64,000 bases of DNA from Trichocoleus sp. FACHB-46 (GTDB lineage Bacteria > Cyanobacteriota > Cyanobacteriia > FACHB-46), in NCBI RefSeq assembly GCF_014695385.1, contig NZ_JACJOD010000006.1:682001-746000 (forward strand). Direction: 5' to 3'. The notes beneath the pieces are model-generated. The model saw nothing but the letters and a program-made list of their open reading frames with translations, searched no databases and was not told where the DNA came from. The position numbers were made by a program, and so were the translations under genes. Positions 1 through 64,000 of the stretch are shown here, piece by piece. Within the stretch, counting starts at the first letter, position 1. Every line of letters starts with the position of its first letter.

Positions 1-1
1 G

Positions 2-205
2 CAGTCTTTAGTGCTTTCCCAAGCGTCTGATTTAGAAGAATTGATTGGCAGTATTTTCTTGTGTGGTAGCTTGACTGCAACAGAGTATCGATGGCTGATT
101 ACTCTGTCTACGGCCAGAGCGGCTCAAGAATCGGACAAAGTCTTAATTGATCGCGTCTTGTATGGGATTCGCCACGGCCTCTTGCAAATCGCAGAGGTGG
201 CTTAA
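2..205 (+). CDS. Small hypothetical protein, 5'-truncated by the window edge
   Basis: The frame is open to the left edge and ends with TAA at 203-205. At least 67 residues are visible, and the true start probably lies outside the window. It is a small, mostly helical protein with no transmembrane segment. A segment reading ATEYRWLITLSTARA is followed by a basic IRHGLLQIAEV end. This resembles short conserved cyanobacterial proteins of unknown function, but I cannot name a family. It precedes der on the same strand by about 170 bp, so it is probably a separate transcription unit. Confidence 0.5.
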   Translation, partial: QSLVLSQASDLEELIGSIFLCGSLTATEYRWLITLSTARAAQESDKVLIDRVLYGIRHGLLQIAEVA

Positions 206-378
206 AAATTTGACTTTCTAAAAACTTGGCTTCAGAGGGTTCAGCTAATACATTCAACCTGCTCAGCTAAGTGAGCCCGTTACCGCGTAGGGCAACATAT
301 CACAGATAGAGCAACAATGGGTCGCAGCCCTTAGAATAGAAGTTTAGACTCCACAAATTATTTGAGTGCGATCGCCTT

Positions 379-1740
379 ATGTCCTTGCCTATTGTTGCTA
401 TTCTTGGTCGTCCGAACGTGGGCAAGTCAACGATTGTGAACCGTTTGGCCGAAACGAAGGGCGCGATTGTTTTTGACGAGCCCGGTGTCACACGCGATCG
501 CACCTACCAACCCGCTTACTGGCGCGATCGCGAATTTTTGGTGGTCGATACAGGTGGCTTAATCTTTGATGACGACACTGAATTTTTGCCGCTAATTCGG
601 CAACAAGCGATGGCGGCTTTAGCCGAAGCCAGTGTGGCGATTTTTGTGGTAGATGGTCAAGAAGGCCCTACTACAGCTGATGAGGAAATTGCTACCTGGT
701 TGCGGCAACAGTCTGTACCTGTGTTGCTGACTGTCAATAAGTGTGAGTCTCCAGAGCAAGGAATGGCGCAAGCCGCTCAGTTTTGGAGTTTAGGTTTGGG
801 TGAGCCTTATCCTGTTTCTGGGATTCACGGCAACGGTACTGGCGACCTCTTAGATGAAGCGCTGAAGCATTTGCCCCCGCAGGAGGAATTGCCAGAAACC
901 TCAGAGATCAAAGTGGCGATCGTGGGACGGCCTAATGTGGGTAAGTCAAGCTTACTCAATGCCTTCGTCGGTGAAAATCGCGCCATCGTCAGCCCGATCT
1001 CCGGTACCACCCGCGACAGCATTGACACAGTCGTGGAACGAGAAGGCCAAACCTATCGCTTAATTGATACGGCTGGCATTCGCAAGAAAAAGCATATTGA
1101 GTACGGCCCAGAATTTTTCAGCATTAACCGCGCTTTCAAAGCCATTCGTCGAGCTGATGTCGTCTTGATGGTGCTTGATGCCCTAGATGGCGTGACTGAG
1201 CAAGACCAGAAACTAGCAGGTCGAATTGCAGATGAAGGGCGAGCTTGCATTATTGTGGTTAACAAATGGGATGCAGTCGAAAAAGACGCTTACACCATTT
1301 ATGACTACGGGGAGCAAGTTAAAAGCCGCTTGCAGTTTACCGAATGGGCACCGTTGATCTTTGTCAGTGCTGAGACAGGGCAGCGAGTTGAGAAGATTCT
1401 AGAACTGGTGAATACAGCCGCTGAGCAGCATAAACGGCGGGTGACGACCTCAGTGATTAATGAGGTTTTGGAGGAGGCTGGGAATTGGCATTCGCCCCCA
1501 ACCACGCGCCAAGGCCGTCAGGGCAGAATTTATTACGGCACTCAAGTTAGTACGCAGCCACCTACGATCGCGCTGTTTGTGAATGAAGCTAAGTTGTTCA
1601 ATGACAACTATCGCCGTTATATTGAGCGACAATTTCGTGAGAGTTTGGGATTCACCGGTACGCCAATCCGCATGATTTGGCGAAGCAAGAAGGTGCGAGA
1701 AATGGAGCGGGGTAGCGCTAACCGGGCCACTCGTGTTTAA
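379..1740 (+). CDS. der: Ribosome-assembly GTPase Der (EngA)
   Basis: Der is an essential tandem GTPase that acts in late assembly of the 50S ribosomal subunit in the cytoplasm. Two GTPase domains are visible. Each has an intact P-loop GRPNVGKS (residues 10-17 and about 183-190), DTGG or DTAG switch II motifs, and NKCE or NKWD as the base-recognition motif. The last 110 or so residues form the KH-like domain and end in a basic tail. At 453 aa it has the usual family length. It starts at ATG, with a HIP1 octamer just upstream at 368-375. The next gene, ecfT-like, follows on the same strand after 36 bp and could be cotranscribed. Confidence 0.97.
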
Positions 1741-1776
1741 CAATGAAGTGATTGAGAGTTTCATCCCCTAAATCGA

Positions 1777-2802
1777 ATGGATCTGCTGCGATCGCTGCCA
1801 TTAGGACTGTACCTAGAACAACCGCAAACTTGGCTTCATAAGCTTGATCCCCGCGTCAAGCTAGCTTGGTTGATGAGTTTTTTGCTGGCCCCTCTCCTAG
1901 CAAATCCCCTCTGGCGCTTGTTCTTGGTCGTGGTATTAGTCCTGCTCACCTTGATAGCGATGATTCCGTTTCGGGTTTGGCGGCAGCAAATGGCTTGGTT
2001 ATTGATGCTGGGCTTCTTCGTCTTTTTGCTGACCGCGATCGCCCCAGATGGGTTGAGTGCGGAGCAGCAACCTCGCCTACCCGCCAATGAGCTAGCCTTT
2101 GCCCAGCAACCTGCGACTCCAGCAACAGCGCAACGCCCTATCTGGCTCGATCCTCGCCGCTGGCTGACCAGAGACTCGGTTGATGCCAACGGTGAACGTC
2201 AATCTGAGCAACAGCCTAATCAGCAGGCTCTGACTGAATCTTTACCCCAGCCTACGGCTTATAACTATGTGCTGTTTAAGCAAAAGCCATTTTTGGTAAC
2301 GCGGCGATCGCTGGACTTAGGAGTTCGGGTCAGCACTTTGCTGTTTACCTTGATTTACAGCACGAATCTATTCCTGCTTACTACCGCGCCTGAGGAAATT
2401 ACCGCCGGTCTAGAAACTTTGATGCGACCGCTGCGCCGCTTGAACTGGCCTGTCACCGAGATTGTGTTAACCCTAACTTTGTCACTCCGGTTTATTCCGT
2501 TGGTGCTGGAAGAAGTGCAAAATTTGATTCGCTCTGTGCGGACTCGGGCGATTAACTGGAAAAAGTTAGGGTTTCGTGGGGCAATTCAAGTTTGGATGCT
2601 AATCGCGGAGCGGCTACTAGAAAATTTGTTGCTACGGGCAGAGCAGATTGCTAGTGCGATGAAAGTGCGCGGCTTTACTAGCCCTAACCAACATCGGGTA
2701 CAGTGGCATCAACTACGACTGTGCCGTGGCGATTGGTTAGCTTTATTAGCGCTGTTAGGCTTGTGGGGAGCCCGTCTGATTTGGGGATCGGAAGTTTCAT
2801 AG
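1777..2802 (+). CDS. CbiQ/EcfT-type energy-coupling-factor transporter transmembrane protein
   Basis: This is the transmembrane coupling subunit of an ECF-type ABC importer for vitamins or metal ions. The N-terminal LHKLDPRVKLAW box and the two cytoplasmic coupling motifs near the C-terminus (around SVRTRAINW and SAMKVRGF) are typical of CbiQ/EcfT. Several hydrophobic helices are visible. Between the early and late helices is an unusual hydrophilic Gln/Pro-rich stretch of about 70 residues (roughly 95-165), which makes the protein longer (341 aa) than most homologues. No ATPase or S-component gene is in the window, so the substrate is unknown. It sits between der and the chorismate-binding enzyme, with 12 bp to the next start. 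Confidence 0.87.
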   Translation: MDLLRSLPLGLYLEQPQTWLHKLDPRVKLAWLMSFLLAPLLANPLWRLFLVVVLVLLTLIAMIPFRVWRQQMAWLLMLGFFVFLLTAIAPDGLSAEQQPRLPANELAFAQQPATPATAQRPIWLDPRRWLTRDSVDANGERQSEQQPNQQALTESLPQPTAYNYVLFKQKPFLVTRRSLDLGVRVSTLLFTLIYSTNLFLLTTAPEEITAGLETLMRPLRRLNWPVTEIVLTLTLSLRFIPLVLEEVQNLIRSVRTRAINWKKLGFRGAIQVWMLIAERLLENLLLRAEQIASAMKVRGFTSPNQHRVQWHQLRLCRGDWLALLALLGLWGARLIWGSEVS

Positions 2803-2814
2803 TCGTACCTCACT

Positions 2815-4320
2815 ATGCATCCAATTCAACCTTGGTATTGGCGATCGCTCCCTTTGGCAGACCGCACTGGTTCGCAAATCTTCGCTGCCTTATTCCATCA
2901 GCCCACCACTCAAGCCACTTCTGAATCTGCGATCGCCACCCTCTTAGAAAGCCCTTACCCATTGAGTAATCTAGGTGCTCCTAGTGCTTTGCAGCAAGCT
3001 CAAGCCCGTTACTCGATTTGTGCTGGGGCTCCCCGTGTGCTAGATGGCCAATTGCAGCTTTGGACGCCTGAAGTGGGCAATATTTTGCCGTTTCTGGAGC
3101 AACTGCTACAACGCCAGAACTTTGGTTCAGCGGATGAGCGATCGCGCCCAGACGCTTTGCCGTTTACGGGAGGCTGGTTGGGTTGGTTGGGTTACGACTT
3201 AGCTTGGGAAATTGAGCATTTGCCCCAGCTCAAATCAGATTCGCTGCCGTTTCCCGTGGCTTATTGGTATGAGCCAGACTGCTTTGCAGTTTTAGACCAT
3301 TGGGAGCAAACTCTTTGGTTAGCTGCAACTCAGGAGCCGCAGCTGGATCAATTGGAGGAGCAATTGGCCCTCAAGCAGGAGGCTGGGAACTACAAATCGC
3401 TAAGCCTGAGTCAAAATGCGCCTCTAACAGCTCCCTCCCTCCTGCCTAAATTTCATACGGCTCAAGCTGATTACGAAGCCGCCGTTCTCAAAGCCAAGAG
3501 CTACATTACGGCTGGAGACATCTTTCAGACTAATCTTTCGGTCCGCTTTGAAGCAGACTTAACGGGCGATAGTTGGTCGCTTTACCGCGCATTGCAGCAA
3601 GTAAACCCTTCTCCTTTTGCCAGCTATTGGCAGACTCCTTGGGGAGATGTTGTCAGTTGTTCTCCAGAGCGACTCGTGCAATTGCAGGGGCGACAAGCTC
3701 AAACGCGACCGATCGCCGGGACGCGATCGCGGGGCACAACGCCCGAACAAGACCAAGCGCAGCAGCAAGAACTACTAGCCAGCGCCAAGGAACAAGCGGA
3801 ACACATCATGCTGGTTGATTTGGAGCGCAATGATTTAGGCCGAGTTTGCGAATGGGGTTCGGTGGCGGTGAATGAACTGCTCACGATTGAGTACTACAGC
3901 CACGTCATGCATTTGGTGAGTAACGTGATTGGTACTCTCCAGCATGGATACAACAGCATCGATTTGATTCGGGGAGTGTTTCCTGGCGGCACAATTACGG
4001 GCTGTCCTAAAGTTCGCTGTATGGAAATCATTGAAGAGTTGGAACCTGTGCGGCGCAGCTTGTTCTATGGCTCCTGTGGCTACTTAGATTGGCGTGGTCA
4101 CCTCGACCTGAATATCTTGATTCGGACCTTGTTAGTCACCAAAAGCGATCGCCCTCCACAAAGTAACCCACCTCAAAGTTTTAAGGTCTGGGGTCAAGTG
4201 GGAGCGGGAATTGTAGCTGATAGCGATCCGGAACGAGAGTGGTATGAGTCGCTGCACAAAGCGCAAGCTCAGTTAGCAGCCTTACGACTTGTAGAATTAC
4301 AGGCTGAAACCAGCTCCTAA
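2815..4320 (+). CDS. Anthranilate / aminodeoxychorismate synthase component I (TrpE/PabB family)
   Basis: The enzyme converts chorismate to an aminated product, for tryptophan (TrpE) or folate (PabB) synthesis, with a glutaminase partner that is not in this window. The C-terminal chorismate-binding domain is complete. It has PIAGTRSRG, the ERNDLGRV helix, and FPGGTITGCPKVR with an E-I-I-E-E-L-E segment. PIAGT carries Ala where classical PabB has the catalytic Lys of PIKGT, and the N-terminus has TLLES and RYSIC elements like the TrpE feedback site. I therefore lean to TrpE-like chemistry, although divergent PabB proteins could look similar. Its length of 501 aa is normal. It lies between ecfT and acpS on the same strand. 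Confidence 0.88.
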   Translation: MHPIQPWYWRSLPLADRTGSQIFAALFHQPTTQATSESAIATLLESPYPLSNLGAPSALQQAQARYSICAGAPRVLDGQLQLWTPEVGNILPFLEQLLQRQNFGSADERSRPDALPFTGGWLGWLGYDLAWEIEHLPQLKSDSLPFPVAYWYEPDCFAVLDHWEQTLWLAATQEPQLDQLEEQLALKQEAGNYKSLSLSQNAPLTAPSLLPKFHTAQADYEAAVLKAKSYITAGDIFQTNLSVRFEADLTGDSWSLYRALQQVNPSPFASYWQTPWGDVVSCSPERLVQLQGRQAQTRPIAGTRSRGTTPEQDQAQQQELLASAKEQAEHIMLVDLERNDLGRVCEWGSVAVNELLTIEYYSHVMHLVSNVIGTLQHGYNSIDLIRGVFPGGTITGCPKVRCMEIIEELEPVRRSLFYGSCGYLDWRGHLDLNILIRTLLVTKSDRPPQSNPPQSFKVWGQVGAGIVADSDPEREWYESLHKAQAQLAALRLVELQAETSS

Positions 4321-4431
4321 ACCTGAAATCTGTGGCAAAACTCTGCTAACCAATAGCAGCCCAATTTTCGGTAGCAAAAAGCCACAGTTTCTCCTAAAGT
4401 GATGAAATCTGGTCGTTAAAGATAGGTTGGC

Positions 4432-4854
4432 TTGAATATTCGCCTTGGGACAGATATTGTCTACATTCCTCGCATTCAAGCGGCACTGGACCGTTTTGGG
4501 GAGCGGTTTCTGCAACGAGTTTACACGCCCGCCGAGCAGCAGGACGCTGGGGCTTTGATTCAAGTCCCTGTTCCGGTTGGTCTTCGCGACAAGCAAACCG
4601 ATGTTTCAGCAAGTCGTTTAGCAGGACGCTGGGCTGCCAAGGAGGCTGTTGCGAAAGCCTTAGGTACTGGCTGGCGAGGTCTGCGCTACACCGATATTGA
4701 AGTTCAACGGCAGCCCAGTGGACAGCCAAAAGTTTGTCTCTATGGAGCCGCGGCGATCGCGGTGTCTACGTGGGGAGATTATCATTGGCAAGTAAGCCTG
4801 AGTCATGATGGTGATTATGCGATCGCGACGGCAATTGCTTTTTGCCGCGACTAG
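4432..4854 (+). CDS. acpS: Holo-[acyl-carrier-protein] synthase (4'-phosphopantetheinyl transferase)
   Basis: AcpS moves the 4'-phosphopantetheine arm of coenzyme A onto acyl carrier protein. Visible signatures are the N-terminal LGTDIVYIPRI with the Mg-binding Asp, RVYTPAE, and the WAAKEAVAKALGTG block with the catalytic Glu. The end, SLSHDGDYAIATAIA, is typical of the family. At 140 aa it is slightly long because of a short insertion around residues 40-60. The chosen start is TTG at 4432, because the conserved N-terminal motif begins a few residues later and a GG-rich stretch lies just upstream. About 110 bp separate it from the preceding gene. Confidence 0.93.
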   Translation: MNIRLGTDIVYIPRIQAALDRFGERFLQRVYTPAEQQDAGALIQVPVPVGLRDKQTDVSASRLAGRWAAKEAVAKALGTGWRGLRYTDIEVQRQPSGQPKVCLYGAAAIAVSTWGDYHWQVSLSHDGDYAIATAIAFCRD

Positions 4855-5050
4855 ATAGTGAATTGCCTTAAATCTTGCATAGGATTCTATGGAATTCTAT
4901 TGGACTAATTTGAACTAATGAGTCACGCTTAGAGCGATACTGAAACAGACTCCACGATTTAATAATATTGTTGGCGATCGCAACTACCAAATTTGGCTTG
5001 TAATTTACACCTTAATTTTGACCTAGCTATTGCTGCCAGCTTGAAGCTGA

Positions 5051-5320
5051 ATGAGTACTGAAACTTATCTGAATCACCCCACCTTTGGTTTACTCTTCAG
5101 GATTTGTCTTGTTGAGGAAACCCAAGAACTGTTTGCGACTTTGTATGCTCAACGGCTCTTTTTTATGGTGCATAGTGGACCCAATGGCTTAAAGTTTGAA
5201 CCTATTGGTCGAACAGATGCCCGGATCTTAGTCGAGAATCGGCTGCGGCTGCTACGGCGGGCAGGGCAGGCTAAAGAGCAAGAGCAGCTACAGGCCATCT
5301 ACAAACAAACTTTCCAATAA
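5051..5320 (+). CDS. pipX: Nitrogen-regulation coactivator PipX
   Basis: PipX is a small cyanobacterial protein that swaps between PII (GlnB) and the transcription factor NtcA, linking the 2-oxoglutarate level to nitrogen-gene expression. The 89-aa product carries the family signature: YLNHPTFGLL near the start, ELFATLYAQRLFF, and FEPIGRTDARILVENRL, forming the Tudor-like domain, followed by a helical tail ending QTF. It starts with ATG. The gene is immediately followed by pipY after a 36-bp gap, the canonical cyanobacterial pipXY pair. I looked for a GTA-N8-TAC NtcA site in the upstream 200 bp and did not find a good one. Confidence 0.96.
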   Translation: MSTETYLNHPTFGLLFRICLVEETQELFATLYAQRLFFMVHSGPNGLKFEPIGRTDARILVENRLRLLRRAGQAKEQEQLQAIYKQTFQ

Positions 5321-5356
5321 GGCTCCCATCGCGCTGTCGCCTTTATCTTCGACGCA

Positions 5357-6040
5357 ATGACTTTATCCCACCCAAGCATCTATCGCGATCGCATTGCCAC
5401 CATTCAGCAGGGCTTACCTCCTGCGGTAAAGTTGATTGCTGTGACTAAGCAGGTGCCAGTGGCAGCAATGCGAGTTGCTTACGCGGCAGGTGTGCGAGAT
5501 TTTGGCGAGAGTCGAATTCAAGAAGCCGAAGCTAAGCAAGCTGAACTGCAAGATTTGCCGGATATCACCTGGCACTTGATTGGACGCTTGCAAAGTAACA
5601 AAGCCCAAAAAGCTTTGGAGCTATTTCAATGGATTCATTCGGTAGATTGCTTGAAATTAGCCCAACGTCTCGATCGCTTGGCCGAGCCGTTGCTAGTGAA
5701 GCCGCAAGTTTGTTTGCAAGTCAAACTTTTGCCTGATCCCAACAAAACGGGTTGGACAGTAGATGAGCTGTGGTCCGACTTGCCACAACTCGATCTCTAC
5801 CACAACCTGAAAATTCAAGGATTGATGACAATTCCACCGCTAGGGCTGAGCGAATCGGACACCTTAACCGTGTTTCAGCAGACGCAAGAATTAGCAGAGA
5901 AAATTCGGCAGCAGAGTTGGGCTAATATCCAGATGGCTCAGCTTTCAATGGGTATGTCCAATGACTATCGGCTGGCTGTGCAAGCAGGGGCGACAATGAT
6001 CCGCTTGGGCACAATTTTATTTGGAGAACGGGGTATCTAA
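5357..6040 (+). CDS. pipY: PLP-binding protein PipY (YggS/PROSC family)
   Basis: PipY belongs to the YggS family of pyridoxal-phosphate-binding proteins that maintain PLP and amino/keto-acid balance. They have a TIM-barrel fold and no known enzymatic activity. The PLP lysine lies in LIAVTKQVPV (Lys31). Other family blocks are GVRDFGESRIQEAEAK, WHLIGRLQSNKAQKAL, and LSMGMSNDYRLAVQAGA followed by IRLGTILFGER. Its length of 227 aa is normal. It lies 36 bp downstream of pipX and is almost certainly cotranscribed with it. Confidence 0.95.
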   Translation: MTLSHPSIYRDRIATIQQGLPPAVKLIAVTKQVPVAAMRVAYAAGVRDFGESRIQEAEAKQAELQDLPDITWHLIGRLQSNKAQKALELFQWIHSVDCLKLAQRLDRLAEPLLVKPQVCLQVKLLPDPNKTGWTVDELWSDLPQLDLYHNLKIQGLMTIPPLGLSESDTLTVFQQTQELAEKIRQQSWANIQMAQLSMGMSNDYRLAVQAGATMIRLGTILFGERGI

Positions 6041-6449
6041 CCTCTTGCCTAAATTCCTAGACCCAGGTAGTATGTGCATGCTTTATTTATTAGGCAGTAT
6101 TAGTAACAAGAGCTTGCAATCCCTCCATGAAGTCTGGCTTCTGTTGTGTTGTGTTAATTGCCACCACGCTCTTGCGCCTGTAAATCAACACTGCACTTCT
6201 GGCTTTTTCTGAGATTACAAGTAAGAAATCGATGTATACTGTGGAGTCAATTCAGGAAAGTCAGCCAGGGTGTTCGCAAGCTTCATTATGGATTGGGCTC
6301 TTAATTTTTTATTAAAGTCCGACCGTAAGCTTCAACTAGGAGGCACGCTTTTCAAGGGCTTAAGTCAATTTAGGTCTACTAGCGTTGTTTCCTCCTTATT
6401 AATGAAGTTGTTTACTGAAGGTAACTATTGTTGTGATGGAGCGTGAACC
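6041..6449 (+). promoter_or_regulatory. 409-bp leader region upstream of sepF
   Basis: No convincing gene lies here. A TATACT element at 6235-6240 could be a -10 box for sepF, but I see no well-spaced -35 partner. A purine-rich GGAG at 6438-6441 is a plausible ribosome-binding site for the GTG start of sepF. The length suggests that sepF has its own promoter and is not simply read through from pipY. Confidence 0.35.
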
Positions 6450-7031
6450 GTGAACAATATTTTCACGAAGTTACGGGATTTTGTTGGTTTTAACGATCCC
6501 GTCGATTATGAGTATGAGTATGACGAGACGGATGGGGAAGAATATCAAAATCTCTATCGAGAAGAGAACCCCCAACCCGCGCCAGAGGAAGATGCCCGGA
6601 ATCGCCGTCGCATTCGTGAGCGCGTATCAATGTCCACTGAAACAGGAATTGGTTCAACCATGAATAACGTAATTGGCATGCCGGGAGCCATCAATGGCCT
6701 CTCTGAAGTGGTGGTAATGGAGCCTCGTTCTTTTGAGGAAATGCCTCAAGCCATCCAAGCCTTGCGCGAACGGAAGTCAGTGGTTTTGAACCTGACGATC
6801 ATGGACCCCGACCAAGCTCAACGAGCCGTTGATTTTGTGGCAGGTGGTACCTACGCGATCGATGGTCATCAAGAGCGGATTGGCGAAAGCATTTTCCTCT
6901 TCACCCCCAACTGCGTGCAAGTTACGACTCAAGCAGGTGTGGTTCAAGAAGCGCCTCAGCCTCAAGCGCGCCCCAGCCGTCCTGCTGCTCCTACGCCCGC
7001 TTGGACTGCTGAGCAAGCTCGCATGGCTTAG
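6450..7031 (+). CDS. sepF: Cell-division protein SepF (Cdv2)
   Basis: SepF anchors and bundles FtsZ at the division septum. The N-terminus [14 protein letters not shown] is the amphipathic membrane-targeting helix. It is followed by an acidic, Tyr-rich linker (residues about 15-65). The C-terminal SepF core (about 90-170) includes [35 protein letters not shown] and [15 protein letters not shown] Pro/Ala-rich tail closes the 193-aa protein. I use the GTG start because it brings in the membrane-targeting helix and has a GGAG 8 nt upstream. The gene lies between pipY and proC, as in many cyanobacteria. Confidence 0.95.
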
Positions 7032-7181
7032 TAGCTCACTAGCTACAGCTTATGTTCGCTTTGTTGTCTATCAATCAAGCCAAGTCTGTGAGTGGATCGA
7101 AGTTTCGATATCACTCATAAAAGATTTGGCACAGAGACTCCTGTTAAATCGCACTAATTTATATAGGAGACAGCAAACAGG

Positions 7182-7994
7182 TTGTCTGCAAAATTTGGTT
7201 TAATTGGCGGCGGGGTAATGGGGGAAGCTCTGTTATCCCGCCTCGTCGCTCAAAAAATTTATCAGCCTTCAGAAGTCATTGTCAGTGAGCCACACCCACC
7301 GCGACGTGATTTTTTGGCACAACAATATGGTGTTGCTGTGACTTCAGAGAATGAAGTCGCTTTCGAGGCAACTGAAATTGTGTTGCTGGCGGTTAAACCG
7401 CAGGTGTTTGATGCTGTTGCGGTTAAGCTAGCTCCCAAACTGACAGGACGCGATCGCCTCCCGATTGTGCTTTCTATCTTGGCGGGGGTGCCGCTGCACA
7501 AGTTAGAAGCTGCTTTCCCTGCATGCCCAGTCGTGCGCGCCATGCCTAATACACCTGCCACTGTGGGAGCGGGAATGACCGCGATCGCCCCTGGGAAATT
7601 AGCTCAGCCTGTTCACTTAGAACAAGCTCGAACTATTTTTGGGTCTGTGGGCGAAGTGGTAGAGGTGCCAGAAAATTTGATCGATGCGGTAACGGGGCTC
7701 TCTGGTTCTGGACCCGGTTACGTGGCGATTGCGATAGAAGCCCTGACTGACGGTGGGGTAGCGGCAGGATTACCACGGGCGATTGCAGCGAAGTTAGCTT
7801 TGCAAACGGTCTTAGGTACAGCGCAGCTTCTACATGAATCGGGAATGCATCCAGCAGAGCTGAAGGATCGTGTCACCAGTCCAGGAGGCACAACGATCGC
7901 TGGGATTGCTCAATTGGAGCAAGCAGGATTTCGCTCGGCTTTGATTCAAGCTGTGACCAAAGCCTGCGATCGCGCCAAGGAGCTAGGCAGCTAA
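7182..7994 (+). CDS. proC: Pyrroline-5-carboxylate reductase
   Basis: ProC catalyses the last step of proline synthesis, NAD(P)H-dependent reduction of pyrroline-5-carboxylate. The Rossmann motif GLIGGGVMGEALL is at the N-terminus. The catalytic C-terminal domain shows VRAMPNTPATVGAG, LSGSGPGYVAIAIEAL, DGGVAAGLPR and VTSPGGTTIAGI. Its length of 270 aa is normal. The start is TTG at 7182, preceded by a strong AGGAGA at 7165-7170; no ATG lies before the Rossmann motif. The 3' end overlaps the convergent glcF by 4 bp. Confidence 0.96.
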   Translation: MSAKFGLIGGGVMGEALLSRLVAQKIYQPSEVIVSEPHPPRRDFLAQQYGVAVTSENEVAFEATEIVLLAVKPQVFDAVAVKLAPKLTGRDRLPIVLSILAGVPLHKLEAAFPACPVVRAMPNTPATVGAGMTAIAPGKLAQPVHLEQARTIFGSVGEVVEVPENLIDAVTGLSGSGPGYVAIAIEALTDGGVAAGLPRAIAAKLALQTVLGTAQLLHESGMHPAELKDRVTSPGGTTIAGIAQLEQAGFRSALIQAVTKACDRAKELGS

Positions 7995-9385
7995 AGCTGC
8001 ACACCTCGAATTGAGTAATCGAGTAGTTCAATCGGGTGCATGATCGCTAAGTCCTTACCCGCATCTGGCATATGCTTCTTGATTTGTAAGCTACAGCCAG
8101 GATTGGGTGAGGCGATCATTTGTGCGCCTGTAGCGAGCAAGTTTTGAGCTTTCTGCTGACCGAGTTCGGCAGCCACTTCAGGTTGCAGCATGTTGTAGAC
8201 TCCAGCGCTGCCACAACATAGAGCTCCATCAATAGGCTCGCGCAACTGCACTCCAGGAATTTGTTGTAAAAGTTGGCGCGGCGGCACGCTGATTTTTTGC
8301 CCATGCAAGAGATGGCAAGCATCGTGGTAAACCAAGGTTAGAGGTTGCTCCTGCAACGGAGAAAGTGTAGCTGTTAAGCCAACCGTGACGAGAAACTCCT
8401 GCACATCTCTAACTTTGCTAGCAAAAGCTTTGGCTTTCTCGCGGTAAAGCGGGTCATCTTGCAAAATGTGACCGTATTCCTTCAAGGTATGGCCGCAGCC
8501 TGCTGCGTTAATAATGATGAAATCAACATTCGTGCCCTCGAAGCTATCGATCATTTGCCGAGCGATCGCTTGAGCTTGCTGTTCTTGACCTTGGTGAGCA
8601 GGAAGCGCGGAGCAACAACCTTGCGTGGGGGGCACGACAACTTCGCACCCATTGGCTGTGAGCACTCGCACCGTGGCTTCGTTGACATCGGGGAAGAACA
8701 AACGCTGGACACAGCCGAGAATCATGCCGACTCGGTAGCGCTGTTGTCCTTGAGCGGGAATCAAAGTCGGGATCGAGTTCTGAAATGACTTGAGGGAAAC
8801 TTGGGGCAGCAACGACTCCATTGCCGCCAGTTGAGGCGAGATCTGTTTCAGCCAGCCTAAGGAGCGCACGAGTTTTTGTAGCCCAGATTTTTGGTAGATT
8901 CCCAAGGGGCCTAGCAGTAACCGCAGGCGTTCTGGGTAAGGGAATAGCGAGAAAATCAAGTGTCGCAGTAAGCGGTCAGGTAGCGATCGCGAATAGTTAC
9001 GCTCAATTTGGGGCCGCATCGCCGCGATCAGTTTGTCGTACTGCACGCCCGAGGGACAGGCTGTGGTGCAAGCAAGGCAACCCAAGCAAGTATCAAAGTG
9101 CTGCACCGAAGCTTCAGATAATGGTGCTTTGCCCTCCTCGATCGCATCCATTAGATAGATACGGCCTCTGGGCGAGTCCATTTCTGTTCCCAAAACTCGA
9201 TAACTAGGGCAAGTGGTCAAGCAGAAACCACAATGTACGCAAGCGTCAATCAGTTTGGGATCAGGCGGATGATGCTCATCAAAGCCCTGAAAGTCGGCTA
9301 GAGTGGCAGGCCTTTGGTTGCTGGGGGGGGCGCTGGATGAATGGTTTGACTGAGGAACAAGAGAGTCTGAAGTTTGCATGCTCAC
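7991..9385 (-). CDS. glcF: Glycolate dehydrogenase iron-sulfur subunit GlcF
   Basis: GlcF is the Fe-S electron-transfer subunit of glycolate dehydrogenase, the photorespiratory enzyme complex that oxidises glycolate to glyoxylate. Two 4Fe-4S ferredoxin motifs are present (CVHCGFCLTTCP and CLGCLACTTACP). They are followed by two CCG-type domains, with GCCSALPAHQGQ and CCGSAGVYN. At 464 aa it has the usual length. Its GTG start overlaps the TAG stop of glcE, an operon-style junction; an ATG 6 nt downstream is an alternative start. glcD, the third subunit, lies 6.5 kb upstream on the same strand. Confidence 0.95.
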   Translation of the reverse strand: MSMQTSDSLVPQSNHSSSAPPSNQRPATLADFQGFDEHHPPDPKLIDACVHCGFCLTTCPSYRVLGTEMDSPRGRIYLMDAIEEGKAPLSEASVQHFDTCLGCLACTTACPSGVQYDKLIAAMRPQIERNYSRSLPDRLLRHLIFSLFPYPERLRLLLGPLGIYQKSGLQKLVRSLGWLKQISPQLAAMESLLPQVSLKSFQNSIPTLIPAQGQQRYRVGMILGCVQRLFFPDVNEATVRVLTANGCEVVVPPTQGCCSALPAHQGQEQQAQAIARQMIDSFEGTNVDFIIINAAGCGHTLKEYGHILQDDPLYREKAKAFASKVRDVQEFLVTVGLTATLSPLQEQPLTLVYHDACHLLHGQKISVPPRQLLQQIPGVQLREPIDGALCCGSAGVYNMLQPEVAAELGQQKAQNLLATGAQMIASPNPGCSLQIKKHMPDAGKDLAIMHPIELLDYSIRGVQL

Positions 9386-10740
9386 TAGATACCGCCGACA
9401 AAACGATGGGGGCTTAAAAGATTTTTGGGGTCAAACTGATGTTTCAGCCGCCGCATGAGATCAAGCCCATTACCAGCGTAGCCCCAAACCTCGAACTCCT
9501 GCTTGACGGCGATAGGCGCTTGCAGCACTGAAAGGAAACCCCCGTGAGCTTGATACAAGGTCCGTAGTTCTAGCAAGGTAGCGGGAGAGGTGGCTTGGCT
9601 GTCCAAATACAACTTCCCTAGCCCGCTGCTGGCATGAATTAGCCCTGCGGCTGTCTGGGAGGTGATGGCCTCGGTTTGTGCTAAGACCGCGATCGCCTCG
9701 GCAGGTTTGACCCCAATTTTGCAAACAATGGGTTCTGAGGAATCTGCGGACGTGGATGCTGCCAAGCGCTGCCAAAGCTGTTGTTCATCAGTATCGGCAT
9801 ATAAGTGACTGGATAAACTCAACGTTTGCCCCAGTTCTAGTACCCGATCTATTTGAGCTTTGACACTGCTGGCCATGCTCTGGAAACGCGCCACCAAGCC
9901 CATGCCTTTGCCAATTTGCAGATTGGTGACCGTAGCAGTGGAGAGAACATCCAGGGCAGTGGGAGTTAAGGCGGAATGGAGGAGGGTTTGGATGGCCTGA
10001 GCGATCGCCTCTGCCTCTCCGGTCAAAATCACCGTTCCCGAATTTGTCTGCAAGGGATACAGGCGGAACGTGACTTGGGTGAGGATGCCCAAAGTACCAT
10101 AGGAGCCGCTGATCAGCTTCATCAGGTCATATCCTGCCACATTTTTCACCACGCGCCCACCAGCTTTGGCGATCGCTCCATCAGCCCGCACCAAAGAAAG
10201 ACCCAGCAGCATATCTCGCACACCACCGTAGCGTTGCCGCAGTGAACCAGCATCACTAGTGGCGACGATACCCCCCAACGTTGCTGTTTCCGGATAAGCC
10301 GGATCAAGGGCTAGAAACTGGCCTGCCTTGGCTAGGAGGGCTTGTAGGTCAGCGAACTTCGTGCCCGCTTCAGCGGTAACGGTTAGATCTCCCACTGCAT
10401 GCTCGATCACTTTGCTGAGCCGTTGAGTGCTGACCACCAAGGTAATGTCTGACCCCAGTCCTCCCCAGCCGAGCTTGCTGCCGTTCCCACAAGGTAAAAT
10501 GCCCCATTGGTGTTCAGCAGCTTGACGCACAACTTCGGCTAGCTCTGCTGAAGTGCCGGGATAAACCACACCGCTAATCTGCGTTCCGGGAGCGACGGCT
10601 TGGGCGATCGCTTGCTGCCATGGTTCAGACAGTTCTCCATAAGAGCGGATGTTTTCTGCTCCCACAATAGAAGTGAGTTCCTCGATCGGAGCATCGAGAC
10701 GAGGTGCATTTGCATAATCTTCCGTAGGAATTGCTGCCAT
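9385..10740 (-). CDS. glcE: Glycolate dehydrogenase FAD-binding subunit GlcE
   Basis: GlcE is the second FAD-linked subunit of glycolate dehydrogenase. The FAD-binding type 4 domain is visible in ILPCGNGSKLGWGG, followed by TATLGGIVATSDAGSLRQRYGG and GGRVVKNVAGYDLMKLISGS. The C-terminal part is of the shorter GlcE type and ends with FDPKNLLSPHRF. It is 451 aa with an ATG start. The gene directly overlaps glcF downstream. Upstream it is divergent from the two-component operon, across a 344-bp intergenic region. Confidence 0.94.
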   Translation of the reverse strand: MAAIPTEDYANAPRLDAPIEELTSIVGAENIRSYGELSEPWQQAIAQAVAPGTQISGVVYPGTSAELAEVVRQAAEHQWGILPCGNGSKLGWGGLGSDITLVVSTQRLSKVIEHAVGDLTVTAEAGTKFADLQALLAKAGQFLALDPAYPETATLGGIVATSDAGSLRQRYGGVRDMLLGLSLVRADGAIAKAGGRVVKNVAGYDLMKLISGSYGTLGILTQVTFRLYPLQTNSGTVILTGEAEAIAQAIQTLLHSALTPTALDVLSTATVTNLQIGKGMGLVARFQSMASSVKAQIDRVLELGQTLSLSSHLYADTDEQQLWQRLAASTSADSSEPIVCKIGVKPAEAIAVLAQTEAITSQTAAGLIHASSGLGKLYLDSQATSPATLLELRTLYQAHGGFLSVLQAPIAVKQEFEVWGYAGNGLDLMRRLKHQFDPKNLLSPHRFVGGI

Positions 10741-11084
10741 CCACTTTTCTACTACTTCTTAAATGCTGCAACTTAAGGTGACAGCGCTGCTCCTAGGAGA
10801 CGTGCTGCTCTGGATTCAGAGACCTATTGGCTTAATTTACCAAGAGTTTTGCTCGCTTGTGTGCAACTTAGAGAGATTGGCATCCTAGGGTGAGTTACTT
10901 AAGTTTTGGATCTTCCCCTGAGAAACCTCCGTATAAAATCCCATGAATCGCAGAGTTGTCACGGGCCACAATAAAGAGAAGCAGCATCCTTGAAGACTTA
11001 TGCCGAGTCTCAGCACTAAGAAGCGCATGCTGAAGAGACTGTAAATTTTTACTGCTGCAACAGTTACCCAGTGACGGATTGATT
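10741..11084. promoter_or_regulatory. Divergent intergenic region between glcE and the two-component operon
   Basis: These 344 bp separate the start of glcE (reverse) from the CBS-PAS kinase (forward), so promoters for both directions should lie here. The reverse-strand ORF across 10895-11116 runs into the kinase start and looks spurious. I see no clear operator repeat or tRNA. Confidence 0.4.
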
Positions 11085-13592
11085 ATGCCGCTCAACCCCC
11101 AAGCCCTCCCCGTCAATCCTCTAGAGCTTGTAATCGATCGCTGTCCTCTGAGGGTGACGCCTCAAACTCCGGTGTTGGAGGTGGCAAGGTTGATGAGTGT
11201 GAGCGATCGCTTGCTGTCTAGCCCTGCCTTACCTGAGCCTTGCGCCCTAGTCATGGAATCAGGCCGACTGGTTGGACTTGTGACTGCTCAGCAGATCCTG
11301 TGTTTGATGGTGAGTGATATGAGTCTGCCAGGACTTTGTGTCGCCGAAGTCATGGGCGAGCCACCGCTGGTACTTCAGGAAGCAGAAGCCACCGCTTGGA
11401 CCACTGTAGGGGCTTTATTGCCACAACCGCAGACTCAATATTTGGTGATCACAGATGAGCGAGAGCAGATTATAGGAGTGGCTACCCTGGAGCGTCTCTG
11501 CTTAGCTCTGCTGTCCTACCCGCAAGAAAACCAATGTCTAGAGCAGAAATGGGCAACCGTCATGGCCCAGGTACGAGATGGACAACCGCGGCCTACTCAA
11601 GGAGCGCCTCAACCTCTAGAAACCGCGTTACAGATTGCTAGGGCAGAACTAGAAAATCAATTTGAGGAGCGAACCGCAGCGCTAAGACAGGCCAGTGATG
11701 AACTGATTGCTGAAATTGTCCATCATCGTCGCACAGAAGTTCAGTTGTCTCGTAGAACTTTTGAGCTAAAAACAATTTTTCAAGCCTTTCCTGACCTCTA
11801 CTTTCAAGTTGATGTCGATGGCACCATTCTGGATTACCACGCGAACGATCATGATGACTTGTATGTGCCGCCAAAAGAATTTCTTGGCAAAAGAATGCGA
11901 GATGTTTTGCCCGCTTCTGTCACCAAGGAAGTACAAGCTGCGATTGATCGGGTAGTAGTTACTCGCACTTTAGTTGCAGTCGAGTATTCTCTGCCCTGGC
12001 AAGATACCCATAGACATTTCGAGGCGAGAATTCTGCCTTTTCTTGATCAAAAAATGCTGGTGATTGTCCGTGACATCAGCGATCGCATTCGAGCAGAAGC
12101 CGCATTACGTAAAAGTGAGGCTACAACGCGAGCTTTGCTAGCAGCAATTCCAGACTTGATGATTCGCATGAATAGTGCTGGAGACTACCTCGACTTTCTG
12201 CCTGCTAAAAATTTCAAAACCGTTGTATCGAGTACAGGTTGGCAGAAGAAAAATGTTTATGAAGTCATGCCACCTGCGATCGCTCAAGAGCGGATGTTTT
12301 ATGTTGAGCGAGCTTTGCAAACAGGGATGACTCAAGTTTATGAATTTGAGTTGTGCTTAGAAGGAGAAACATTTACAGAAGAAGCTCGGATTGCCGTGAG
12401 CGGAGAGGATGAGGTTCTAGTCATTGTACGAGACATTACCGATCGCAAGCAGGCAGAAGCCGCCTTAAAAGCGCAAAAAGAATTTCTTTGCCATGTGATT
12501 GATACGGTGCCTAACTTGATTTTCGTCAAGGACTGGCAAGGACGATTTACGCTGGTTAATCAAACATTAGCCAATATGTATGGTACTAACGTAGAAGATC
12601 TGCTGGGCAAAACCGACGCTGACTTTAACCCGAACTCAACAGAGGTAGCGCAATTTCTGCAAGCTGATCGAGAAGTGATTCTTCGCATGCAGGATAAAGT
12701 TATCCCAGAAGAAACAGTAACTGATGCTAACGGACGAACTTTTTGGTTCCAAACTATTAAGAAGCCATTGTTGTCACCGGATGGCAAAGCTTACCAAGTG
12801 CTAGGAGTAGCCACAGATATTACAGCTCACAAACAAGCAGAAGTAGATCTACAGCTATTAAATGAAGCTTTGGAGCTAAAAGTTCAGAAGCGGACTAATG
12901 CTTTGCAAGCAGTTAATGAGCAACTGTTAACGGAAATCACTGAGCGTCAGCGAGCAGAAGAGCAAATAAAGCTATCTTTGCGAGAAAAAGAAGTTCTACT
13001 CAAAGAGATTCACCATCGGGTCAAAAATAACCTACAAGTAATTTCTAGCTTGCTTAAGCTACAGGCTGGCTCTATTAAAGAGTATCATGTTCTAGAAATT
13101 CTCAAGGAAAGCCAAAACCGTGTCAGAGCAATGGCTTTGCTGCATGAAAAACTTTACCAATCTGAAGATTTGGCTAAGGTTAACTTTGCTGAATACGTGC
13201 ATAGTTTAGTCGCTAACTTATTTCGGTCTTATGGCGTTAAATCGCAAACCATTACGGCGAAAATTAATGTTCAAGATGTTTTGTTCGATATTGATGCCGT
13301 AATTCCTTGTGGTCTCATTATCAATGAGTTGATTTCCAACTCCTTGAAATATGCTTTCCCTGAAAACCAAAAGGGTGAGGTCAGTGTTGAGTTGGTGTCA
13401 ACTGAGGCTGGAGAATGCCAAATAGTCGTGAGTGATAATGGAGTGGGTTTACCAAAAGAGCTAGACTTTTATCATACGGAGTCTTTAGGCTTGCAACTAG
13501 TCTGCATGCTCACTGAGCAATTGGAAGGCAGAATTGAGCTCGATCGCAGCTCTGGGGCAGTTTTTAGGATTAGCTTAAAGCCAATAAAATAA
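11085..13592 (+). CDS. CBS-PAS(x3)-HisKA_2 sensor histidine kinase
   Basis: This is a soluble-looking sensor kinase of 835 aa. The order is a pair of CBS modules (about residues 10-150), a short coiled-coil, three PAS/PAC-like units (about 215-345, 350-470 and 475-600, each ending in an IVRDIxDR- or TDITAHKQAE-type junction), a second helix, then a HisKA_2 dimerisation domain with EIHHRVKNNLQVISSLLKL (phospho-acceptor His643 or His644). It ends with an HATPase_c domain carrying NELISNSLKYAFPE and VSDNGVGLP. I chose ATG 11085 over the TTG two codons earlier. No membrane segment is visible, so the signal is probably cytosolic; CBS pairs often bind adenine nucleotides. The REC-kinase gene follows after 15 bp. 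Confidence 0.9.
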   Translation: MPLNPQALPVNPLELVIDRCPLRVTPQTPVLEVARLMSVSDRLLSSPALPEPCALVMESGRLVGLVTAQQILCLMVSDMSLPGLCVAEVMGEPPLVLQEAEATAWTTVGALLPQPQTQYLVITDEREQIIGVATLERLCLALLSYPQENQCLEQKWATVMAQVRDGQPRPTQGAPQPLETALQIARAELENQFEERTAALRQASDELIAEIVHHRRTEVQLSRRTFELKTIFQAFPDLYFQVDVDGTILDYHANDHDDLYVPPKEFLGKRMRDVLPASVTKEVQAAIDRVVVTRTLVAVEYSLPWQDTHRHFEARILPFLDQKMLVIVRDISDRIRAEAALRKSEATTRALLAAIPDLMIRMNSAGDYLDFLPAKNFKTVVSSTGWQKKNVYEVMPPAIAQERMFYVERALQTGMTQVYEFELCLEGETFTEEARIAVSGEDEVLVIVRDITDRKQAEAALKAQKEFLCHVIDTVPNLIFVKDWQGRFTLVNQTLANMYGTNVEDLLGKTDADFNPNSTEVAQFLQADREVILRMQDKVIPEETVTDANGRTFWFQTIKKPLLSPDGKAYQVLGVATDITAHKQAEVDLQLLNEALELKVQKRTNALQAVNEQLLTEITERQRAEEQIKLSLREKEVLLKEIHHRVKNNLQVISSLLKLQAGSIKEYHVLEILKESQNRVRAMALLHEKLYQSEDLAKVNFAEYVHSLVANLFRSYGVKSQTITAKINVQDVLFDIDAVIPCGLIINELISNSLKYAFPENQKGEVSVELVSTEAGECQIVVSDNGVGLPKELDFYHTESLGLQLVCMLTEQLEGRIELDRSSGAVFRISLKPIK

Positions 13593-13607
13593 AAATACTA
13601 AAATCAA

Positions 13608-14753
13608 ATGTCTACCAAAATTCTAGTAGTTGAAGACGAAAAAATAATCGCTTTTGATATTCAGAAAAGTTTAGAGAGTTCAGGATATAGCGTTCCTGCG
13701 ATCGTTAGTTCTGGAGAGCAGGTGATTGAGAAAATTCCTGAGGTTGAACCGGATCTAGTTCTAATGGATATTATTCTCAAAGGTGATCTTGATGGAGTTA
13801 AAACCGCAGAAATTGTTCGCGATCGCTTTGATATACCCGTAGTTTACTTAACCGCTCATGCTGACGAAACTACCCTTAAAAGAGCAAAAATATCAGATCC
13901 CTTTGGCTACATTTTGAAACCTTTTGAAGATCGAGAACTAGTTACTACGATTGAAATCGCCTTGTCTCGGCATCGGGCAGAGTCAGCAACTCGTAAGGCT
14001 TTACAACAAGAAAAAGAACTTAGCGAACTCAGATCGCGATTTGTTTCTGTGGTTTCTCACGAGTTTCGCAATCCACTCAGCACAATTTTGTTTTCCACAG
14101 AGCTATTGGAAAAATATCAAAGTAGACTTAGCGAAGCGAAAAGATTAACTTATTTACAGCGAATTCAAGCAGCTGTAAAGCGTATGAGTCAGTTACTAGA
14201 TAATGTTTTAGCCATTGGCGCAACAGATGCCGGAAAACTTATCTGTAACCCTACTCCCTCAGATCTCAATCAATTTTGTCTTGATCTAATTGAAGAACTG
14301 CAATTTAGTACTAATACTAATTGTGTGATTAGCTTTAACAATCACGATTTTCCAGAACCATTCACCGCTGGTACGCATCTGCCTTGCTTAGACACGAAGT
14401 TACTCCAGCATATTTTAATTAACTTGCTGTCAAACGCGATCAAGTATTCTCCTACAGGAAGCAAAATAAACTTCGACTTATACTATCAACCAGAAGCGGC
14501 TATCTTGCGGATTCAAGATCATGGCATGGGTATTCCAGTCGCAGATCAAGCGCAGCTTTTCAGCCCCTTTCACCGTGGTACTAATGTGAGTAACATCGCA
14601 GGGACTGGACTTGGGTTATCTATTGTTAAACAGTGTGTTGAGTCTCATGGTGGTACGGTCCAAGTTGTCAGCGAGGTAGGGATGGGGACCTTATTCACAG
14701 TCACGCTTCCGTTGAGTTATTCCCTCGCTCATTCATCAGCTCCCTATGCGTAA
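13608..14753 (+). CDS. Hybrid response regulator-histidine kinase (REC-HisKA-HATPase)
   Basis: An N-terminal receiver domain (phospho-acceptor Asp54 in LVLMDIIL, conserved Lys in ILKPFEDREL) is fused to a classical histidine kinase. The kinase has SVVSHEFRNPLSTIL with His151, the N-box NLLSNAIKYSPTG, the G1 motif DHGMGIP and the G2 motif GTGLGLSIVKQ. The protein is 381 aa and soluble. It starts 15 bp after the CBS-PAS kinase and overlaps the next gene by 8 bp, so the three form one operon. The receiver-first order suggests it relays a phosphate received from the upstream HisKA_2 kinase. Confidence 0.93.
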   Translation: MSTKILVVEDEKIIAFDIQKSLESSGYSVPAIVSSGEQVIEKIPEVEPDLVLMDIILKGDLDGVKTAEIVRDRFDIPVVYLTAHADETTLKRAKISDPFGYILKPFEDRELVTTIEIALSRHRAESATRKALQQEKELSELRSRFVSVVSHEFRNPLSTILFSTELLEKYQSRLSEAKRLTYLQRIQAAVKRMSQLLDNVLAIGATDAGKLICNPTPSDLNQFCLDLIEELQFSTNTNCVISFNNHDFPEPFTAGTHLPCLDTKLLQHILINLLSNAIKYSPTGSKINFDLYYQPEAAILRIQDHGMGIPVADQAQLFSPFHRGTNVSNIAGTGLGLSIVKQCVESHGGTVQVVSEVGMGTLFTVTLPLSYSLAHSSAPYA

Positions 14754-15864
14754 GATTTTAGTGATTGAAGATGAGCAACCGTTTCGTGAGGCGGTTTTAG
14801 AGCTTTTGGAGGTGGAGGGTTTCCAAGCCATTGGGGCAGAAAATGGTCAAATTGGCGTGCGCTTGGCCCAAGAAAATTTACCTGATTTGGTCCTTTGCGA
14901 TATCCAAATGCCTGATATCGATGGATACAGTGTTTTAAGGGAGCTTCGACAGAATAGCCTCACGGCGACTCTCCCTTTCATTTTTCTCACAGCTAGGGGA
15001 GGCAGAGACGAACTGCGTCAAGGTATGAACTTGGGAGCAGATGACTACCTGATTAAACCTTGTACCTCAGCGCAGTTGCTCAATGCGATCGCGACTCGGC
15101 TAAACAAGCAAGAGGCTCTGAAGCAACAAGCCCAAACTCAATTAGACGATCTCCGAAACAACATCACCGTAGCCCTGCCCCACGAACTGCACACTCCTTT
15201 AAATGGAATTTTGGGCCTCTCACAAGTGCTGATCGATGAGTATCAGGGAATCGAACGTGGGGAGATTTTAGAAATTGCCAAAGATATTTACCTCTCTGCG
15301 GAGCGTCTATATCAACTCACTCAAAAGTTCTTGCTGTATGCCGAACTAGAACTAATTGCCACCAATCCAGCCCGCTTGCAAGAGTTGCAAAAGGATGTAA
15401 CGCCTTGCTCTAAGGCGGCGATCGCCAGCGCTGCAATGCAGGTGGTAGAGCAAGCGGGTCGGCAAACGGATCTTCAGTTAGACCTAGAAGAACTGTCAGT
15501 GTGGATGGCAGAGTTCAGACTGAAAAAAGTTGTCGAAGAGTTGGTAGACAACGCTTGCAAATTTTCCCTTGCCGGAACTCCGATACGTCTAAGTACAACT
15601 CATGGAATGACAACGCAGAACCAGCAAGCCGTTGTATTGAGCGTTAGCGATCAAGGGCGTGGAATACCGTCTGAGGAGATCGCCAACTTAGGTGGATATA
15701 TGCAGTTTGAGCGTAAAATTTACGAACAGCAGGGAGCAGGCTTGGGTTTAGCGATCGCTAAACGCTTGGTTGAGTTACACCAAGGCGAACTGGCGATCGA
15801 GAGTATTCTGGGCAAACAAACAACAGTTCGAGTTGTTTTACCGCTAGAAAAGCTCAATCCCTGA
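14746..15864 (+). CDS. Hybrid response regulator-histidine kinase (REC-HisKA-HATPase), second copy
   Basis: This 372-aa protein has the same architecture as the preceding gene: a receiver with Asp52 in LVLCDIQMPD and Lys in DDYLIKPCTS, then a histidine-kinase module. The H-box reads VALPHELHTPLNGIL (His146), the N-box VEELVDNACKFSLAG, followed by DQGRGIP and GAGLGLAIAKRLVELH. All catalytic landmarks are intact. It overlaps the previous gene by 8 nt and overlaps the convergent glcD by 21 nt. No output (DNA-binding or GGDEF) domain occurs in any of the three proteins, so the final target must be encoded elsewhere or be a protein-protein output. Confidence 0.92.
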   Translation: MRKILVIEDEQPFREAVLELLEVEGFQAIGAENGQIGVRLAQENLPDLVLCDIQMPDIDGYSVLRELRQNSLTATLPFIFLTARGGRDELRQGMNLGADDYLIKPCTSAQLLNAIATRLNKQEALKQQAQTQLDDLRNNITVALPHELHTPLNGILGLSQVLIDEYQGIERGEILEIAKDIYLSAERLYQLTQKFLLYAELELIATNPARLQELQKDVTPCSKAAIASAAMQVVEQAGRQTDLQLDLEELSVWMAEFRLKKVVEELVDNACKFSLAGTPIRLSTTHGMTTQNQQAVVLSVSDQGRGIPSEEIANLGGYMQFERKIYEQQGAGLGLAIAKRLVELHQGELAIESILGKQTTVRVVLPLEKLNP

Positions 15865-17313
15865 GAATTGTTTGCTCGTTTCTACTCGCGCTGCCTCTCC
15901 ACAGGTGCGAGGGGTTGGAAAAATTTTGTCCGGGTTGGCGATGCGTTGCGGATCAAACACTTCACGCACCCACATCATCGTTTCTAAATCGGTAGGGGTA
16001 AACATATTAGGCATGTAGCAGCGTTTATCGGCCCCAATGCCGTGCTCTCCGGAAATGCTGCCCCCCACTTCCACGCAAAGCTTGAGAATATCCCCGCCTA
16101 ATTCTTCAACCCGCTCCAGCTCGCCAGGGATGGAGTTGTCGTAGAGAATCAAAGGATGTAAATTTCCGTCTCCAGCATGGAATACATTGGCGACTTTGTA
16201 GCCATGTTTTTGACTGAGCGCTTCAATTTCTTGCAAGACGAAGGGAAGCTTGGTGCGGGGAATGACGCCATCTTGAACATAATAATCTGGGCTAAGCTTA
16301 CCCGCCGCTGCAAATGCCGCTTTACGCCCTTTCCACAATTTCAGGCGTTGTTCTGGGTCAGTAGCGATCGTGACGCTGCGTGCTCCATTGTGGCGACAAA
16401 TCGCTTCCACTCGTTGGCTACTCGCCGCCGCTTCCACTTCTAAACCATCCACTTCGACTAAAAGAATAGCCACTGCATCACGAGGGTAGCAACCTGTCGC
16501 CACCACATCCTCCACCGCATTGATGCTGAGGTTATCCATGATCTCCATACCACCAGGGATAATGCCAGCACTAATAATGTCAGAAACGGCGGCACCTGCC
16601 GCCTCGACATTGGTGAAGTCTGCCAGCAAAACCCGGACAGCTTCTGGTTGTTTCAAAATTCTTAGCGTAATCTCTGTGGCAATGCCTAAGGTACCTTCGG
16701 AACCTACAAACAGCCCCGTCAAGTCGTAACCGGGAGTCTCGGCCACCTCTCCACCGACTTCAACAATCGAGCCATCGGGCAAGACCAACTTGAGACCGAG
16801 AACGTGATTGGTCGTCACACCATATTTGAGGCAATGAACTCCTCCAGAGTTCTCAGCTACGTTGCCGCCTACAGAACAGACGATTTGGCTGGAGGGATCG
16901 GGGGCATAATAAAATCCTGCACCGCTGACGGCTTGCGTCACCCAGCTATTGATGACTCCGGGCTGAACCACAATCCGCTGATTGGCTAAGTCAACTCGCA
17001 AAATTTTTCGCATCAGCGCCGTGACGATGAGGACACAATTCTCGGTGGGTAAAGCGCCACCCGATAACCCTGTACCTGCGCCTCTAGTAACAAAAGGCAA
17101 GCGCTGGCGATCGCAAATCTTAACGATGGCGGCAACTTCTTCTGTAGTCCGAGGTAAGACCACTATGGCTGGACGTTGCCGATAGCTGGTGAGGCCATCA
17201 CATTCGTAAACCAGCAACTCTTCGGGTCTACGAACAACACCGTTTTTACCCACTACGGCTTCAAACTGTTTGATCACCATTGACCAGTCCTGAGTTTTGT
17301 CACGGGTGATCAT
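15844..17313 (-). CDS. glcD: Glycolate dehydrogenase FAD-linked catalytic subunit GlcD
   Basis: GlcD is the catalytic FAD subunit of glycolate dehydrogenase (FAD-linked oxidase, type 4). The FAD site is visible in VTRGAGTGLSGGALP, YAPDPSSQIVCSVGGNVAEN and GTLGIATEITLRIL. The C-terminal domain carries NVFHAGDGNLHPLI and GGSISGEHGIGADK. It is 489 aa. The ATG start has a good AAGGAG ribosome site at 17322-17327. It is separated from glcE-glcF by an oppositely oriented signalling operon but lies on the same strand as them. Confidence 0.95.
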   Translation of the reverse strand: MITRDKTQDWSMVIKQFEAVVGKNGVVRRPEELLVYECDGLTSYRQRPAIVVLPRTTEEVAAIVKICDRQRLPFVTRGAGTGLSGGALPTENCVLIVTALMRKILRVDLANQRIVVQPGVINSWVTQAVSGAGFYYAPDPSSQIVCSVGGNVAENSGGVHCLKYGVTTNHVLGLKLVLPDGSIVEVGGEVAETPGYDLTGLFVGSEGTLGIATEITLRILKQPEAVRVLLADFTNVEAAGAAVSDIISAGIIPGGMEIMDNLSINAVEDVVATGCYPRDAVAILLVEVDGLEVEAAASSQRVEAICRHNGARSVTIATDPEQRLKLWKGRKAAFAAAGKLSPDYYVQDGVIPRTKLPFVLQEIEALSQKHGYKVANVFHAGDGNLHPLILYDNSIPGELERVEELGGDILKLCVEVGGSISGEHGIGADKRCYMPNMFTPTDLETMMWVREVFDPQRIANPDKIFPTPRTCGEAARVETSKQFSGIELF

Positions 17314-17505
17314 GTAAGTTGCTCCTTTCTTTAGGCTCTCATCAGGTCATGAACCTGCCCTCATGCCTATTGTGACAGGAATCTTTCGTCTCTGAACCTA
17401 GAAACTAATGATGAGGCTTCCGTAGTCCCTGGGTAGCAGTGGAGAGGCAAGTTGCTTTAAACTATCAAGCCTGAGTTCTTGACTAAAGGGGAGAAGCAAT
17501 AAGGT

Positions 17506-17757
17506 ATGTTGAGAAAATCAGCTTTGATTTCCTTGGCCGTTTCACTCTTTTTAGCTAGTTGCAATGGGGCCTCCAAGCCAATCAGCCAATCAGAAACTTA
17601 CGCTTGGAGCGTCCAAGGGGTAGACGGTGAAAAAACTAATTTCGTTTGTAAGAAAATAGATATTGTCATTTATGCCAGTAAAAAGGCGGGTTCTAACATG
17701 AACTCTATTGTGGTGGATGACAAATATTGTGCTAAGTTGCCGAAGCCCAGTGCCTGA
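17506..17757 (+). CDS. Small lipoprotein of unknown function
   Basis: The 83-aa product has a classical lipoprotein signal: a basic start (MLRK), a hydrophobic stretch of about 12 residues, and a LASC lipobox with Cys at about residue 19. The mature part is short and polar and contains two further cysteines (FVCKK and KYCAK), which could form a disulfide in the periplasm. A purine-rich GGGGAGAAG lies upstream of the ATG. I do not recognise a family. A strong hairpin terminator follows at 17771-17824. Confidence 0.7.
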   Translation: MLRKSALISLAVSLFLASCNGASKPISQSETYAWSVQGVDGEKTNFVCKKIDIVIYASKKAGSNMNSIVVDDKYCAKLPKPSA

Positions 17758-17770
17758 TTAGCTTGAATTA

Positions 17771-17824
17771 GAAAAGCGATCGTTCTCACTTGGAAAAGTA
17801 ATTCCAGAGGAGCGATCGCTTTTC
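17771..17824 (+). terminator. Hairpin terminator built on HIP1 palindromes
   Basis: A perfect 12-bp inverted repeat: GAAAAGCGATCG at 17771-17782 pairs with CGATCGCTTTTC at 17813-17824, around a 30-nt loop. The downstream arm supplies a TTTT run. It lies just after the small lipoprotein gene and before the convergent Coq4 gene. Confidence 0.65.
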
Positions 17825-17857
17825 TCGTCTGTTTTTATGTCTATGGCAACTGTGAGC

Positions 17858-18343
17858 TTACTTCATTGAATAAGCCGTTAAGGGCACAATGCCGAGCTTC
17901 TGTCGCACCAACTCTAGAGGGGTTTCCCAGTCAGACTCAATATCCCACTCAACAATATGTTTAGCTAACCGACCTGTTTTGATGCTTTGGGCCACCTCTT
18001 TCAAGTTGCATTTACGGGTCAGTAAACCAGCAATGACCAAGATCGCGCTAGAAGGCCGAAACACTTGACTGCGAACAAACGCTTGCAGCACGAACTCATC
18101 ATGTTCTGAAGCAGATAACCCTGTGAGCACATGCCAAATATCGTGGGTGCGTTGAATCCAATCTCCTGAATTGAGGGGATCAAACCCATTTTGATCGAGA
18201 AACTGAGCAACTTCTCGGCCTAAGGTGCCATCGGGTAATTGACGCAAGAACTCTATGTCTAGCAAAAATTTTTCGCTAGCGCGAATTTGGGGGTTGATAA
18301 TTTGGGCCAATTTTAAGACCACTTCTGTGCGTAAATCTTGCAT
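17858..18343 (-). CDS. Coq4-family protein
   Basis: Coq4 proteins act in ubiquinone synthesis, and in cyanobacteria a role in plastoquinone or another prenyl-quinone pathway would be the natural guess. The diagnostic metal-binding motif HDxxH-(x)11-E is intact: His67, Asp68, His71 and Glu83 in THDIWHVLTG followed by SEHDE. The 161-aa protein is shorter than eukaryotic Coq4, consistent with a bacterial form lacking a targeting sequence. It starts with ATG. It is convergent with the lipoprotein gene, and no quinone-biosynthesis gene adjoins it. Confidence 0.8.
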   Translation of the reverse strand: MQDLRTEVVLKLAQIINPQIRASEKFLLDIEFLRQLPDGTLGREVAQFLDQNGFDPLNSGDWIQRTHDIWHVLTGLSASEHDEFVLQAFVRSQVFRPSSAILVIAGLLTRKCNLKEVAQSIKTGRLAKHIVEWDIESDWETPLELVRQKLGIVPLTAYSMK

Positions 18344-18835
18344 AGTGACGATTCCGTAACTGTCTATCAGGCTCTCTGCGTATTTCTACAGGCTTTGATT
18401 GAGGAGTTACGGATGAAGATTAAACTTTTTCTTGAAAAGAGATTCTACGAAAAAGGAATTTATTCCTTGGAATGTCCTGTAGATAGGCTTTTTAGGAGTT
18501 ACGTAGCTCTAGGCCAATAAAAAAGATGGGCGCTTGACCCTACGTATTAATACTAGGTGTCTCCAACATAAACCTAAGGAATTACTGAAGCGAATTTCTT
18601 AGTCTCAAGGAGAAGTAGCGGCTAAAGCTACAAAACTAAAGCCAGAGATTACGGTCTATGACTCCTATATCCGTCCCGATAAACTCGCTTTGGAGCAAAA
18701 CAGAAGCTGTTTTTGACCTTGCTGAGTTTTCTCAAGACCAATCAACATTGGCTCAAAAGTGTTTAACTAAATCCAAGCGCGGATCTGGCATCAGGACAGA
18801 TTTGGCAATTATGTTTTGTTGAGCGAGCCAACTGT
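18344..18835. other. 492-bp region without a convincing gene
   Basis: Between the Coq4 start (reverse) and the small membrane protein (forward) I find only short, poorly supported frames. It should contain the Coq4 promoter. No tRNA, repeat or hairpin terminator stood out. Confidence 0.4.
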
Positions 18836-19030
18836 ATGGGCACTAATCTTGGCTTTGTCGTGAAAGTAATGGTGATTTCTGCATTGGTCGCGATCGCCAT
18901 CCGATTTGTAGGACGCACGTTAGTCGTGCAAGCCACTCCTGAAACTGTACTATTCGTCGTATTGTTTCCCAGCTTTGCTTTGGCAATGGCTTTAGGTTGG
19001 CGAGCTTGGCAGCAGCGATCGCTGTCCTGA
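18836..19030 (+). CDS. Small two-helix membrane protein
   Basis: This is a 64-aa product with two hydrophobic segments (about residues 7-25 and 37-55) separated by a short polar link, ending in a Trp/Arg-containing cytosolic tail (GWRAWQQRS). The hydrophobic pattern, ATG start and position upstream of a conserved gene make it more likely real than not, and I recall similar short membrane proteins in other cyanobacteria. No function can be assigned. Confidence 0.55.
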   Translation: MGTNLGFVVKVMVISALVAIAIRFVGRTLVVQATPETVLFVVLFPSFALAMALGWRAWQQRSLS

Positions 19031-19118
19031 AATTCAAATTCATTTGATTGCTGACCTTAAACGGTAGTTGTGCTCTGTAGATCCTGGTTTTGGTAAATTC
19101 TGGCTAGACAATCCTTTT

Positions 19119-20318
19119 ATGCGAACGATTGCTGAAATTAATGACAAAATTAGCCGACAAGCTGCTGTGGTTTGCACAGCGGAAGAAATCAAAGCCAGAG
19201 TCGCAGAAGTTGGTGTGGCACAAACGGCGAAAACCGTGGATGTCGTCACAACAGGTACGTTTGAGCCAATGGAGTCATCCGGGGCCATCCTTAACCTGGG
19301 CCATACTGATCCCCCGATCAAAATTAGGCAATGCTGGCTAGATGGAGTCTTGGCTTATTCAGGATTTGGCGCAGTTGACCTCTATTTAGGCGCTACGCAA
19401 GTCGTCGATTACCCTGGCATGTCAGAAGCCGCCGACGGAGAAGAAAACCGTGAAAGAGGTGGAGGACACGTCATTGAAGATTTGATTGCGGGTAAACCTG
19501 TGCAACTGAGAGCCTTAGGACAAGTCACAGATTGTTATCCACGGGCTGCTTTTGAGACGACGATTACTCGTGACACCATCAACCAGTTTTACTTATTCAA
19601 TCCTCGCAACCTATACCAGAACTTTATTGTGGGGGTGAATGGAGGCGATCGCCCGCTCTTTACGTATCTAGGCCCTTTGCAGCCTCGGCTAGGAAATGCA
19701 GTTTATTCGAACCCAGGAGCCATTTCACCGCTTCTGAATGACCCAGATTTACAACTGATTGGCATTGGTTCTCGGATTTTTCTAGGGGGTGGCACTGGCT
19801 ATATTGCTTGGGAAGGCACACAACACTTTCCTTTGCAAAAGCGCTTGCCTAACCGGGCTCCCATCGGTCCTGCGGCCACATTAGCTTTGATTGGGGATGC
19901 CAAACAAATGGATTCGCGCTGGGTCAGAGGTTGCTACTTTAAGAACTACGGCCCCTCGCTCATGATAGGAGTTGGCGTGCCCTTGCCTGTCCTGCATGAA
20001 GAAGTTATTGCCCGCTGTGCTGTCCAGGATAAAGATTTAGTCGCGCCCATCGTCGATTTCTCAATTCCTCGTCGAGTCCGTCCCACCTTTGGCTTAATCA
20101 GCTATGCCCAACTCAAATCGGGGCGGATTACGATTGATGGCAAGCCTGTCCGAGTGGCTTCCTTGGCCAGCATCTTTTTGTCGCGTCAGGTCGCTGTCGA
20201 GCTGAAGCAATGGATTGAGGCGGGCAAATTCTTGCTCAGTGAGTCAGTGGCTCCCATTCCGCAAGACCGTGCTTTTATGCCCCAAAATTTGTGGGGTTCT
20301 CAGGTAAGCCTGGATTAA
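19119..20318 (+). CDS. Homocysteine biosynthesis protein (DUF39 / HcyBio family)
   Basis: Members of this family take part in a pathway that makes homocysteine from aspartate semialdehyde and sulfide, first shown in methanogens and sulfate reducers. In those organisms a ferredoxin-type partner often accompanies it. The N-terminal half shows DVVTTGTFEPMESSGAILN, the conserved Ser-Gly block, and TDPPIKIRQCWLDGV. Further blocks are AYSGFGAVDLYLGATQ and the central RIFLGGGTGYIAWEGTQH. The chosen ATG at 19119 gives 399 aa and begins at the conserved MRTIAEINDKI; the longer frame upstream has no homologous look. No ferredoxin partner gene lies nearby. Confidence 0.85.
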   Translation: MRTIAEINDKISRQAAVVCTAEEIKARVAEVGVAQTAKTVDVVTTGTFEPMESSGAILNLGHTDPPIKIRQCWLDGVLAYSGFGAVDLYLGATQVVDYPGMSEAADGEENRERGGGHVIEDLIAGKPVQLRALGQVTDCYPRAAFETTITRDTINQFYLFNPRNLYQNFIVGVNGGDRPLFTYLGPLQPRLGNAVYSNPGAISPLLNDPDLQLIGIGSRIFLGGGTGYIAWEGTQHFPLQKRLPNRAPIGPAATLALIGDAKQMDSRWVRGCYFKNYGPSLMIGVGVPLPVLHEEVIARCAVQDKDLVAPIVDFSIPRRVRPTFGLISYAQLKSGRITIDGKPVRVASLASIFLSRQVAVELKQWIEAGKFLLSESVAPIPQDRAFMPQNLWGSQVSLD

Positions 20319-20341
20319 CTGGGATCAGCTCACAAATAAAC

Positions 20342-20365
20342 AAGGGGAGACATTGTCCCCCCTTT
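20342..20365. terminator. Bidirectional hairpin between convergent genes
   Basis: AAGGGG, an unpaired A, GAC, a 3-nt loop, GTC and CCCC followed by TTT form a compact GC-rich stem at 20342-20365. It sits in the 73-bp gap between the DUF39 gene and the convergent Arg/Gly-rich protein gene and could serve both directions. Confidence 0.55.
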
Positions 20366-20391
20366 CAACCTACTGTTGCAAAAAACTAACT

Positions 20392-21513
20392 TTATTCAGG
20401 TTGTGCGTCTGAACTGTCCTTCCGCTTTACCGGCTTAGGCAAGGGTGCCTTTCTGACGGGGGCTGCTCCGGCGCTACCTCCAGCATTAGCGACAGGCCGA
20501 GTGCTCGGACGGCTCGGACGCTGCCCATCTCTGGGTCTTCTGCCACCCACACCGCCTGCTCTGGGCCGCTCGTGCGCTTGGCGTTTGCGCGGAGGCAACA
20601 GACCAATAGAGGTGCCATCACGGATCACTAAAACATCGCCTTGACGATAGGCATTTAAATCCCAGAAGTGGCCAACTGCCTTACCCGTTAAATTACCCTG
20701 AAGTAATAGCTTAAAAGTTTTCTCCTCATCTGCATCTTTGCGGGGAGACTGTCTAATTTTGACAATAATTCGCTCCTCATCGAGAGCTTGATAAATTACT
20801 TCACCCCGAATAGAAAAATAACCATCTTCGTGATCAGAAGAAGCCGCGCCTTCTGGGAGACTCGCCTCGGTTAGTTCCTCGGTAGTAGGTTGAGGGATGC
20901 CTTCATCAGCCTGATTTAGTTTTTCTGGCTCCCAAACTCCTACAATTTGGGCGTGTAAGTTTGCCTCTTTTTCCCTTGTACGTGGATACACAACCCAGAG
21001 GTGCTCTTGCTCTAGATCTAAATGCTTTCTCACCAAGCTCATCACCCGACCTAACAACACAGCATCAATAGCGGTGCCATCAGAGGTGACTAGATTGCCG
21101 CGAGTAAAGTGGTCTGGCGATGCAACGTATCGTCCTCGAATTAAGCCAATGGCCCGGTACTGCTTGGGTTCGCTTGGGGGAGGGATGGGTTGTTGCCGCA
21201 TAACTGATGCCTGCTCGGATAGTTCGTCACCCTCGCTACGGGAGACTGGGTCTTCAGAACTTTTGATCCCAAGGGCTACAGGAGTAGTCGGTGGAGTCAG
21301 TTCTGCTGCATTCACAGTTGAAGCTAATTCTGACGTCATTTCAGATAGTTGATCTGCTGGAGTCTGTAAAGGGGTGGGAGCAGGAGATGAACTTGAAGTC
21401 TGCTCATGGGCAAAGTCTGAACCCAAGTTGGAGGTTGGGTCAGAAGCAGGCGAAGCCTGATGAGATGATACAGACTCAGGGGGCTTATGGGGCCGCTTGG
21501 GAGAGGAACTCAT
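20392..21513 (-). CDS. Hypothetical protein with Ser/Pro/Thr-rich N-terminus and Arg/Gly-rich C-terminal tail
   Basis: The 373-aa protein has three parts. Residues 1 to about 120 are a low-complexity Ser/Pro/Thr/Glu region. Residues about 125-310 form a folded, conserved-looking region (IGLIRGRYVASPDHFTRG, DAVLLGRVMSLVRKHLDL, WVVYPRTREKE, then a beta-rich FSIRGEVIYQALDEER block and QGDVLVIRDG). The last 60 residues are very basic and Arg/Gly/Pro-rich. Such tails are common in RNA-binding proteins, so RNA or nucleoid binding is an inference. I recognise it only as a type of conserved cyanobacterial protein without a name. It starts with ATG. Confidence 0.7.
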   Translation of the reverse strand: MSSSPKRPHKPPESVSSHQASPASDPTSNLGSDFAHEQTSSSSPAPTPLQTPADQLSEMTSELASTVNAAELTPPTTPVALGIKSSEDPVSRSEGDELSEQASVMRQQPIPPPSEPKQYRAIGLIRGRYVASPDHFTRGNLVTSDGTAIDAVLLGRVMSLVRKHLDLEQEHLWVVYPRTREKEANLHAQIVGVWEPEKLNQADEGIPQPTTEELTEASLPEGAASSDHEDGYFSIRGEVIYQALDEERIIVKIRQSPRKDADEEKTFKLLLQGNLTGKAVGHFWDLNAYRQGDVLVIRDGTSIGLLPPRKRQAHERPRAGGVGGRRPRDGQRPSRPSTRPVANAGGSAGAAPVRKAPLPKPVKRKDSSDAQPE

Positions 21514-22000
21514 AGATGTTGTTTGCAGACAGGAGGCATGATTGCATCAGTCTGCTTATTTTACTGAATGCAATCACTCTACGGACCGATCCGCAAAGTT
21601 TCTGCAATCTTTAATTGTAATTAGTGATTTAAGCCACCCGTGCGTAAATTCTCGCAGTCTGTAGAAACGTATTGCACATAACTTTTGCTCTAAAAGTCGA
21701 TTGAGGGAGCATGTAGAGTATGAGTTCGATTCTGTCAAGGTGTTTTTCTAGGATAAAAGAAAATCTTAAAGCTTAATATTTGATGCGATCGCTTTATCTA
21801 CCGAGTTAGCCAGTGGAGATTAAGCAAGATTATTTCTGAACTGCAATGAACTCAGCAATGCGTGCGATCAGGGTGGGAACCCCAGCTATTGAGAACCGCT
21901 CTGCACTAAAGTAAATAGCTTAGGGGTCGGGCTACGCTGGCTGAAAGCAGAGGTCTGACCCGGAGACCGTTAAAATGTTCGTAGAGTTCAAGGCAGTTGT
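21514..22000. promoter_or_regulatory. 487-bp divergent intergenic region
   Basis: This separates the Arg/Gly-rich protein gene (reverse) from the TPR protein gene (forward). A small perfect hairpin (GGTCT / AGACC around GACCCGG, about 21951-21968) and a TAAAAT element near 21971 lie just upstream of the TPR gene and may be part of its promoter. No gene is supported. Confidence 0.35.
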
Positions 22001-22897
22001 GTGACTGAGAAGCGGCGTCGCTGGATCGTTAATGTTGTGCTAATTCTGGCAGTCGTTGCCTTTGTCGGCTTTTCTCTGTTCCCGCTCCTAGGGGATGCTT
22101 TTAAGGCCGAGCAATCTGGTGGTGAGCCAACTCCCTCCTCGGCTCAAGCCACGCCTACCGCGAAGCAAGAGGAATTGAAAGCTCAGGCGAAAGGGTATGA
22201 ACTCGTTTTGCAGCGAGAGCCAGACAACCAAACCGCTCTCCGGGGTTTAGTGGAGGCACGACTACAACTGCAAGATATTAAAGGCGTGGTTGAGCCTTTA
22301 GAAAAGCTGGCCAAGCTGAATCCTGACCAAACCCGCTATGGGGTGTTGCTGGCTCAAGCGAAGCAGTACGCGGGCGATCGCGAAGGTGCGGCAGAATCCT
22401 ATCGCACTATTTTGACCGCGAAACCGGGAGATATGATAGCGCTGCAAGGCTTGGTGGGTTTGCTAATTGAGCAAAAACGGCCCGAAGCTGCCGTAGGCTT
22501 ACTGCAAGACACTCTCAAAACAGCCAATGAAACCAACCAAGTGAAGCCAGGTAGCGTAGATGTGCCCTCTGTCCAGTTGTTACTGGGCCAGGTATACGCA
22601 GAGCAGAAGCGCTACGACGAGGCGATCACAATCTATGACGAAGCGATTAAGAGTAGCAGCAAGGATTTTCGTCCAGTTTTAGCTAAAGCCCTTGTTTTCA
22701 AGCAGCAAGGTAAGGATGAGGCCGCTAAACCCCTGTTTAACTCCGCGATCAGCCTAGCTCCCGCTGAGTACAAAGACCAAATTAACCAATTGGCAAGCGG
22801 TAAACCACCAACGCCACCCACAACCGCCCCGACCACTGCTCCAAGTCAAGTACCTGCTAGCCCACCAGCAGATCAACCTTCGCCAGCGGCACCTTAG
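22001..22897 (+). CDS. Membrane-anchored tetratricopeptide-repeat protein
   Basis: The 298-aa protein has a basic N-terminus (TEKRRR) and one transmembrane helix at about residues 10-29. Then come several TPR-like helical hairpins (about 60-250) with recurrent patterns such as YELVLQREPDNQTALRGLVEARL, RYDEAITIYDEAI and DEAAKPLFNSAISLAP. A Pro/Thr/Ala-rich tail ends the protein. TPR domains hold protein partners, so it is probably a membrane-bound assembly factor, but I cannot say for which complex. The start is GTG, because this frame opens directly on the basic N-terminus. The 3' end leads into an imperfect inverted repeat. Confidence 0.82.
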   Translation: MTEKRRRWIVNVVLILAVVAFVGFSLFPLLGDAFKAEQSGGEPTPSSAQATPTAKQEELKAQAKGYELVLQREPDNQTALRGLVEARLQLQDIKGVVEPLEKLAKLNPDQTRYGVLLAQAKQYAGDREGAAESYRTILTAKPGDMIALQGLVGLLIEQKRPEAAVGLLQDTLKTANETNQVKPGSVDVPSVQLLLGQVYAEQKRYDEAITIYDEAIKSSSKDFRPVLAKALVFKQQGKDEAAKPLFNSAISLAPAEYKDQINQLASGKPPTPPTTAPTTAPSQVPASPPADQPSPAAP

Positions 22898-22926
22898 GCC
22901 GCTAAGGATGAGGGATGAAGGGTGTC

Positions 22927-23045
22927 AGGAATGAGGAGTCAGGAATGAGGAGCCAGAAATTAGCAGTCAAGAAAGTGAGCCTCTCGTAAATGCCTTACGT
23001 CGGACTCTCTGGCTTCTGACTCCTCACGTCTGACTTCTCATTCCT
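22927..23045. repeat. Imperfect inverted repeat with internal tandem copies
   Basis: The 32-nt left arm at 22927-22958 and the right arm at 23014-23045 are inverted copies matching at 27 of 32 positions. The left arm is itself two tandem 14-nt units (AGGAATGAGGAGTC, AGGAATGAGGAGCC). The right arm reaches the stop codon of the convergent GDT1 gene. It can form a long hairpin between two convergent genes and may act as a terminator or be an intergenic repeat family. Confidence 0.7.
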
Positions 23046-23664
23046 AATGGCTACCTTCTAACCAAGCCACTCCTGCGAAAATCAGGAATAGCAAACCACC
23101 TATTGCGGTCATGACTCGCTCGGAGATCCGCTGACAGACCAGGCGGCCACTAAATACAGCGATCGCCGCGCAAATGGCGTGACCCAGAATTGCCCCTAAA
23201 GTGATCCCAATGGGGTTGTTGGCGGCAGATAGAAAGATAGTGGCAAATTGCGTGCGATCGCCCCACTCTGCCACGAAAGTCAGTGTGAATGCTTCAATGC
23301 AGATCGCTAACCAAGTTTGGTGTTGAGGTGACTTTGCTTCCGCTTCTTCAACCACATTCATGGCTTCTTTCGCTTCATCTCCGGTGTTCTCGGCAGGCAT
23401 TTGCTGCGCGTCATACAGCAGCTTCAGCCCAAAGGCAGCAAGTAAAACGACTTCCAAGTAGTGCATCAGCGCCTTAGGAAATAGGGAAACCGTTTGCCCC
23501 AACAGCACAGATAAAACAGTCATGAGGGCGAGCGCTAAAACTGCACCCGTAAAGACCCACCGACGGGGGTGACGCATCGCTAAGATTGCGGCGATGAAGA
23601 AAGTTTTGTCTCCTAATTCGGAAACCGTAATTAGCGATAACCCAGCAGTAAAGGCTGTCAGCAC
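23044..23664 (-). CDS. GDT1/TMEM165 (UPF0016) family cation transporter
   Basis: UPF0016 proteins export or exchange Mn2+ and Ca2+; in cyanobacteria a member of this family (Mnx) moves manganese. The two signature helices are present, with SELGDKTFF near residue 16 and AEWGDRTQFA in the second half. Each lies in a three-helix repeat separated by an acidic, Glu-rich cytoplasmic loop (about residues 95-115). It is 206 aa with six predicted transmembrane helices. The GTG start has GAGGAG about 8 nt upstream. It is convergent with the TPR gene. Confidence 0.92.
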   Translation of the reverse strand: MLTAFTAGLSLITVSELGDKTFFIAAILAMRHPRRWVFTGAVLALALMTVLSVLLGQTVSLFPKALMHYLEVVLLAAFGLKLLYDAQQMPAENTGDEAKEAMNVVEEAEAKSPQHQTWLAICIEAFTLTFVAEWGDRTQFATIFLSAANNPIGITLGAILGHAICAAIAVFSGRLVCQRISERVMTAIGGLLFLIFAGVAWLEGSH

Positions 23665-23915
23665 TGACTCAAGCTCCTCAAACGTCTCTAGCCTTGAGGT
23701 GGCTTAAGTAGAGCAAAAGACCCCACCAAGCTCACCTCAGATGTGAACTTAGTGAAGGTCTCGCTTCCAAGTAATCTAAAAACTTGTCACCTGAACCAGG
23801 CTCATCGCCAGTATGTTGATTCAGATGGGCTAGCTGTTCTGCGCTAGCAGCTACTCCCCTTCAAACTATGAGTAATTATACATGGATTTACGAGTTTTGC
23901 GATCGCCCTCTCAAA

Positions 23916-25040
23916 CTATGCCAAGCCCTTGAAGCAGGAACAAGCAGTTGTAAACGAGCTGACCGCTGCGGAAAATTGTTCGTTACGTTCCATCAACCCC
24001 ATATGCCCAGCGGGACGGAGGAACTTTAATTCGGCGTTGGGAATGTGGCTGCTCATATATTCATGAGCGGCGGGAACGGTGGCGATGTCTGCATGACCCG
24101 CAATCACTAGCGTCGGCACAGCAACGGTGGGTAGCGTGGCTCTCTCGTCGTAGCGCAACATTGCTAGCACCCCTCTGGCCAAAATACCTGGTTGAGCAAT
24201 CAGTCCCAAAATGGTAGAGAAGTTGAGTTGACCGCGTGTTTCTCGTCCGGTAAAGCCAGAAATTTCAGTAGTAAGGTGCATGGAACCGTTGAGGTAGCTC
24301 AAACCACTGATTAACCAAAACAGTGGTGATAACCAAATAGTCAGGTGCAACAGTGGCTCTATTAACGGTTTCTGGAGTGCTTGTAACAGGCGACTCAGGA
24401 TTGCGGTCTTGAGAGGGTTTGTATAGGTCGTATCTACTAGGACAAGGCCAGCAACGCGATCGCGCAACCGCTCAGAAAATAAGCGGCAATAGGTGAGGAT
24501 AATCATGCCACCCATGCTGTGTCCTAGGAGAATGGCTGGCTTGTCTCCCGCCACTGCCAACACTGCCTCCAAATCACTGGCATATTTTTCGATGGAGTAA
24601 TCTTCGTTTTGCGGCTTTTTGGATTTGCCTAAACCAGGTAAGTCCCAAATAATTAAGCGAAAGCGATCGCCCAATTGTCGCTTAGCGTAGTACCAAACGG
24701 TGCTGTTCGGTCCCCAACCGTGGGTGAAGATAATCGGTTGAGCATCGGCTGGGCCGTAAAACTCGACATGAATTTCGCTGCCATCTGGTCGGGGAAGCTT
24801 GCGAACCTCTTTACTACGAATGGCTTTAGGTTCATCCTTGCCAGAGCGACGGAAAAGCATGAGTGGCAGGAAACCCACAAAAGACCAAAGCGTCATGACC
24901 CAGCCAGAGATTAACCAAGCCCGTGAGATTAAATCTCCTTCATACCATTCGTGCAGGATGTAGATGCCGCCGCCTAGCAACGCGATCGAAAATATTCCTG
25001 CCAGCCACCGAAACACAAAATCGAGGGGCGTGAATAGCAT
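23916..25040 (-). CDS. Alpha/beta hydrolase, membrane-anchored
   Basis: The enzyme has a hydrophobic N-terminal region with two likely membrane helices (about residues 8-25 and 35-60), then an alpha/beta hydrolase domain. Visible landmarks are HGWGPNSTVW (oxyanion region), the nucleophile elbow GHSMGGM, an acidic loop GHADIATVPAAHEYM, and the terminal catalytic His in GHMGLMERN. Its substrate cannot be deduced. I prefer the ATG at 25040, which has an AAGAGG ribosome site, over the ATG at 25073. No neighbour suggests a pathway. Confidence 0.85.
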   Translation of the reverse strand: MLFTPLDFVFRWLAGIFSIALLGGGIYILHEWYEGDLISRAWLISGWVMTLWSFVGFLPLMLFRRSGKDEPKAIRSKEVRKLPRPDGSEIHVEFYGPADAQPIIFTHGWGPNSTVWYYAKRQLGDRFRLIIWDLPGLGKSKKPQNEDYSIEKYASDLEAVLAVAGDKPAILLGHSMGGMIILTYCRLFSERLRDRVAGLVLVDTTYTNPLKTAILSRLLQALQKPLIEPLLHLTIWLSPLFWLISGLSYLNGSMHLTTEISGFTGRETRGQLNFSTILGLIAQPGILARGVLAMLRYDERATLPTVAVPTLVIAGHADIATVPAAHEYMSSHIPNAELKFLRPAGHMGLMERNEQFSAAVSSFTTACSCFKGLA

Positions 25041-25334
25041 AGTTAACCTCTTAGCTCCGGCTCCTAAACCCATGTCTTACGACATTGAGAAGTAGGTTAG
25101 AAGCAACGCCTCATGCTAAGCAACCACCAGAGGTTAGAACTCTCCACCAAAGCTCGGTAGGGTGCGTTGCAACGCACCGATTAAATTCATGAGTTTGGTG
25201 CACAAGGTCAGCGAGCGCCCTGATTGATTTCAAGTGGAAAATCTTGGGAGTTGGTACGTTATGAACGCCCCTACATAAGAAAATAAGGTGAGCATGGCCC
25301 ACCTTAAAATTTCAAATTATGAACTGCCAATTAG

Positions 25335-26243
25335 TTAAGCGCTGTCTCGCTCGCGCTTCTTGTTAGCTTTTTCGGCGCGGGCTTCGGCTTCGGCCATGAC
25401 GGTTGCCATTTGTTCCACCATTTCTCCAGGGTGGTTTTCTAGAACTTTGGTGGAGAGAGACACACGGCCTTGAGTCGCATCCAGGTCTACGATCATGGCT
25501 TGGATGGGTTGCCCTACCTCGAATAGAGAGGGCAGGGACTCGATGAAGCGGTTGCTGACTTGGTTGATGTGGAGTAGACCCGTGGTGCCGCTGAAATCCA
25601 CAAACACACCAAACGGCTTGATGCTGGTAACTTTGCCTTCAATCAGTTGACCTACTTCCAGGTTGCTCATGCTAGCTGCACGAGTCGCCATCCGGTTAGA
25701 GAGAATGAGTTTGTTGCGGTTGGGGTCAACTTCTAGGAAGCTCGCGGTGAGAGTTTGGCCTTTGAGGGCTTCCAGGTCGTTGCGCTCTACTAAATGCGAT
25801 CGCGGAATAAAGCCACGCAACCCGCGCACATCCACCGTGACGCCACCCTTGTTGGTGCCTGTGACCCGCACCTGCACCGATTGGCTGCTATTTTGCAGAT
25901 CAGCGACTTCTTCCCAAATTCGATTCATCTCCAAGCGGCGACGAGATAACGTAACTTGGCCGTCGGCATCTTGGTCGCGAATAATAACAAATTCTTGCTC
26001 TTCATTGAGCGGCAAAACTGCGGATAAATCTGTAACCCGTCTCAAGGCAGCTTCTTCAGTCGGCACAAAGGCGAGAGATTTACCACCAATGTCCACATAA
26101 GCGCCATTCGCTTCATAGTTGAACACTTTTCCTCGCACAACTTGACCGGATTGAAACCCATAGTCGTGTTGTTCTAAGGCTCTCGCAAAATCATCCATCG
26201 AGAAGGACGGAGTAGCTTGAGAACGGGGCGATTTTGAAGTCAT
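25335..26243 (-). CDS. S1-domain RNA-binding protein (30S ribosomal protein S1 type)
   Basis: Three S1 domains are evident: GQVVRGKVFNYEANGAYVDI, then VQVRVTGTNKGGVTVDVRGL, then GQLIEGKVTSIKPFGVFVDF with GLLHINQVS. Cyanobacteria carry short S1 proteins with three repeats, unlike the six in E. coli, and this one (302 aa) resembles that form, perhaps the second copy (Rps1B). The first domain is the most divergent. I start at ATG 26243 (MTSKSPRSQ); the 38 residues upstream in the longer frame are not S1-like. A Lys/Glu-rich tail follows the third domain. It is divergent from the helicase-like gene. Confidence 0.88.
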   Translation of the reverse strand: MTSKSPRSQATPSFSMDDFARALEQHDYGFQSGQVVRGKVFNYEANGAYVDIGGKSLAFVPTEEAALRRVTDLSAVLPLNEEQEFVIIRDQDADGQVTLSRRRLEMNRIWEEVADLQNSSQSVQVRVTGTNKGGVTVDVRGLRGFIPRSHLVERNDLEALKGQTLTASFLEVDPNRNKLILSNRMATRAASMSNLEVGQLIEGKVTSIKPFGVFVDFSGTTGLLHINQVSNRFIESLPSLFEVGQPIQAMIVDLDATQGRVSLSTKVLENHPGEMVEQMATVMAEAEARAEKANKKRERDSA

Positions 26244-26475
26244 ATGAGATTGAACAGTGAAAATAATGAGATGAACTGAGGCGATAATTCTCAGTACCAC
26301 ATGCTCTAAGGTATCGTGCTCAGATGCAACTGAAGGCTTTCCGTCAGGACTCTTCATGAAGCAACGTCAACGGCAGAGGCAGAGTGGGTTTCCTCACTAT
26401 AGTCAATTCCTATGCAGTTCAGGACGGTTGAGAAAAAGTCTATCCTAGGGGTGATAGGCGCTTGAGGCATTTCCG

Positions 26476-28743
26476 GTGGCTGCTGACTCAGTTTGGATCG
26501 TGGGGCCAACCCGTAGCGGTAAAACGACTTACTTGGTGAATCAGTTCAAGGCTTGGGTGCAAGCGGGGCTAGGAGAAAATCGCGATCGCCCACCCGTCCC
26601 CATGAAAGAAGGGCGACCCGTTTCAGAACGATTGCAGCAACTGATGGTAGAGCGATCGCAACGCTCCCAGATGCAGCAAACCGCTTCCGCAATTTTGGTT
26701 TTTGCCGCCACTGGGGACAACCGTTTAGAGTTGGTCGATCGCCTCACTTCGGTCACTCAGGGGGAATGCCCAATTCAGTCGGCCACGCCAATCGGTTTCT
26801 TTCAAGATGAAGTGTTGCTGTTTTGGCCGCTGTTGGTAGAGCAGTTGCAGCTGAAGGCGCAATTTCCGGTGCGGCTGCGACCCGAAAATGAGCAAGAATT
26901 GGCTACGAGATTGTGGCGATCGCAACTCACGCCTGAAGTGTTGCAACGCTCCGGTGTAGGTGAGTATCGGCTGGTGCGGCGACTGTTGGACTGGTTGCAA
27001 CTGGCTGCTCTGGCGGGTACTGCCACCGAGGATATTCCTGGCATTGTAGAAGTGGGGTTATCTGGGCAAGATTCGGCTTTGTTTGGGGAGTTGTTGTGTC
27101 AGTGGCGCAGTTGGTGCTTGGAGCGTGGCTTGCTCACCTACGGTTTGCTCTGCGAACTGTACTGGCGCTATCTTTTGCCCAACCCCACCTATCAGCAGCA
27201 CCTGAGTCGGCGTTATCAAGCAGTTCTAGCCGATGATGTGGATAATTACCCTGCGATCGCGCGGCAGTTGTTTGAATGCTTGCTGGATCACGGTGCGGTA
27301 GGCGCGTTTACCTACAACCCTAGTGGTGGCATTCGTTTGGGTTTGGGTGCTGATCCACAGCATTTAGGTGATTTGGCAACGCGGTGTCGAGTCATGGAGT
27401 TGTCTGCAAACGTCAATCCTGGCTTGGCGAATCAGGTGGGGTTGTCTGTCGTGGAAGTCGTCACCGATCCTTTATTTCTCACCCAGCTACCAGAGGCAGT
27501 GCAATCGCTACAAACGACTTCTCGCGCGCAGTTATTGCGGCAGACCGCTCAAGCGATCGTGGAAGCGGTGGAGTCAGGGCAAGCGCAACCCCACGAAATT
27601 GCCGTAATTGGCCCTGGTGTAGACGCGATCGCCCGTTATACCCTGCGAGAAATCCTGGGCAAACATGGCATCGCTGTCGAGTCGATTAATGACCAGCGGC
27701 CCCTAGCCAGTTCTGCAATGGTGCGAGCTTTACTGACGCTGCTCACGCTGGTCTACCCGAATTTAGGCCGCCTGATCAACCGAGATGCTGTTGCGGAAAT
27801 GCTAGTCGTCCTCAGCCAAACTCCCCACCCTGAAGGGCAAGATTCGGCATCTACCAACTCCAAAACGTCATCCCACCCTACGGGAACGCCAAAGGCGAAC
27901 ATCCTTCATCCATCCATCGACCCCGTCCGTGCTGGCCTCCTAGCCGATCACTGTTTTGAACCGCACCCGGATTCCCCCCGATTACTTCCTACTACCGAAT
28001 TTCCTCGTTGGGATCGCTTGGGTTATGAAGCAACTAAGGCTTATGACGAGATTGTGCAGTGGATCGAAACTCAGAAGTTACAGCAAGAACAACACTTAGT
28101 TCCAGGGGCGATCGCGATTCTGGACCGCGCCATGCAAAAGTTCTTGTGGAATGGTAGTCACCTGCCCTTCGACCAACTAGCGACTCTCCGAGAACTCATG
28201 GAGACCGCCCAGCATTATTGGGAAGTGGATGCGCGACTACGGCAAAGCGAGAATGCCGATACGCCCGCTTCTGTCACGGTTAGCAACTTTATTCAACTAT
28301 TGCGCGGTGGTACGATCACAGCCGACCCTTATCCGGTACGGACTGGGAGGACTGCCAATCAAGCAGTGACTTTGGCGACGATTTTTCAGTACTGCTCCAA
28401 CCGTTTATCTCATCGTTGGCAATTTTGGCTCGATGCAGGTTCACCGCGCTGGCTCACAGGCTCTGAAACTTTGTTTGGCGCACCTCTATTTTTGCGAAGC
28501 TGGTCGGGCACACCTTGGACAGAAGCCGATTCGATGGCCGCTTTAGAGCGACGGTTGCAACGGATTTTGCTGGACTTGTTGGGTCGAGCGGGCGATCGCG
28601 TGTTTCTCTGCCATAGCGACTTGGCAACCAACGGTCAGGAGCAAATCGGCACACTGCTGTCGTTGGTGAATGCTTCGGTGCCGATGGTGACAGAACCGAT
28701 GGCGACAGAGGATGCCCTTATGGCAAGTTCAACCAGCCCTTGA
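26476..28743 (+). CDS. P-loop recombinase / SF1-helicase-like protein
   Basis: The 755-aa protein starts with a P-loop, VGPTRSGKTTYL (about residues 9-20). A Walker-B-like AVLADDVDNYP lies near residue 252, and later segments (EIAVIGPGVDAIARYTLREIL and SSAMVRALLTLL) resemble the second RecA-like half of UvrD/AddB helicases. It is annotated in cyanobacteria as a 'recombinase family protein'. Classical helicase motifs beyond the P-loop are degenerate, so I would not claim helicase activity. The start is GTG at 26476. Its 3' end overlaps the convergent Ser/Thr kinase by 26 bp. Confidence 0.65.
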   Translation: MAADSVWIVGPTRSGKTTYLVNQFKAWVQAGLGENRDRPPVPMKEGRPVSERLQQLMVERSQRSQMQQTASAILVFAATGDNRLELVDRLTSVTQGECPIQSATPIGFFQDEVLLFWPLLVEQLQLKAQFPVRLRPENEQELATRLWRSQLTPEVLQRSGVGEYRLVRRLLDWLQLAALAGTATEDIPGIVEVGLSGQDSALFGELLCQWRSWCLERGLLTYGLLCELYWRYLLPNPTYQQHLSRRYQAVLADDVDNYPAIARQLFECLLDHGAVGAFTYNPSGGIRLGLGADPQHLGDLATRCRVMELSANVNPGLANQVGLSVVEVVTDPLFLTQLPEAVQSLQTTSRAQLLRQTAQAIVEAVESGQAQPHEIAVIGPGVDAIARYTLREILGKHGIAVESINDQRPLASSAMVRALLTLLTLVYPNLGRLINRDAVAEMLVVLSQTPHPEGQDSASTNSKTSSHPTGTPKANILHPSIDPVRAGLLADHCFEPHPDSPRLLPTTEFPRWDRLGYEATKAYDEIVQWIETQKLQQEQHLVPGAIAILDRAMQKFLWNGSHLPFDQLATLRELMETAQHYWEVDARLRQSENADTPASVTVSNFIQLLRGGTITADPYPVRTGRTANQAVTLATIFQYCSNRLSHRWQFWLDAGSPRWLTGSETLFGAPLFLRSWSGTPWTEADSMAALERRLQRILLDLLGRAGDRVFLCHSDLATNGQEQIGTLLSLVNASVPMVTEPMATEDALMASSTSP

Positions 28744-30064
28744 TTTCCTGCACCAACCACGAACACTCAGCTCGGCTCAAACCTTCACCAAAAGAATATT
28801 CACGCATCCCTGCCTGAATCGTGATTCTGCGGCGAACTTCTGATCCAGAGGAGATTTTAGACTCGGTGCTATCTTCAAACACATCTTCGATTTCGCCGAT
28901 ACCACCATCCGGTTTTTCCGGGATATAGCCCAGGATTTTTCTGTAAATGACGAAGCAGTGTTTGTCGAAGTAAACGCGGGTTGGGCAAGCGGACGTATAA
29001 GTCAAAAACGAGACTGTGAGCGACAGAATTAGGTAGCCAAACGCCCAGTCCCAATAGCCTCGGCTTAGCGCAATCAGAAATGAACAGACAAAAAAGAACA
29101 AACCTAATGACAAGAAGGGCAATGTAAGCCCTGTCCCTCTCGCAGGAATCTCGATTTGCATCTCAGTTTCGGCTTGCCTTAGCTTGACCTGAGTTCCCTC
29201 TGGCGCTTTTGCTAGAGGAGCAGTCGGATGCTGGCGCGATCGCTCCTTCGCTCCTTGCAACCCAGATTCCAGCGCAGCCAAAGCTTCACGAGCGGTACTG
29301 AAACGGTTGTCGGGAGCAGGCTCCGTTAAGCGGTCAATCCAGTCGAGCAGATGAGGATTGAGACTAACGCGATCGCGCCATTCCAACCGCAAATCTTTCT
29401 GGGGTAAATCGGCGGGAGCAACGCCTGTGACTAAGTGAATCAAAGTGGCTCCCAAGGCATAAAGATCGGAAGCAGGAACTGCACGACCCCCAAACTGCTC
29501 TAGAGGCGTGTAACCGTAAGTTCCCACCACGGTAAACGTAGAGCCTTCCGTCGCCGCTCGATCTTGCACCGCCCCAAAATCTACTAGATAAATCTCACCA
29601 TCATCGCCCCAAATAATATTGCTGGGCTTGATGTCTCGGTGCAGCACCGGAGGGCTAAGTTCGTGCAGGTAAATCAACGTTTCCAAAATTGCTGTGGCAA
29701 TATCGCGAATTTCTAACTCGGTAAACTTCTCACCTTGCACCAACAACTCTTTAAGAGATGCGCCAGGAATATACTCCTCTACCAGGCCAAACCACAGCGG
29801 CTTCTCCTCCAGACAAAAGTAATCGTAGTACTGAGGAATGCGGGCATGGTCTAACTGTTTGAGGACTTGGGCTTCCCGCTCAAACAGCCTCACATGCTCC
29901 CATTGGGTACTCCCTTCAACTGTAAGTAGTTTGATAATGACCTGGTTGGCAGCATCCTCGGGCTCTGCTAAGTCATCTGCTAACCAAGTCTGCCGTACAG
30001 GATGATCGTTGAATTGGACTTGGAGTTGATAGCGATCGCAAATCACCTGTCCTGGCTCAAGCAT
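28718..30064 (-). CDS. Serine/threonine protein kinase with C-terminal membrane hairpin (copy A)
   Basis: The kinase domain (about residues 1-280) has the invariant Lys in VIIKLL, HRDIKPSNIIWGDD, VDFGAVQ and the APE-region segment YGYTPLEQFGGR. The glycine-rich loop is weak. Two hydrophobic helices (about 325-370) follow, then a beta-rich cytosolic domain ending in LSRAECSWLVQEIKGWL. It is 448 aa. I start at ATG 30064, because the paralogue at 30832-32235 begins with the same ML..QV...RYQL; the longer frame starts at GTG. It is divergent from the VWA gene with 118 bp between starts. Confidence 0.9.
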   Translation of the reverse strand: MLEPGQVICDRYQLQVQFNDHPVRQTWLADDLAEPEDAANQVIIKLLTVEGSTQWEHVRLFEREAQVLKQLDHARIPQYYDYFCLEEKPLWFGLVEEYIPGASLKELLVQGEKFTELEIRDIATAILETLIYLHELSPPVLHRDIKPSNIIWGDDGEIYLVDFGAVQDRAATEGSTFTVVGTYGYTPLEQFGGRAVPASDLYALGATLIHLVTGVAPADLPQKDLRLEWRDRVSLNPHLLDWIDRLTEPAPDNRFSTAREALAALESGLQGAKERSRQHPTAPLAKAPEGTQVKLRQAETEMQIEIPARGTGLTLPFLSLGLFFFVCSFLIALSRGYWDWAFGYLILSLTVSFLTYTSACPTRVYFDKHCFVIYRKILGYIPEKPDGGIGEIEDVFEDSTESKISSGSEVRRRITIQAGMREYSFGEGLSRAECSWLVQEIKGWLNLP

Positions 30065-30182
30065 CCTCTTCGAGTACCTGTTGGTTTTCTTCCACTGTGC
30101 CACCTGTTCTTAAGGAATTGCAAATTCTGGTGTGTTTCTCTAGCTAGCCTTACTAGGATGAACAAAAATCCTCTACAGATCT

Positions 30183-30782
30183 ATGAAAGACCGCGACTAC
30201 ACACTCATCATCGATAAGAGCGGTAGCATGTCTACTCCAGACCAACGGGGCGGGCGAACCCGGTGGGCAGAAGTCCAAGAATCTACCCTGGCACTAGCGA
30301 GAAAGTGTGAGCAATTTGATCCAGATGGCATCACCGTTTATCTGTTCTCCAGCCGTTTCAAGCGTTACGACAACGTCACCTCGGCAAAGGTTGATCAGTT
30401 GTTTCTAGAGAACGATCCGTCTGGTACAACCAATCTTGCTTCTGTGTTGCACGATGCCACCAACAGCTATCTCCAACGCAAGCAGGCCAAACAGACAAAG
30501 CAGGGAGAGACGATTTTGGTGATTACCGACGGTGAACCAGACGATCGCCGAGCGGTAATGGAAGTGATTGTGAACGCCTCACGTCAGCTTGATCGAGACG
30601 AAGAATTAGCGATTTCCTTCATCCAGGTGGGCAATGACTCCCAAGCTAGTAAATTTCTCAAATCCTTAGACAATCAAATGCAAGATATTGGGGCAAAATT
30701 TGACATTTGCGACACGATTACATTTGATGACATGGCAGATATGAGCCTTGCCGAAGTGCTGACGAACGCCATCCACGATTAA
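30183..30782 (+). CDS. Von Willebrand factor A (VWA) domain protein, TerY-like
   Basis: The entire 199-aa protein is a VWA domain with an intact metal-ion-dependent adhesion site. It has DKSGSMS (DxSxS) near residue 11, the Thr in SGTTNLASVL, and the Asp in VITDGEPDD. No signal peptide or membrane helix is visible, so it should be cytosolic. Stand-alone cytosolic VWA proteins of this kind (TerY type) often work with Ser/Thr kinases and PP2C phosphatases. Here it is flanked on both sides by paralogous kinases, one divergent and one convergent, which supports a shared signalling role. Confidence 0.88.
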   Translation: MKDRDYTLIIDKSGSMSTPDQRGGRTRWAEVQESTLALARKCEQFDPDGITVYLFSSRFKRYDNVTSAKVDQLFLENDPSGTTNLASVLHDATNSYLQRKQAKQTKQGETILVITDGEPDDRRAVMEVIVNASRQLDRDEELAISFIQVGNDSQASKFLKSLDNQMQDIGAKFDICDTITFDDMADMSLAEVLTNAIHD

Positions 30783-30791
30783 GCAACCTAG

Positions 30792-30835
30792 GTGAGCTGC
30801 ACCGGAAGCTTCAACTTTAGCGAAATGCAGCTCAC
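30792..30835. terminator. Hairpin between convergent VWA and kinase genes
   Basis: A perfect 10-bp inverted repeat, GTGAGCTGCA at 30792-30801 and TGCAGCTCAC at 30826-30835, with a 24-nt loop. The right arm covers the stop codon of kinase copy B. There is no strong T-run, so termination is likely but not certain. Confidence 0.5.
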
Positions 30836-32235
30836 TGACGCTCCAAGGCCAACCAGCTCCTAATTTCCTGGGCAATCCAAAGACACTCCATCGCACTTAA
30901 ACCAAGCCCAAAAGAATAGCACTGAGTCGATGTCTGGATGGTAATTATTTCCTTCCCTACTCTGTCATCCCTTGCAACTTGTACGCTTTGGAACACGTCT
31001 AGAATGTCTTTAGAAGAGCCTTGACGTTGCCCAATACAGTCATTTAACACAAATATCTGAACCGAAAATTGGTTTTGGTTAATTACAATGCGCTGGTGAG
31101 TGTACACCCTTATTAGGTAAAAACAGAAGAATGCAGCATAAACAAAACTAATAGAGACAGCAAAAAAACTAAAGCCAATAGAGGCAGGAAAAAAACTAGA
31201 ACCAAAGACAGCCAACAAAGAAACTAGACTGAAACCTATAAAAATGATTGCGAAATCTTGAGCTTCCGCTCTTGGAGCTTTCCAAAAAGGTTGTTTCTTT
31301 GGAGGAATTGTAATCACAAGTTCATGTCTAGACCTCTGAACCTTTACACGAGTCCCTACAGGTGGATGGCTCTTCGAGTTCGCTATGTGGCTTAGAGTGC
31401 TTGAATGGCTCTTCAAGTTCGCTGTGTGGGTTAGAGTGCCTGATTCGAGAGCCTCTAGTGCTTGTTGGGCTTGACTAAAGCGCCGCTTGAGAGATGGTTC
31501 TACTAGTTTTTCAATCCAACTGACTAAATGAGAACTAGCGTTGGTGCGATCGCGGAACTCAATTGTCAGATCAGACTGAGGTAAATCCGCAGGAGCCACG
31601 CTAGTTAACAAATGAACTAAAGTTGCACCTAAGGCGTATAAGTCGGAAGCAGGGACAGTACGACCACCAAACTGCTCCATTGGGGCATAGCCATAGGTGC
31701 CCACAACAGTAAATGTTGCCCCCTCCGCTGCGGCTCGATCTTGCACCGCGCCAAAGTCTACTAAATAAATGTTTTGATCTTCGCCCCAAATTAAGTTGCT
31801 GGGCTTGATGTCGCGATGCAGAACCGGGGGATTGAGTTTGTGCAGGTGAATCAGAATTTGTAAAACTGAAACCGCGATTTTACGAACTTCGGTCTCGGTA
31901 AATTTTTTGCCTTGCGTTAAGAGATCCTTGAGCGAGCCACCCGGAATGTAGCTCTGAACCAACCCAAACCAAAGCGTGCGATCGTCAATGGAAAAAGAAT
32001 CTCGGTACTTGGGGATGCGGGGGTGATTGAGTTGCTTGAGGACTTGGGCTTCGCGTTCAAACAGCTTCAAGTCATCCCACTGCATATCCCCGCCGAAGGT
32101 GAGGAGCTTGATAATCACAGGCTCTGGAGGCGCTACTTGTAAATCTTCAGCCAGCCAGGTTTGCCGTCCTGCGTTCTGCCTTAGTTTTTGTTTGAGTTGG
32201 TAGCGCTCCTGAAGCACTTGGTCTGCTTGCAACAT
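30832..32235 (-). CDS. Serine/threonine protein kinase with C-terminal membrane hairpin (copy B)
   Basis: This is a close paralogue of copy A (28718-30064), with the same domain order. The kinase domain shows VIIKLL, LHRDIKPSNLIWGED, LVDFGAVQDRAA and YGYAPMEQFGGRTVPASD. Around residues 275-310 is a short Ser/His-rich duplication (THTANLKSHSSTLSHIANSK), then two membrane helices, then a C-terminal domain ending LSAMECLWIAQEIRSWL. It is 467 aa with an ATG start. It is convergent with the VWA gene 50 bp away. The duplication on both sides of VWA suggests local gene duplication. Confidence 0.9.
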   Translation of the reverse strand: MLQADQVLQERYQLKQKLRQNAGRQTWLAEDLQVAPPEPVIIKLLTFGGDMQWDDLKLFEREAQVLKQLNHPRIPKYRDSFSIDDRTLWFGLVQSYIPGGSLKDLLTQGKKFTETEVRKIAVSVLQILIHLHKLNPPVLHRDIKPSNLIWGEDQNIYLVDFGAVQDRAAAEGATFTVVGTYGYAPMEQFGGRTVPASDLYALGATLVHLLTSVAPADLPQSDLTIEFRDRTNASSHLVSWIEKLVEPSLKRRFSQAQQALEALESGTLTHTANLKSHSSTLSHIANSKSHPPVGTRVKVQRSRHELVITIPPKKQPFWKAPRAEAQDFAIIFIGFSLVSLLAVFGSSFFPASIGFSFFAVSISFVYAAFFCFYLIRVYTHQRIVINQNQFSVQIFVLNDCIGQRQGSSKDILDVFQSVQVARDDRVGKEIITIQTSTQCYSFGLGLSAMECLWIAQEIRSWLALERQ

Positions 32236-32317
32236 CTGACGGCGACTGTACTTGAGAAATTAGCATTTCCAATCTAGCCGTAGATTTGCTGAGTCCCTGA
32301 AATGTGAAGGTTTCGTA

Positions 32318-33067
32318 CTAGCCAGCAGTTAAGGTGGTCTCAAACAGGCGCAATACCTTCTGCCAAGCGTCTTGGGCAGCATCTGAGTTGTAGCTGGCTC
32401 GCTGATCGCAGAAGAAGCCGTGTTCAGCTTCAGGGTAACGGAAGACTTGATGCGGAATTTGATGCAACTTGAGGGCGGCTTCGATCTTTTGCACTTGCTC
32501 TGGAGGAATGCTGGCATCTTGATCGCCAAAGAAGGCATACAGGCTACCTTGAATTTCGCCAGTGCGACTGACTGTGGCTAAGCCGCCGCCCGGAGTCATG
32601 GTCGCGATCCCCGCGCCGTAGAAAGAAGCAGTCGCTTTGATGTCGGGTAAAGTTGCTGCTAGGTAAGCTACATGACCGCCGAAGCAGAAACCAATACAAC
32701 CAATGCGATCGCCCGCTACATTGGGCAAGTTTTTCAGATAGTTAATCGCAGCTTGAATATCTCCTAAAAGCTCACTGGCTTTGGTTTTGTCTTTGTACTC
32801 TCTTCCCACTTGAATGTCTTCTGGCTGGTATCCAGTTTCAAATCCCGGCACTTGGCGTTGGTACAAAGCAGGGGCGATCGCGACATATCCTTGTTTTGCG
32901 ATTCGCTCAGTCACGTCCCGAATATGCGAGTTGATGCCAAAAATCTCTTGCAGCACCACAACGCCAGGAAATGTCCCTGCGGCGCTAGGCTGGGCTAAAT
33001 AAGCTGCGATCTCTAGACCTCCGCTAGAAACCTGAATCTGTTGAGTTTGAATTGCTTGGTCTGCCAT
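32318..33067 (-). CDS. Dienelactone hydrolase family protein
   Basis: Dienelactone hydrolases are alpha/beta hydrolases with a Cys-Asp-His triad. Here the nucleophile is Cys in IGFCFGGHVAYL, the Asp lies in FFGDQDASIPPE and the His in EAEHGFFCD. The N-terminal half has VVVLQEIFGINSHIRDVTER, typical of the family. Real substrates of cyanobacterial members are unknown. I start at ATG 33067 (249 aa), because the extra 11 residues from TTG 33100 are not conserved-looking. The start codon is part of a CATATG palindrome. Confidence 0.92.
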   Translation of the reverse strand: MADQAIQTQQIQVSSGGLEIAAYLAQPSAAGTFPGVVVLQEIFGINSHIRDVTERIAKQGYVAIAPALYQRQVPGFETGYQPEDIQVGREYKDKTKASELLGDIQAAINYLKNLPNVAGDRIGCIGFCFGGHVAYLAATLPDIKATASFYGAGIATMTPGGGLATVSRTGEIQGSLYAFFGDQDASIPPEQVQKIEAALKLHQIPHQVFRYPEAEHGFFCDQRASYNSDAAQDAWQKVLRLFETTLTAG

Positions 33068-33350
33068 ATGCCGTTCAAGTTGAGTGAAGTCGCCCTTCAA
33101 ATTCTAGAGGAAGAAATTTATTTGGCTGAACTCAGCCTAGAAATCTGTGACGATGACAAGCTCATACCATCAGGTGAACCAATATAAGGAAGCGCTGAGG
33201 GGCGATCGCAGTCCATACTGGAATGGTTTTGTCAGCACTGGCAAGCAAAACACTTTTTTTCTGAAAATTACGAGCTAGGGCTTGATAAGCTTCGATCATC
33301 ACTAGCTGTAGACCATCAATTCCTGTATCGGGGCCGCTGGAGGCATTGGC

Positions 33351-34334
33351 ATGATCCAATTTCATATTCAACCGGATAGTGAAATTCCGGCGTCTACCCA
33401 ACTCTTCAATCAAATTCGCTTCGCGATCGCCTCGCGGCAGTTTCCCCCAGGGCATCGTTTGCCGAGTACCCGTCAGCTCGCTATGCAGACTGGATTGCAT
33501 CGCAACACGATCAGTAAGGTCTATCGCCAACTGGAAGAAGCGGGATTTGTGGAGTCTATTGCTGGCTCTGGCATTTATGTGCGGATTCAAGGAGATGAAG
33601 GCTCGTCCAAACAGCGATCGCCCCTGCTAGAGCAATATCCTCAAGCCCACAAGCTGATTCGGCAAAGTTTGGATGAGCTGCTGAAGCAAGGTAGTTCTTT
33701 GAATGAGGCGCGAGAGCTGTTTTTGGCGGAAGTAGATTGGCGGCTGCGGTGTAGCGCCCGCGTTTTAGTCACGGCTCCGACTCAAGATATTGGGGCAGGA
33801 GAACTGATGGTGCGCCAACTAGAGCAAGAGCTGCAAATGCCAGTGCAATTAGTCCCGATGGAGGAACTGGAGCGGACGCTGGCTCAAACTCGCTCTGGAA
33901 CGGTCGTGACTAGTCGCTACTTTATTGGCGAAGCAGAGGCGATCGCAGGCCCTAAATCGGTGCGGGTGATCCCTGTAGATATCTACGACTACGCCCAAGA
34001 AATTCAAGTCATTCAGAAGCTCTCGAAGGATAGTTGCCTCGGCTTAATTAGTCTCAGTTCGGGCATTATCCGCGCCGCTGAAGTCATTATTCACAGTTTG
34101 CGAGGAGATGATGTGCTAGTCATGACTTCGCAACTCGAAGACACTTATAAGCTCAATGCGATCGTGCGGAGTGCCCAAATTATCATCAGTGACCAAGCCA
34201 GTTTTTCGATCGTGAAGGCGACAGTTGCGGCAGCGAGAGAGGATATTATTCGGCCTCCTCAAGTGATCTGTTGTGAAAACTACATCAATACCAAGTCAAT
34301 TAACTTACTCAAGCGAGAATTGGGCTTGGAATAG
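33351..34334 (+). CDS. GntR-family transcriptional regulator with an unusual C-terminal domain
   Basis: The N-terminal GntR winged helix is clear: ASTQLFNQIRFAIASRQFPP, then HRLPSTRQLAMQTGLHRNTI and VYRQLEEAGFVES. The remaining 240 or so residues are not the FadR, HutC or aminotransferase (MocR) domains I know. They contain alternating alpha/beta segments (VLVTAPTQDIGAGEL, GTVVTSRYFIGEAEAIAG, CLGLISLSSGIIRAAEVI, AQIIISDQASFSIV) that could form a periplasmic-binding-protein-like ligand pocket. It is 327 aa. The ATG has GGAGG 8 nt upstream. It is divergent from the dienelactone hydrolase and followed by a small membrane protein gene. Confidence 0.85.
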   Translation: MIQFHIQPDSEIPASTQLFNQIRFAIASRQFPPGHRLPSTRQLAMQTGLHRNTISKVYRQLEEAGFVESIAGSGIYVRIQGDEGSSKQRSPLLEQYPQAHKLIRQSLDELLKQGSSLNEARELFLAEVDWRLRCSARVLVTAPTQDIGAGELMVRQLEQELQMPVQLVPMEELERTLAQTRSGTVVTSRYFIGEAEAIAGPKSVRVIPVDIYDYAQEIQVIQKLSKDSCLGLISLSSGIIRAAEVIIHSLRGDDVLVMTSQLEDTYKLNAIVRSAQIIISDQASFSIVKATVAAAREDIIRPPQVICCENYINTKSINLLKRELGLE

Positions 34335-34421
34335 TTCATCTTAAAAATTTGTTGGTATTTCTAGCTTGAGAGGGAAGATATTTTTTAATACCAATCAGGG
34401 TGATCGCAGGTTAAATCGCAA

Positions 34422-34466
34422 AAAGTGACTGCTTATGTAACGTCAAAGTGACTGCTTTGTAACGAC
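34422..34466 (+). repeat. Tandem direct repeat upstream of a small membrane protein gene
   Basis: Two adjacent copies of a 22-23-nt unit: 34422-34444 (AAAGTGACTGCTTATGTAACG plus TC) and 34445-34466 (AAAGTGACTGCTTTGTAACG plus AC). They differ by one inserted base and one substitution. They lie about 95 bp before the ATG of the next gene and have the form of a tandem regulator-binding site. Confidence 0.75.
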
Positions 34467-34558
34467 ATATTGCATCCTTTGTCGAAAGATTGAGAAGTTG
34501 TCCAAAAATTGAACCACGAATTAACTTAAGAATTTAAAGGAACACCTAGAGAGACACC

Positions 34559-34870
34559 ATGAATAACATACAGAAATATCGTTTTATCTGTACTCTGACC
34601 TTTGGGGATATTTATGGTCAAATTATTGTTTGGTTGATTGTAATTTTCTTAAGTTTGGCCGCAGCTCTGGCTTTGATGGGAGCAAGTCGTCCCGTTTATG
34701 CCTTAGCAACGGTAGGTTTAATCCTGGTGTTGTCGTTGCCATTTTTGCTATTTGCTTTCGTCACTACGCTGTTTAATCACATTGAAGTCACGGCTACAGA
34801 TGCAGCAACCAAACCAGAAACAGCTCCCAACAACATCCCAGCGCAGAGACCCGCTCAGGCTGCTAGCTAA
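34559..34870 (+). CDS. Small membrane protein of unknown function
   Basis: The product is 103 aa with two transmembrane helices (about residues 22-45 and 53-78), joined by a short turn containing GASRPVY, and a polar Ala/Thr/Pro-rich C-terminal tail. It starts with ATG and is preceded by GAGAG. Tandem repeats 95 bp upstream and a terminator just downstream make it a stand-alone, regulated gene. I do not recognise a family. Confidence 0.65.
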   Translation: MNNIQKYRFICTLTFGDIYGQIIVWLIVIFLSLAAALALMGASRPVYALATVGLILVLSLPFLLFAFVTTLFNHIEVTATDAATKPETAPNNIPAQRPAQAAS

Positions 34871-34907
34871 GCCGCCCTTCTTAGAAACTCTTTAGAAAGT
34901 TTGTGTC

Positions 34908-34941
34908 AGCATCACGCTTCTCAGTAGAGAGGTGTGATGCT
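34908..34941 (+). terminator. Hairpin terminator after the small membrane protein gene
   Basis: AGCATCAC at 34908-34915 pairs perfectly with GTGATGCT at 34934-34941 and is followed by a T-rich stretch (TTGTTGTG). It lies 38 bp after the stop codon. Confidence 0.6.
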
Positions 34942-35060
34942 TTGTTGTGTCTACCTAGCAGCTCTCAATCAAAGATTTCTAAAGAAGTTCTCACCTGCTG
35001 GCTAGGAAACTTTGAGTTGCGTCACCATAGTAGAACAAGCGTTTTCCAGCTGGTTCGAGC

Positions 35061-36788
35061 ATGATTGATCATGATGTGATTATTGTTGGGGGCGGTTTGG
35101 CTGGCTGTCGAGCTGCCCTCGAAATTATCCGCACTGACCCTAACCTCAGTGTGGCTCTGGTGGCTAAGACCCATCCCATTCGTTCCCACTCGGTAGCGGC
35201 TCAAGGTGGCATTGCCGCAACCCTCAAAAATGTGGATAGCAGTGATACTTGGGAAGCTCACGCCTTCGACACAGTCAAGGGTTCCGACTATCTGGCCGAT
35301 CAGGATGCGGTAGAAATTCTGACTAAAGAAGCGCCAGGAGTCGTGATTGATTTAGAGCATATGGGAGTGTTGTTCTCCCGTTTACCCGATGGTCGGATTG
35401 CTCAGCGAGCCTTTGGGGGGCATTCTCACAATCGCACTTGCTATGCTGCCGACAAAACGGGTCATGCGATTTTGCATGAACTGGTGACTAATTTGATGCG
35501 CTACGGCGTGTACCTTTACGAAGAGTGGTATGTGACTCGCCTGATTTTGGAGGAGGGGCAGGCCAAAGGTGTGGTGATGTACCGCATTGAAGATGGGCAC
35601 CTGGAGGTGCTGCGGGCCAAAGCGGTGATGTTCGCCACCGGGGGCTATGGCCGCGTCTACAATACCACCTCCAACGATTTTGCCTCTACCGGAGATGGCT
35701 TGGCGATGACGGCGATCGCGGGTCTGCCGTTAGAAGATATGGAGTTTGTCCAATTTCACCCCACTGGGTTGTATCCGGTGGGCGTGTTGATCTCAGAAGC
35801 AGTCCGGGGCGAAGGCGCTTACCTGATCAACAGTGAAGGGGAGCGGTTTATGGCTACCTATGCGCCGAGCCGCATGGAACTGGCTCCACGGGATATTACC
35901 TCACGGGCGATCGCCCGTGAAATCCAAGCAGGGCGAGGCGTTCATCGCGATGGCAGTGCGGGGGGGCCGTTTGTCTATCTCGACCTACGTCATATGGGTC
36001 AAGAAAAGATTATGAGCCGCATTCCTTTTTGCTGGGAAGAAGCGCATCGCCTGATTGGCATTGACGCAGTTCATGAACCCATGCCTGTGCGGCCTACGAT
36101 TCACTACTCGATGGGTGGTATTCCCGTCAACACAGAAGGTCAGGTCCGCAGTAGTACTGAGGGCTTGGTGGAAAGTTTCTTTGCCGCCGGGGAAACCGCT
36201 TGTGTCTCAGTGCATGGCGCTAACCGCTTAGGCAGTAACTCGCTGCTAGAGTGTGTGGTTTTTGGGCGCAAAACTGGAGCAACGATCGCTCAGTATGTGC
36301 AAAACCGGAAGCTGCCGGATGTGGAGGAGTCGCGTTACCTCACGGATACCCAAAATCAAATCCAGTCTTTGCTTGATCAACCCGGCGAGTACCGCATTAA
36401 CCAAATTCGAGAAGCCTTTCAAGACTGCATGACCGACTACTGTGGGGTATTTCGCACCGAGGCTCGGATGCGCGAAGGTCTAGAAAAAGTGCGATCGCTG
36501 CAACAACAGTACGGCCAAATTTATTTAGATGACAAAGGCAAACTCTGGAATACCGAAATTCTAGAAGCCCTAGAACTCCGCAGCGTCATGACCGTGGGAG
36601 AAATGATCATCACATCAGCCCTGTGGCGGCAAGAAAGCCGAGGCGCCCATTCGCGAGAAGATTACCCCGAACGAGATGATGCTAACTTCTTGAAGCACAC
36701 GTTGTCTTACTACTCACCGGCAGGCGTTGATGTGCGCGATCGCCCTGTGACCATCACAATGTTCCAACCGCAAGAGCGTAAATATTGA
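35061..36788 (+). CDS. sdhA: Succinate dehydrogenase / fumarate reductase flavoprotein subunit
   Basis: SdhA oxidises succinate to fumarate with covalently bound FAD and passes electrons to the quinone pool. Visible features are the FAD dinucleotide fold [12 protein letters not shown], the histidyl-FAD region [12 protein letters not shown], the fumarate-site [26 protein letters not shown], the catalytic-loop REIQAGRG, and [13 protein letters not shown]. It is 575 aa with an ATG start. The Fe-S subunit gene is not adjacent; in cyanobacteria sdhA and sdhB are commonly unlinked. It has its own upstream region, after a terminator. Confidence 0.95.
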
Positions 36789-36846
36789 GTTTTTGAAACG
36801 AGTTTTCTTAAAAACTTCCTACGTAAGGCGCTACTGTAGCTAGCGA

Positions 36847-36888
36847 GTTCAATAATACAATTGTTGAACTTCACTCACAGTTGTGAGT
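36847..36888 (+). promoter_or_regulatory. Two adjacent palindromes upstream of a pentapeptide-repeat gene
   Basis: GTTCAA at 36847-36852 is mirrored by TTGAAC at 36864-36869. Immediately after, ACTCAC at 36873-36878 is mirrored by GTGAGT at 36883-36888 around a 4-nt loop. They lie 40-80 bp before the ATG, a usual operator position. No T-run follows, so a terminator for sdhA is less likely. Confidence 0.45.
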
Positions 36889-36928
36889 TAACTGTGCGAT
36901 CGCCAGAGAATGATTAGGTTAGTCTGAT

Positions 36929-37570
36929 ATGCAAAACGAAGAATATTTATCCTTATTGCGGCAAGGTGTTTCGCAGTGGAATCAGTGGCGAAGAGAAAAC
37001 CCTGAGATTCAGGTAGATTTAAGCAAGTTAGACCTAAGAGAAATTAGTTTGGTTCAAGCTAATCTCAGCTTTGCTAATCTCCAAGGCGCAATTCTAGAAG
37101 GAGTCAATTTAAGTGGAGCTATTTTACTCAATAGTGACCTGCGACAAGCGGATTGCAAACAAGCTAATCTCAACGGTAGCAATCTAGTAAGCGCCAATGC
37201 TCAGGGCGCTATTTTTACCCAGGCAAAATTTATGGGGGGAACCCTAGTAGACGCAGATTTCACAGGAGCTAGCCTGGAAGAAACCGATTTTAGCGGCGCT
37301 GATCTCTCTGGTGCAATTCTGAAGTCTGCTAACTTAAACAAAGCGATTCTTTGTGAAGCTAAATTGCTCAGAACGAATTTAGTGAAGGCTTGTTTAACTA
37401 AGACAGATTTTAGCTTGACCGACTTAAGAGAAGCTGATCTTAGAGGTGCTGCTGTCAGTCAAGCTGACTTTAGTGATGCCAATTGTCACGGAGCCGATCT
37501 GAGTGAAATTGATTTGAATTCCGCTAACTTTAGTAGAGCTATTTTGCCAGATCCAACCTGTCATCTCTAA
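36929..37570 (+). CDS. Pentapeptide-repeat protein A
   Basis: The 213-aa protein has an N-terminal helical leader (about 30 residues with a Trp/Asn-rich LLRQGVSQWNQWRRENPE). From about residue 35 to 205 it is a continuous right-handed beta-helix of A(N/D)LxX pentapeptides, such as LQANLSFANLQGAILEGVNL. Its function is unknown; such folds serve as protein-interaction scaffolds, and a few members mimic DNA. The leader resembles those of other cyanobacterial pentapeptide proteins. Two palindromes precede it. It is convergent with the RsbW-like gene. Confidence 0.9.
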   Translation: MQNEEYLSLLRQGVSQWNQWRRENPEIQVDLSKLDLREISLVQANLSFANLQGAILEGVNLSGAILLNSDLRQADCKQANLNGSNLVSANAQGAIFTQAKFMGGTLVDADFTGASLEETDFSGADLSGAILKSANLNKAILCEAKLLRTNLVKACLTKTDFSLTDLREADLRGAAVSQADFSDANCHGADLSEIDLNSANFSRAILPDPTCHL

Positions 37571-37616
37571 GCTCAAACCTTAATACCCGCGATCGCTCGT
37601 CTTGATTGCTTCAATC

Positions 37617-38039
37617 TTAGGATGCTTGGTAGTACTTAATCATTGATAAGCAATTACGCTGCTCATCAGTACGAACATAGCTAATTTGATCAGCAATCCG
37701 AGCGATTAGCTGTAGCCCTCTACCACTAGAGGCAGTAGGATCAAAGGTTTGCTCTCGACTTTTGAGATTTTGAATTAAATCAAAAGGTGGACCAAAATCC
37801 CAGACATAAATTTCTAGTTGTTGAGGTGTAATAGTTACATCAATCTCGACAATTGTGTCAGGTGGTAAGTTGCTATGAGCATGCTTGACCGCATTGGTAA
37901 ATCCTTCAGCTAAGGCTGTCTGACACTGAATCCAGGTTTTTCTAGGAATCGTTGGCTGATGTAACTGCTCGAACCAAAGCAGTACTTGATTGAGTTCTGC
38001 AAGATTTGTCGTTACCTGAAGGCGATTTTGTGAAGTCAC
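37617..38039 (-). CDS. RsbW-like anti-sigma-factor / Ser-Thr kinase (HATPase_c)
   Basis: This is a 140-aa GHKL ATPase of the anti-sigma regulatory type. The N-box reads CQTALAEGFTNAVKHAH, followed by VWDFGPPFDL and SSGRGLQLIARIADQISY. Such kinases phosphorylate STAS antagonists and bind a sigma factor or another output protein. The start is GTG. The STAS protein gene lies 325 bp upstream on the same strand, so the two probably form a partner-switching pair, although a separate transcript for each is likely given the intervening hairpins. Confidence 0.88.
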   Translation of the reverse strand: MTSQNRLQVTTNLAELNQVLLWFEQLHQPTIPRKTWIQCQTALAEGFTNAVKHAHSNLPPDTIVEIDVTITPQQLEIYVWDFGPPFDLIQNLKSREQTFDPTASSGRGLQLIARIADQISYVRTDEQRNCLSMIKYYQAS

Positions 38040-38364
38040 CTGGAACCTAATCTAAATAACTATTACTATAGTGAGCTAAGAAATTAAATTTCCCTTGAAA
38101 GTCTCAAGAAAAATTTAACTCATGCAGTCCCACCGTTTCTTAGCTTTGTCTTACTCAAAGGATGATAAAGCAAAATTCTCAGAGTGGAAACTCAGGTTCA
38201 TTATATTTTTGATGTACCAGAGTTGTTGTCAGATTGAAGGTAACTAAAGCTTACCCCACCCCTGATTCCTAAAAGTTGCTTCAGAGAAAACAGGGATGGA
38301 ATAAAAAGATGCTACTGCATGAAGCTGCGCTGATGAAAATATCAGCTTCTTCTCCAAATCTAAG
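38040..38364 (-). other. 325-bp gap between the STAS and RsbW-like genes
   Basis: No gene is supported. The end nearest the STAS gene holds a terminator-like structure. Read on the reverse strand, this is a GAAGCTG/CAGCTTC hairpin (38349-38321), then ATGC-loop-GCAT (38320-38309) and a T-run (38307-38303). The rest probably carries the promoter of the RsbW-like gene. Confidence 0.45.
38303..38349 (-). terminator. Terminator downstream of the STAS gene
   Basis: On the reverse strand, a 7-bp stem (38343-38349 with 38321-38327) is followed by a short 4-bp stem (38317-38320 with 38309-38312) and a run of five T (38303-38307), starting 16 bp after the STAS stop codon. Confidence 0.55.
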
Positions 38365-38691
38365 CTAGCTGGCGACCTTTTGCTCGAATGCTTCTCGGTT
38401 GGGAAAAATCTCGAACAAACTGTCCATACTGGTTAACTGAAGAATCATTTCAATCTGATCAATGATGGAGCAAAGTGCGAGCCTACCGCCTGCTTCTCGC
38501 ACGGTTTTGAGGATCATGACTAAAGCCCCTAACCCAGAACTGTCCATAAAGGTAGCTTTTTCACAGTCAATTAAAATTGTTTTTGCACCGGAGGCGATCG
38601 CATCACTCACATCTCGCCGGAGCTGATTGCCACTAATGCTATCAATTGATCCAGAAGCTTGAATTACTGTAACTTGAGAGTCCATGATCAT
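38365..38691 (-). CDS. STAS-domain anti-sigma-factor antagonist
   Basis: This is a 108-aa STAS protein of the SpoIIAA/RsbV type. The phosphorylatable Ser is in ATFMDSSGLGALVMIL, within the conserved DSSGLG loop, and the N-terminal strand VTVIQASGSID is normal. These proteins free a target from an RsbW-like kinase when dephosphorylated. The start is ATG 38691, with an alternative ATG two codons downstream. It lies 75 bp downstream of the GT2 gene on the same strand, so it may be the last gene of that operon. Confidence 0.9.
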   Translation of the reverse strand: MIMDSQVTVIQASGSIDSISGNQLRRDVSDAIASGAKTILIDCEKATFMDSSGLGALVMILKTVREAGGRLALCSIIDQIEMILQLTSMDSLFEIFPNREAFEQKVAS

Positions 38692-38766
38692 CTATCCATT
38701 CACGAATCTAGGTTTAAGTGATATTGCTCTCGCTGCTCGAAAGTAGTTAAAGCAATGCTTTAGGGC

Positions 38767-40743
38767 TTATTCAGGCTGCCAAACGGCTGCACGAATAATG
38801 ACGAGTAACAGCGCTAGGTTATAAACTGACCACGCTGCGTTAATTAGGTGAACCGCGGGGTCCTCTAATGTGCCCGTTACTAAGCGGTACAGACTCCAAA
38901 CTATACCAAGTATGGTCAGTACAAAAACAGTTAATTGCGGAATAACGAGCCCTAAATAAATGCCTGCTTGCCGCTGTTTAGGAGTAACTTGAAATCTAAT
39001 CGGACGGTTGGTGAAGACACTAACCACCGCTTGAATAAACAATGGAAAGAGAGCGATCGCGTACTGTTCAGACCGCCAAATTTCTCTAGCGGGCACGCCC
39101 CAACCCGCCACCATAAAGGTGAGGCGATTCAAAATAAATGCTGGGAAGAAGTGTATGGCAAAATCAGGGCCAAAGGATGTCACCGGAATAATGCCTGTGA
39201 AAAAGTAGATAATTGGGCAGGCAATAAATATTACAGTCGCAAAACCTGATAGATAGCTATACATAGTTTGGAAATACTGCAATCGCTGCCAGAATGTCAG
39301 CCCTGGCTTCGTGAAAGGATTTTCCCGCACCATGACTTGCATGGTTCCTTGAGCCCAACGCAATCGTTGTTTTAACGTGGAACTTAGGTCATCAGGTGCT
39401 AATCCTTCTGCCAAAACTTCGTTATGGTAGATCGACTTCCACCCATTGGCATGCAAGCGCATTGCCGTATTCATGTCTTCGGTGATGCTGTTGCTAGACA
39501 TACCACCGACCAAGTCGAAATCGCTTAACTGGCGCTCATTTTTGCTGTACTCGTTGAAGAAATGCCGCAGGCCTACATTTACCAGCGCTTCGCGTCGGAG
39601 GATGGCATTAGTGCCTGTGTAGAAGGCAGAGTTGAGGCCATCTTTACCTTGCTGGATGGGGCCATAAAATAGATTGGCTCGATGTCCGAAGGGGTCACCT
39701 GGTGGGATGTTGTAGAAATCCTGAGGCGTTTGAACGAAGGCAATGCGGTTACTGTCGTAACGGCCTGTAGCTACGTTGTAAGTGTAGAAGTAGGAGAGTA
39801 CCCGCTTCAGGAAATGGGGTTTGGGAATGTGGTCTGCATCTAAGGTAAGAATGAACTCCCCAGCAGTGCCACCCGCAAAGATAGCGTAGTTAATGTTACC
39901 CGCTTTGGCGTAGTGGGGTTTTCCAGCAGGCTTTGGCCGAGCAATGTAGCGGCACCGTAGGACTTCGCTCAGTTCTAGTTCTTTGTGATGCAGCGATTGC
40001 TCGGTTTGCTTTTCTTCGGCGGACAGGCGATCGCGCAGGCTGGAATGTCCTGGATTCAGCATCAGCGCTAGCTTCTGAAGACTTTGTAACCACCCAAATA
40101 CTAAGTTGCCCTGATTAATGGTAGATGGATCTTCGAGGAAGGCTTCGGCGGCTTGCGTGTCGGGTTCTAGTTGTTTCAGTTCTTCTAGGCGAGTAGCTAG
40201 CTGGACTCGCTCACGACTGAGGCGGGCGACTTCTTCTTGAAGTTGAGGTAGCTGTAAGTCCTCTAGAGCCAGCCGTTCAGCCATCGCTCGGATCTCTGAA
40301 GAGTTGCCATCATCCAGAATGTAAACCCGCAACTTAGTAACGGGATAGTCCATTGCTAGGGCAGCACGAGTAGTTCGCTCTACAATGTCTACCGATTCGT
40401 TGTAGCAGGTGACAAACACATCTAGGGTGGGCCAACTGGATGCAGGCATCGCCGGAGTCAACTGATCGAGTGACTTTACCTGACGGCTCAGGGGCCGCCA
40501 AAGCCCGATCGTAAACATGAGTCCGCCGATGTAGCTGTATATCTCAGCAAGTAGTAGTGGAATCGACAGCCACAGCACATCGAAATTGATCGAGTTGTTG
40601 ACCCGCCAATACAAGTACCAGGCTCCTAAAATCAGATTGATTTCAGCCAAGTACCGAAACAGAAGGGTTCTCTGCTTTAAGCGAGAACGGGTGTTACCAG
40701 AAAAGTTGGGACTGCCTTCAACGATAGAGATGGGGCTGATCAT
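38767..40743 (-). CDS. Cellulose-synthase-like family 2 glycosyltransferase
   Basis: This is a processive membrane glycosyltransferase of the BcsA/CesA type. Catalytic landmarks are intact: DVFVTCYNESVDIVERT and YILDDGNSSEIR (first Asp), LTLDADHIPKPHFLKRV (DxD), SITEDMNTAMRLH (general base) and LKQRLRWAQGTMQV (QxxRW). Transmembrane helices flank the catalytic domain, two before and about five after. There is no C-terminal PilZ domain. A helical insertion of about 95 residues with coiled-coil character lies between the first Asp and the DxD. I start at ATG 40743, giving 658 residues. DUF3131 genes lie upstream on the same strand. Confidence 0.9.
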   Translation of the reverse strand: MISPISIVEGSPNFSGNTRSRLKQRTLLFRYLAEINLILGAWYLYWRVNNSINFDVLWLSIPLLLAEIYSYIGGLMFTIGLWRPLSRQVKSLDQLTPAMPASSWPTLDVFVTCYNESVDIVERTTRAALAMDYPVTKLRVYILDDGNSSEIRAMAERLALEDLQLPQLQEEVARLSRERVQLATRLEELKQLEPDTQAAEAFLEDPSTINQGNLVFGWLQSLQKLALMLNPGHSSLRDRLSAEEKQTEQSLHHKELELSEVLRCRYIARPKPAGKPHYAKAGNINYAIFAGGTAGEFILTLDADHIPKPHFLKRVLSYFYTYNVATGRYDSNRIAFVQTPQDFYNIPPGDPFGHRANLFYGPIQQGKDGLNSAFYTGTNAILRREALVNVGLRHFFNEYSKNERQLSDFDLVGGMSSNSITEDMNTAMRLHANGWKSIYHNEVLAEGLAPDDLSSTLKQRLRWAQGTMQVMVRENPFTKPGLTFWQRLQYFQTMYSYLSGFATVIFIACPIIYFFTGIIPVTSFGPDFAIHFFPAFILNRLTFMVAGWGVPAREIWRSEQYAIALFPLFIQAVVSVFTNRPIRFQVTPKQRQAGIYLGLVIPQLTVFVLTILGIVWSLYRLVTGTLEDPAVHLINAAWSVYNLALLLVIIRAAVWQPE

Positions 40744-40806
40744 ACGAAACGACTTAGAGATTCCAGGGATGAATGACACCACAGATGGGGCGAGGAAATC
40801 GCAGAG

Positions 40807-43749
40807 CTAGAGATTGGGTTGGCGAGACTGAACCGCAGTATTGTTTGGCGCTGATGCCCAATAGGTTCCAGCTCTATCCCTCACCAGTTGGATTGCTTGC
40901 GTCGCTCTCTCAGGTAGGCCTCGCCCGGAGTCTCCTGCCGCGATCGCCTCCCACCAAGGAGATTTCGCTGATTGGGTGGGACGAATGAGCGGTTGTTGCT
41001 TGGTACTGACGTAGAGCAACGATTGCAAAATCAAGCTATTGGTACCACTGCTAAAGGCCGCGATCGTCGGTTTCCCGGTTTGCTCATAAAACCCTTCGTA
41101 GTAGCCCAGCAGCGGACTATACAAGTCTGTGACTTGCTCCCCTAGCTGACGAGCGTACTTGTTTTCTGGCAGCAAGGCGCGGAACGCAAAGGCGATCGCG
41201 GTGCTAACAATCCGCAACTCTGGAATGGCTGAACCATCATCTGCCAGCGTGGCCCAAGGCTGTTGTTTGCCTACGAGCGTGCTATGAACAATGTAGGGTT
41301 TACGGTTGATTAAAGTGGTTCCAGCGGCGGTGAAGGTGCCAGTCCGACGATAGCGTTCGGCTTGGGCTTGCAGCATGGGTTGCACCAGTTCCTTCATTTG
41401 CGGATCTAGGCCAAACTCCAAGGCATACAACACGAAGGGATCGGCGACAGTGTAAGCAGGTCTTTCTGTTTTGTTGCCAGCTTGCAACCGCTGTGTAGGC
41501 ACTGGAGCACCATCTACAGTAGCGGTTTCGTATCGACCTCCTACCGCTGAGCGATCGACCTCAAAGCCCCACAACTGAAAGCCGCGAGCAGCATATTCTT
41601 CATATCCCAGATAGTTAACGGGCTTGATTCGGGTTAACCAACGTGCAGCTCTCTGGGGTTGCTGATCTCGTGTGGTGATGGCACTAAATATCTTGCCATC
41701 TCGAATTACGCGCAGAAATGACCAATCTAGAACGGTTTGATCGACCGCCTCTGTATATTCGGGATGATAGCTTTTTAGGTTGTGTAGAGCTGCTAGAAGT
41801 CGCCCTACATCGGTTCCAGACCAGCCATTCCCTTCTGTGATTGGGTTGCCCCCATAATCTACAGGTTGCAAGGTTTTTGTGTCGTAACCTCGATAAGGAA
41901 GTTCTCCGCCAAAGAGGGAGACTTGCCTTAATGCGCCTAACAACAACCGTACTCGTTGGTCGAACTCAGAAGCAGAAACAATATCTAGCGATCGCGCTGC
42001 ATTCAGAGCTGCCAAATAATTACCCATGCCCCAGAGGGAAGCAGTTTTGAGGTCACTGCGATCGCTAACTAAGCCTGTATCTGGGTTGTAGTTGGACTTG
42101 AAATAGTTCCAAGCCGCTTCTGCATAGCGACGCTCTGCGACGGTTAGTGGTTTGACCGTTAAAGGAGGCTTGGATAGCCGAGAACCTACACTGCCGATAG
42201 CTGCAACCTTAACCGGAGGAGCAACCGCACGAGCAGTCGTAGCTGGAGGGGGAGTTTGAGCTTGAGTCGCCGGTTGCTGTGGGGTAGGTGGAGCAGCAGT
42301 TGGTTGTGGAGTGGATGGAGCAGCAGTTGGTTGTGGAGCCGCAGGGCTGGCAGCAGCAGTAGGTGGCTCTGAAGGAGTTGGTGCTGAGGGATTTGGTGCA
42401 GACTGTGCTGCTGTAGCACCACCACGGGGAGAGGCAAACGTTACATTACTGGAACCAATTAACGGACGGTTGCCACGAGCTTTGTAATACAGGATTTCTA
42501 AAATCAGCCCATTCGTATTGCCCGTCAAGACTTTATTGGGCTGCTTGGTGGTTTCATACAGACCTGCATAGAAGCCTGCATTCTCTGGATCTTTTAAGGT
42601 TTTGACCGCATCAAAGACTTTTTGAGCGTAAGCATTATCGGGGTACAGATAACGCCAGCCAAACGCGGCTTTGGTACTGATGTTGCGGAACTGAGGGAAA
42701 GCCTCATTCTTTTCGTTGATCGCAGCCCAAGGTACGCCGTTGGAATAGACGGTGTTGTAGATAAAGTAGGGAGCTTGGTCGAGATTATCCTCGGAAACGG
42801 CTGTTAGTTGACCTGTAGAGTCATAGCGACGTTTTTGAGCTTCTAGCACCCTAGCCGCATAGTCCCCTAAGACTCCTCCTAGACCAAATTCAATGCCGTC
42901 AAGGATATATGATTCACTCACGACATAGTTGTTGGCATTGGAACTTTGATAGTCACGGGTATCGACTGGAATTTGGACGCCATTGACATCAACAAACTTA
43001 AAAGGTTCTATCTCTAGAGCTTTAGCGGGCTTCAGATTCCAAAGCTCGTAGCCTCTGGCAGCATATTCCTCATACCCTAATCGTCCTTCTTGTACAGGAA
43101 GAGTTTTGCCATCCTCTAGGACTGCGGCTCCATACATCTGTTCATCTTTTATGGAGCGAGCCAACTGCCACTTAGACAGAACACCTTTTGTCCAGTCGGC
43201 GTATTGAGGATGGCAAGTCCGAATAATGTGCATGGCGGCGAGCAAACGCCCAATGTCAAGGGCAGACCAGCCAATACCCCGTTCTATGGGGTTATTACCA
43301 TAGTCTACTAAAGCCCCAGTAGCAGTGTTGTAGACTTTGTTGGGTAAGGTGTCTTCAAATAGTCTTAAGCTAGCGAGCGTCGTCAAGAACTTATTCAGAC
43401 GGGTATCAAATTCTTTTTGGTCAATCAAATTCAACCAACGAGCCGAATTCAGAGCCGTCAAGTAGTTCCCCATATCCCACAAGGTGCTAGAGGGATAATT
43501 GCCGACAGAATTCACCAATCCCGTGGCGGGCTGATAGTTCTTGACGAAGTATTGCCAAGCTGTAGTGGCGTAGGCTTGCTCTTCTGGCGTTAGAGGCACT
43601 GTGATTTCGGCACAAGCGCCACCTGTGGCAACGGGTTGCTGAGCAACTACTGGTTTGGAAAGATAAGTATTGAGCAGGAATTGAAAGCAGACCCCCACTA
43701 AAAATAGGGCGATCGCTCTAATCCATTTAGGCTGAAAAGTTCTCCGCAT
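40807..43749 (-). CDS. Double DUF3131 protein, envelope-anchored
   Basis: This 980-aa protein has a signal or anchor helix (about residues 10-30) and a first DUF3131 domain (about 45-430). A Pro/Ala/Gln/Thr-rich linker with repeated QPTAAP follows (about 440-515), then a second DUF3131 domain (about 535-950). The first domain keeps the family motifs GWSALDIGRLL, EGRLGYEEYAARG, VSESYILDGIEFG, SEDNLDQAPYFIYNT and FYAGLYETT. The second is altered at several of these. The Trp- and acid-rich helical pattern looks like an (alpha/alpha)-toroid glycan-processing fold, an inference from family likeness. I use ATG 43749 over the upstream TTG. Confidence 0.88.
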   Translation of the reverse strand: MRRTFQPKWIRAIALFLVGVCFQFLLNTYLSKPVVAQQPVATGGACAEITVPLTPEEQAYATTAWQYFVKNYQPATGLVNSVGNYPSSTLWDMGNYLTALNSARWLNLIDQKEFDTRLNKFLTTLASLRLFEDTLPNKVYNTATGALVDYGNNPIERGIGWSALDIGRLLAAMHIIRTCHPQYADWTKGVLSKWQLARSIKDEQMYGAAVLEDGKTLPVQEGRLGYEEYAARGYELWNLKPAKALEIEPFKFVDVNGVQIPVDTRDYQSSNANNYVVSESYILDGIEFGLGGVLGDYAARVLEAQKRRYDSTGQLTAVSEDNLDQAPYFIYNTVYSNGVPWAAINEKNEAFPQFRNISTKAAFGWRYLYPDNAYAQKVFDAVKTLKDPENAGFYAGLYETTKQPNKVLTGNTNGLILEILYYKARGNRPLIGSSNVTFASPRGGATAAQSAPNPSAPTPSEPPTAAASPAAPQPTAAPSTPQPTAAPPTPQQPATQAQTPPPATTARAVAPPVKVAAIGSVGSRLSKPPLTVKPLTVAERRYAEAAWNYFKSNYNPDTGLVSDRSDLKTASLWGMGNYLAALNAARSLDIVSASEFDQRVRLLLGALRQVSLFGGELPYRGYDTKTLQPVDYGGNPITEGNGWSGTDVGRLLAALHNLKSYHPEYTEAVDQTVLDWSFLRVIRDGKIFSAITTRDQQPQRAARWLTRIKPVNYLGYEEYAARGFQLWGFEVDRSAVGGRYETATVDGAPVPTQRLQAGNKTERPAYTVADPFVLYALEFGLDPQMKELVQPMLQAQAERYRRTGTFTAAGTTLINRKPYIVHSTLVGKQQPWATLADDGSAIPELRIVSTAIAFAFRALLPENKYARQLGEQVTDLYSPLLGYYEGFYEQTGKPTIAAFSSGTNSLILQSLLYVSTKQQPLIRPTQSAKSPWWEAIAAGDSGRGLPERATQAIQLVRDRAGTYWASAPNNTAVQSRQPNL

Positions 43750-43788
43750 GCTGAAAACCAAATTAGGGACGGATATGATTGCTGTGAT

Positions 43789-45255
43789 TTATGGCGTAGC
43801 TTGCACTCCTGCCCATACCGTGAGGGGTTTGCCCACTTTTCGATACAACAAACTCTCTAGTACTACCCCGTTGTTGTTGGCTGTAAGCGCTGCATTCGGT
43901 TCATTGAGCAACTCATAAAAGCCGTTGTACCAACCTTTTTCGGCTTTCATATTGGTGTTGACAAAATCGAATAGCTTTTGGGTGTAGTCGTTGTTGTAGA
44001 GGACATGCCAGCCCACTGCCGCTTTGGTGCTAAGGAAGCGGAGATGGTATTGTGATTTCTGCTCAGGGGTAATGGTTGACCAGGGTTCCCCGTTCACAAA
44101 TAAGGTGCTGTAGACAAAGTAGGGAGCGCGATCAAGGTTGTCTTCAGTGACAGCAGTGAGTTTCTTGGTGGCACGATAACGAGCCGCCTGAGCTTCAAGA
44201 ACTCGATCTGCAAAAGGCTTTGGTAATGATTGAAAGCCTGTTTCAATACCATCTAGAATGAAAGGCTCACTGAGGACATAGTTGTTGGCTTGGCTATTGG
44301 AGTAGTCTCGGCGATCGTAGGGGACTCCTTGCCCGTAGAGGTTAACGTAGGCAACTTTGGATTGATAGTCCAAGGCTTTATCAACTTTCATGCCCCAAAG
44401 TTTTAGCCCGAAAGCGGCATAATTTTCATATCCTAAACGGCCTTCCTGATTGACCTGTTCTTTGCCTTTAACTACTGCGGTGCCGTACATATCACCATCT
44501 TTGGTGAGTCGGTCAACCTTCCAGTGTTTCCAGACTGCTTCGGTCTGCTCTTGAAACTCAGGATATTTAGCGCCAATGATTTTCAGCCATATAGCCATAC
44601 GTCCGATGTCTAGGGCCGACCAGCCAATCTCCTGCCGCTTGTCTAACTGCCCATAGCCCACAGGAAGCAGCGTCTTAGCGTTGTAGACCTTGTTTGGTAG
44701 TTCGCCTTTGTAGAGAGGCATTGTTGCCAAGGTTTTCAAGCTAACGCTCATTTTGGCGTTAAATTCCGTTTCTGCAACGATGCCAAGCTCCTTAGCACTG
44801 ACTAATGCCGCTAGTGCTGCGGCTTGGTCCCACATCGTGATTGAAGCAAAACCATCTACCGCATTGACTAGTCCCGTCTTTTCATTCCAGTTGGCCTCAA
44901 AATATTTCCAGGCTGTCTGAGCGATCGCCTGTTCTTCGGGAGTCAGGCTACCTGCTCCTGCCCCTGCCGCTACATAAGGCGTTTTGACTGCTTGAAGTTG
45001 TTGCTGAGAAACAGGTGTGCCTTGCAAACTCCAGGATTTTGAATCTAGCTTTGCGATCTCTGTAGCTTCAGGTGGCAAACCCGGAGGGAGAGACGGTAAC
45101 GGTTTGGCAATCGGTTTAGGGGAGGTCACAACTTGTGGAGCTTGCCGAGAGTTACGGGACAGTGTTTCTAATCCAGCGATCGCGATGGCAGCTGTGAGAA
45201 CTCCACCTACTATTGCTAGTAACGATAATCTTTTAGAAGGAGGTTCAAAATCCAT
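43789..45255 (-). CDS. Single-domain DUF3131 protein, membrane-anchored
   Basis: The 488-aa protein has an N-terminal transmembrane helix (about residues 10-30), a Pro-rich spacer (about 40-100), and one DUF3131 domain (about 105-480). It has TSMWD-like ITMWDQAAALAALVSA, IGWSALDIGRMAIWL, EGRLGYENYAAFG, LSEPFILDGIETG, TEDNLDRAPYFVYST, STKAAVGWHVLY and FYELLNEPN. All motifs shared by the family are kept, so this copy is probably active, whatever the activity. The start is ATG. It lies 39 bp upstream of the double-DUF3131 gene and probably shares its transcript. Confidence 0.88.
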   Translation of the reverse strand: MDFEPPSKRLSLLAIVGGVLTAAIAIAGLETLSRNSRQAPQVVTSPKPIAKPLPSLPPGLPPEATEIAKLDSKSWSLQGTPVSQQQLQAVKTPYVAAGAGAGSLTPEEQAIAQTAWKYFEANWNEKTGLVNAVDGFASITMWDQAAALAALVSAKELGIVAETEFNAKMSVSLKTLATMPLYKGELPNKVYNAKTLLPVGYGQLDKRQEIGWSALDIGRMAIWLKIIGAKYPEFQEQTEAVWKHWKVDRLTKDGDMYGTAVVKGKEQVNQEGRLGYENYAAFGLKLWGMKVDKALDYQSKVAYVNLYGQGVPYDRRDYSNSQANNYVLSEPFILDGIETGFQSLPKPFADRVLEAQAARYRATKKLTAVTEDNLDRAPYFVYSTLFVNGEPWSTITPEQKSQYHLRFLSTKAAVGWHVLYNNDYTQKLFDFVNTNMKAEKGWYNGFYELLNEPNAALTANNNGVVLESLLYRKVGKPLTVWAGVQATP

Positions 45256-45418
45256 TGAGTCAAGAAGTTCAACTACAAGAATGACGTTTGTTTAAGGAAT
45301 ACAGAGATTAAGGTCGTGTAAGCGTACTATGTAATCTTCAATACTTTTTATACTTGAGGAACCTCCGCTTGGAATATACCCTATAGGAGATTTACTTAGG
45401 CTTTTAGGCTGAATCAAG

Positions 45419-46966
45419 TCAAAATTTGACCCGAAGTTGGCTGACTACCGCATCACTTTGAGCACCGCTTTCTCCTGTTTCTCGAGTAAAAATATTGCTA
45501 ACGGTATAGCCAAGATCTATCTCAATAGAGGGTGATAACTCAGCTGTGCAAAGACCTTGATAGCTGTAACCGTTGGTACTGGTATCTTTTAAGCGCTGGC
45601 CTCCCAAATTGGCAGTTAACCGACAGGTGAGAAAGTCAAAAGGCTTACCCTGCCACCCTACTTCTCCGTTGTAAACAAGAAAATTTGGGGGTGAGAAGTA
45701 GCCGCTCTGCGCTTGCATATCCTTTCTCACATTCCAAGAGAACAAGTTGGCCGCAACATGAAATTGGCCAAATTTTCGTTCTAATCGGCTAAAGGACTGT
45801 GTCTCACTGTTGCCGTCGTTATAAAGTCCTACCCGGAATGACGAAAAAAGAGTTGTTTTGCGATCGATTTGCCAAAACAAATTAGGCCCAAATCTCCAAG
45901 CAGTGATTTGGTTTTCTAACGTTCTGGCATTGGCTTTATAAGGGCCTTGTTCTAAAACTCCCGTTACTGTCAGGGAAGGCGTGAGAGGCACACTAGCTTG
46001 AGCATCTAGATTGAGGGCCGCAGGCAAACGGTTGAAGAAGTCTACACCCGCTGCCACTTGTAAAGTTGATTTGCCGACCTTTGTCTGCCAGCCAATTTGA
46101 ATGGGGATATTGGTGATGGTTTCAGTTTCTGGCTCCTCAAACGTGTTGAATCCCGTTTTGACTAGAAGGCGATCACCCTTATTACCCAGTTGAAATTGAG
46201 CGGTTGGCTCTATCCACTGATTATGTTGCCCAGATTGATCTTGGTTATCACGAAAATTGATTTGCAGATTTTCTAATTTAAAGGGATTAGACTTCTGGGA
46301 AGCTGTAACCGGTTCCGGCTCCTGTGGTGTCTCTAATGGCGCTGGTGCTGGAGGGGGTAGGGCGGGGGGTGGCAGTGGTGGAGGTGGCGGTGGCGGCGGG
46401 GGTACTCGTAATTCAGGGTTAAAGTTTTCTGGTCCTGAAGTGGCAATGTAGGTTGTCGTTGCCACGCCAGTAATAGTTTCTGGCTCAACTGCAACAGTGG
46501 GGAAGAGTAGAGCAACAGAACTAGCTAGCTGCTTGTCAGACTCTGCCAGTGCTTGATTTTCTGTCGCAGACATGATTGCCGTTTCAGAACTTAAAGCTTG
46601 CGAGTTAGGAAGACCTAAAGATTCAGGCTCTAAAGAGTTGGGTTTTTCTGGGGCGATCGCGGCATTCTCTAAGCTGGTGCTTGGGGTAGTGGCTGGCTCT
46701 AAAGATAGTGCTGAGGCAGATGAGTGCTGTGCTGGAAGTGAAGATGCCGTCTGGATGTCTGTTTCTGTAGCGGTATGGGTAGCTATTTCTGAAGTAGATT
46801 GCTCTGAGCGAGGCTGTAGTTCGGCCAAAATTGCGGAAGCTGCGGGATCTAAGGAGCTAGAAGTTGTAGCGATCGCTTGAACTCCAGTTCCTCCTAATAT
46901 CCAGATTCCTAGACTCCAAAAAGGTAATGAGGGCGATCGCAGATGTCGTGAACTTGGGAAAAACAT
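45419..46966 (-). CDS. Putative outer-membrane beta-barrel protein with proline-rich linker
   Basis: The 515-aa protein starts with a signal peptide (LPFWSLGIWILGGTGVQA). It then has a Ser/Thr/Glu-rich low-complexity region (about 35-180) and a run of prolines (about 190-225). The last 280 residues show alternating polar and hydrophobic strands (FQLGNKGDRLLVKTGFNTF, STLQVAAGVDFF, LFSSFRVGLYND). The C-terminal residue is Phe (LRVKF), typical of outer-membrane barrels. I do not recognise the family. I start at ATG 46966 (AGGAT upstream); the longer GTG frame adds only 8 residues. It is upstream of DUF3131 on the same strand. Confidence 0.75.
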   Translation of the reverse strand: MFFPSSRHLRSPSLPFWSLGIWILGGTGVQAIATTSSSLDPAASAILAELQPRSEQSTSEIATHTATETDIQTASSLPAQHSSASALSLEPATTPSTSLENAAIAPEKPNSLEPESLGLPNSQALSSETAIMSATENQALAESDKQLASSVALLFPTVAVEPETITGVATTTYIATSGPENFNPELRVPPPPPPPPPLPPPALPPPAPAPLETPQEPEPVTASQKSNPFKLENLQINFRDNQDQSGQHNQWIEPTAQFQLGNKGDRLLVKTGFNTFEEPETETITNIPIQIGWQTKVGKSTLQVAAGVDFFNRLPAALNLDAQASVPLTPSLTVTGVLEQGPYKANARTLENQITAWRFGPNLFWQIDRKTTLFSSFRVGLYNDGNSETQSFSRLERKFGQFHVAANLFSWNVRKDMQAQSGYFSPPNFLVYNGEVGWQGKPFDFLTCRLTANLGGQRLKDTSTNGYSYQGLCTAELSPSIEIDLGYTVSNIFTRETGESGAQSDAVVSQLRVKF

Positions 46967-47041
46967 GGTAATCCTATCCTGCAAACTCACTTGGAAGCCT
47001 TCCTTACAGGTTTTCTAGACATCTGCATGACGCGATTGTAA

Positions 47042-47686
47042 TTATGTTATTGAGGACTCTGATCGTTTGACGCCAAACACATTGGCTGTCTCTAAATTCG
47101 TTTCGGTGAGGTCTGCTTCCAGCAGGTTTGCTTCACGCAAATTGGCTCCATCAAAGTTGGCTCGGCGTAGATTAGCTCCGCTCAAATTGGCTTCACTCAA
47201 ATTTGCTCCTACTAAGTTAGCGGCTGTTAAATTGGCCCCGCTTAAAACTGCACCACTTAAGTTAGCTCCACTGAAGTCTACCCGAACTAAATCGGCTCCT
47301 ATCAGCAGCACTGCTCCCTTCAAGATAGTTTTTTGAAAGTTGGCTTCTGTCAGATTAGCCATACAAAGATTGGCCCCTGTCAAGTTGGCCTCCCTACAAT
47401 GCGATCGCGTTAAGTTAGCTTGACTAACATTGGCTCCATCCAAATTAGCCCCTACAAGATTGGCCCCTGTGAGGTTGGCTCCCACGAGTTTAGTGACGAT
47501 CAGATTAGCCTTGGACAAGTCTGTACCCATCAAATTGGCATTGCTGAGGTTAGCCGCCATCAAGTTTGCTCCGCTCAAATTGGCTCCAGCTAAATTCGCA
47601 CCCGTTAAATTAGCGCCTACCAAATTAATCTGACTAAAATCTCGTTGTCCGGAGTCATATTGTTTCTGGAGCGTTGCAGTATCCAT
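47042..47686 (-). CDS. Pentapeptide-repeat protein B
   Basis: This 214-aa protein is almost entirely regular A(N/D)LxG pentapeptides (GANLTGANLAGANLSGANL and so on) after a short helical leader, MDTATLQKQYDSGQRDFSQI. The fold is a right-handed quadrilateral beta-helix. It is more regular than the other pentapeptide protein at 36929-37570 and does not look like a recent copy of it. It is the first gene on the reverse strand of the glucan-like cluster, 75 bp upstream of the barrel protein. Its role is unknown. Confidence 0.9.
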   Translation of the reverse strand: MDTATLQKQYDSGQRDFSQINLVGANLTGANLAGANLSGANLMAANLSNANLMGTDLSKANLIVTKLVGANLTGANLVGANLDGANVSQANLTRSHCREANLTGANLCMANLTEANFQKTILKGAVLLIGADLVRVDFSGANLSGAVLSGANLTAANLVGANLSEANLSGANLRRANFDGANLREANLLEADLTETNLETANVFGVKRSESSIT

Positions 47687-48109
47687 AAATCCTATAATTG
47701 GCTGATTAATTGATGACTAACAAACTAGGCTGGTTGGGAAAAGAGTGGCAGCTAAATCCCGCTTCGCTTTCCACGTAGGGGCGATGGCCACTGGTAAAAT
47801 TTGAAACCCAGTTCTAGCGCTAAGATATCTTCTTTTGTTTCGCCCTTCATTGCTCCTTAAGACGGGATGTTATCAAGCTCGAAGGATGATGCATCGCTCT
47901 GCTCTAGCTGTAATGTCTTCAGATTCTTTGTCGTAGGACGGGCTGTGGTCCAAAGCTATTTTCCTCTCCGATACCAGTAGTGGTAGCAAATTCAGCAAGA
48001 GTTCAGCCATTTGATGGACGCGGAGAGACGACGGTAACCTGGATAACAAAATAGGCCTGCCTCGATCTGCATGCCTGCTCGTTCCTGGTAATTCTTCCTC
48101 CTACACTCA
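47687..48109. promoter_or_regulatory. 423-bp divergent intergenic region at the centre of the GT2/DUF3131/OpgC locus
   Basis: This separates the reverse-strand cluster (pentapeptide, barrel, DUF3131, GT2) from the forward OpgC-DUF3131 pair. Promoters for both should lie here. No open frame is supported and no repeat is obvious. Confidence 0.4.
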
Positions 48110-49291
48110 ATGTCTGATTCAGAGCTAAAGCCGATCATGGCTGATACGGCAACTCCTAATACCTACGTGTTTTCCCGCAAGCAGTGGGTTTATGACCCTA
48201 GCGTGGATGCCAAGCGAGATCTCCGCCTAGATTTTCTGCGAGGCTTAGCGATCGCATCAATGGTGATCAATCACTTGGAGAGCCGTTCTTACTTCAACAA
48301 CATCACTCAGGGGCACATCTACGCCAGTTCTGCGGAAGGATTCGTTTTTCTATCGGGCATGGTTTTGGGGTTGGTGACACGCCAGCGAATTCAAAAAATT
48401 GGCTTACCCGAAGCCATGAAAAAGCTATTAGAGCGAGCTTGGACACTGTATAAAACTAGCTTTATCCTGATGGCGACCTTAGGGCTGTTGTCAATCTTCT
48501 TTCCAGGCTGGACTCGCCCTGCTTTTGAAGCCGCTCCCGGAAGTTGGTGGCAAATTCTCTTAGCTGCTGCCACATTGCATTTAGCTCCTCCAGTAATTGA
48601 CATCTTGCAGCTCTACGTCTTGTGCCTAGTTGCCTCTCCCGGTATGTTTTGGCTGTTACGCAGAGGGCTGTGGGCACCACTTCTGGCCATTTCCTGGTCT
48701 GTGTGGAGTTTGCAGCAGTTGCATCCTTACGCACTCAGCTTCCATCCGCTCGATCGCGATCATCCTTATTTCTCCTTTGCTTCTTGGCAGATCTTGTATG
48801 TGCATGGTTTGGCCGCAGGCTACTACCGATCGCAGTTGCAACAACTCTGGGCGCGGATTCCTAAACTGCCACTGGTCACAGTTCTAGTCACGATTGTGAT
48901 TGCGGCGATGGTAGCGGCTCAGTACGACATGCAATTGGGCGTTTGGCCTGCGAATGTCTCTCAGCGAGTTCAGTGGTTGCAGTGGACTGACCGCAGTATC
49001 AACGGTCCCATTCGGTTAGTGACTTTATTGGGTTTGTTTCCTTTGCTGTACATGGTAGTCAACACATTTTGGCTCCCCCTTAATAAAGCACTAGGCAAAC
49101 TTTTGATCCCTCTAGGGCAAAACTCCCTTTATGTCTATGTAATGCATGTGCCCCTGACGGTGTTGTGGTTTATGGTTCCGGGGCTCACCACAGGGGACGC
49201 CCTAGTGACAACCCTGTTGCAGGCGATCGCGATCGGATTCTTCTGGTTCCTCATCAAAAAACAATTTCTGTTCAATGTGGTTCCTCGTTAA
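48110..49291 (+). CDS. OpgC-family membrane acyltransferase
   Basis: OpgC proteins attach succinyl groups to osmoregulated periplasmic glucans. Here the N-terminal RRLDFLRG-like RLDFLRGLAIASMVINHLES is followed by the family's HIYASSAEGFVFLSG block and about ten transmembrane helices spread over the 393 aa. The His in INHLES is the usual acyltransferase position. A glucan substrate fits the neighbouring GT2 and DUF3131 genes, but the acyl group cannot be told from sequence. It starts with ATG. The following DUF3131 gene begins 41 bp later, on the same strand. Confidence 0.88.
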   Translation: MSDSELKPIMADTATPNTYVFSRKQWVYDPSVDAKRDLRLDFLRGLAIASMVINHLESRSYFNNITQGHIYASSAEGFVFLSGMVLGLVTRQRIQKIGLPEAMKKLLERAWTLYKTSFILMATLGLLSIFFPGWTRPAFEAAPGSWWQILLAAATLHLAPPVIDILQLYVLCLVASPGMFWLLRRGLWAPLLAISWSVWSLQQLHPYALSFHPLDRDHPYFSFASWQILYVHGLAAGYYRSQLQQLWARIPKLPLVTVLVTIVIAAMVAAQYDMQLGVWPANVSQRVQWLQWTDRSINGPIRLVTLLGLFPLLYMVVNTFWLPLNKALGKLLIPLGQNSLYVYVMHVPLTVLWFMVPGLTTGDALVTTLLQAIAIGFFWFLIKKQFLFNVVPR

Positions 49292-49332
49292 ACGACCTAT
49301 CCCTCGCTAGCCTCATTATTAAAAAAGTTGTT

Positions 49333-50658
49333 ATGGAAACATCCGATCGCCGCTTCAATCTGATTCAGCAGGTTGCTCTGTGCAGTGCTATCTTTTTGGT
49401 TGCCTTTGGCGTCCACAAAGCATTAGCCTGGCGCGAAACCTCGGTTTTGCCTGTTCCCGTCACCCGACAGATTCCCCTGAGTGGCGAAGATAAAAACCTG
49501 GCTCGCAATGCTTGGCGCTATTTTGAATTAAACCGTTCCCAGACTGGACTCGTCACTTCAGCCGCAGGCTTCCCCGCGACGACGATGTGGGATGTTGCCA
49601 ATCAGTTAGCAGGGATGGTGGCAGCGCGAGAACTGGGTCTGATTTCTCTGCAAGAGTTTGATCCCTGGATGACTCAGGTTCTAGCCACCCTCCAAAAGTT
49701 GCCGCTGTATCGTAACGAGCTACCCAATAAAGCCTATAACGCTACGACTTTGGTGCCGATTGATTACGGACAACCAGAAAAACGGCAGGAGGTTGGGTTT
49801 TCGGCAGTAGAGCTGGGCAGATTGGCTCGCTGGCTAGACATCGTGGCAGTGCGCTATCCCCAACATGCAGCCGCTAGCCGAGCAGTAACCAGTCGTTGGA
49901 AGTTGGACCGACTGGTGAAGGATGGCCAGATCATGGCAGCAACCACTGCCTCTGGTAAGGAAGTTTGGCAGCCGGAAGGAACTTTGGGCTACGAGCAATA
50001 TGCAGCATACGGTTTAAGCAAGCTGGGGCTGAAACCAACTCAAGCTCTAGATGTAAAGACGCAAACTCAACTCGTCGATGTGATGAATGTGGAGGTGCCA
50101 ACCGATAAACAGGGGACGAAGCCCAACTGTGTCGTGAGTGAACCTTATGTCTTGGATGGCCTAGAAAGCGGCTTTAAAGCGCTGCCCGTAGAATATGCCG
50201 CTCGTTTACTCCAAGCTCAACAGCATCGATATCTAGCGACAAATCAACTGACGGCTTGGTCGGAAACAAACTTAGATCAGGCTCCTTGGCAGGTCCATAA
50301 CTGTGTAGTGGCTGATGGTCGTCCTTGGCAAACCGTGACACCTGGGGGAGAGGACGCGACTGCTTTTCGAGGTAGTAGTACCAAGATTGCGATCGCCTGG
50401 AATGTCTTGTTCCGTAACCGCTACACCGAGCGAACCTACAAGGGAATGCGCTGGCTGGCTGATCCCCAACAGGGAGTATTCGCTGGCTTCTACGAAGAGA
50501 GTCAACAGCCCAACCGAGCGTTGACCCTAAACACCAATGCCATTGTTTTGGAAGCATTGCTGTATAACCAGACGGCACAACCTATAGAGGAATGGGCTAG
50601 CAACTCACAAGTTGTTTCTCGGTCAACAGGTGGTTTTAGCCTGACCGACGAAAATTAG
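49333..50658 (+). CDS. DUF3131 protein paired with OpgC
   Basis: The product is 441 aa with an N-terminal membrane anchor (about residues 10-30) and one DUF3131 domain. It has AGFPATTMWDVANQLAGMVA, GFSAVELGRLARWL, EGTLGYEQYAAYG, VSEPYVLDGLESG, SETNLDQAPWQVHN, FRGSSTKIAIAWNVL and NTNAIVLEALLYN. Against other copies, the D of ALDIGR is Glu here and ED of EDNLD is ET. The start is ATG 49333; the longer frame would overlap opgC and is not credible. It is convergent with the coiled-coil gene, overlapping it by 23 bp. Confidence 0.88.
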   Translation: METSDRRFNLIQQVALCSAIFLVAFGVHKALAWRETSVLPVPVTRQIPLSGEDKNLARNAWRYFELNRSQTGLVTSAAGFPATTMWDVANQLAGMVAARELGLISLQEFDPWMTQVLATLQKLPLYRNELPNKAYNATTLVPIDYGQPEKRQEVGFSAVELGRLARWLDIVAVRYPQHAAASRAVTSRWKLDRLVKDGQIMAATTASGKEVWQPEGTLGYEQYAAYGLSKLGLKPTQALDVKTQTQLVDVMNVEVPTDKQGTKPNCVVSEPYVLDGLESGFKALPVEYAARLLQAQQHRYLATNQLTAWSETNLDQAPWQVHNCVVADGRPWQTVTPGGEDATAFRGSSTKIAIAWNVLFRNRYTERTYKGMRWLADPQQGVFAGFYEESQQPNRALTLNTNAIVLEALLYNQTAQPIEEWASNSQVVSRSTGGFSLTDEN

Positions 50659-51292
50659 AAGATTCTATGCTCGACTTTATCGTCATGTTAGATAACTTAG
50701 TCCGTGATGATAATCTCAACTCTTCAGCCAGTAGACTCACGATTTCGTCCACTTGACTAGTGAGGGTTTGAAAGACGAAATCATGATGGATCTTCCATTC
50801 CTCATGAGGTGCTTCTTTCCGAATTAAAGTGGCAAGTCTAATATCTAATCCCATGAGTGAATCTGTACAAAAGATCAGCAGAGTTTGATAGATTTCATTT
50901 GAAGTTAGGCGCGATGCTTTACTAATCTCAGGGCGGATTTTGCCGAAATACATCCAAGCCTTTTCAGCGTATTCTTCGACCGCAGCTTCGTACCTTGCTT
51001 GATCGTGATTAACTTTGTGATAGGACACGGATAGGACAAGCAGATGAAACTCCCACAATAGCTGTACTAAGGTATCTAAAAGTTGTGCTTGTGCTTCAAT
51101 AACTTTGTTTTGTCGTGTCAACTCAGCTTCAAATTCTTTCTGTTCTCTGAGTTTGCGATCGTCAATAATTTTCTGCTCTTTTAGTTTGCGCTCATCTACC
51201 TTTTTAAGAATGTAGGGCACAAGAAAGCCACTCAGGCTGGCAGTTAAAACTAGAAGAATGGCACTCTCTCGAAAATTTTGACTTAAAAGCAT
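50636..51292 (-). CDS. Membrane-anchored coiled-coil protein of unknown function
   Basis: The 218-aa protein has an N-terminal transmembrane helix (about residues 11-28), a strongly charged coiled-coil (about 30-70, KKVDERKLKEQKIIDDRKL and onwards), and a helical C-terminal domain of about 130 residues without known motifs. It starts with ATG. Its C-terminal end overlaps the DUF3131 gene on the opposite strand by 23 bp. I do not recognise a family, and nothing indicates a link to the glucan-like cluster. Confidence 0.65.
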   Translation of the reverse strand: MLLSQNFRESAILLVLTASLSGFLVPYILKKVDERKLKEQKIIDDRKLREQKEFEAELTRQNKVIEAQAQLLDTLVQLLWEFHLLVLSVSYHKVNHDQARYEAAVEEYAEKAWMYFGKIRPEISKASRLTSNEIYQTLLIFCTDSLMGLDIRLATLIRKEAPHEEWKIHHDFVFQTLTSQVDEIVSLLAEELRLSSRTKLSNMTIKSSIESSNFRRSG

Positions 51293-51591
51293 GAAGGGTT
51301 CCTTGATTTAGGAGCTAAAGGAATCTAAGCAGTTTGATTCTGGATAGGCGTAATAGGCGTAAAGTTCTCATGCCGAAGTGTTTTGTCTACACGGTAGAAT
51401 GCCGCCCCTGTTGTCTACAGTTCCCCAAAACCTGCGGCCTGTAATTTTCTCAAGCTAAAAACTGCGTGATAGATGGGCCATAACTACGCTCTCTCCACAG
51501 TCGTCGTGTCTCTAGGAGCCAGCGTCACCGATACTGGTAATGGGGTAGATAGTTTGGTTCTGCTCTGGCTCAATGATTTGCGTGTGGCTGT
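51293..51591. other. 299-bp divergent intergenic region
   Basis: Between the coiled-coil gene (reverse) and tab2-like gene (forward). I see no gene, repeat or clear hairpin. Confidence 0.3.
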
Positions 51592-52458
51592 ATGGGTATC
51601 GTCTGGGAATTAGATTTTTATTCACGTCCGATTTTGGACGAAAGTGGCAAAAAACTGTGGGAAGTGCTGGTCTGTGAAAGCCCCTTGGAGGCAGGCCAAA
51701 AGCCCGAAACCCTCTTTCGCTATGCCCAGTATTGCCCCAGCACCCAGGTAAACTCCCTGTGGTTGCAGGAAGCATTGCAAAACGCGATCGCTCAAGCGCC
51801 TCAACCCCCGGCTGAGATTCGCTTTTTTCGTCGCCAGATGACGAACATGATCAACAAAGCCTGCGAAGACTTAGGCATTGCTTGTGAAGTCAGCCGCCGC
51901 ACCTTTGCGCTCAATCATTGGTTGCAAGAGCGAGAGCAACTTGTCTATCCCGATCAACCAGGATTCCAACCAGGAGCGAATCCGTCAGTTAGTTACGAAA
52001 CCACCACTCCGCAACCGCTACCCGATGCTTTGATCGGCCAGCAGTGGGCTTTTGTTACCCTCGAAGCTAGTGCCTTTGCAGAAATGGCAGAGTGGGAAAT
52101 TGCCTTTACAAGGGCTTTTCCTCTAGAAATTCTGAAACTAGCCCCTGATACCAAAATTCCAGGACTGATCATTTTTTCGCATAGAGCCTTAGCTTTGGCG
52201 GGTTGGATGTCTGGTTTAGAGTTGGCCTTCCTTAAAATGGATACCAGCGTTACCAAACCAAGATTGTTGCTCGAAACAGGTTTAAGCGATCGCTGGATTT
52301 TAGCCAATCTCACCACGCCACAACTGCAAGCGGAAGCGCAAGGATTCGAGCAAGCCAAACAAGCCGCGCAGCAAGTGCATTTTGTGGCGGTGCAGTCTGA
52401 TCCGGAAGCCGAATCTTTTGCGGGATTTTGGTTATTGCAGGAACTAAATCTGGCTTAA
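51592..52458 (+). CDS. Tab2/Atab2-family RNA-binding protein
   Basis: Tab2 (Chlamydomonas) and ATAB2 (Arabidopsis) are RNA-binding factors for translation of photosystem I subunit mRNA, and cyanobacteria have homologues. The 288-aa protein shows family blocks WELDFYSRPILDESGKKLWE, RFFRRQMTNMINKACEDLG, SRRTFALNHWLQER and QQWAFVTLEASAFAEM, ending FAGFWLLQELNLA. It is cytosolic and starts with ATG. No photosystem gene is adjacent. Confidence 0.88.
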   Translation: MGIVWELDFYSRPILDESGKKLWEVLVCESPLEAGQKPETLFRYAQYCPSTQVNSLWLQEALQNAIAQAPQPPAEIRFFRRQMTNMINKACEDLGIACEVSRRTFALNHWLQEREQLVYPDQPGFQPGANPSVSYETTTPQPLPDALIGQQWAFVTLEASAFAEMAEWEIAFTRAFPLEILKLAPDTKIPGLIIFSHRALALAGWMSGLELAFLKMDTSVTKPRLLLETGLSDRWILANLTTPQLQAEAQGFEQAKQAAQQVHFVAVQSDPEAESFAGFWLLQELNLA

Positions 52459-52569
52459 ATTGGGTTCCAAACTAGCGTAAAGTGATCCCAGGTGGATGAA
52501 GTGACGCGATTAATTGAGTCATGTAATCTCCGCCTGCTTCCCCGTTAGCTTCACTCGTCCACAGATTTT

Positions 52570-53904
52570 ATGGGTCTTGACGAACTACAGCCAGAGATGC
52601 CAGCAGAACAACTGTTGGAGCTAGCCGCCCGCGCAGGTGCCGAAGCAGCGGAAGTGTTTCAATCGCGATCGCTTTCCCGTCCTGTTTTCTTTGAAGCCAA
52701 TCGCCTCAAGCAGCTAGAGAGTACGCAGTCTGAAGGTACGGCATTACGCCTTTGGCAAGATGGCCGTCCTGGTTTAGCGGTCGCCTATGGTCCTGTAGAG
52801 CCACAAGCCTTGGTAGACCGAGCCTTGGCGCTCAGCCAACTAAATGAGCCAGAGGCAATCGAGCTAACGACAGGATCTAAAGTGTTTTACCCAGATGTGG
52901 GGGAGGCGATCGCCGTTGAGCAGCTCGTGGGTTGGGGCAAGGAAGCGATCGCCTTAGTCCGGGAGGCCTACCCAGAAAGCCTCTGTACCGCTGAGTGGGA
53001 GTGCGAAGCTGAGAGCACCCGTTTGCTCAACTCTGAAGGATTGGATTTTAGCTATACCGACACTACCTTAAGTTGTTTTTTGTCGGCGGAGTGGATTCGC
53101 GGTGACGATTTTCTTAGCGTCTCAGATGGGCAAATCCAACGTGGCAATTTAGACCCAGTGGCTTTGGCTCAGGAAGTGTTGCAACGCTTGGAGTGGGCGA
53201 AAGAAAATGTGCCAACCCCTAGCGGTCGGGTACCAATCCTATTCACCTCCAAAGCCGCCGACATGATTTGGGGTACGGTGCAAGCGGCACTGAGCGGTAA
53301 GCAGGTAATTGAGCGGGCCTCTCCTTGGAGCGATCGCTTAGGCGAACAAGTGATTTCCGATGCGCTAACCATTTCTCAGCATCCCAGTCGCGGTCCCTTT
53401 AGTTGCCCCTTCGATGATGAAGGCACACCGACTCGGCCTCTGGTTTTCATCCAAGACGGAGTGCTGCAATTGTTCTATACCGATCGCACCAGTGGGCGTT
53501 TGCTGGGGAGCGGAACGACAGGCAACGGCTTCCGTCCTGGTTTAGGCAGTTATCCCACACCCGGTTTGTTCAACTTGTTGATCGAACCCAGTGCGATGAT
53601 GGCTAGCTCCACTGCCACCAAGTCTCTCCTAGATTTAATCGCCAGCCTTGATGAAGGATTGGTGCTCGATCAGATGTTGGGAGGTGGCGCGGGGATTTCT
53701 GGGGACTTCTCAGTGAATGTGGATTTAGGCTACCGCGTCAAGCAGGGGCAGATTGTGGGCCGTGTCAAGGACACGATGATTTCTGGCAATGTCTACACAG
53801 CCTTGAATCAACTGGTAGATATTGGCAGTGATGCTGACTGGAACGGTGCTTGCTATACCCCTTCGTTGATTGTGGAAGGGCTGTCTGTGACGGGGCGGCA
53901 CTAG
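52570..53904 (+). CDS. TldE/PmbA-type metalloprotease-family protein
   Basis: TldD and TldE (PmbA) form a heteromeric protease that processes modified peptides and other substrates. This 444-aa protein has the family features ARAGAEAAEVFQSRS, TEGTALRLW-like SEGTALRLWQDGRPGLAVAY, FDDEGTPTRPLVFI, LLGSGTTGNGFRP and the C-terminal GVSGDFSVNVDLG-like GISGDFSVNVDLGYRVK. The TldD zinc motif HExxxH is absent, so I place it on the TldE/PmbA side, which does not itself hold zinc. Its TldD partner is not in the window. It starts with ATG. Confidence 0.87.
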   Translation: MGLDELQPEMPAEQLLELAARAGAEAAEVFQSRSLSRPVFFEANRLKQLESTQSEGTALRLWQDGRPGLAVAYGPVEPQALVDRALALSQLNEPEAIELTTGSKVFYPDVGEAIAVEQLVGWGKEAIALVREAYPESLCTAEWECEAESTRLLNSEGLDFSYTDTTLSCFLSAEWIRGDDFLSVSDGQIQRGNLDPVALAQEVLQRLEWAKENVPTPSGRVPILFTSKAADMIWGTVQAALSGKQVIERASPWSDRLGEQVISDALTISQHPSRGPFSCPFDDEGTPTRPLVFIQDGVLQLFYTDRTSGRLLGSGTTGNGFRPGLGSYPTPGLFNLLIEPSAMMASSTATKSLLDLIASLDEGLVLDQMLGGGAGISGDFSVNVDLGYRVKQGQIVGRVKDTMISGNVYTALNQLVDIGSDADWNGACYTPSLIVEGLSVTGRH

Positions 53905-54203
53905 GCCATGAGGCCAGAATCAAGCGATCGCTGCTCTGACTGATGTCGTTCACTCGCTAGTTCAATTTTAAGGATTTGGGAAACTTGGATGCAGTTTGAG
54001 TAAAGCGCTGATGCAAGTTGCTCCTAGAGGAATCTGCCGACAGCAATTTTCCGTCCGATACTGAGATCTAGTGATTGCTGGGTTGGCTCTTGGCATCATT
54101 CAGGCTTAATTTGCTGTTTACCTATTGCGCATTAGGCAAACATGACATCGCCCCAGCGTGATGTTTATCTGAGTCCAAGTCTTCCTATTGAGCCGTCGGC
54201 CTG
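53905..54203 (+). other. 299-bp intergenic region upstream of the ClC gene
   Basis: No gene is supported and no tRNA or repeat is seen. It probably contains the promoter of the ClC gene. Confidence 0.3.
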
Positions 54204-56822
54204 ATGTGGTATCTTTCCCTCCCCCAGCATCTCCGTCAATTTTTGCGGCCTAAGCGTCTGGCTATCTTTGAAGCTTGTGCGATTGGGTTGGTCTCTGCCT
54301 TAGCAGCGGTTTTGCTCAAACAGGGGTCTGGGTGGTTGGGTGGCTGGCGCATTACAGCGGGACATACATTTCCAGCTTGGCTGGTTTTACCAACGATTGG
54401 TTTGATTGGCGGTAGCTTAACAGGCTGGTTGATTCAGCGCCTAGCCCCGGAAGCTTCTGGAAGTGGCATACCCCAAGTCAAAGCAGCTTTGGCTTATGTG
54501 CCGATCGCCCTAAATCTACGGGTGGCATTGGTTAAGCTGGTGACCACTATGTTGTCGCTGGGGTCTGGATTAACCCTGGGGCGGCAGGGGCCGACGGTGC
54601 AAGTGGGAGCAGCTTTGGCCGCGCAGTTTAGTCGTTGGGTACCTACCTCTCCCGACTACCAACGCCAGTTACTAGCGGCAGGAGCGGCAGCAGGTTTAGC
54701 GGCTGGGTTTAACGCTCCGATCGCGGGGGTGATCTTTGTCGTGGAGGAACTGCTGCAAGATGTGTCTAACTTGACGCTGGGCACAGCAATTCTGGCTTCC
54801 TTTGTGGGTGGGGTGGTGTCTCGCTTACTAGGAGGGCATGGGTTGAATATGATCCTGACAACCTCGAATGCCAAATTTTCTCTGGCAGAAATTCCCCTGT
54901 TTCTATTGTTGGGGGTCTTAGCAGGGTTGTTGGGCGCATTATTCTGTAAGGGGATTTTTGTCAGCTTAGATCTAAACCGGAAGTTGCTGCGCACAGGTGG
55001 GTTACCGCTGCGAATCGGTTTGGCTGGACTGCTGTCGGGTCTGGTTCTAGCTTTTTTGCCCGCTTCTCTGCGCGACAATACTGGGCTGCAAGAGTTTCTG
55101 GTAACAGGGGGAGCAGGGTGGCAAATCACGGCCCTGGCGTTTGTAACCAAATTTTTGCTGACTTTAGTGGCTTACGGTTCCGGGGCACCCGGTGGCTTAT
55201 TTGCACCATCGCTAATTCTTGGCTCAGCCTTGGGGTATTTGGTGAGCCTTGGTGCCGAAGCTCTACAGACGTTGTTAGGAGTCCCACCTGATTTGGCGAT
55301 CGCGATTGGTTCTCCGACCACCTACGCCTTAACGGGAATGGGGGCTTTCTTTAGTGCCGTGACTCGCGGCCCCATCACCGCGATCGTGATTGTGTTTGAG
55401 ATGACCACTGACTTCAATTTGGTGCTGCCGCTGATGATGGGGTCGGTGGTGGCTTATTTGGTGGCAGAAGCGATCGCCAGTGGCTCGATTTACAAGCGGC
55501 TTTTGGCTTGGAATGGCATTTATTTGGAGCAGGAAGCCCCCATCGAAGGCCGTTTATCTGGTTTGACGGCAGCCGATATTATGCAGAGACGGGTGGAAAC
55601 GCTGTCGAGTCAGATGATTTTAGAAGAAGTGGTGCAAGCATTTTCGCGATCGCATCACCGGGGCTTCCCAGTGGTGGATCAAGGGAAATTGGTGGGCATC
55701 GTCACTCAAACAGATTTGGGCAATATTGCTCAGCAGCAACTATCTGAGACCATGCCGCTCCGCGCCTTGATGACGCCGCAGCCTGTCACCGTCAACCCGA
55801 AAGATCCGCTGTCTCATGTGCTGTACTTGCTCAACAGTTACAAAATCAGCCGTTTGCCTGTGACGGAAGGCCGCAAGCTGGTGGGCATTATAACGCGAGC
55901 CGATATCATTCGGGCGCAATCGGATCAACTGAGTGGTAAGACGGAGCAGTTGGGGCCGCAACCGGAAGCATCCTATGTGGTGTACCAAACGCGATCGCCC
56001 GCTTTGGGTCGGGGTCGCTTATTGCTACCCTTAAGCAATCCTCAAACCGCAGCTTCTTTGATTCGCCTGGCTACTGCCATTGCCCGCGATCGCAACTTAG
56101 AAATTGAATGCCTGCAAGTAGTACTCATTCCGCGCAGTAATTCTCCGGCAGAAACCGCTGTCAGTACTGCTAAAAGTCGGCGATTGTTACGGCAGGCAGA
56201 AAACTTGGGCCGAGCTTGGCAGATTCCAGTCCATACCCAAATTCGTGTGGCCCATGATGTATCGCAAGCAATTCTGGAAACTATTAAAGACCGTCATATT
56301 GACCTAATCTTAATGGGCTGGAAAGGCACCACTGCGACTCCGGGGAGAGTGTTTGGGGGAGCTGTCGATACCGTAATCCGCCAAGCCTCTTGCGATGTCG
56401 TCCTAGCCAGACTGCGTGGCACCGAAACTTTTAATCGCTGGCTCGTGCCGATCGCGGGTGGACCGAATGCTCAATATGCGGTGCAACTGCTACCTGCTCT
56501 TACGTCTCTCGGAGAAACACCGCTGGTTAAACTTTGTCAAGTGTTTGAGCCAAACCAGCAAGAACCAAATACCTCCATCCTCGACCAAGCGGCGCGATCG
56601 CTGGATCGTCGCCTGGCGACTCCCGTTATCGTGACCCCGGTTTGGGGCGCTTCGGTGTCCGAGGCGGTGGTGAAGTTGGCCCAGAAAGAACGGTGCGATG
56701 TCATTGCCTTAGGAGCTAGTCGGGAAGGGATGCTGCAACAAGCAATTAAAGGTAACATTCCCGAAGCGATCGCTCGTAATAGCCAATGCACCGTGATTCT
56801 GGTGCGCCGCGCGATCGCCTAA
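54204..56822 (+). CDS. ClC-family chloride transporter/channel with CBS and universal-stress domains
   Basis: The 872-aa membrane protein has the ClC core (about residues 1-430) with GSGIPQVKAAL, LGRQGPTVQVGAALA, FVVEEL and GSGAPGGLFAPSL. A CBS pair follows (about 450-575; MQRRVETLSSQMILEEVV, LMTPQPVTVNPKDPL), then two universal-stress-protein domains (about 600-730 and 745-872). The first USP keeps the nucleotide motif GWKGTTATPGRVFGG. The external gating glutamate is Gln128 (codon 54585-54587); the internal glutamate (VVEE) is kept. CBS and USP domains both bind nucleotides, so transport is probably gated by energy state. It starts with ATG. Confidence 0.93.
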   Translation: MWYLSLPQHLRQFLRPKRLAIFEACAIGLVSALAAVLLKQGSGWLGGWRITAGHTFPAWLVLPTIGLIGGSLTGWLIQRLAPEASGSGIPQVKAALAYVPIALNLRVALVKLVTTMLSLGSGLTLGRQGPTVQVGAALAAQFSRWVPTSPDYQRQLLAAGAAAGLAAGFNAPIAGVIFVVEELLQDVSNLTLGTAILASFVGGVVSRLLGGHGLNMILTTSNAKFSLAEIPLFLLLGVLAGLLGALFCKGIFVSLDLNRKLLRTGGLPLRIGLAGLLSGLVLAFLPASLRDNTGLQEFLVTGGAGWQITALAFVTKFLLTLVAYGSGAPGGLFAPSLILGSALGYLVSLGAEALQTLLGVPPDLAIAIGSPTTYALTGMGAFFSAVTRGPITAIVIVFEMTTDFNLVLPLMMGSVVAYLVAEAIASGSIYKRLLAWNGIYLEQEAPIEGRLSGLTAADIMQRRVETLSSQMILEEVVQAFSRSHHRGFPVVDQGKLVGIVTQTDLGNIAQQQLSETMPLRALMTPQPVTVNPKDPLSHVLYLLNSYKISRLPVTEGRKLVGIITRADIIRAQSDQLSGKTEQLGPQPEASYVVYQTRSPALGRGRLLLPLSNPQTAASLIRLATAIARDRNLEIECLQVVLIPRSNSPAETAVSTAKSRRLLRQAENLGRAWQIPVHTQIRVAHDVSQAILETIKDRHIDLILMGWKGTTATPGRVFGGAVDTVIRQASCDVVLARLRGTETFNRWLVPIAGGPNAQYAVQLLPALTSLGETPLVKLCQVFEPNQQEPNTSILDQAARSLDRRLATPVIVTPVWGASVSEAVVKLAQKERCDVIALGASREGMLQQAIKGNIPEAIARNSQCTVILVRRAIA

Positions 56823-57048
56823 ATTTAGCCCAGCAGGCTCATGCTCATAGGTGAAGCGGCATGGTTAAAAAATTGACTTACTTAAGTAGATGAAGTCTTT
56901 TGCCGATTAAGCCATTGGGGCATGGTTGTTTCAGTGGACTCTGGGTTTACTAAACTATCAGAGTCAGCAGCTCAGGGATGGGTGCAGGTTGTAGCTTGTA
57001 GTGTATCAGTACCAATGAGTTGACTTGATTAACTAGCTGAGAACTTCT

Positions 57049-59091
57049 GTGATCCTCAAATTTCCTCCTGCGCTTCGGATTGAGTGGTCAGATTTAACGG
57101 GTGTGCCAGTCGTGGCGATCGCCAGTCTTGTCGTAACTGGATTAGTGCTGAGTGTGCGCCCTATGAGAGGGTTGCAATCTCTAGAACTCGTGGCGTTCGA
57201 TCGCATGGTGCAGCTCCGTCCCCAAGCCACCCCTGATCAGCGGTTTCTAGTGGTTGCCATTACCGAAGCAGACTTAAAGAAGCAGCAGCGATGGCCGATC
57301 TCCGATCAAGTGCTGGCGCAGGCTTTAGCGAATTTGCAAAAAGCCAAACCCCGAGTCATTGGCTTAGATCTGTACCGCAATTTTCCGCATGAACCTGGTT
57401 GGAAATTGCTGACTCAGCAGTTTAAAGCGCCCAATCTGATTGCGATTACCAATATTGGTGATACAGAGAGTGGCGGTACGCCGCCTCCGATGGTGGTACC
57501 GAGCGATCGCGTGGGCTTCAACGATGTGGTGACTGATGCTGATGGCGTCATTCGCCGCAACTTCATGTTTGGCAATACAGAAACCACAGAGCTGTACTCC
57601 TTTTCCCTCCGGGTGGCTCAGCATTACTTGGCATCCCAGAAACAGTGGCCCCAAGCAGCTTGGAAAGACTATGGCGAGGTCCGCTGGGGCCAAGCTATAT
57701 TCACACCCCTGCAAACGAATGCAGGCGGTTATCAAAACGTGGATGCAGATGCGTATCAAATTCTGTTGAATTATCGTGCCGCTCGCGATGTATCACCACA
57801 GGTAACGCTGACGCAGATCCTCGACCAGCAAGTTGACCCCGCCTTAATTAAAGACAAGATTGTCCTAATTGGTACCACCGCGCCTAGCCTTAAAGATGAA
57901 TTTTTCACGCCTTATAGTTCAGCGGCCTGGGTGAATAATCCCAACATGCCAGGGGTACTAATTCATGCGCAAATGGTAAGCCAGATTTTGGATGCTGTCT
58001 CCGGCGATCGCCCGCTGTTTTGGTTTTGGCCAGAGTGGGCAGAAATTTTGTGGATTGCCAGTTGGTCGGTAGTGGGCGGTGCGGTTGCTTGGATTATGCG
58101 CCAACCGTTTACTTTAGCTCTGAGCGGCATTCTGCTGCTGGGCGTGCTGACTGGCAGCACCTTTGGCATCTTCCTCCACCAAGGCTGGGTGCCTGTGATG
58201 ACCCCAACGATCGCAGCTGTCATGACGGTGGGCTTGGTAGTCAGTTACCGCGCGCAGCAAGCCCAACGCCAACAGAAAACAGTAATGACTCTGCTGGGAC
58301 AAAACACCTCGCCAGAGATTGCTGCTGCGTTGTGGAGTAGCCGCGATCGCCTGCTTAAGTCAGGCAAACTCCCTGGACAACGGCTGACCACGACCGTATT
58401 GTTTACTGATATCAAAGACTTCAGCACCGTTTCTGAGCAGATGTCGCCTGAGGCTTTGTTGAACTGGCTGAACGAATATTTGTCTGTGATGACCCAGGAG
58501 GTGCAAACCCACCACGGCATTATTAATAAGTTCACTGGGGATGGGCTGATGGCAGTCTTTGGCGTTCCGGTACCGCGCACTAGTGCAGCCGAAATTGCGG
58601 AAGATGCCAAGCAAGCGGTGGCTTGTGCTTTGGCTTTTGGCGATCGCCTACGGGAGTTAAATCCGGGTTGGCAAGCACGCGGTCTACCCGTTGTGCAGAT
58701 GCGAGCAGGCATCTTTACAGGTCCGGTGGTCGTCGGCAGCTTGGGTGGCAAAAACCGTCTAGAGTACGGCGTGATTGGCGATAGCGTCAATATTGCCTCT
58801 CGCTTAGAGAGCTGTGAAAAAGATCGCCATGTGGATTTTTGCCGTGTCTTGATTGCCCAGGAAACTTTAGAGCATTTGAATCAGCAATTTGCGGTTGAAG
58901 CTTGGGGACCACTGGCTCTCAAAGGCAAACAACAAATGGTTGATGTCTATCGAGTCATTGGTTGGCAGACTCCAGATGCTGAGGCGATCGCCCCTGCTTT
59001 GAACAGCCCTACCTTGGTCACTATTGAGATGCCTCAAGAACCCTTTGTCGCCCAGGTAGACACAGAAACCAAAACGGTAGATTCTCATTGA
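57049..59091 (+). CDS. CHASE2-domain class III adenylate/guanylate cyclase
   Basis: The 680-aa protein has an N-terminal membrane helix (about residues 18-36) and a periplasmic CHASE2 sensor (about 45-310). Two to three helices follow (about 325-400), then a class III cyclase catalytic domain (about 440-620). Metal-binding Asp residues are in LFTDIKDFS and FTGDGLMAVF. The substrate Lys is in NKFTGDG, but the second specificity position is Gly in EYGVIGDSVNIASRLE. It should make a cyclic nucleotide in response to an extracytoplasmic signal. The start is GTG. A DUF928 gene follows 82 bp later on the same strand. Confidence 0.92.
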   Translation: MILKFPPALRIEWSDLTGVPVVAIASLVVTGLVLSVRPMRGLQSLELVAFDRMVQLRPQATPDQRFLVVAITEADLKKQQRWPISDQVLAQALANLQKAKPRVIGLDLYRNFPHEPGWKLLTQQFKAPNLIAITNIGDTESGGTPPPMVVPSDRVGFNDVVTDADGVIRRNFMFGNTETTELYSFSLRVAQHYLASQKQWPQAAWKDYGEVRWGQAIFTPLQTNAGGYQNVDADAYQILLNYRAARDVSPQVTLTQILDQQVDPALIKDKIVLIGTTAPSLKDEFFTPYSSAAWVNNPNMPGVLIHAQMVSQILDAVSGDRPLFWFWPEWAEILWIASWSVVGGAVAWIMRQPFTLALSGILLLGVLTGSTFGIFLHQGWVPVMTPTIAAVMTVGLVVSYRAQQAQRQQKTVMTLLGQNTSPEIAAALWSSRDRLLKSGKLPGQRLTTTVLFTDIKDFSTVSEQMSPEALLNWLNEYLSVMTQEVQTHHGIINKFTGDGLMAVFGVPVPRTSAAEIAEDAKQAVACALAFGDRLRELNPGWQARGLPVVQMRAGIFTGPVVVGSLGGKNRLEYGVIGDSVNIASRLESCEKDRHVDFCRVLIAQETLEHLNQQFAVEAWGPLALKGKQQMVDVYRVIGWQTPDAEAIAPALNSPTLVTIEMPQEPFVAQVDTETKTVDSH

Positions 59092-59173
59092 GGTAGCGGA
59101 TTGAGCAGACGAACTTGCGGATGCCGTATCTTTGCTGGTGAATTTTAAGTTATGCGACCTACGGGTGATCAGT

Positions 59174-59974
59174 ATGCGTCAAAAACAATCTCGGACAACT
59201 TTGCTAAAAAATTGCCTAGCTCTCTCTCTAGGGTTATTTGTTTGCAGCTGGCCCACCCTCACTCTGGCTCAGAGCCAGCAGCCATCAACCACTGTCAAGC
59301 GTCGTCTGCCAGGTCGTCGGGTCGGTGCGGGAACTCGTGGGCCTTGCACCAATCCGAAGCAGCCTTTAGTCGCCTTGATCCCCGATACTAATCTGGGGCT
59401 AACTGCTGAGAAATATCCCACTTTCTTCTGGTTCATTCCGCCCACACCAGCACGCACCGCTGAATTTGTGCTGAACAATGAGAAGAAACAGGAAATCTAC
59501 AAAACAACTTTTGCGATTACTGGGTCGCCAGGAGTCATCAACGTCACCCTGCCCGCAAATGCGACCCTACCGCCGCTAGAAGTAAACAAGAATTACTCTT
59601 GGACGTTTTCTTTAATCTGCAATCCGTCCGATCCTTCCGCCGTTGATTTTGTCCAAGGATGGGTGCAACGGGTGGCCCTCAGCCGCGATGTAGGAAATCA
59701 ACTGACCAAAGCCGCCCCACGCGATCGCCCCGCCATTTATGCCAAAGAGGGCATCTGGAACGATACGCTCAAGAGCCTGAGCGAGTTACGCCGCGACAAC
59801 CCTCGCGATCGCGCCTTGACGACAGATTGGGAAACTTTGTTGAAGTCGGTGGGGTTAGACACTGTAGCTAAAGCGCCTTTAGTGCAGTGCTGCTCTCAAA
59901 CTAACCGAGCTTCAGGAGATACTCGTTCTACCAGTTCCAATTCCAGACCCTCGACTTCAAGCAGTACTCGCTAG
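59174..59974 (+). CDS. DUF928 protein A, secreted
   Basis: DUF928 is a cyanobacterial family of unknown function. From ATG 59174 the 266-aa product has a signal peptide (LLKNCLALSLGLFVCSW, cleavage near LAQS). An Arg-rich RRLPGRRVGAGTRGPC motif follows, then an immunoglobulin-like beta domain (LVALIPDTNLGLT, YPTFFWFIPP, YKTTFAITGSPGVINVTLP, YSWTFSLICNP, VQGWVQRVAL) and a helical end (RDRPAIYAKEGIWNDTL). A Ser/Thr-rich tail closes it. The longer frame from 59132 has no signal-peptide logic. It lies between the cyclase and a TpsB-type transporter on the opposite strand. Confidence 0.88.
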   Translation: MRQKQSRTTLLKNCLALSLGLFVCSWPTLTLAQSQQPSTTVKRRLPGRRVGAGTRGPCTNPKQPLVALIPDTNLGLTAEKYPTFFWFIPPTPARTAEFVLNNEKKQEIYKTTFAITGSPGVINVTLPANATLPPLEVNKNYSWTFSLICNPSDPSAVDFVQGWVQRVALSRDVGNQLTKAAPRDRPAIYAKEGIWNDTLKSLSELRRDNPRDRALTTDWETLLKSVGLDTVAKAPLVQCCSQTNRASGDTRSTSSNSRPSTSSSTR

Positions 59975-60081
59975 CGCTGACTGATTTTATTTGGCCCGCT
60001 GGTAGGGCGATCGCGCACTCTTCCATCCTTACTATTGGGCTGCCTTCACAGTGGTCGGCAACCCTTGGTAAAGCGGATGAG

Positions 60082-61908
60082 TTAGGGACGAACCACAACA
60101 CTGAAGTAGAAGGCTTCATCTTGGGCGTTCTGGCCGCGATCGCTCAAGTCTACTAGGGGAAAGGCATAATCTAGGCGAATGTTCAGACCTGCGACAGGCC
60201 GCCACAACAGTCCTACCCCTGCGCCCGCTAGAAATCGCTCATTGTTGATTTCGTTGGGATTTCTGGCATCGTTCCACACCGCTCCTAAGTCAAAGAAAGG
60301 CGCTAGCTGGAGAATCGGCAATCCTGCTTCATTCCGTTGCAAAGCAATCCGATCTTCGAGTGAGAAGCGCACCCCGTTATCTCCAGAGCGGGCGTTCTGG
60401 CGGAACCCTCGCACCGACTGCCCGCCCCCAATTACAAACTGCTGTGAGGGCAAGAGACTATCGGGTGTGAGTTGCAAATCTAATTGAGCAATTAGCAAAT
60501 TATCCGTGCCGAGAGCTTGAACCCGCTGCGCTTGCCCTAACCAGCTAAAGAACCGCCCATCAGGAATCGGATCGGGATTGGCGGTGGCATCAAACACATC
60601 CACCCCGACATTAAACTGCGATCGCAAGGCCCAAGCACCCGTTGGATCACGTTTGACGTAATCTTGACCAAACTTGATCACACTGGTACGGCTAACACCA
60701 TTAGGGCCAGTCCCGATCACAAACGGATTGGGGATGTCGTTGAACAGAAAAGTTTGCCCGTCTTGGAAGGTAAAGCCCAAAGAGAGGGCCAATTCTTCGC
60801 GGGGCGATCGCACTAAAGGTTGACGATAGCTAATCTCGTACAACTCCGAGCTGCCGCGAATGCCCAGTTCCGAAAACTCTGGATCGGTAATCTTGTAGTC
60901 ATTAGGAGCAGCCCGCAACTGAATCGTGCCGTTCATGGCATTAATTGGGACTCGGTAGCTGAAGTCATACAACTCAGCACCCCCCGTGGTAGACACATAG
61001 TAAGCCCCCGCGAGTTGATCGCCGAGTCCAGTTAAGTTGCGATGCACGGCACTCACGCCTAGACGCTCAGACCCCACACTCGGTGGGGAATAGTTGTCGG
61101 CGCTGAGGTAAAAGTCAAACGGGTTTGCTTCCATAACCCGAACGGTCAAAATGCTTTGGCCAAGCTGTTCACCCGCCCGTAAACTCGCTTCGACGTTCTT
61201 AAACAGAGGATCAGTTTTGAGCAGGCGTAATTGGTCTTCTAGATCGTCTTTCCTCAGCGGCGTTTTGGCTCCCAACTGAATGCGATCGCGAATGTAACCT
61301 GTATTAACTCGGCGATTGCCTTCGACTTCAATCCGCTCCAAGCTACCTTCAATCACACGAATCCTAACGACCCCATCTGTAATTGTTTGATCCACCAGGA
61401 TGGCACGAGAGGTGATGTAGCCTCTGTTGAGATAAAGCTGCGTAATGGCATCCGCTACTGTCCGTAGTTCCTCCAGCGTTAAAGAGCGTCCTTCGTAAGG
61501 CTGCACGATCGAGTCCAGTTCCCGTGGCTCGAAAATCGTACTGCCAATCACTTCAATCTCTTTAACTGGAATGGTGACATCAGGCTGGGCGGGAGGGGTT
61601 TCTGGGGTAGGCGTGGGTAAGATTGGCTGTTCTGCTTCCGTAGGAGCAGGAACTGGCAGGGTTGGTTGGGGTTGCAGGAAGCGGTCCTGATTTGGGTCAG
61701 GCTGCGGATTACTAGGCAGCGTAGGCACAGCTTGAGCAACTTGATGATTCAGCCCTGGATCAACGGGGAGTGTAGTTACACTAGCCCAAGCTGAATTGGG
61801 GTTGAGCTGAATCGGTACTGCCAAGGTCGAGACTAACAGCCCTAAAACCTGGGTGTTAGAGGCGATCGCTTGTCCCTGCTCAAAAAACTGCCAAAAAATT
61901 TTTCTCAC
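60082..61908 (-). CDS. Two-partner-secretion transporter (ShlB/FhaC/HecB type, POTRA + beta-barrel)
   Basis: TpsB proteins are outer-membrane barrels that secrete a TpsA partner. The 608-aa product has an N-terminal export region (about 1-45) and a Pro-rich linker (about 60-105). It has two POTRA-like domains (about 110-265, with IEVIGSTIFEPRELDSIV, NRGYITSRAILVDQ and IEVEGNRRVNTGYIRDRI). The 16-strand barrel has the FhaC hallmark SVRGFRQNARSGDNG and ends FYFSVVVRP. The start is GTG. No TpsA-like protein (haemagglutination or filamentous repeats) lies in the window. A DUF928 gene flanks it on each side: DUF928 A convergent at its 3' end, DUF928 B divergent at its 5' end. Confidence 0.92.
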   Translation of the reverse strand: MRKIFWQFFEQGQAIASNTQVLGLLVSTLAVPIQLNPNSAWASVTTLPVDPGLNHQVAQAVPTLPSNPQPDPNQDRFLQPQPTLPVPAPTEAEQPILPTPTPETPPAQPDVTIPVKEIEVIGSTIFEPRELDSIVQPYEGRSLTLEELRTVADAITQLYLNRGYITSRAILVDQTITDGVVRIRVIEGSLERIEVEGNRRVNTGYIRDRIQLGAKTPLRKDDLEDQLRLLKTDPLFKNVEASLRAGEQLGQSILTVRVMEANPFDFYLSADNYSPPSVGSERLGVSAVHRNLTGLGDQLAGAYYVSTTGGAELYDFSYRVPINAMNGTIQLRAAPNDYKITDPEFSELGIRGSSELYEISYRQPLVRSPREELALSLGFTFQDGQTFLFNDIPNPFVIGTGPNGVSRTSVIKFGQDYVKRDPTGAWALRSQFNVGVDVFDATANPDPIPDGRFFSWLGQAQRVQALGTDNLLIAQLDLQLTPDSLLPSQQFVIGGGQSVRGFRQNARSGDNGVRFSLEDRIALQRNEAGLPILQLAPFFDLGAVWNDARNPNEINNERFLAGAGVGLLWRPVAGLNIRLDYAFPLVDLSDRGQNAQDEAFYFSVVVRP

Positions 61909-62159
61909 ACTCTACCCCAATCGTTGCTGCTGCCGCACAATTTGCTGCCCTCTATTCTACGGTCCAAATTTTATTGATCAGTATCATTAAGGCCAGCGAA
62001 AAGATTGTATGTCAGCTGCGTTTAATCTTGAATCTTGAGCGAGAGACTTACAATTGTGGCAACCCTCGTCATCAATGAGTGGCAGTTTTTGCTGTGTTTC
62101 CCGGTGTGGCTTTGAGTCTACGGGATGCTACTGCTGAATCGATCCACAAGAGTTTTCCT
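61909..62159. promoter_or_regulatory. Divergent promoter region of the TpsB and DUF928 B genes
   Basis: These 251 bp hold the promoters of two divergent envelope genes. An AAGAG sequence lies just before ATG 62160. The frame that starts at GTG 62079 is open, but its first 27 residues have no signal-peptide character. Confidence 0.35.
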
Positions 62160-63005
62160 ATGCCTCAGGTTAATATTTACAAAACTTTCATCGCTGCTGG
62201 CCTAATGATCGGTTTGTTTGGCTGGATGGAAAGCAGCTTCCAGTCAGCCTCAGCACTGCAATTTAGAGCCACTGGTCGCAAACTACCAGGTCGGCGAGTC
62301 GGGGCGGGGACCAGAGCATTTGTGTCACCTCGTTTAGAAGCTCCTGGAACGCGCGGACCTGCACCCGCGCCTAGGTTGCCAGGCCGACGGCAAGGAGCAG
62401 GCTCACGAGGGAATGAAACAGGCGAATGCTTGCCAGCGAATTCTGGCCCGTTAGTAGCTTTGCTACCCGCTACCAATTTGGGTTTGACGACCGCAGCTTA
62501 TCCCCAATTTTTCTGGTCTCTGCCAGCGAGCAATGCGTCTTTAGCAGAGTTTGCTCTTTATGACGTAGATGCCAAGCGAGTGAACCGCAACTTGATATAC
62601 AAAACCACCTTTAGCATTACGGGTGAAGCAGGAATTGCCAGCCTCAGCTTACCAAAAGATGTAAATCTGCCTCCTTTAAAGTCGGGGCAAAACTATCGCT
62701 GGTCTGTATCTCTCATTTGCAATCCGGGCGATCGCACCCAAGATGTAACAGTGAATGGCTGGGTACAGCGTGTGACTCCTAGCTCAACTGTGAGCCAACA
62801 ATTAAAGCAGGCCGACCCTCGCGATCGCCCTGCTGTCTATGCCCAAAATGGCATTTGGTTTAATACGATTGAAACCCTGGTAGACCAACGTTGTGCCCGT
62901 CCTAAGGATGCTGCTTTAGCTGGTAGTTGGAGCGAGCTAATGAAGTCGGTGGAACTGGAGGTGATCGCCAATCGACCACTCATCTGTGTAAAGGATGAGG
63001 GATGA
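62160..63005 (+). CDS. DUF928 protein B, secreted, with multiplied Arg-rich motif
   Basis: This is a paralogue of DUF928 A (59174-59974). From ATG 62160 the 281-aa product has a signal peptide (TFIAAGLMIGLFGW) and an enlarged Arg/Gly/Pro-rich region (about residues 38-85) where the GRRxGAGTR motif occurs more than once. The DUF928 domain follows: LVALLPATNLGLT, YPQFFWSLP, YKTTFSITGEAGIASLSLP, YRWSVSLICNPGD and NGWVQRVTPS, then RDRPAVYAQNGIWFNTI. It is divergent from the TpsB gene and convergent with rtcB. The stop codon lies in a GGATGAGGGATGA repeat. Confidence 0.87.
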   Translation: MPQVNIYKTFIAAGLMIGLFGWMESSFQSASALQFRATGRKLPGRRVGAGTRAFVSPRLEAPGTRGPAPAPRLPGRRQGAGSRGNETGECLPANSGPLVALLPATNLGLTTAAYPQFFWSLPASNASLAEFALYDVDAKRVNRNLIYKTTFSITGEAGIASLSLPKDVNLPPLKSGQNYRWSVSLICNPGDRTQDVTVNGWVQRVTPSSTVSQQLKQADPRDRPAVYAQNGIWFNTIETLVDQRCARPKDAALAGSWSELMKSVELEVIANRPLICVKDEG

Positions 63006-63027
63006 ACGCGCTCCTGATCGGGTTAGA

Positions 63028-63045
63028 GAGGGCGATCGCTCCCTC
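63028..63045. terminator. Short hairpin with HIP1 core between convergent genes
   Basis: GAGGG at 63028-63032 and CCCTC at 63041-63045 flank CGATCGCT, giving a compact stem in the 51-bp gap between DUF928 B and rtcB. It may terminate in both directions; T-runs are weak. Confidence 0.45.
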
Positions 63046-63056
63046 ATAATCTGGGT

Positions 63057-64000
63057 TTAGCCTTTGACGCAAACCACTTGCTTCAGCGTGGCTACAACTT
63101 CAACCAAGTCTGACTGGTTAGCCATGACTTGCTCGATAGATTTGTAAGCGGCGGGAATTTCATCTAGCACGCCTGCGTCTTTGCGGCACTCGACGCCATC
63201 CGTTTGCTGGATTAGGTCATCCAAGGAAAACTGTAACTTGGCTTTATTGCGAGACATGGTGCGTCCTGCACCGTGGCTGCAAGAGCAGTAGCTTTCGGCA
63301 TTGCCCTTGCCTTTGACAATGAAGGACTTGGCTCCCATAGAACCTGGAATAATGCCGTAGTCCTCACTGCGGGCGCGCACAGCTCCCTTGCGAGTGACGT
63401 AGACTTCTTCGCCGAAGTGCAATTCTTTTTCGGCATAGTTGTGGTGGCAATTCACGGATAGCAGCGCCTTAGTGGGTTTGCCACCAGCTAAATGCTTTTC
63501 CACCACTCGCTTGAACCGTGCCATCATCACATCTCGGTTGAAGCGAGCGTAACCTTGAGCCCACTGCAAATCGTGCCAATAAGCGGCAAACTCAGGTGTA
63601 CCAGCGATAAAGTAGGCCAAATCAGGATCAGGCAAGCGATTGTCTGCTAGTTTGGCGAGTTCCTTCGCACTACCGATGTGGTTTTGGGCCAGCATGTTGC
63701 CGATGTTGCGAGAGCCAGAATGCAGCATCAGCCATACTTGCTCCTCAGCATCCACACAAACTTCCAGAAAGTGATTACCGCCACCGAGAGAACCCATTTG
63801 CTTCATGGCTTTGGTTTCTAGGCGTTGTACCCCAGAATGCAAGTCTTTGAACTCACGCCAGCCTTGCCAGTTGAGCACGGTTTTGTCGGTTTCTTTGTTT
63901 TCATGAAAGCCAACCGGAATTGCAGCTTCAATGTCTAGCCGAATTTGCTTAAGTTTGCCTTCTAGCTGGCTGGCAGTAAAGGGAGTTTTGATGGCACACA
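63057..64000 (-). CDS. rtcB: RtcB-type RNA ligase, 5' end beyond the window
   Basis: RtcB joins RNA ends with 2',3'-cyclic phosphate or 3'-phosphate to 5'-OH, using GTP and Mn2+. The frame is open to the right edge, so the N-terminus (including part of the active site) is missing. Visible blocks are GGGNHFLEVCVDAEE, MLHSGSRNIGN, VNCHHNYAEKE, TRKGAVRARSEDYGIIPGSM, the guanylylation-site region YCSCSHGAGRTMSR (His of SHGAGR) and the C-terminal DEIPAAYKSIEQVM. At least 314 residues are present. It is convergent with DUF928 B. No RNA cyclase (rtcA) or archease gene is visible. Confidence 0.93.
   Translation of the reverse strand, partial: CAIKTPFTASQLEGKLKQIRLDIEAAIPVGFHENKETDKTVLNWQGWREFKDLHSGVQRLETKAMKQMGSLGGGNHFLEVCVDAEEQVWLMLHSGSRNIGNMLAQNHIGSAKELAKLADNRLPDPDLAYFIAGTPEFAAYWHDLQWAQGYARFNRDVMMARFKRVVEKHLAGGKPTKALLSVNCHHNYAEKELHFGEEVYVTRKGAVRARSEDYGIIPGSMGAKSFIVKGKGNAESYCSCSHGAGRTMSRNKAKLQFSLDDLIQQTDGVECRKDAGVLDEIPAAYKSIEQVMANQSDLVEVVATLKQVVCVKG

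Follow-up and report, generated by a model that had tools for sequence, protein, structure and literature searches.

Within a 64,000-nucleotide stretch of the Trichocoleus sp. FACHB-46 genome (hereafter the window), about 13 kb bring together a cellulose-synthase-like glycosyltransferase (GT2), proteins with DUF3131 domains, an OpgC-family acyltransferase, a barrel protein and an STAS/RsbW pair. Do these genes form one system, and if so, what would it make, where would the product go, and how would it be controlled? An earlier note, made from the sequence alone, had proposed an undescribed glucan system of the cell envelope. Every gene that it listed, pentapeptide proteins included, was recovered, and the main features are the following:

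37617-38039, minus strand: RsbW-type serine kinase/anti-sigma-like HATPase, a partner-switching member (140 aa; PF13581, 1.1e-22)
38365-38691, minus strand: STAS protein (108 aa; PF01740, 1.5e-20), phosphorylatable motif MDSSGLG intact
38767-40782, minus strand: BcsA-like processive GT2 (671 aa; PF03552, 3.1e-35)
39958-40275, minus strand: insertion of about 105 residues inside the GT-A domain of the GT2 (boundaries approximate)
40807-43761, minus strand: secreted two-domain DUF3131 protein with signal peptide (984 aa; PF11329, 1022 bits)
42475-43572 and 41002-42126, minus strand: its two DUF3131 domains, with a proline-rich linker between them
43789-45255, minus strand: single-domain DUF3131 protein with N-terminal membrane anchor (488 aa; PF11329, 518 bits; domain 43834-44925)
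45419-46990, minus strand: signal peptide, proline-rich linker and outer-membrane barrel of 16 strands (the last ~290 residues)
48110-49291, plus strand: OpgC-family acyltransferase (393 aa; PF10129, 2.3e-50)
49333-50658, plus strand: third DUF3131 protein, membrane-anchored (PF11329, 428 bits; domain 49498-50574)

As had been counted, there are four DUF3131 domains, distributed over three proteins; the genome-wide count is also four, all at this locus. Inspection of the start codon indicates that the third DUF3131 gene most likely begins at the ATG at 49333 instead of 49165, and it therefore does not overlap opgC. A scan for promoters and terminators returned sites no more numerous than in shuffled sequences.

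Conservation of the gene set

Among 292 cyanobacterial genomes sampled, the GT2 subfamily occurs in 16 and full-length DUF3131 in 16, with both present in 15 of the 17 genomes having either (hypergeometric p ~5e-23, shared ancestry being ignored). In one genome the two genes lie about 3 Mb apart, yet both are present. We compared 29 cyanobacterial loci carrying a multi-domain DUF3131 gene with at least 5 kb on either side: the GT2 is found in 27, STAS in 21, a linked PP2C phosphatase in 21, and OpgC in some only (2), opgC being paired in the relatives' loci with the third DUF3131 gene. In relatives, the GT2/DUF3131 set likewise has RsbW homologues linked to it. The earlier note would have been contradicted by a gene order confined to this genome; the order proved to be conserved, and co-occurrence and synteny together establish that the set is not a chance cluster. 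The two pentapeptide proteins, on the other hand, are bystanders, because none of the 20 cyanobacterial loci compared has a counterpart. A convergent 218-aa ORF (50636-51292) was also considered as a part and discarded, having no counterpart in 20 related loci.

The set was also found on a Salmonella plasmid and in Pantoea, Vibrio, Paracoccus, Rhodobacteraceae SC52 and a Myxococcota bin. Beyond the cyanobacteria, the combination of GT2, DUF3131 proteins, acyltransferase, RsbW/STAS/PP2C trio and candidate barrels is thus seen again in Gammaproteobacteria, in Alphaproteobacteria, marine members included, and in the Myxococcota bin. The Klebsiella pneumoniae accessory 'block 3b' comprises the same genes, which a 2026 paper lists, in the passage concerned, with neither interpretation nor proposed function (PMC12974863). 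A search of E. coli genomes with the enterobacterial GT2 gene gave no match. The Pseudomonadota tally for DUF3131 (29/299, with a clear DUF3131 in about 16) overstates the system, because the weak matches lie in cyclic-glucan-synthase-like ORFs of about 2870 aa. In a literature search, DUF3131 turned up in just three papers.

The synthase and the outer-membrane barrel

The GT2 of the window has the complete BcsA-type signature, with DDG, DAD, TED and QRLRW motifs and the gating loop FQVTPK (general form D,D,D,QxxRW and FxVTxK), followed by a short C-terminal tail. In a domain search that detected PilZ in the E. coli BcsA control, PilZ was absent from this GT2, as the earlier note had it, and from eight DUF3131-linked GT2s. 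The closest curated model is bacterial cellulose synthase TIGR03030 (328 bits, against a cut-off of 699); scores are at most 37 bits for the OpgH models (cut-offs at least 419) and 72 bits for PgaC (cut-off 422). A first tree also contained PgaC, OpgH and a short GT2 from Leptolyngbya. In it, PgaC fell within the cyanobacterial clade at the end of a very long branch, a placement judged to be an artefact, and the tree was rebuilt without all three. The DUF3131-linked GT2s form a single clade (support 100/100), separate from the BcsA and CrdS/BgsA references, in trees that contain long branches. Typical of the cyanobacterial members is the helical-looking insertion between DDG and KAGN, which is absent from the BcsA, CrdS and BgsA-like references: the spacing of these motifs is 134-151 or 274-277 residues in cyanobacterial GT2s versus 29-48 in the references and the proteobacterial members. 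The proteobacterial GT2s have QRFKY in place of QxxRW and SED in place of TED, and the product may therefore differ between lineages.

The predicted structure of the barrel, a check that the earlier note had called for, has 16 strands, and its best PDB matches are PgaA, BcsC and PelB, the closest fold being PgaA 4y25 (TM-score 0.81 by target). The window protein alone falls below the cut-off for BCSC_C (E 0.03-0.07), whereas 20 of 33 barrel orthologues match it (best 1.4e-6); the remark that no BcsC homologue was visible thus holds only in part. An N-terminal TPR superhelix is absent from the window protein, which has the signal peptide and proline linker there, while the Paracoccus locus encodes a TPR plus PgaA_barrel protein and barrel candidates were seen in the loci of several other lineages. 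On its model, the protein is an exopolysaccharide porin of the PgaA/BcsC type that lacks TPRs, and the polymer is therefore probably exported rather than periplasmic.

DUF3131 and the nature of the polymer

The beta-1,2-glucanase/cyclic-glucan-synthase (SGL) superfamily comprises GH144, GH162, GH189 and GH192-194 (PMC12102758, PMC10834661), and a 2025 family paper on it does not mention DUFs. A single-sequence search of the PDB with DUF3131 gave a chance-level match only; the DUF3131 profile matches the GH189 structure 8wy1 (2.9e-4) and also cyclic-glucan-synthase-sized ORFs. The AlphaFold model of the 488-aa protein (pLDDT 95.7) has the (alpha/alpha)6 fold of this superfamily, and the best 20 matches in a PDB fold search were all SGL-superfamily proteins, at 9-14 percent identity; the structure prediction that had been suggested thus led to a glucan-active superfamily. 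In this superfamily, the general acid is XcSGL E239 or TiCGSCy E1356, the general base is CpSGL E142, and XcSGL F286 and Y367 define the clan. Across 32 aligned DUF3131 domains, an acid is found at position 106 in 32/32, E167 in 31/32 and E228 in 32/32; D106 and E167, which are D216 and E277 of the 488-aa protein, are the candidate catalytic residues. Profile alignment pairs position 106 with the Asp of the GH144-like STID and of the cyclic glucan synthase VDSGN, and spacing would place it at CpSGL E142; E167 lies at a distance from the domain start similar to that of the YNE Glu of GH144-like sequences, in a profile alignment that gives no residue-by-residue pairing. As modelled, DUF3131 is a member of this superfamily that keeps candidate catalytic acids.

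The solved relatives of DUF3131 act on beta-1,2-glucan. For the GH26-like protein found in cyanobacterial loci, the best match is 'Endoglucanase H' (5.8e-15; mannanases 0.013), and the GH16 of the Vibrio and Paracoccus loci best matches 1,3-1,4-beta-glucanases. DUF3131 relatives and accessory hydrolases would thus suggest different linkages, and since lichenase-type hydrolases of two unrelated families accompany the set in relatives, beta-1,3/1,4 linkages are most likely on these sequence matches. ExoK, a GH16 of the same group, has succinoglycan as its substrate, which leaves room for a heteropolysaccharide. Other accessory genes are a GH2 enzyme in enterobacterial and Myxococcota loci and, in several Nostoc loci, a PIG-L/LmbE-type deacetylase between GT2 and STAS; a plain glucan needs neither.

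Overall, we consider it somewhat probable that the locus encodes a synthase-dependent exopolysaccharide system, possibly under partner-switch control. Using a nucleotide sugar, probably UDP-glucose, the GT2 would assemble a beta-linked glucan and pass the chain through a membrane channel of its own, and the polymer would exit via the 16-stranded PgaA/BcsC-type porin. The set, which is apparently undescribed, probably builds a glucose polymer, trims and acylates it and carries it out of the cell. The core of the original proposal, an undescribed glucan-type system of GT2, DUF3131, OpgC and barrel, is well supported by the conserved set, the superfamily of DUF3131, the porin and the beta-glucanase-like enzymes of relatives; a polymer resembling osmoregulated periplasmic glucans (OPG) gives way to one that looks exported.

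Three other products were weighed. If the locus were a variant of the cellulose (bcs) system with ordinary beta-1,4-glucan as its product, this would account for TIGR03030 as the closest model, the BcsA motifs with their gating loop and the resemblance of the barrel to BcsC. We hold this reading to be hardly likely: PilZ is absent, the TIGR03030 score is far below cut-off, the GT2 falls outside the BcsA clade, the linked hydrolases are lichenase-like and not GH8 cellulases, and, in agreement with the earlier note, BcsB is not at the locus, the sole BcsB of the genome (C6:462809-464572) standing beside a second BcsA-like gene ~257 kb away. An OPG-like periplasmic glucan, to which the OpgC homologue and a Shewanella DUF3131 cluster in a salt-shock module (PMC8371737) would point, is quite improbable given the exopolysaccharide-type barrel here and the candidates in several lineages, the lack of any OpgG (PF04349) match in the genome, also as first noted, and a GT2 outside the OpgH family. 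A heteropolysaccharide or non-glucan (for instance with GlcNAc or side sugars), still from an exopolysaccharide system, would fit the Nostoc deacetylase, the GH2 enzyme and a nucleotidyltransferase in the Vibrio locus. These accessory genes are lineage-specific, however, the deacetylase scores far below cut-off against bacillithiol deacetylase models, and beta-1,3/1,4-glucanase-like enzymes occur in independent lineages, which makes such a product unlikely.

Control and relation to known systems

The STAS gene lies directly downstream of the GT2 gene, and the locus has both the kinase and a STAS with the phosphorylatable Ser of RsbU/V/W-type switches. The STAS/RsbW pair belongs to the set, as the earlier note had grouped it; relatives add a response-regulator/PP2C phosphatase. 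The PP2C (SpoIIE) gene is absent from the window locus, a complete RsbW/STAS/PP2C trio being present elsewhere in the genome, and in SC52, Pantoea, Salmonella and Vibrio all three switch genes are clustered with that of the synthase. The system is possibly under partner switching instead of c-di-GMP: kinase and STAS, with a PP2C linked in relatives and unlinked here, would switch production on or off, the STAS acting either on the synthase machinery or via expression. That the pair is a conventional anti-sigma switch, affecting transcription only and neighbouring its target operon by chance, has a substantial though less than even probability. These families are classically anti-sigma and anti-anti-sigma factors; against this, the annotations of the proteobacterial loci include no sigma-factor gene, and polysaccharide or development control can have a STAS output for which no action on a sigma factor is known, as with SypA of Vibrio fischeri (PMC4517449) and HmpV of Nostoc (PMC6495340). 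Literature searches found no paper joining OpgC to cellulose synthase and an anti-sigma factor antagonist, and none joining cyanobacteria, cellulose synthase and partner switching; a Burkholderia glumae SpoIIE/cellulose paper was rejected as a precedent, as it deals with c-di-GMP and bcsB and not with the present genes.

A bolder version, which we regard as rather doubtful, is that direct partner switching has replaced c-di-GMP control, unphosphorylated STAS opening the PilZ-less GT2, perhaps at the cyanobacterial insertion, and that DUF3131 is a new glycoside hydrolase or transglycosylase family acting on a beta-1,3/1,4-type glucan. Should the system be as proposed overall, DUF3131 would gain a function, a cellulose-synthase-like enzyme would stand under a Ser-phosphorylation switch rather than c-di-GMP, and a conserved, often plasmid-borne system would join cellulose, PNAG, Pel and alginate among the synthase-dependent exopolysaccharides. 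As the set occurs in cyanobacteria and as an accessory in Klebsiella, Salmonella, Pantoea and Vibrio, one enzymatic and genetic study could explain a so far neglected part of many surface-polymer repertoires.

Compared with known systems, DUF3131 has the fold of the SGL superfamily and, as candidates, conserved acids that would lie close to the sites of its general acid and general base, at very low sequence identity and with a predicted activity. BgsA/BgsB of Sinorhizobium and CrdS have a PilZ-less BcsA-like GT2 and possibly share a beta-1,3/1,4 product; their GT2s belong to a separate clade and have an HlyD-type partner alongside. BgsA senses c-di-GMP with a 139-residue domain at its C-terminus (PMC5567048), too large for the 73-residue tail beyond the gating loop of the window GT2 (203 residues in the BgsA-like reference). 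The barrel is closest to PgaA of the PNAG system (PgaABCD), but the GT2 is not PgaC-like, the accessory enzymes differ and no PgaB-like deacetylase was identified. With the OPG system (OpgGH, OpgC), the set shares the acyltransferase, but it has no OpgG/OpgH and its polymer is predicted to be exported. In SypA/SypE and HmpU-V-W, too, a kinase and a phosphatase act through a STAS protein, with a polysaccharide or development link; neither is known to be sited beside a PilZ-less cellulose-synthase-like enzyme. With bcs (BcsA-BcsB-BcsZ-BcsC), it shares a BcsA-like GT2 with gating loop, an (alpha/alpha)6 periplasmic hydrolase-type protein and a 16-strand porin. The window locus lacks the PilZ, the BcsB and the TPR scaffold of the porin that bcs has, DUF3131 (SGL) stands in place of the GH8 BcsZ, and the OpgC acyltransferase, the partner-switching module and a GT2 of a separate clade set it apart from bcs.

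Gene content and conservation in cyanobacteria

DUF3131 domains number four in the 6.56-Mb host genome, and all lie in the window locus, whose genes are arranged as follows.

Genes of the locus (window coordinates)
45419-46990, minus strand, signal-peptide/proline-linker/barrel protein, first in transcription order
43789-45255, minus strand, DUF3131 protein with one domain, second
40807-43761, minus strand, DUF3131 protein with two domains, third
38767-40782, minus strand, GT2, fourth
38365-38691, minus strand, STAS protein, fifth
37617-38039, minus strand, RsbW-type kinase, last
48110-49291, plus strand, opgC, with the third DUF3131 gene 41 bp downstream
from 49333 (corrected start), plus strand, third DUF3131 gene, 3' of opgC

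The gaps on the minus strand are 27 bp (DUF3131-DUF3131), 24 bp (DUF3131-GT2) and 75 bp (GT2-STAS), which suggests a single transcript. Two pentapeptide-repeat proteins, encoded at 36929-37570 and 47042-47686, flank or interrupt the locus but do not share its conservation.

In a sample of 292 cyanobacterial genomes, the GT2 subfamily (membership threshold, E < 1e-120) was found in 16, full-length DUF3131 in 16, and both in 15 (P ~5e-23, hypergeometric, ignoring common descent). The two exceptions were a fragmented genome (G035) and one with a partial GT2 match (G131); in a further genome, G191, both genes are present though ~3 Mb apart. In 29 named cyanobacterial loci, collected by DUF3131 search alone and having both a multi-domain DUF3131 gene and sufficient flanking sequence, we recorded (i) a GT2 gene in 27, (ii) a STAS gene in 21, and (iii) a response-regulator/PP2C phosphatase in 21. 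Allowing for rearrangements, the loci repeat one gene order (barrel, DUF3131, DUF3131xN, GT2, STAS, phosphatase, kinase) and differ in how many DUF3131 domains they encode. These genes form a genuine set.

DUF3131 and the nature of the polymer

The 20 best PDB matches of the DUF3131 model (pLDDT 95.7) were exclusively proteins of the SGL (beta-1,2-glucanase/cyclic-glucan-synthase) superfamily, from GH144, GH162, GH189, GH192, GH194 and related 'glucoamylases'. Position 106 of the domain was acidic in 32/32 aligned domains and Glu167 was present in 31/32, all four window domains included in both cases. In a profile alignment, position 106 pairs with a conserved Asp of GH144-like proteins and cyclic-glucan synthases. 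Glu167 lies about as far into the domain as the YNE glutamate does in GH144-like sequences. In mechanistic work on this clan, the general acid and a candidate general base are comparably spaced (PMC12102758). From the fold matches, the conserved acids and the published spacing, we infer that DUF3131 is probably an active glycan-cleaving or -transferring enzyme, with these acids as candidate catalytic residues. The Pfam DUF3131 model also picked up a cyclic-glucan-synthase-like domain in several ~2870-aa Pseudomonadota ORFs.

The accessory hydrolases provide the sole hint of the substrate. In several cyanobacterial loci, a GH26-like protein best matched structures of 'Endoglucanase H', the lichenase CtLic26A, at 5.8e-15, and mannanases only at 0.013; these proteins probably belong to a lichenase-type family. 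The secreted ones encoded in four loci (L039, L035, L036 and L047) fall just under the Pfam cut-off and are clearly Endoglucanase H-like. The Vibrio GH16 (motif NEIDIEF; 1.3e-33), and likewise one Paracoccus GH16, best matched 1,3-1,4-beta-glucanases. A beta-1,3/1,4-glucan is thus indicated, since two unrelated families, each from a different lineage, agree in their likely specificity. Counting against it, ExoK-like enzymes fall in the same GH16 group, genes for GH2, PIG-L or a nucleotidyltransferase occur in other lineages, and the relatives of DUF3131 itself act on beta-1,2-glucan. On these sequence comparisons, the polymer is quite likely a glucan, while its beta-1,3/1,4 linkage is a tentative assignment with somewhat less than an even chance of being right.

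Synthase, probable export and possible control

Cellulose-synthase motifs, among them TED, QRLRW and the FQVTPK gating loop, are intact in the window GT2, and a domain search found no PilZ in it. BgsA carries a C-terminal c-di-GMP domain (PMC5567048), whereas the window GT2 has a tail too short to hold one. Cyanobacterial GT2s have a DDG-KAGN insertion of ~105 residues (~245 in three members), located in the window at 39958-40275 inside the GT-A domain and missing, by spacing comparison, from reference and proteobacterial GT2s; the GT2 genes of loci L115, L116 and L082 show this lineage-specific insertion too. In proteobacterial members, SED replaces TED and QRFKY (or QRYKY) replaces QxxRW, with DxD kept, an unusual departure among processive GT2 enzymes; the carriers are the GT2 proteins of loci L132, L133, L134, L135 and L136.

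The locus is not the cellulose operon of this genome, because a separate bcsB-bcsA pair lies ~257 kb away (G000:C6:462809-466723). Across the genome, only the window locus gave a BCSC_C-like match, a weak one to its barrel; none points to an outer-membrane exit for the cellulose pair.

Export of the polymer appears likely, as the barrel is predicted to have 16 strands, its model best matched PgaA, BcsC and PelB, 20/33 orthologues matched the BCSC_C model (best 1.4e-6; the window copy taken alone falls under the cut-off), and an apparent counterpart in the Rhodobacteraceae member SC52 has the same layout, from signal peptide through a stretch rich in proline to a barrel-like end.

In Gammaproteobacteria, Alphaproteobacteria and cyanobacteria, the set comes with a linked kinase, STAS protein and PP2C phosphatase; at the window locus only the first two are present. 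A complete related RsbW/response-regulator-SpoIIE/STAS trio is encoded at another site in this genome (G000:C30, ~304400-306600; L146 8417-10553), with no polysaccharide gene nearby. Its phosphatase type is common in cyanobacteria (86/292 genomes), and most genomes with the polysaccharide set contain two copies. The kinase/STAS pair of the window may thus make use of the distant phosphatase. Some GT2-linked STAS proteins of relatives are closer to the C30 STAS than to that of the window. SypA and HmpV are examples of STAS proteins that regulate polysaccharide or development and have no known sigma target. It is attractive to suppose that the STAS protein would gate the PilZ-less synthase directly.

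Occurrence in other phyla and relation to known systems

Gene sets outside cyanobacteria
Salmonella plasmid: kinase, STAS, fused response regulator/phosphatase, small barrel-like protein, opgC, GT2, three DUF3131, hybrid kinase, GH2
Pantoea: set recurs
Vibrio: set recurs
Paracoccus: opgC, SpoIIE phosphatase, GT2, three DUF3131, TPR + PgaA-barrel protein, kinase, STAS, two GH16
Rhodobacteraceae SC52: phosphatase, STAS, kinase, response-regulator protein, DUF3131, acyltransferase, GT2, DUF3131, signal-peptide/proline-linker/barrel-like protein
Myxococcota bin: set recurs

The DUF3131-linked GT2s formed a single clade (100/100) against BcsA, CrdS and BgsA-like references, in a tree whose long branches call for caution. 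A second, more distant DUF3131 architecture, without OpgC or STAS/RsbW, was seen in loci L137, L138 and L197-L199, where the domain ends an 815-945-aa protein adjoining a GT2; in Sulfitobacter, the adjoining protein is a 1149-aa polysaccharide deacetylase + GT2 fusion.

The earlier note had proposed an undescribed glucan-type envelope polysaccharide system at 37617-50658; that a real polysaccharide system is present is borne out by the recurrence of the gene set in cyanobacteria and other phyla. No description of the set as a system was found in the literature searched. It is best read as a variant of the synthase-dependent exopolysaccharide kind, spread over several phyla and, within that literature, new as a system.
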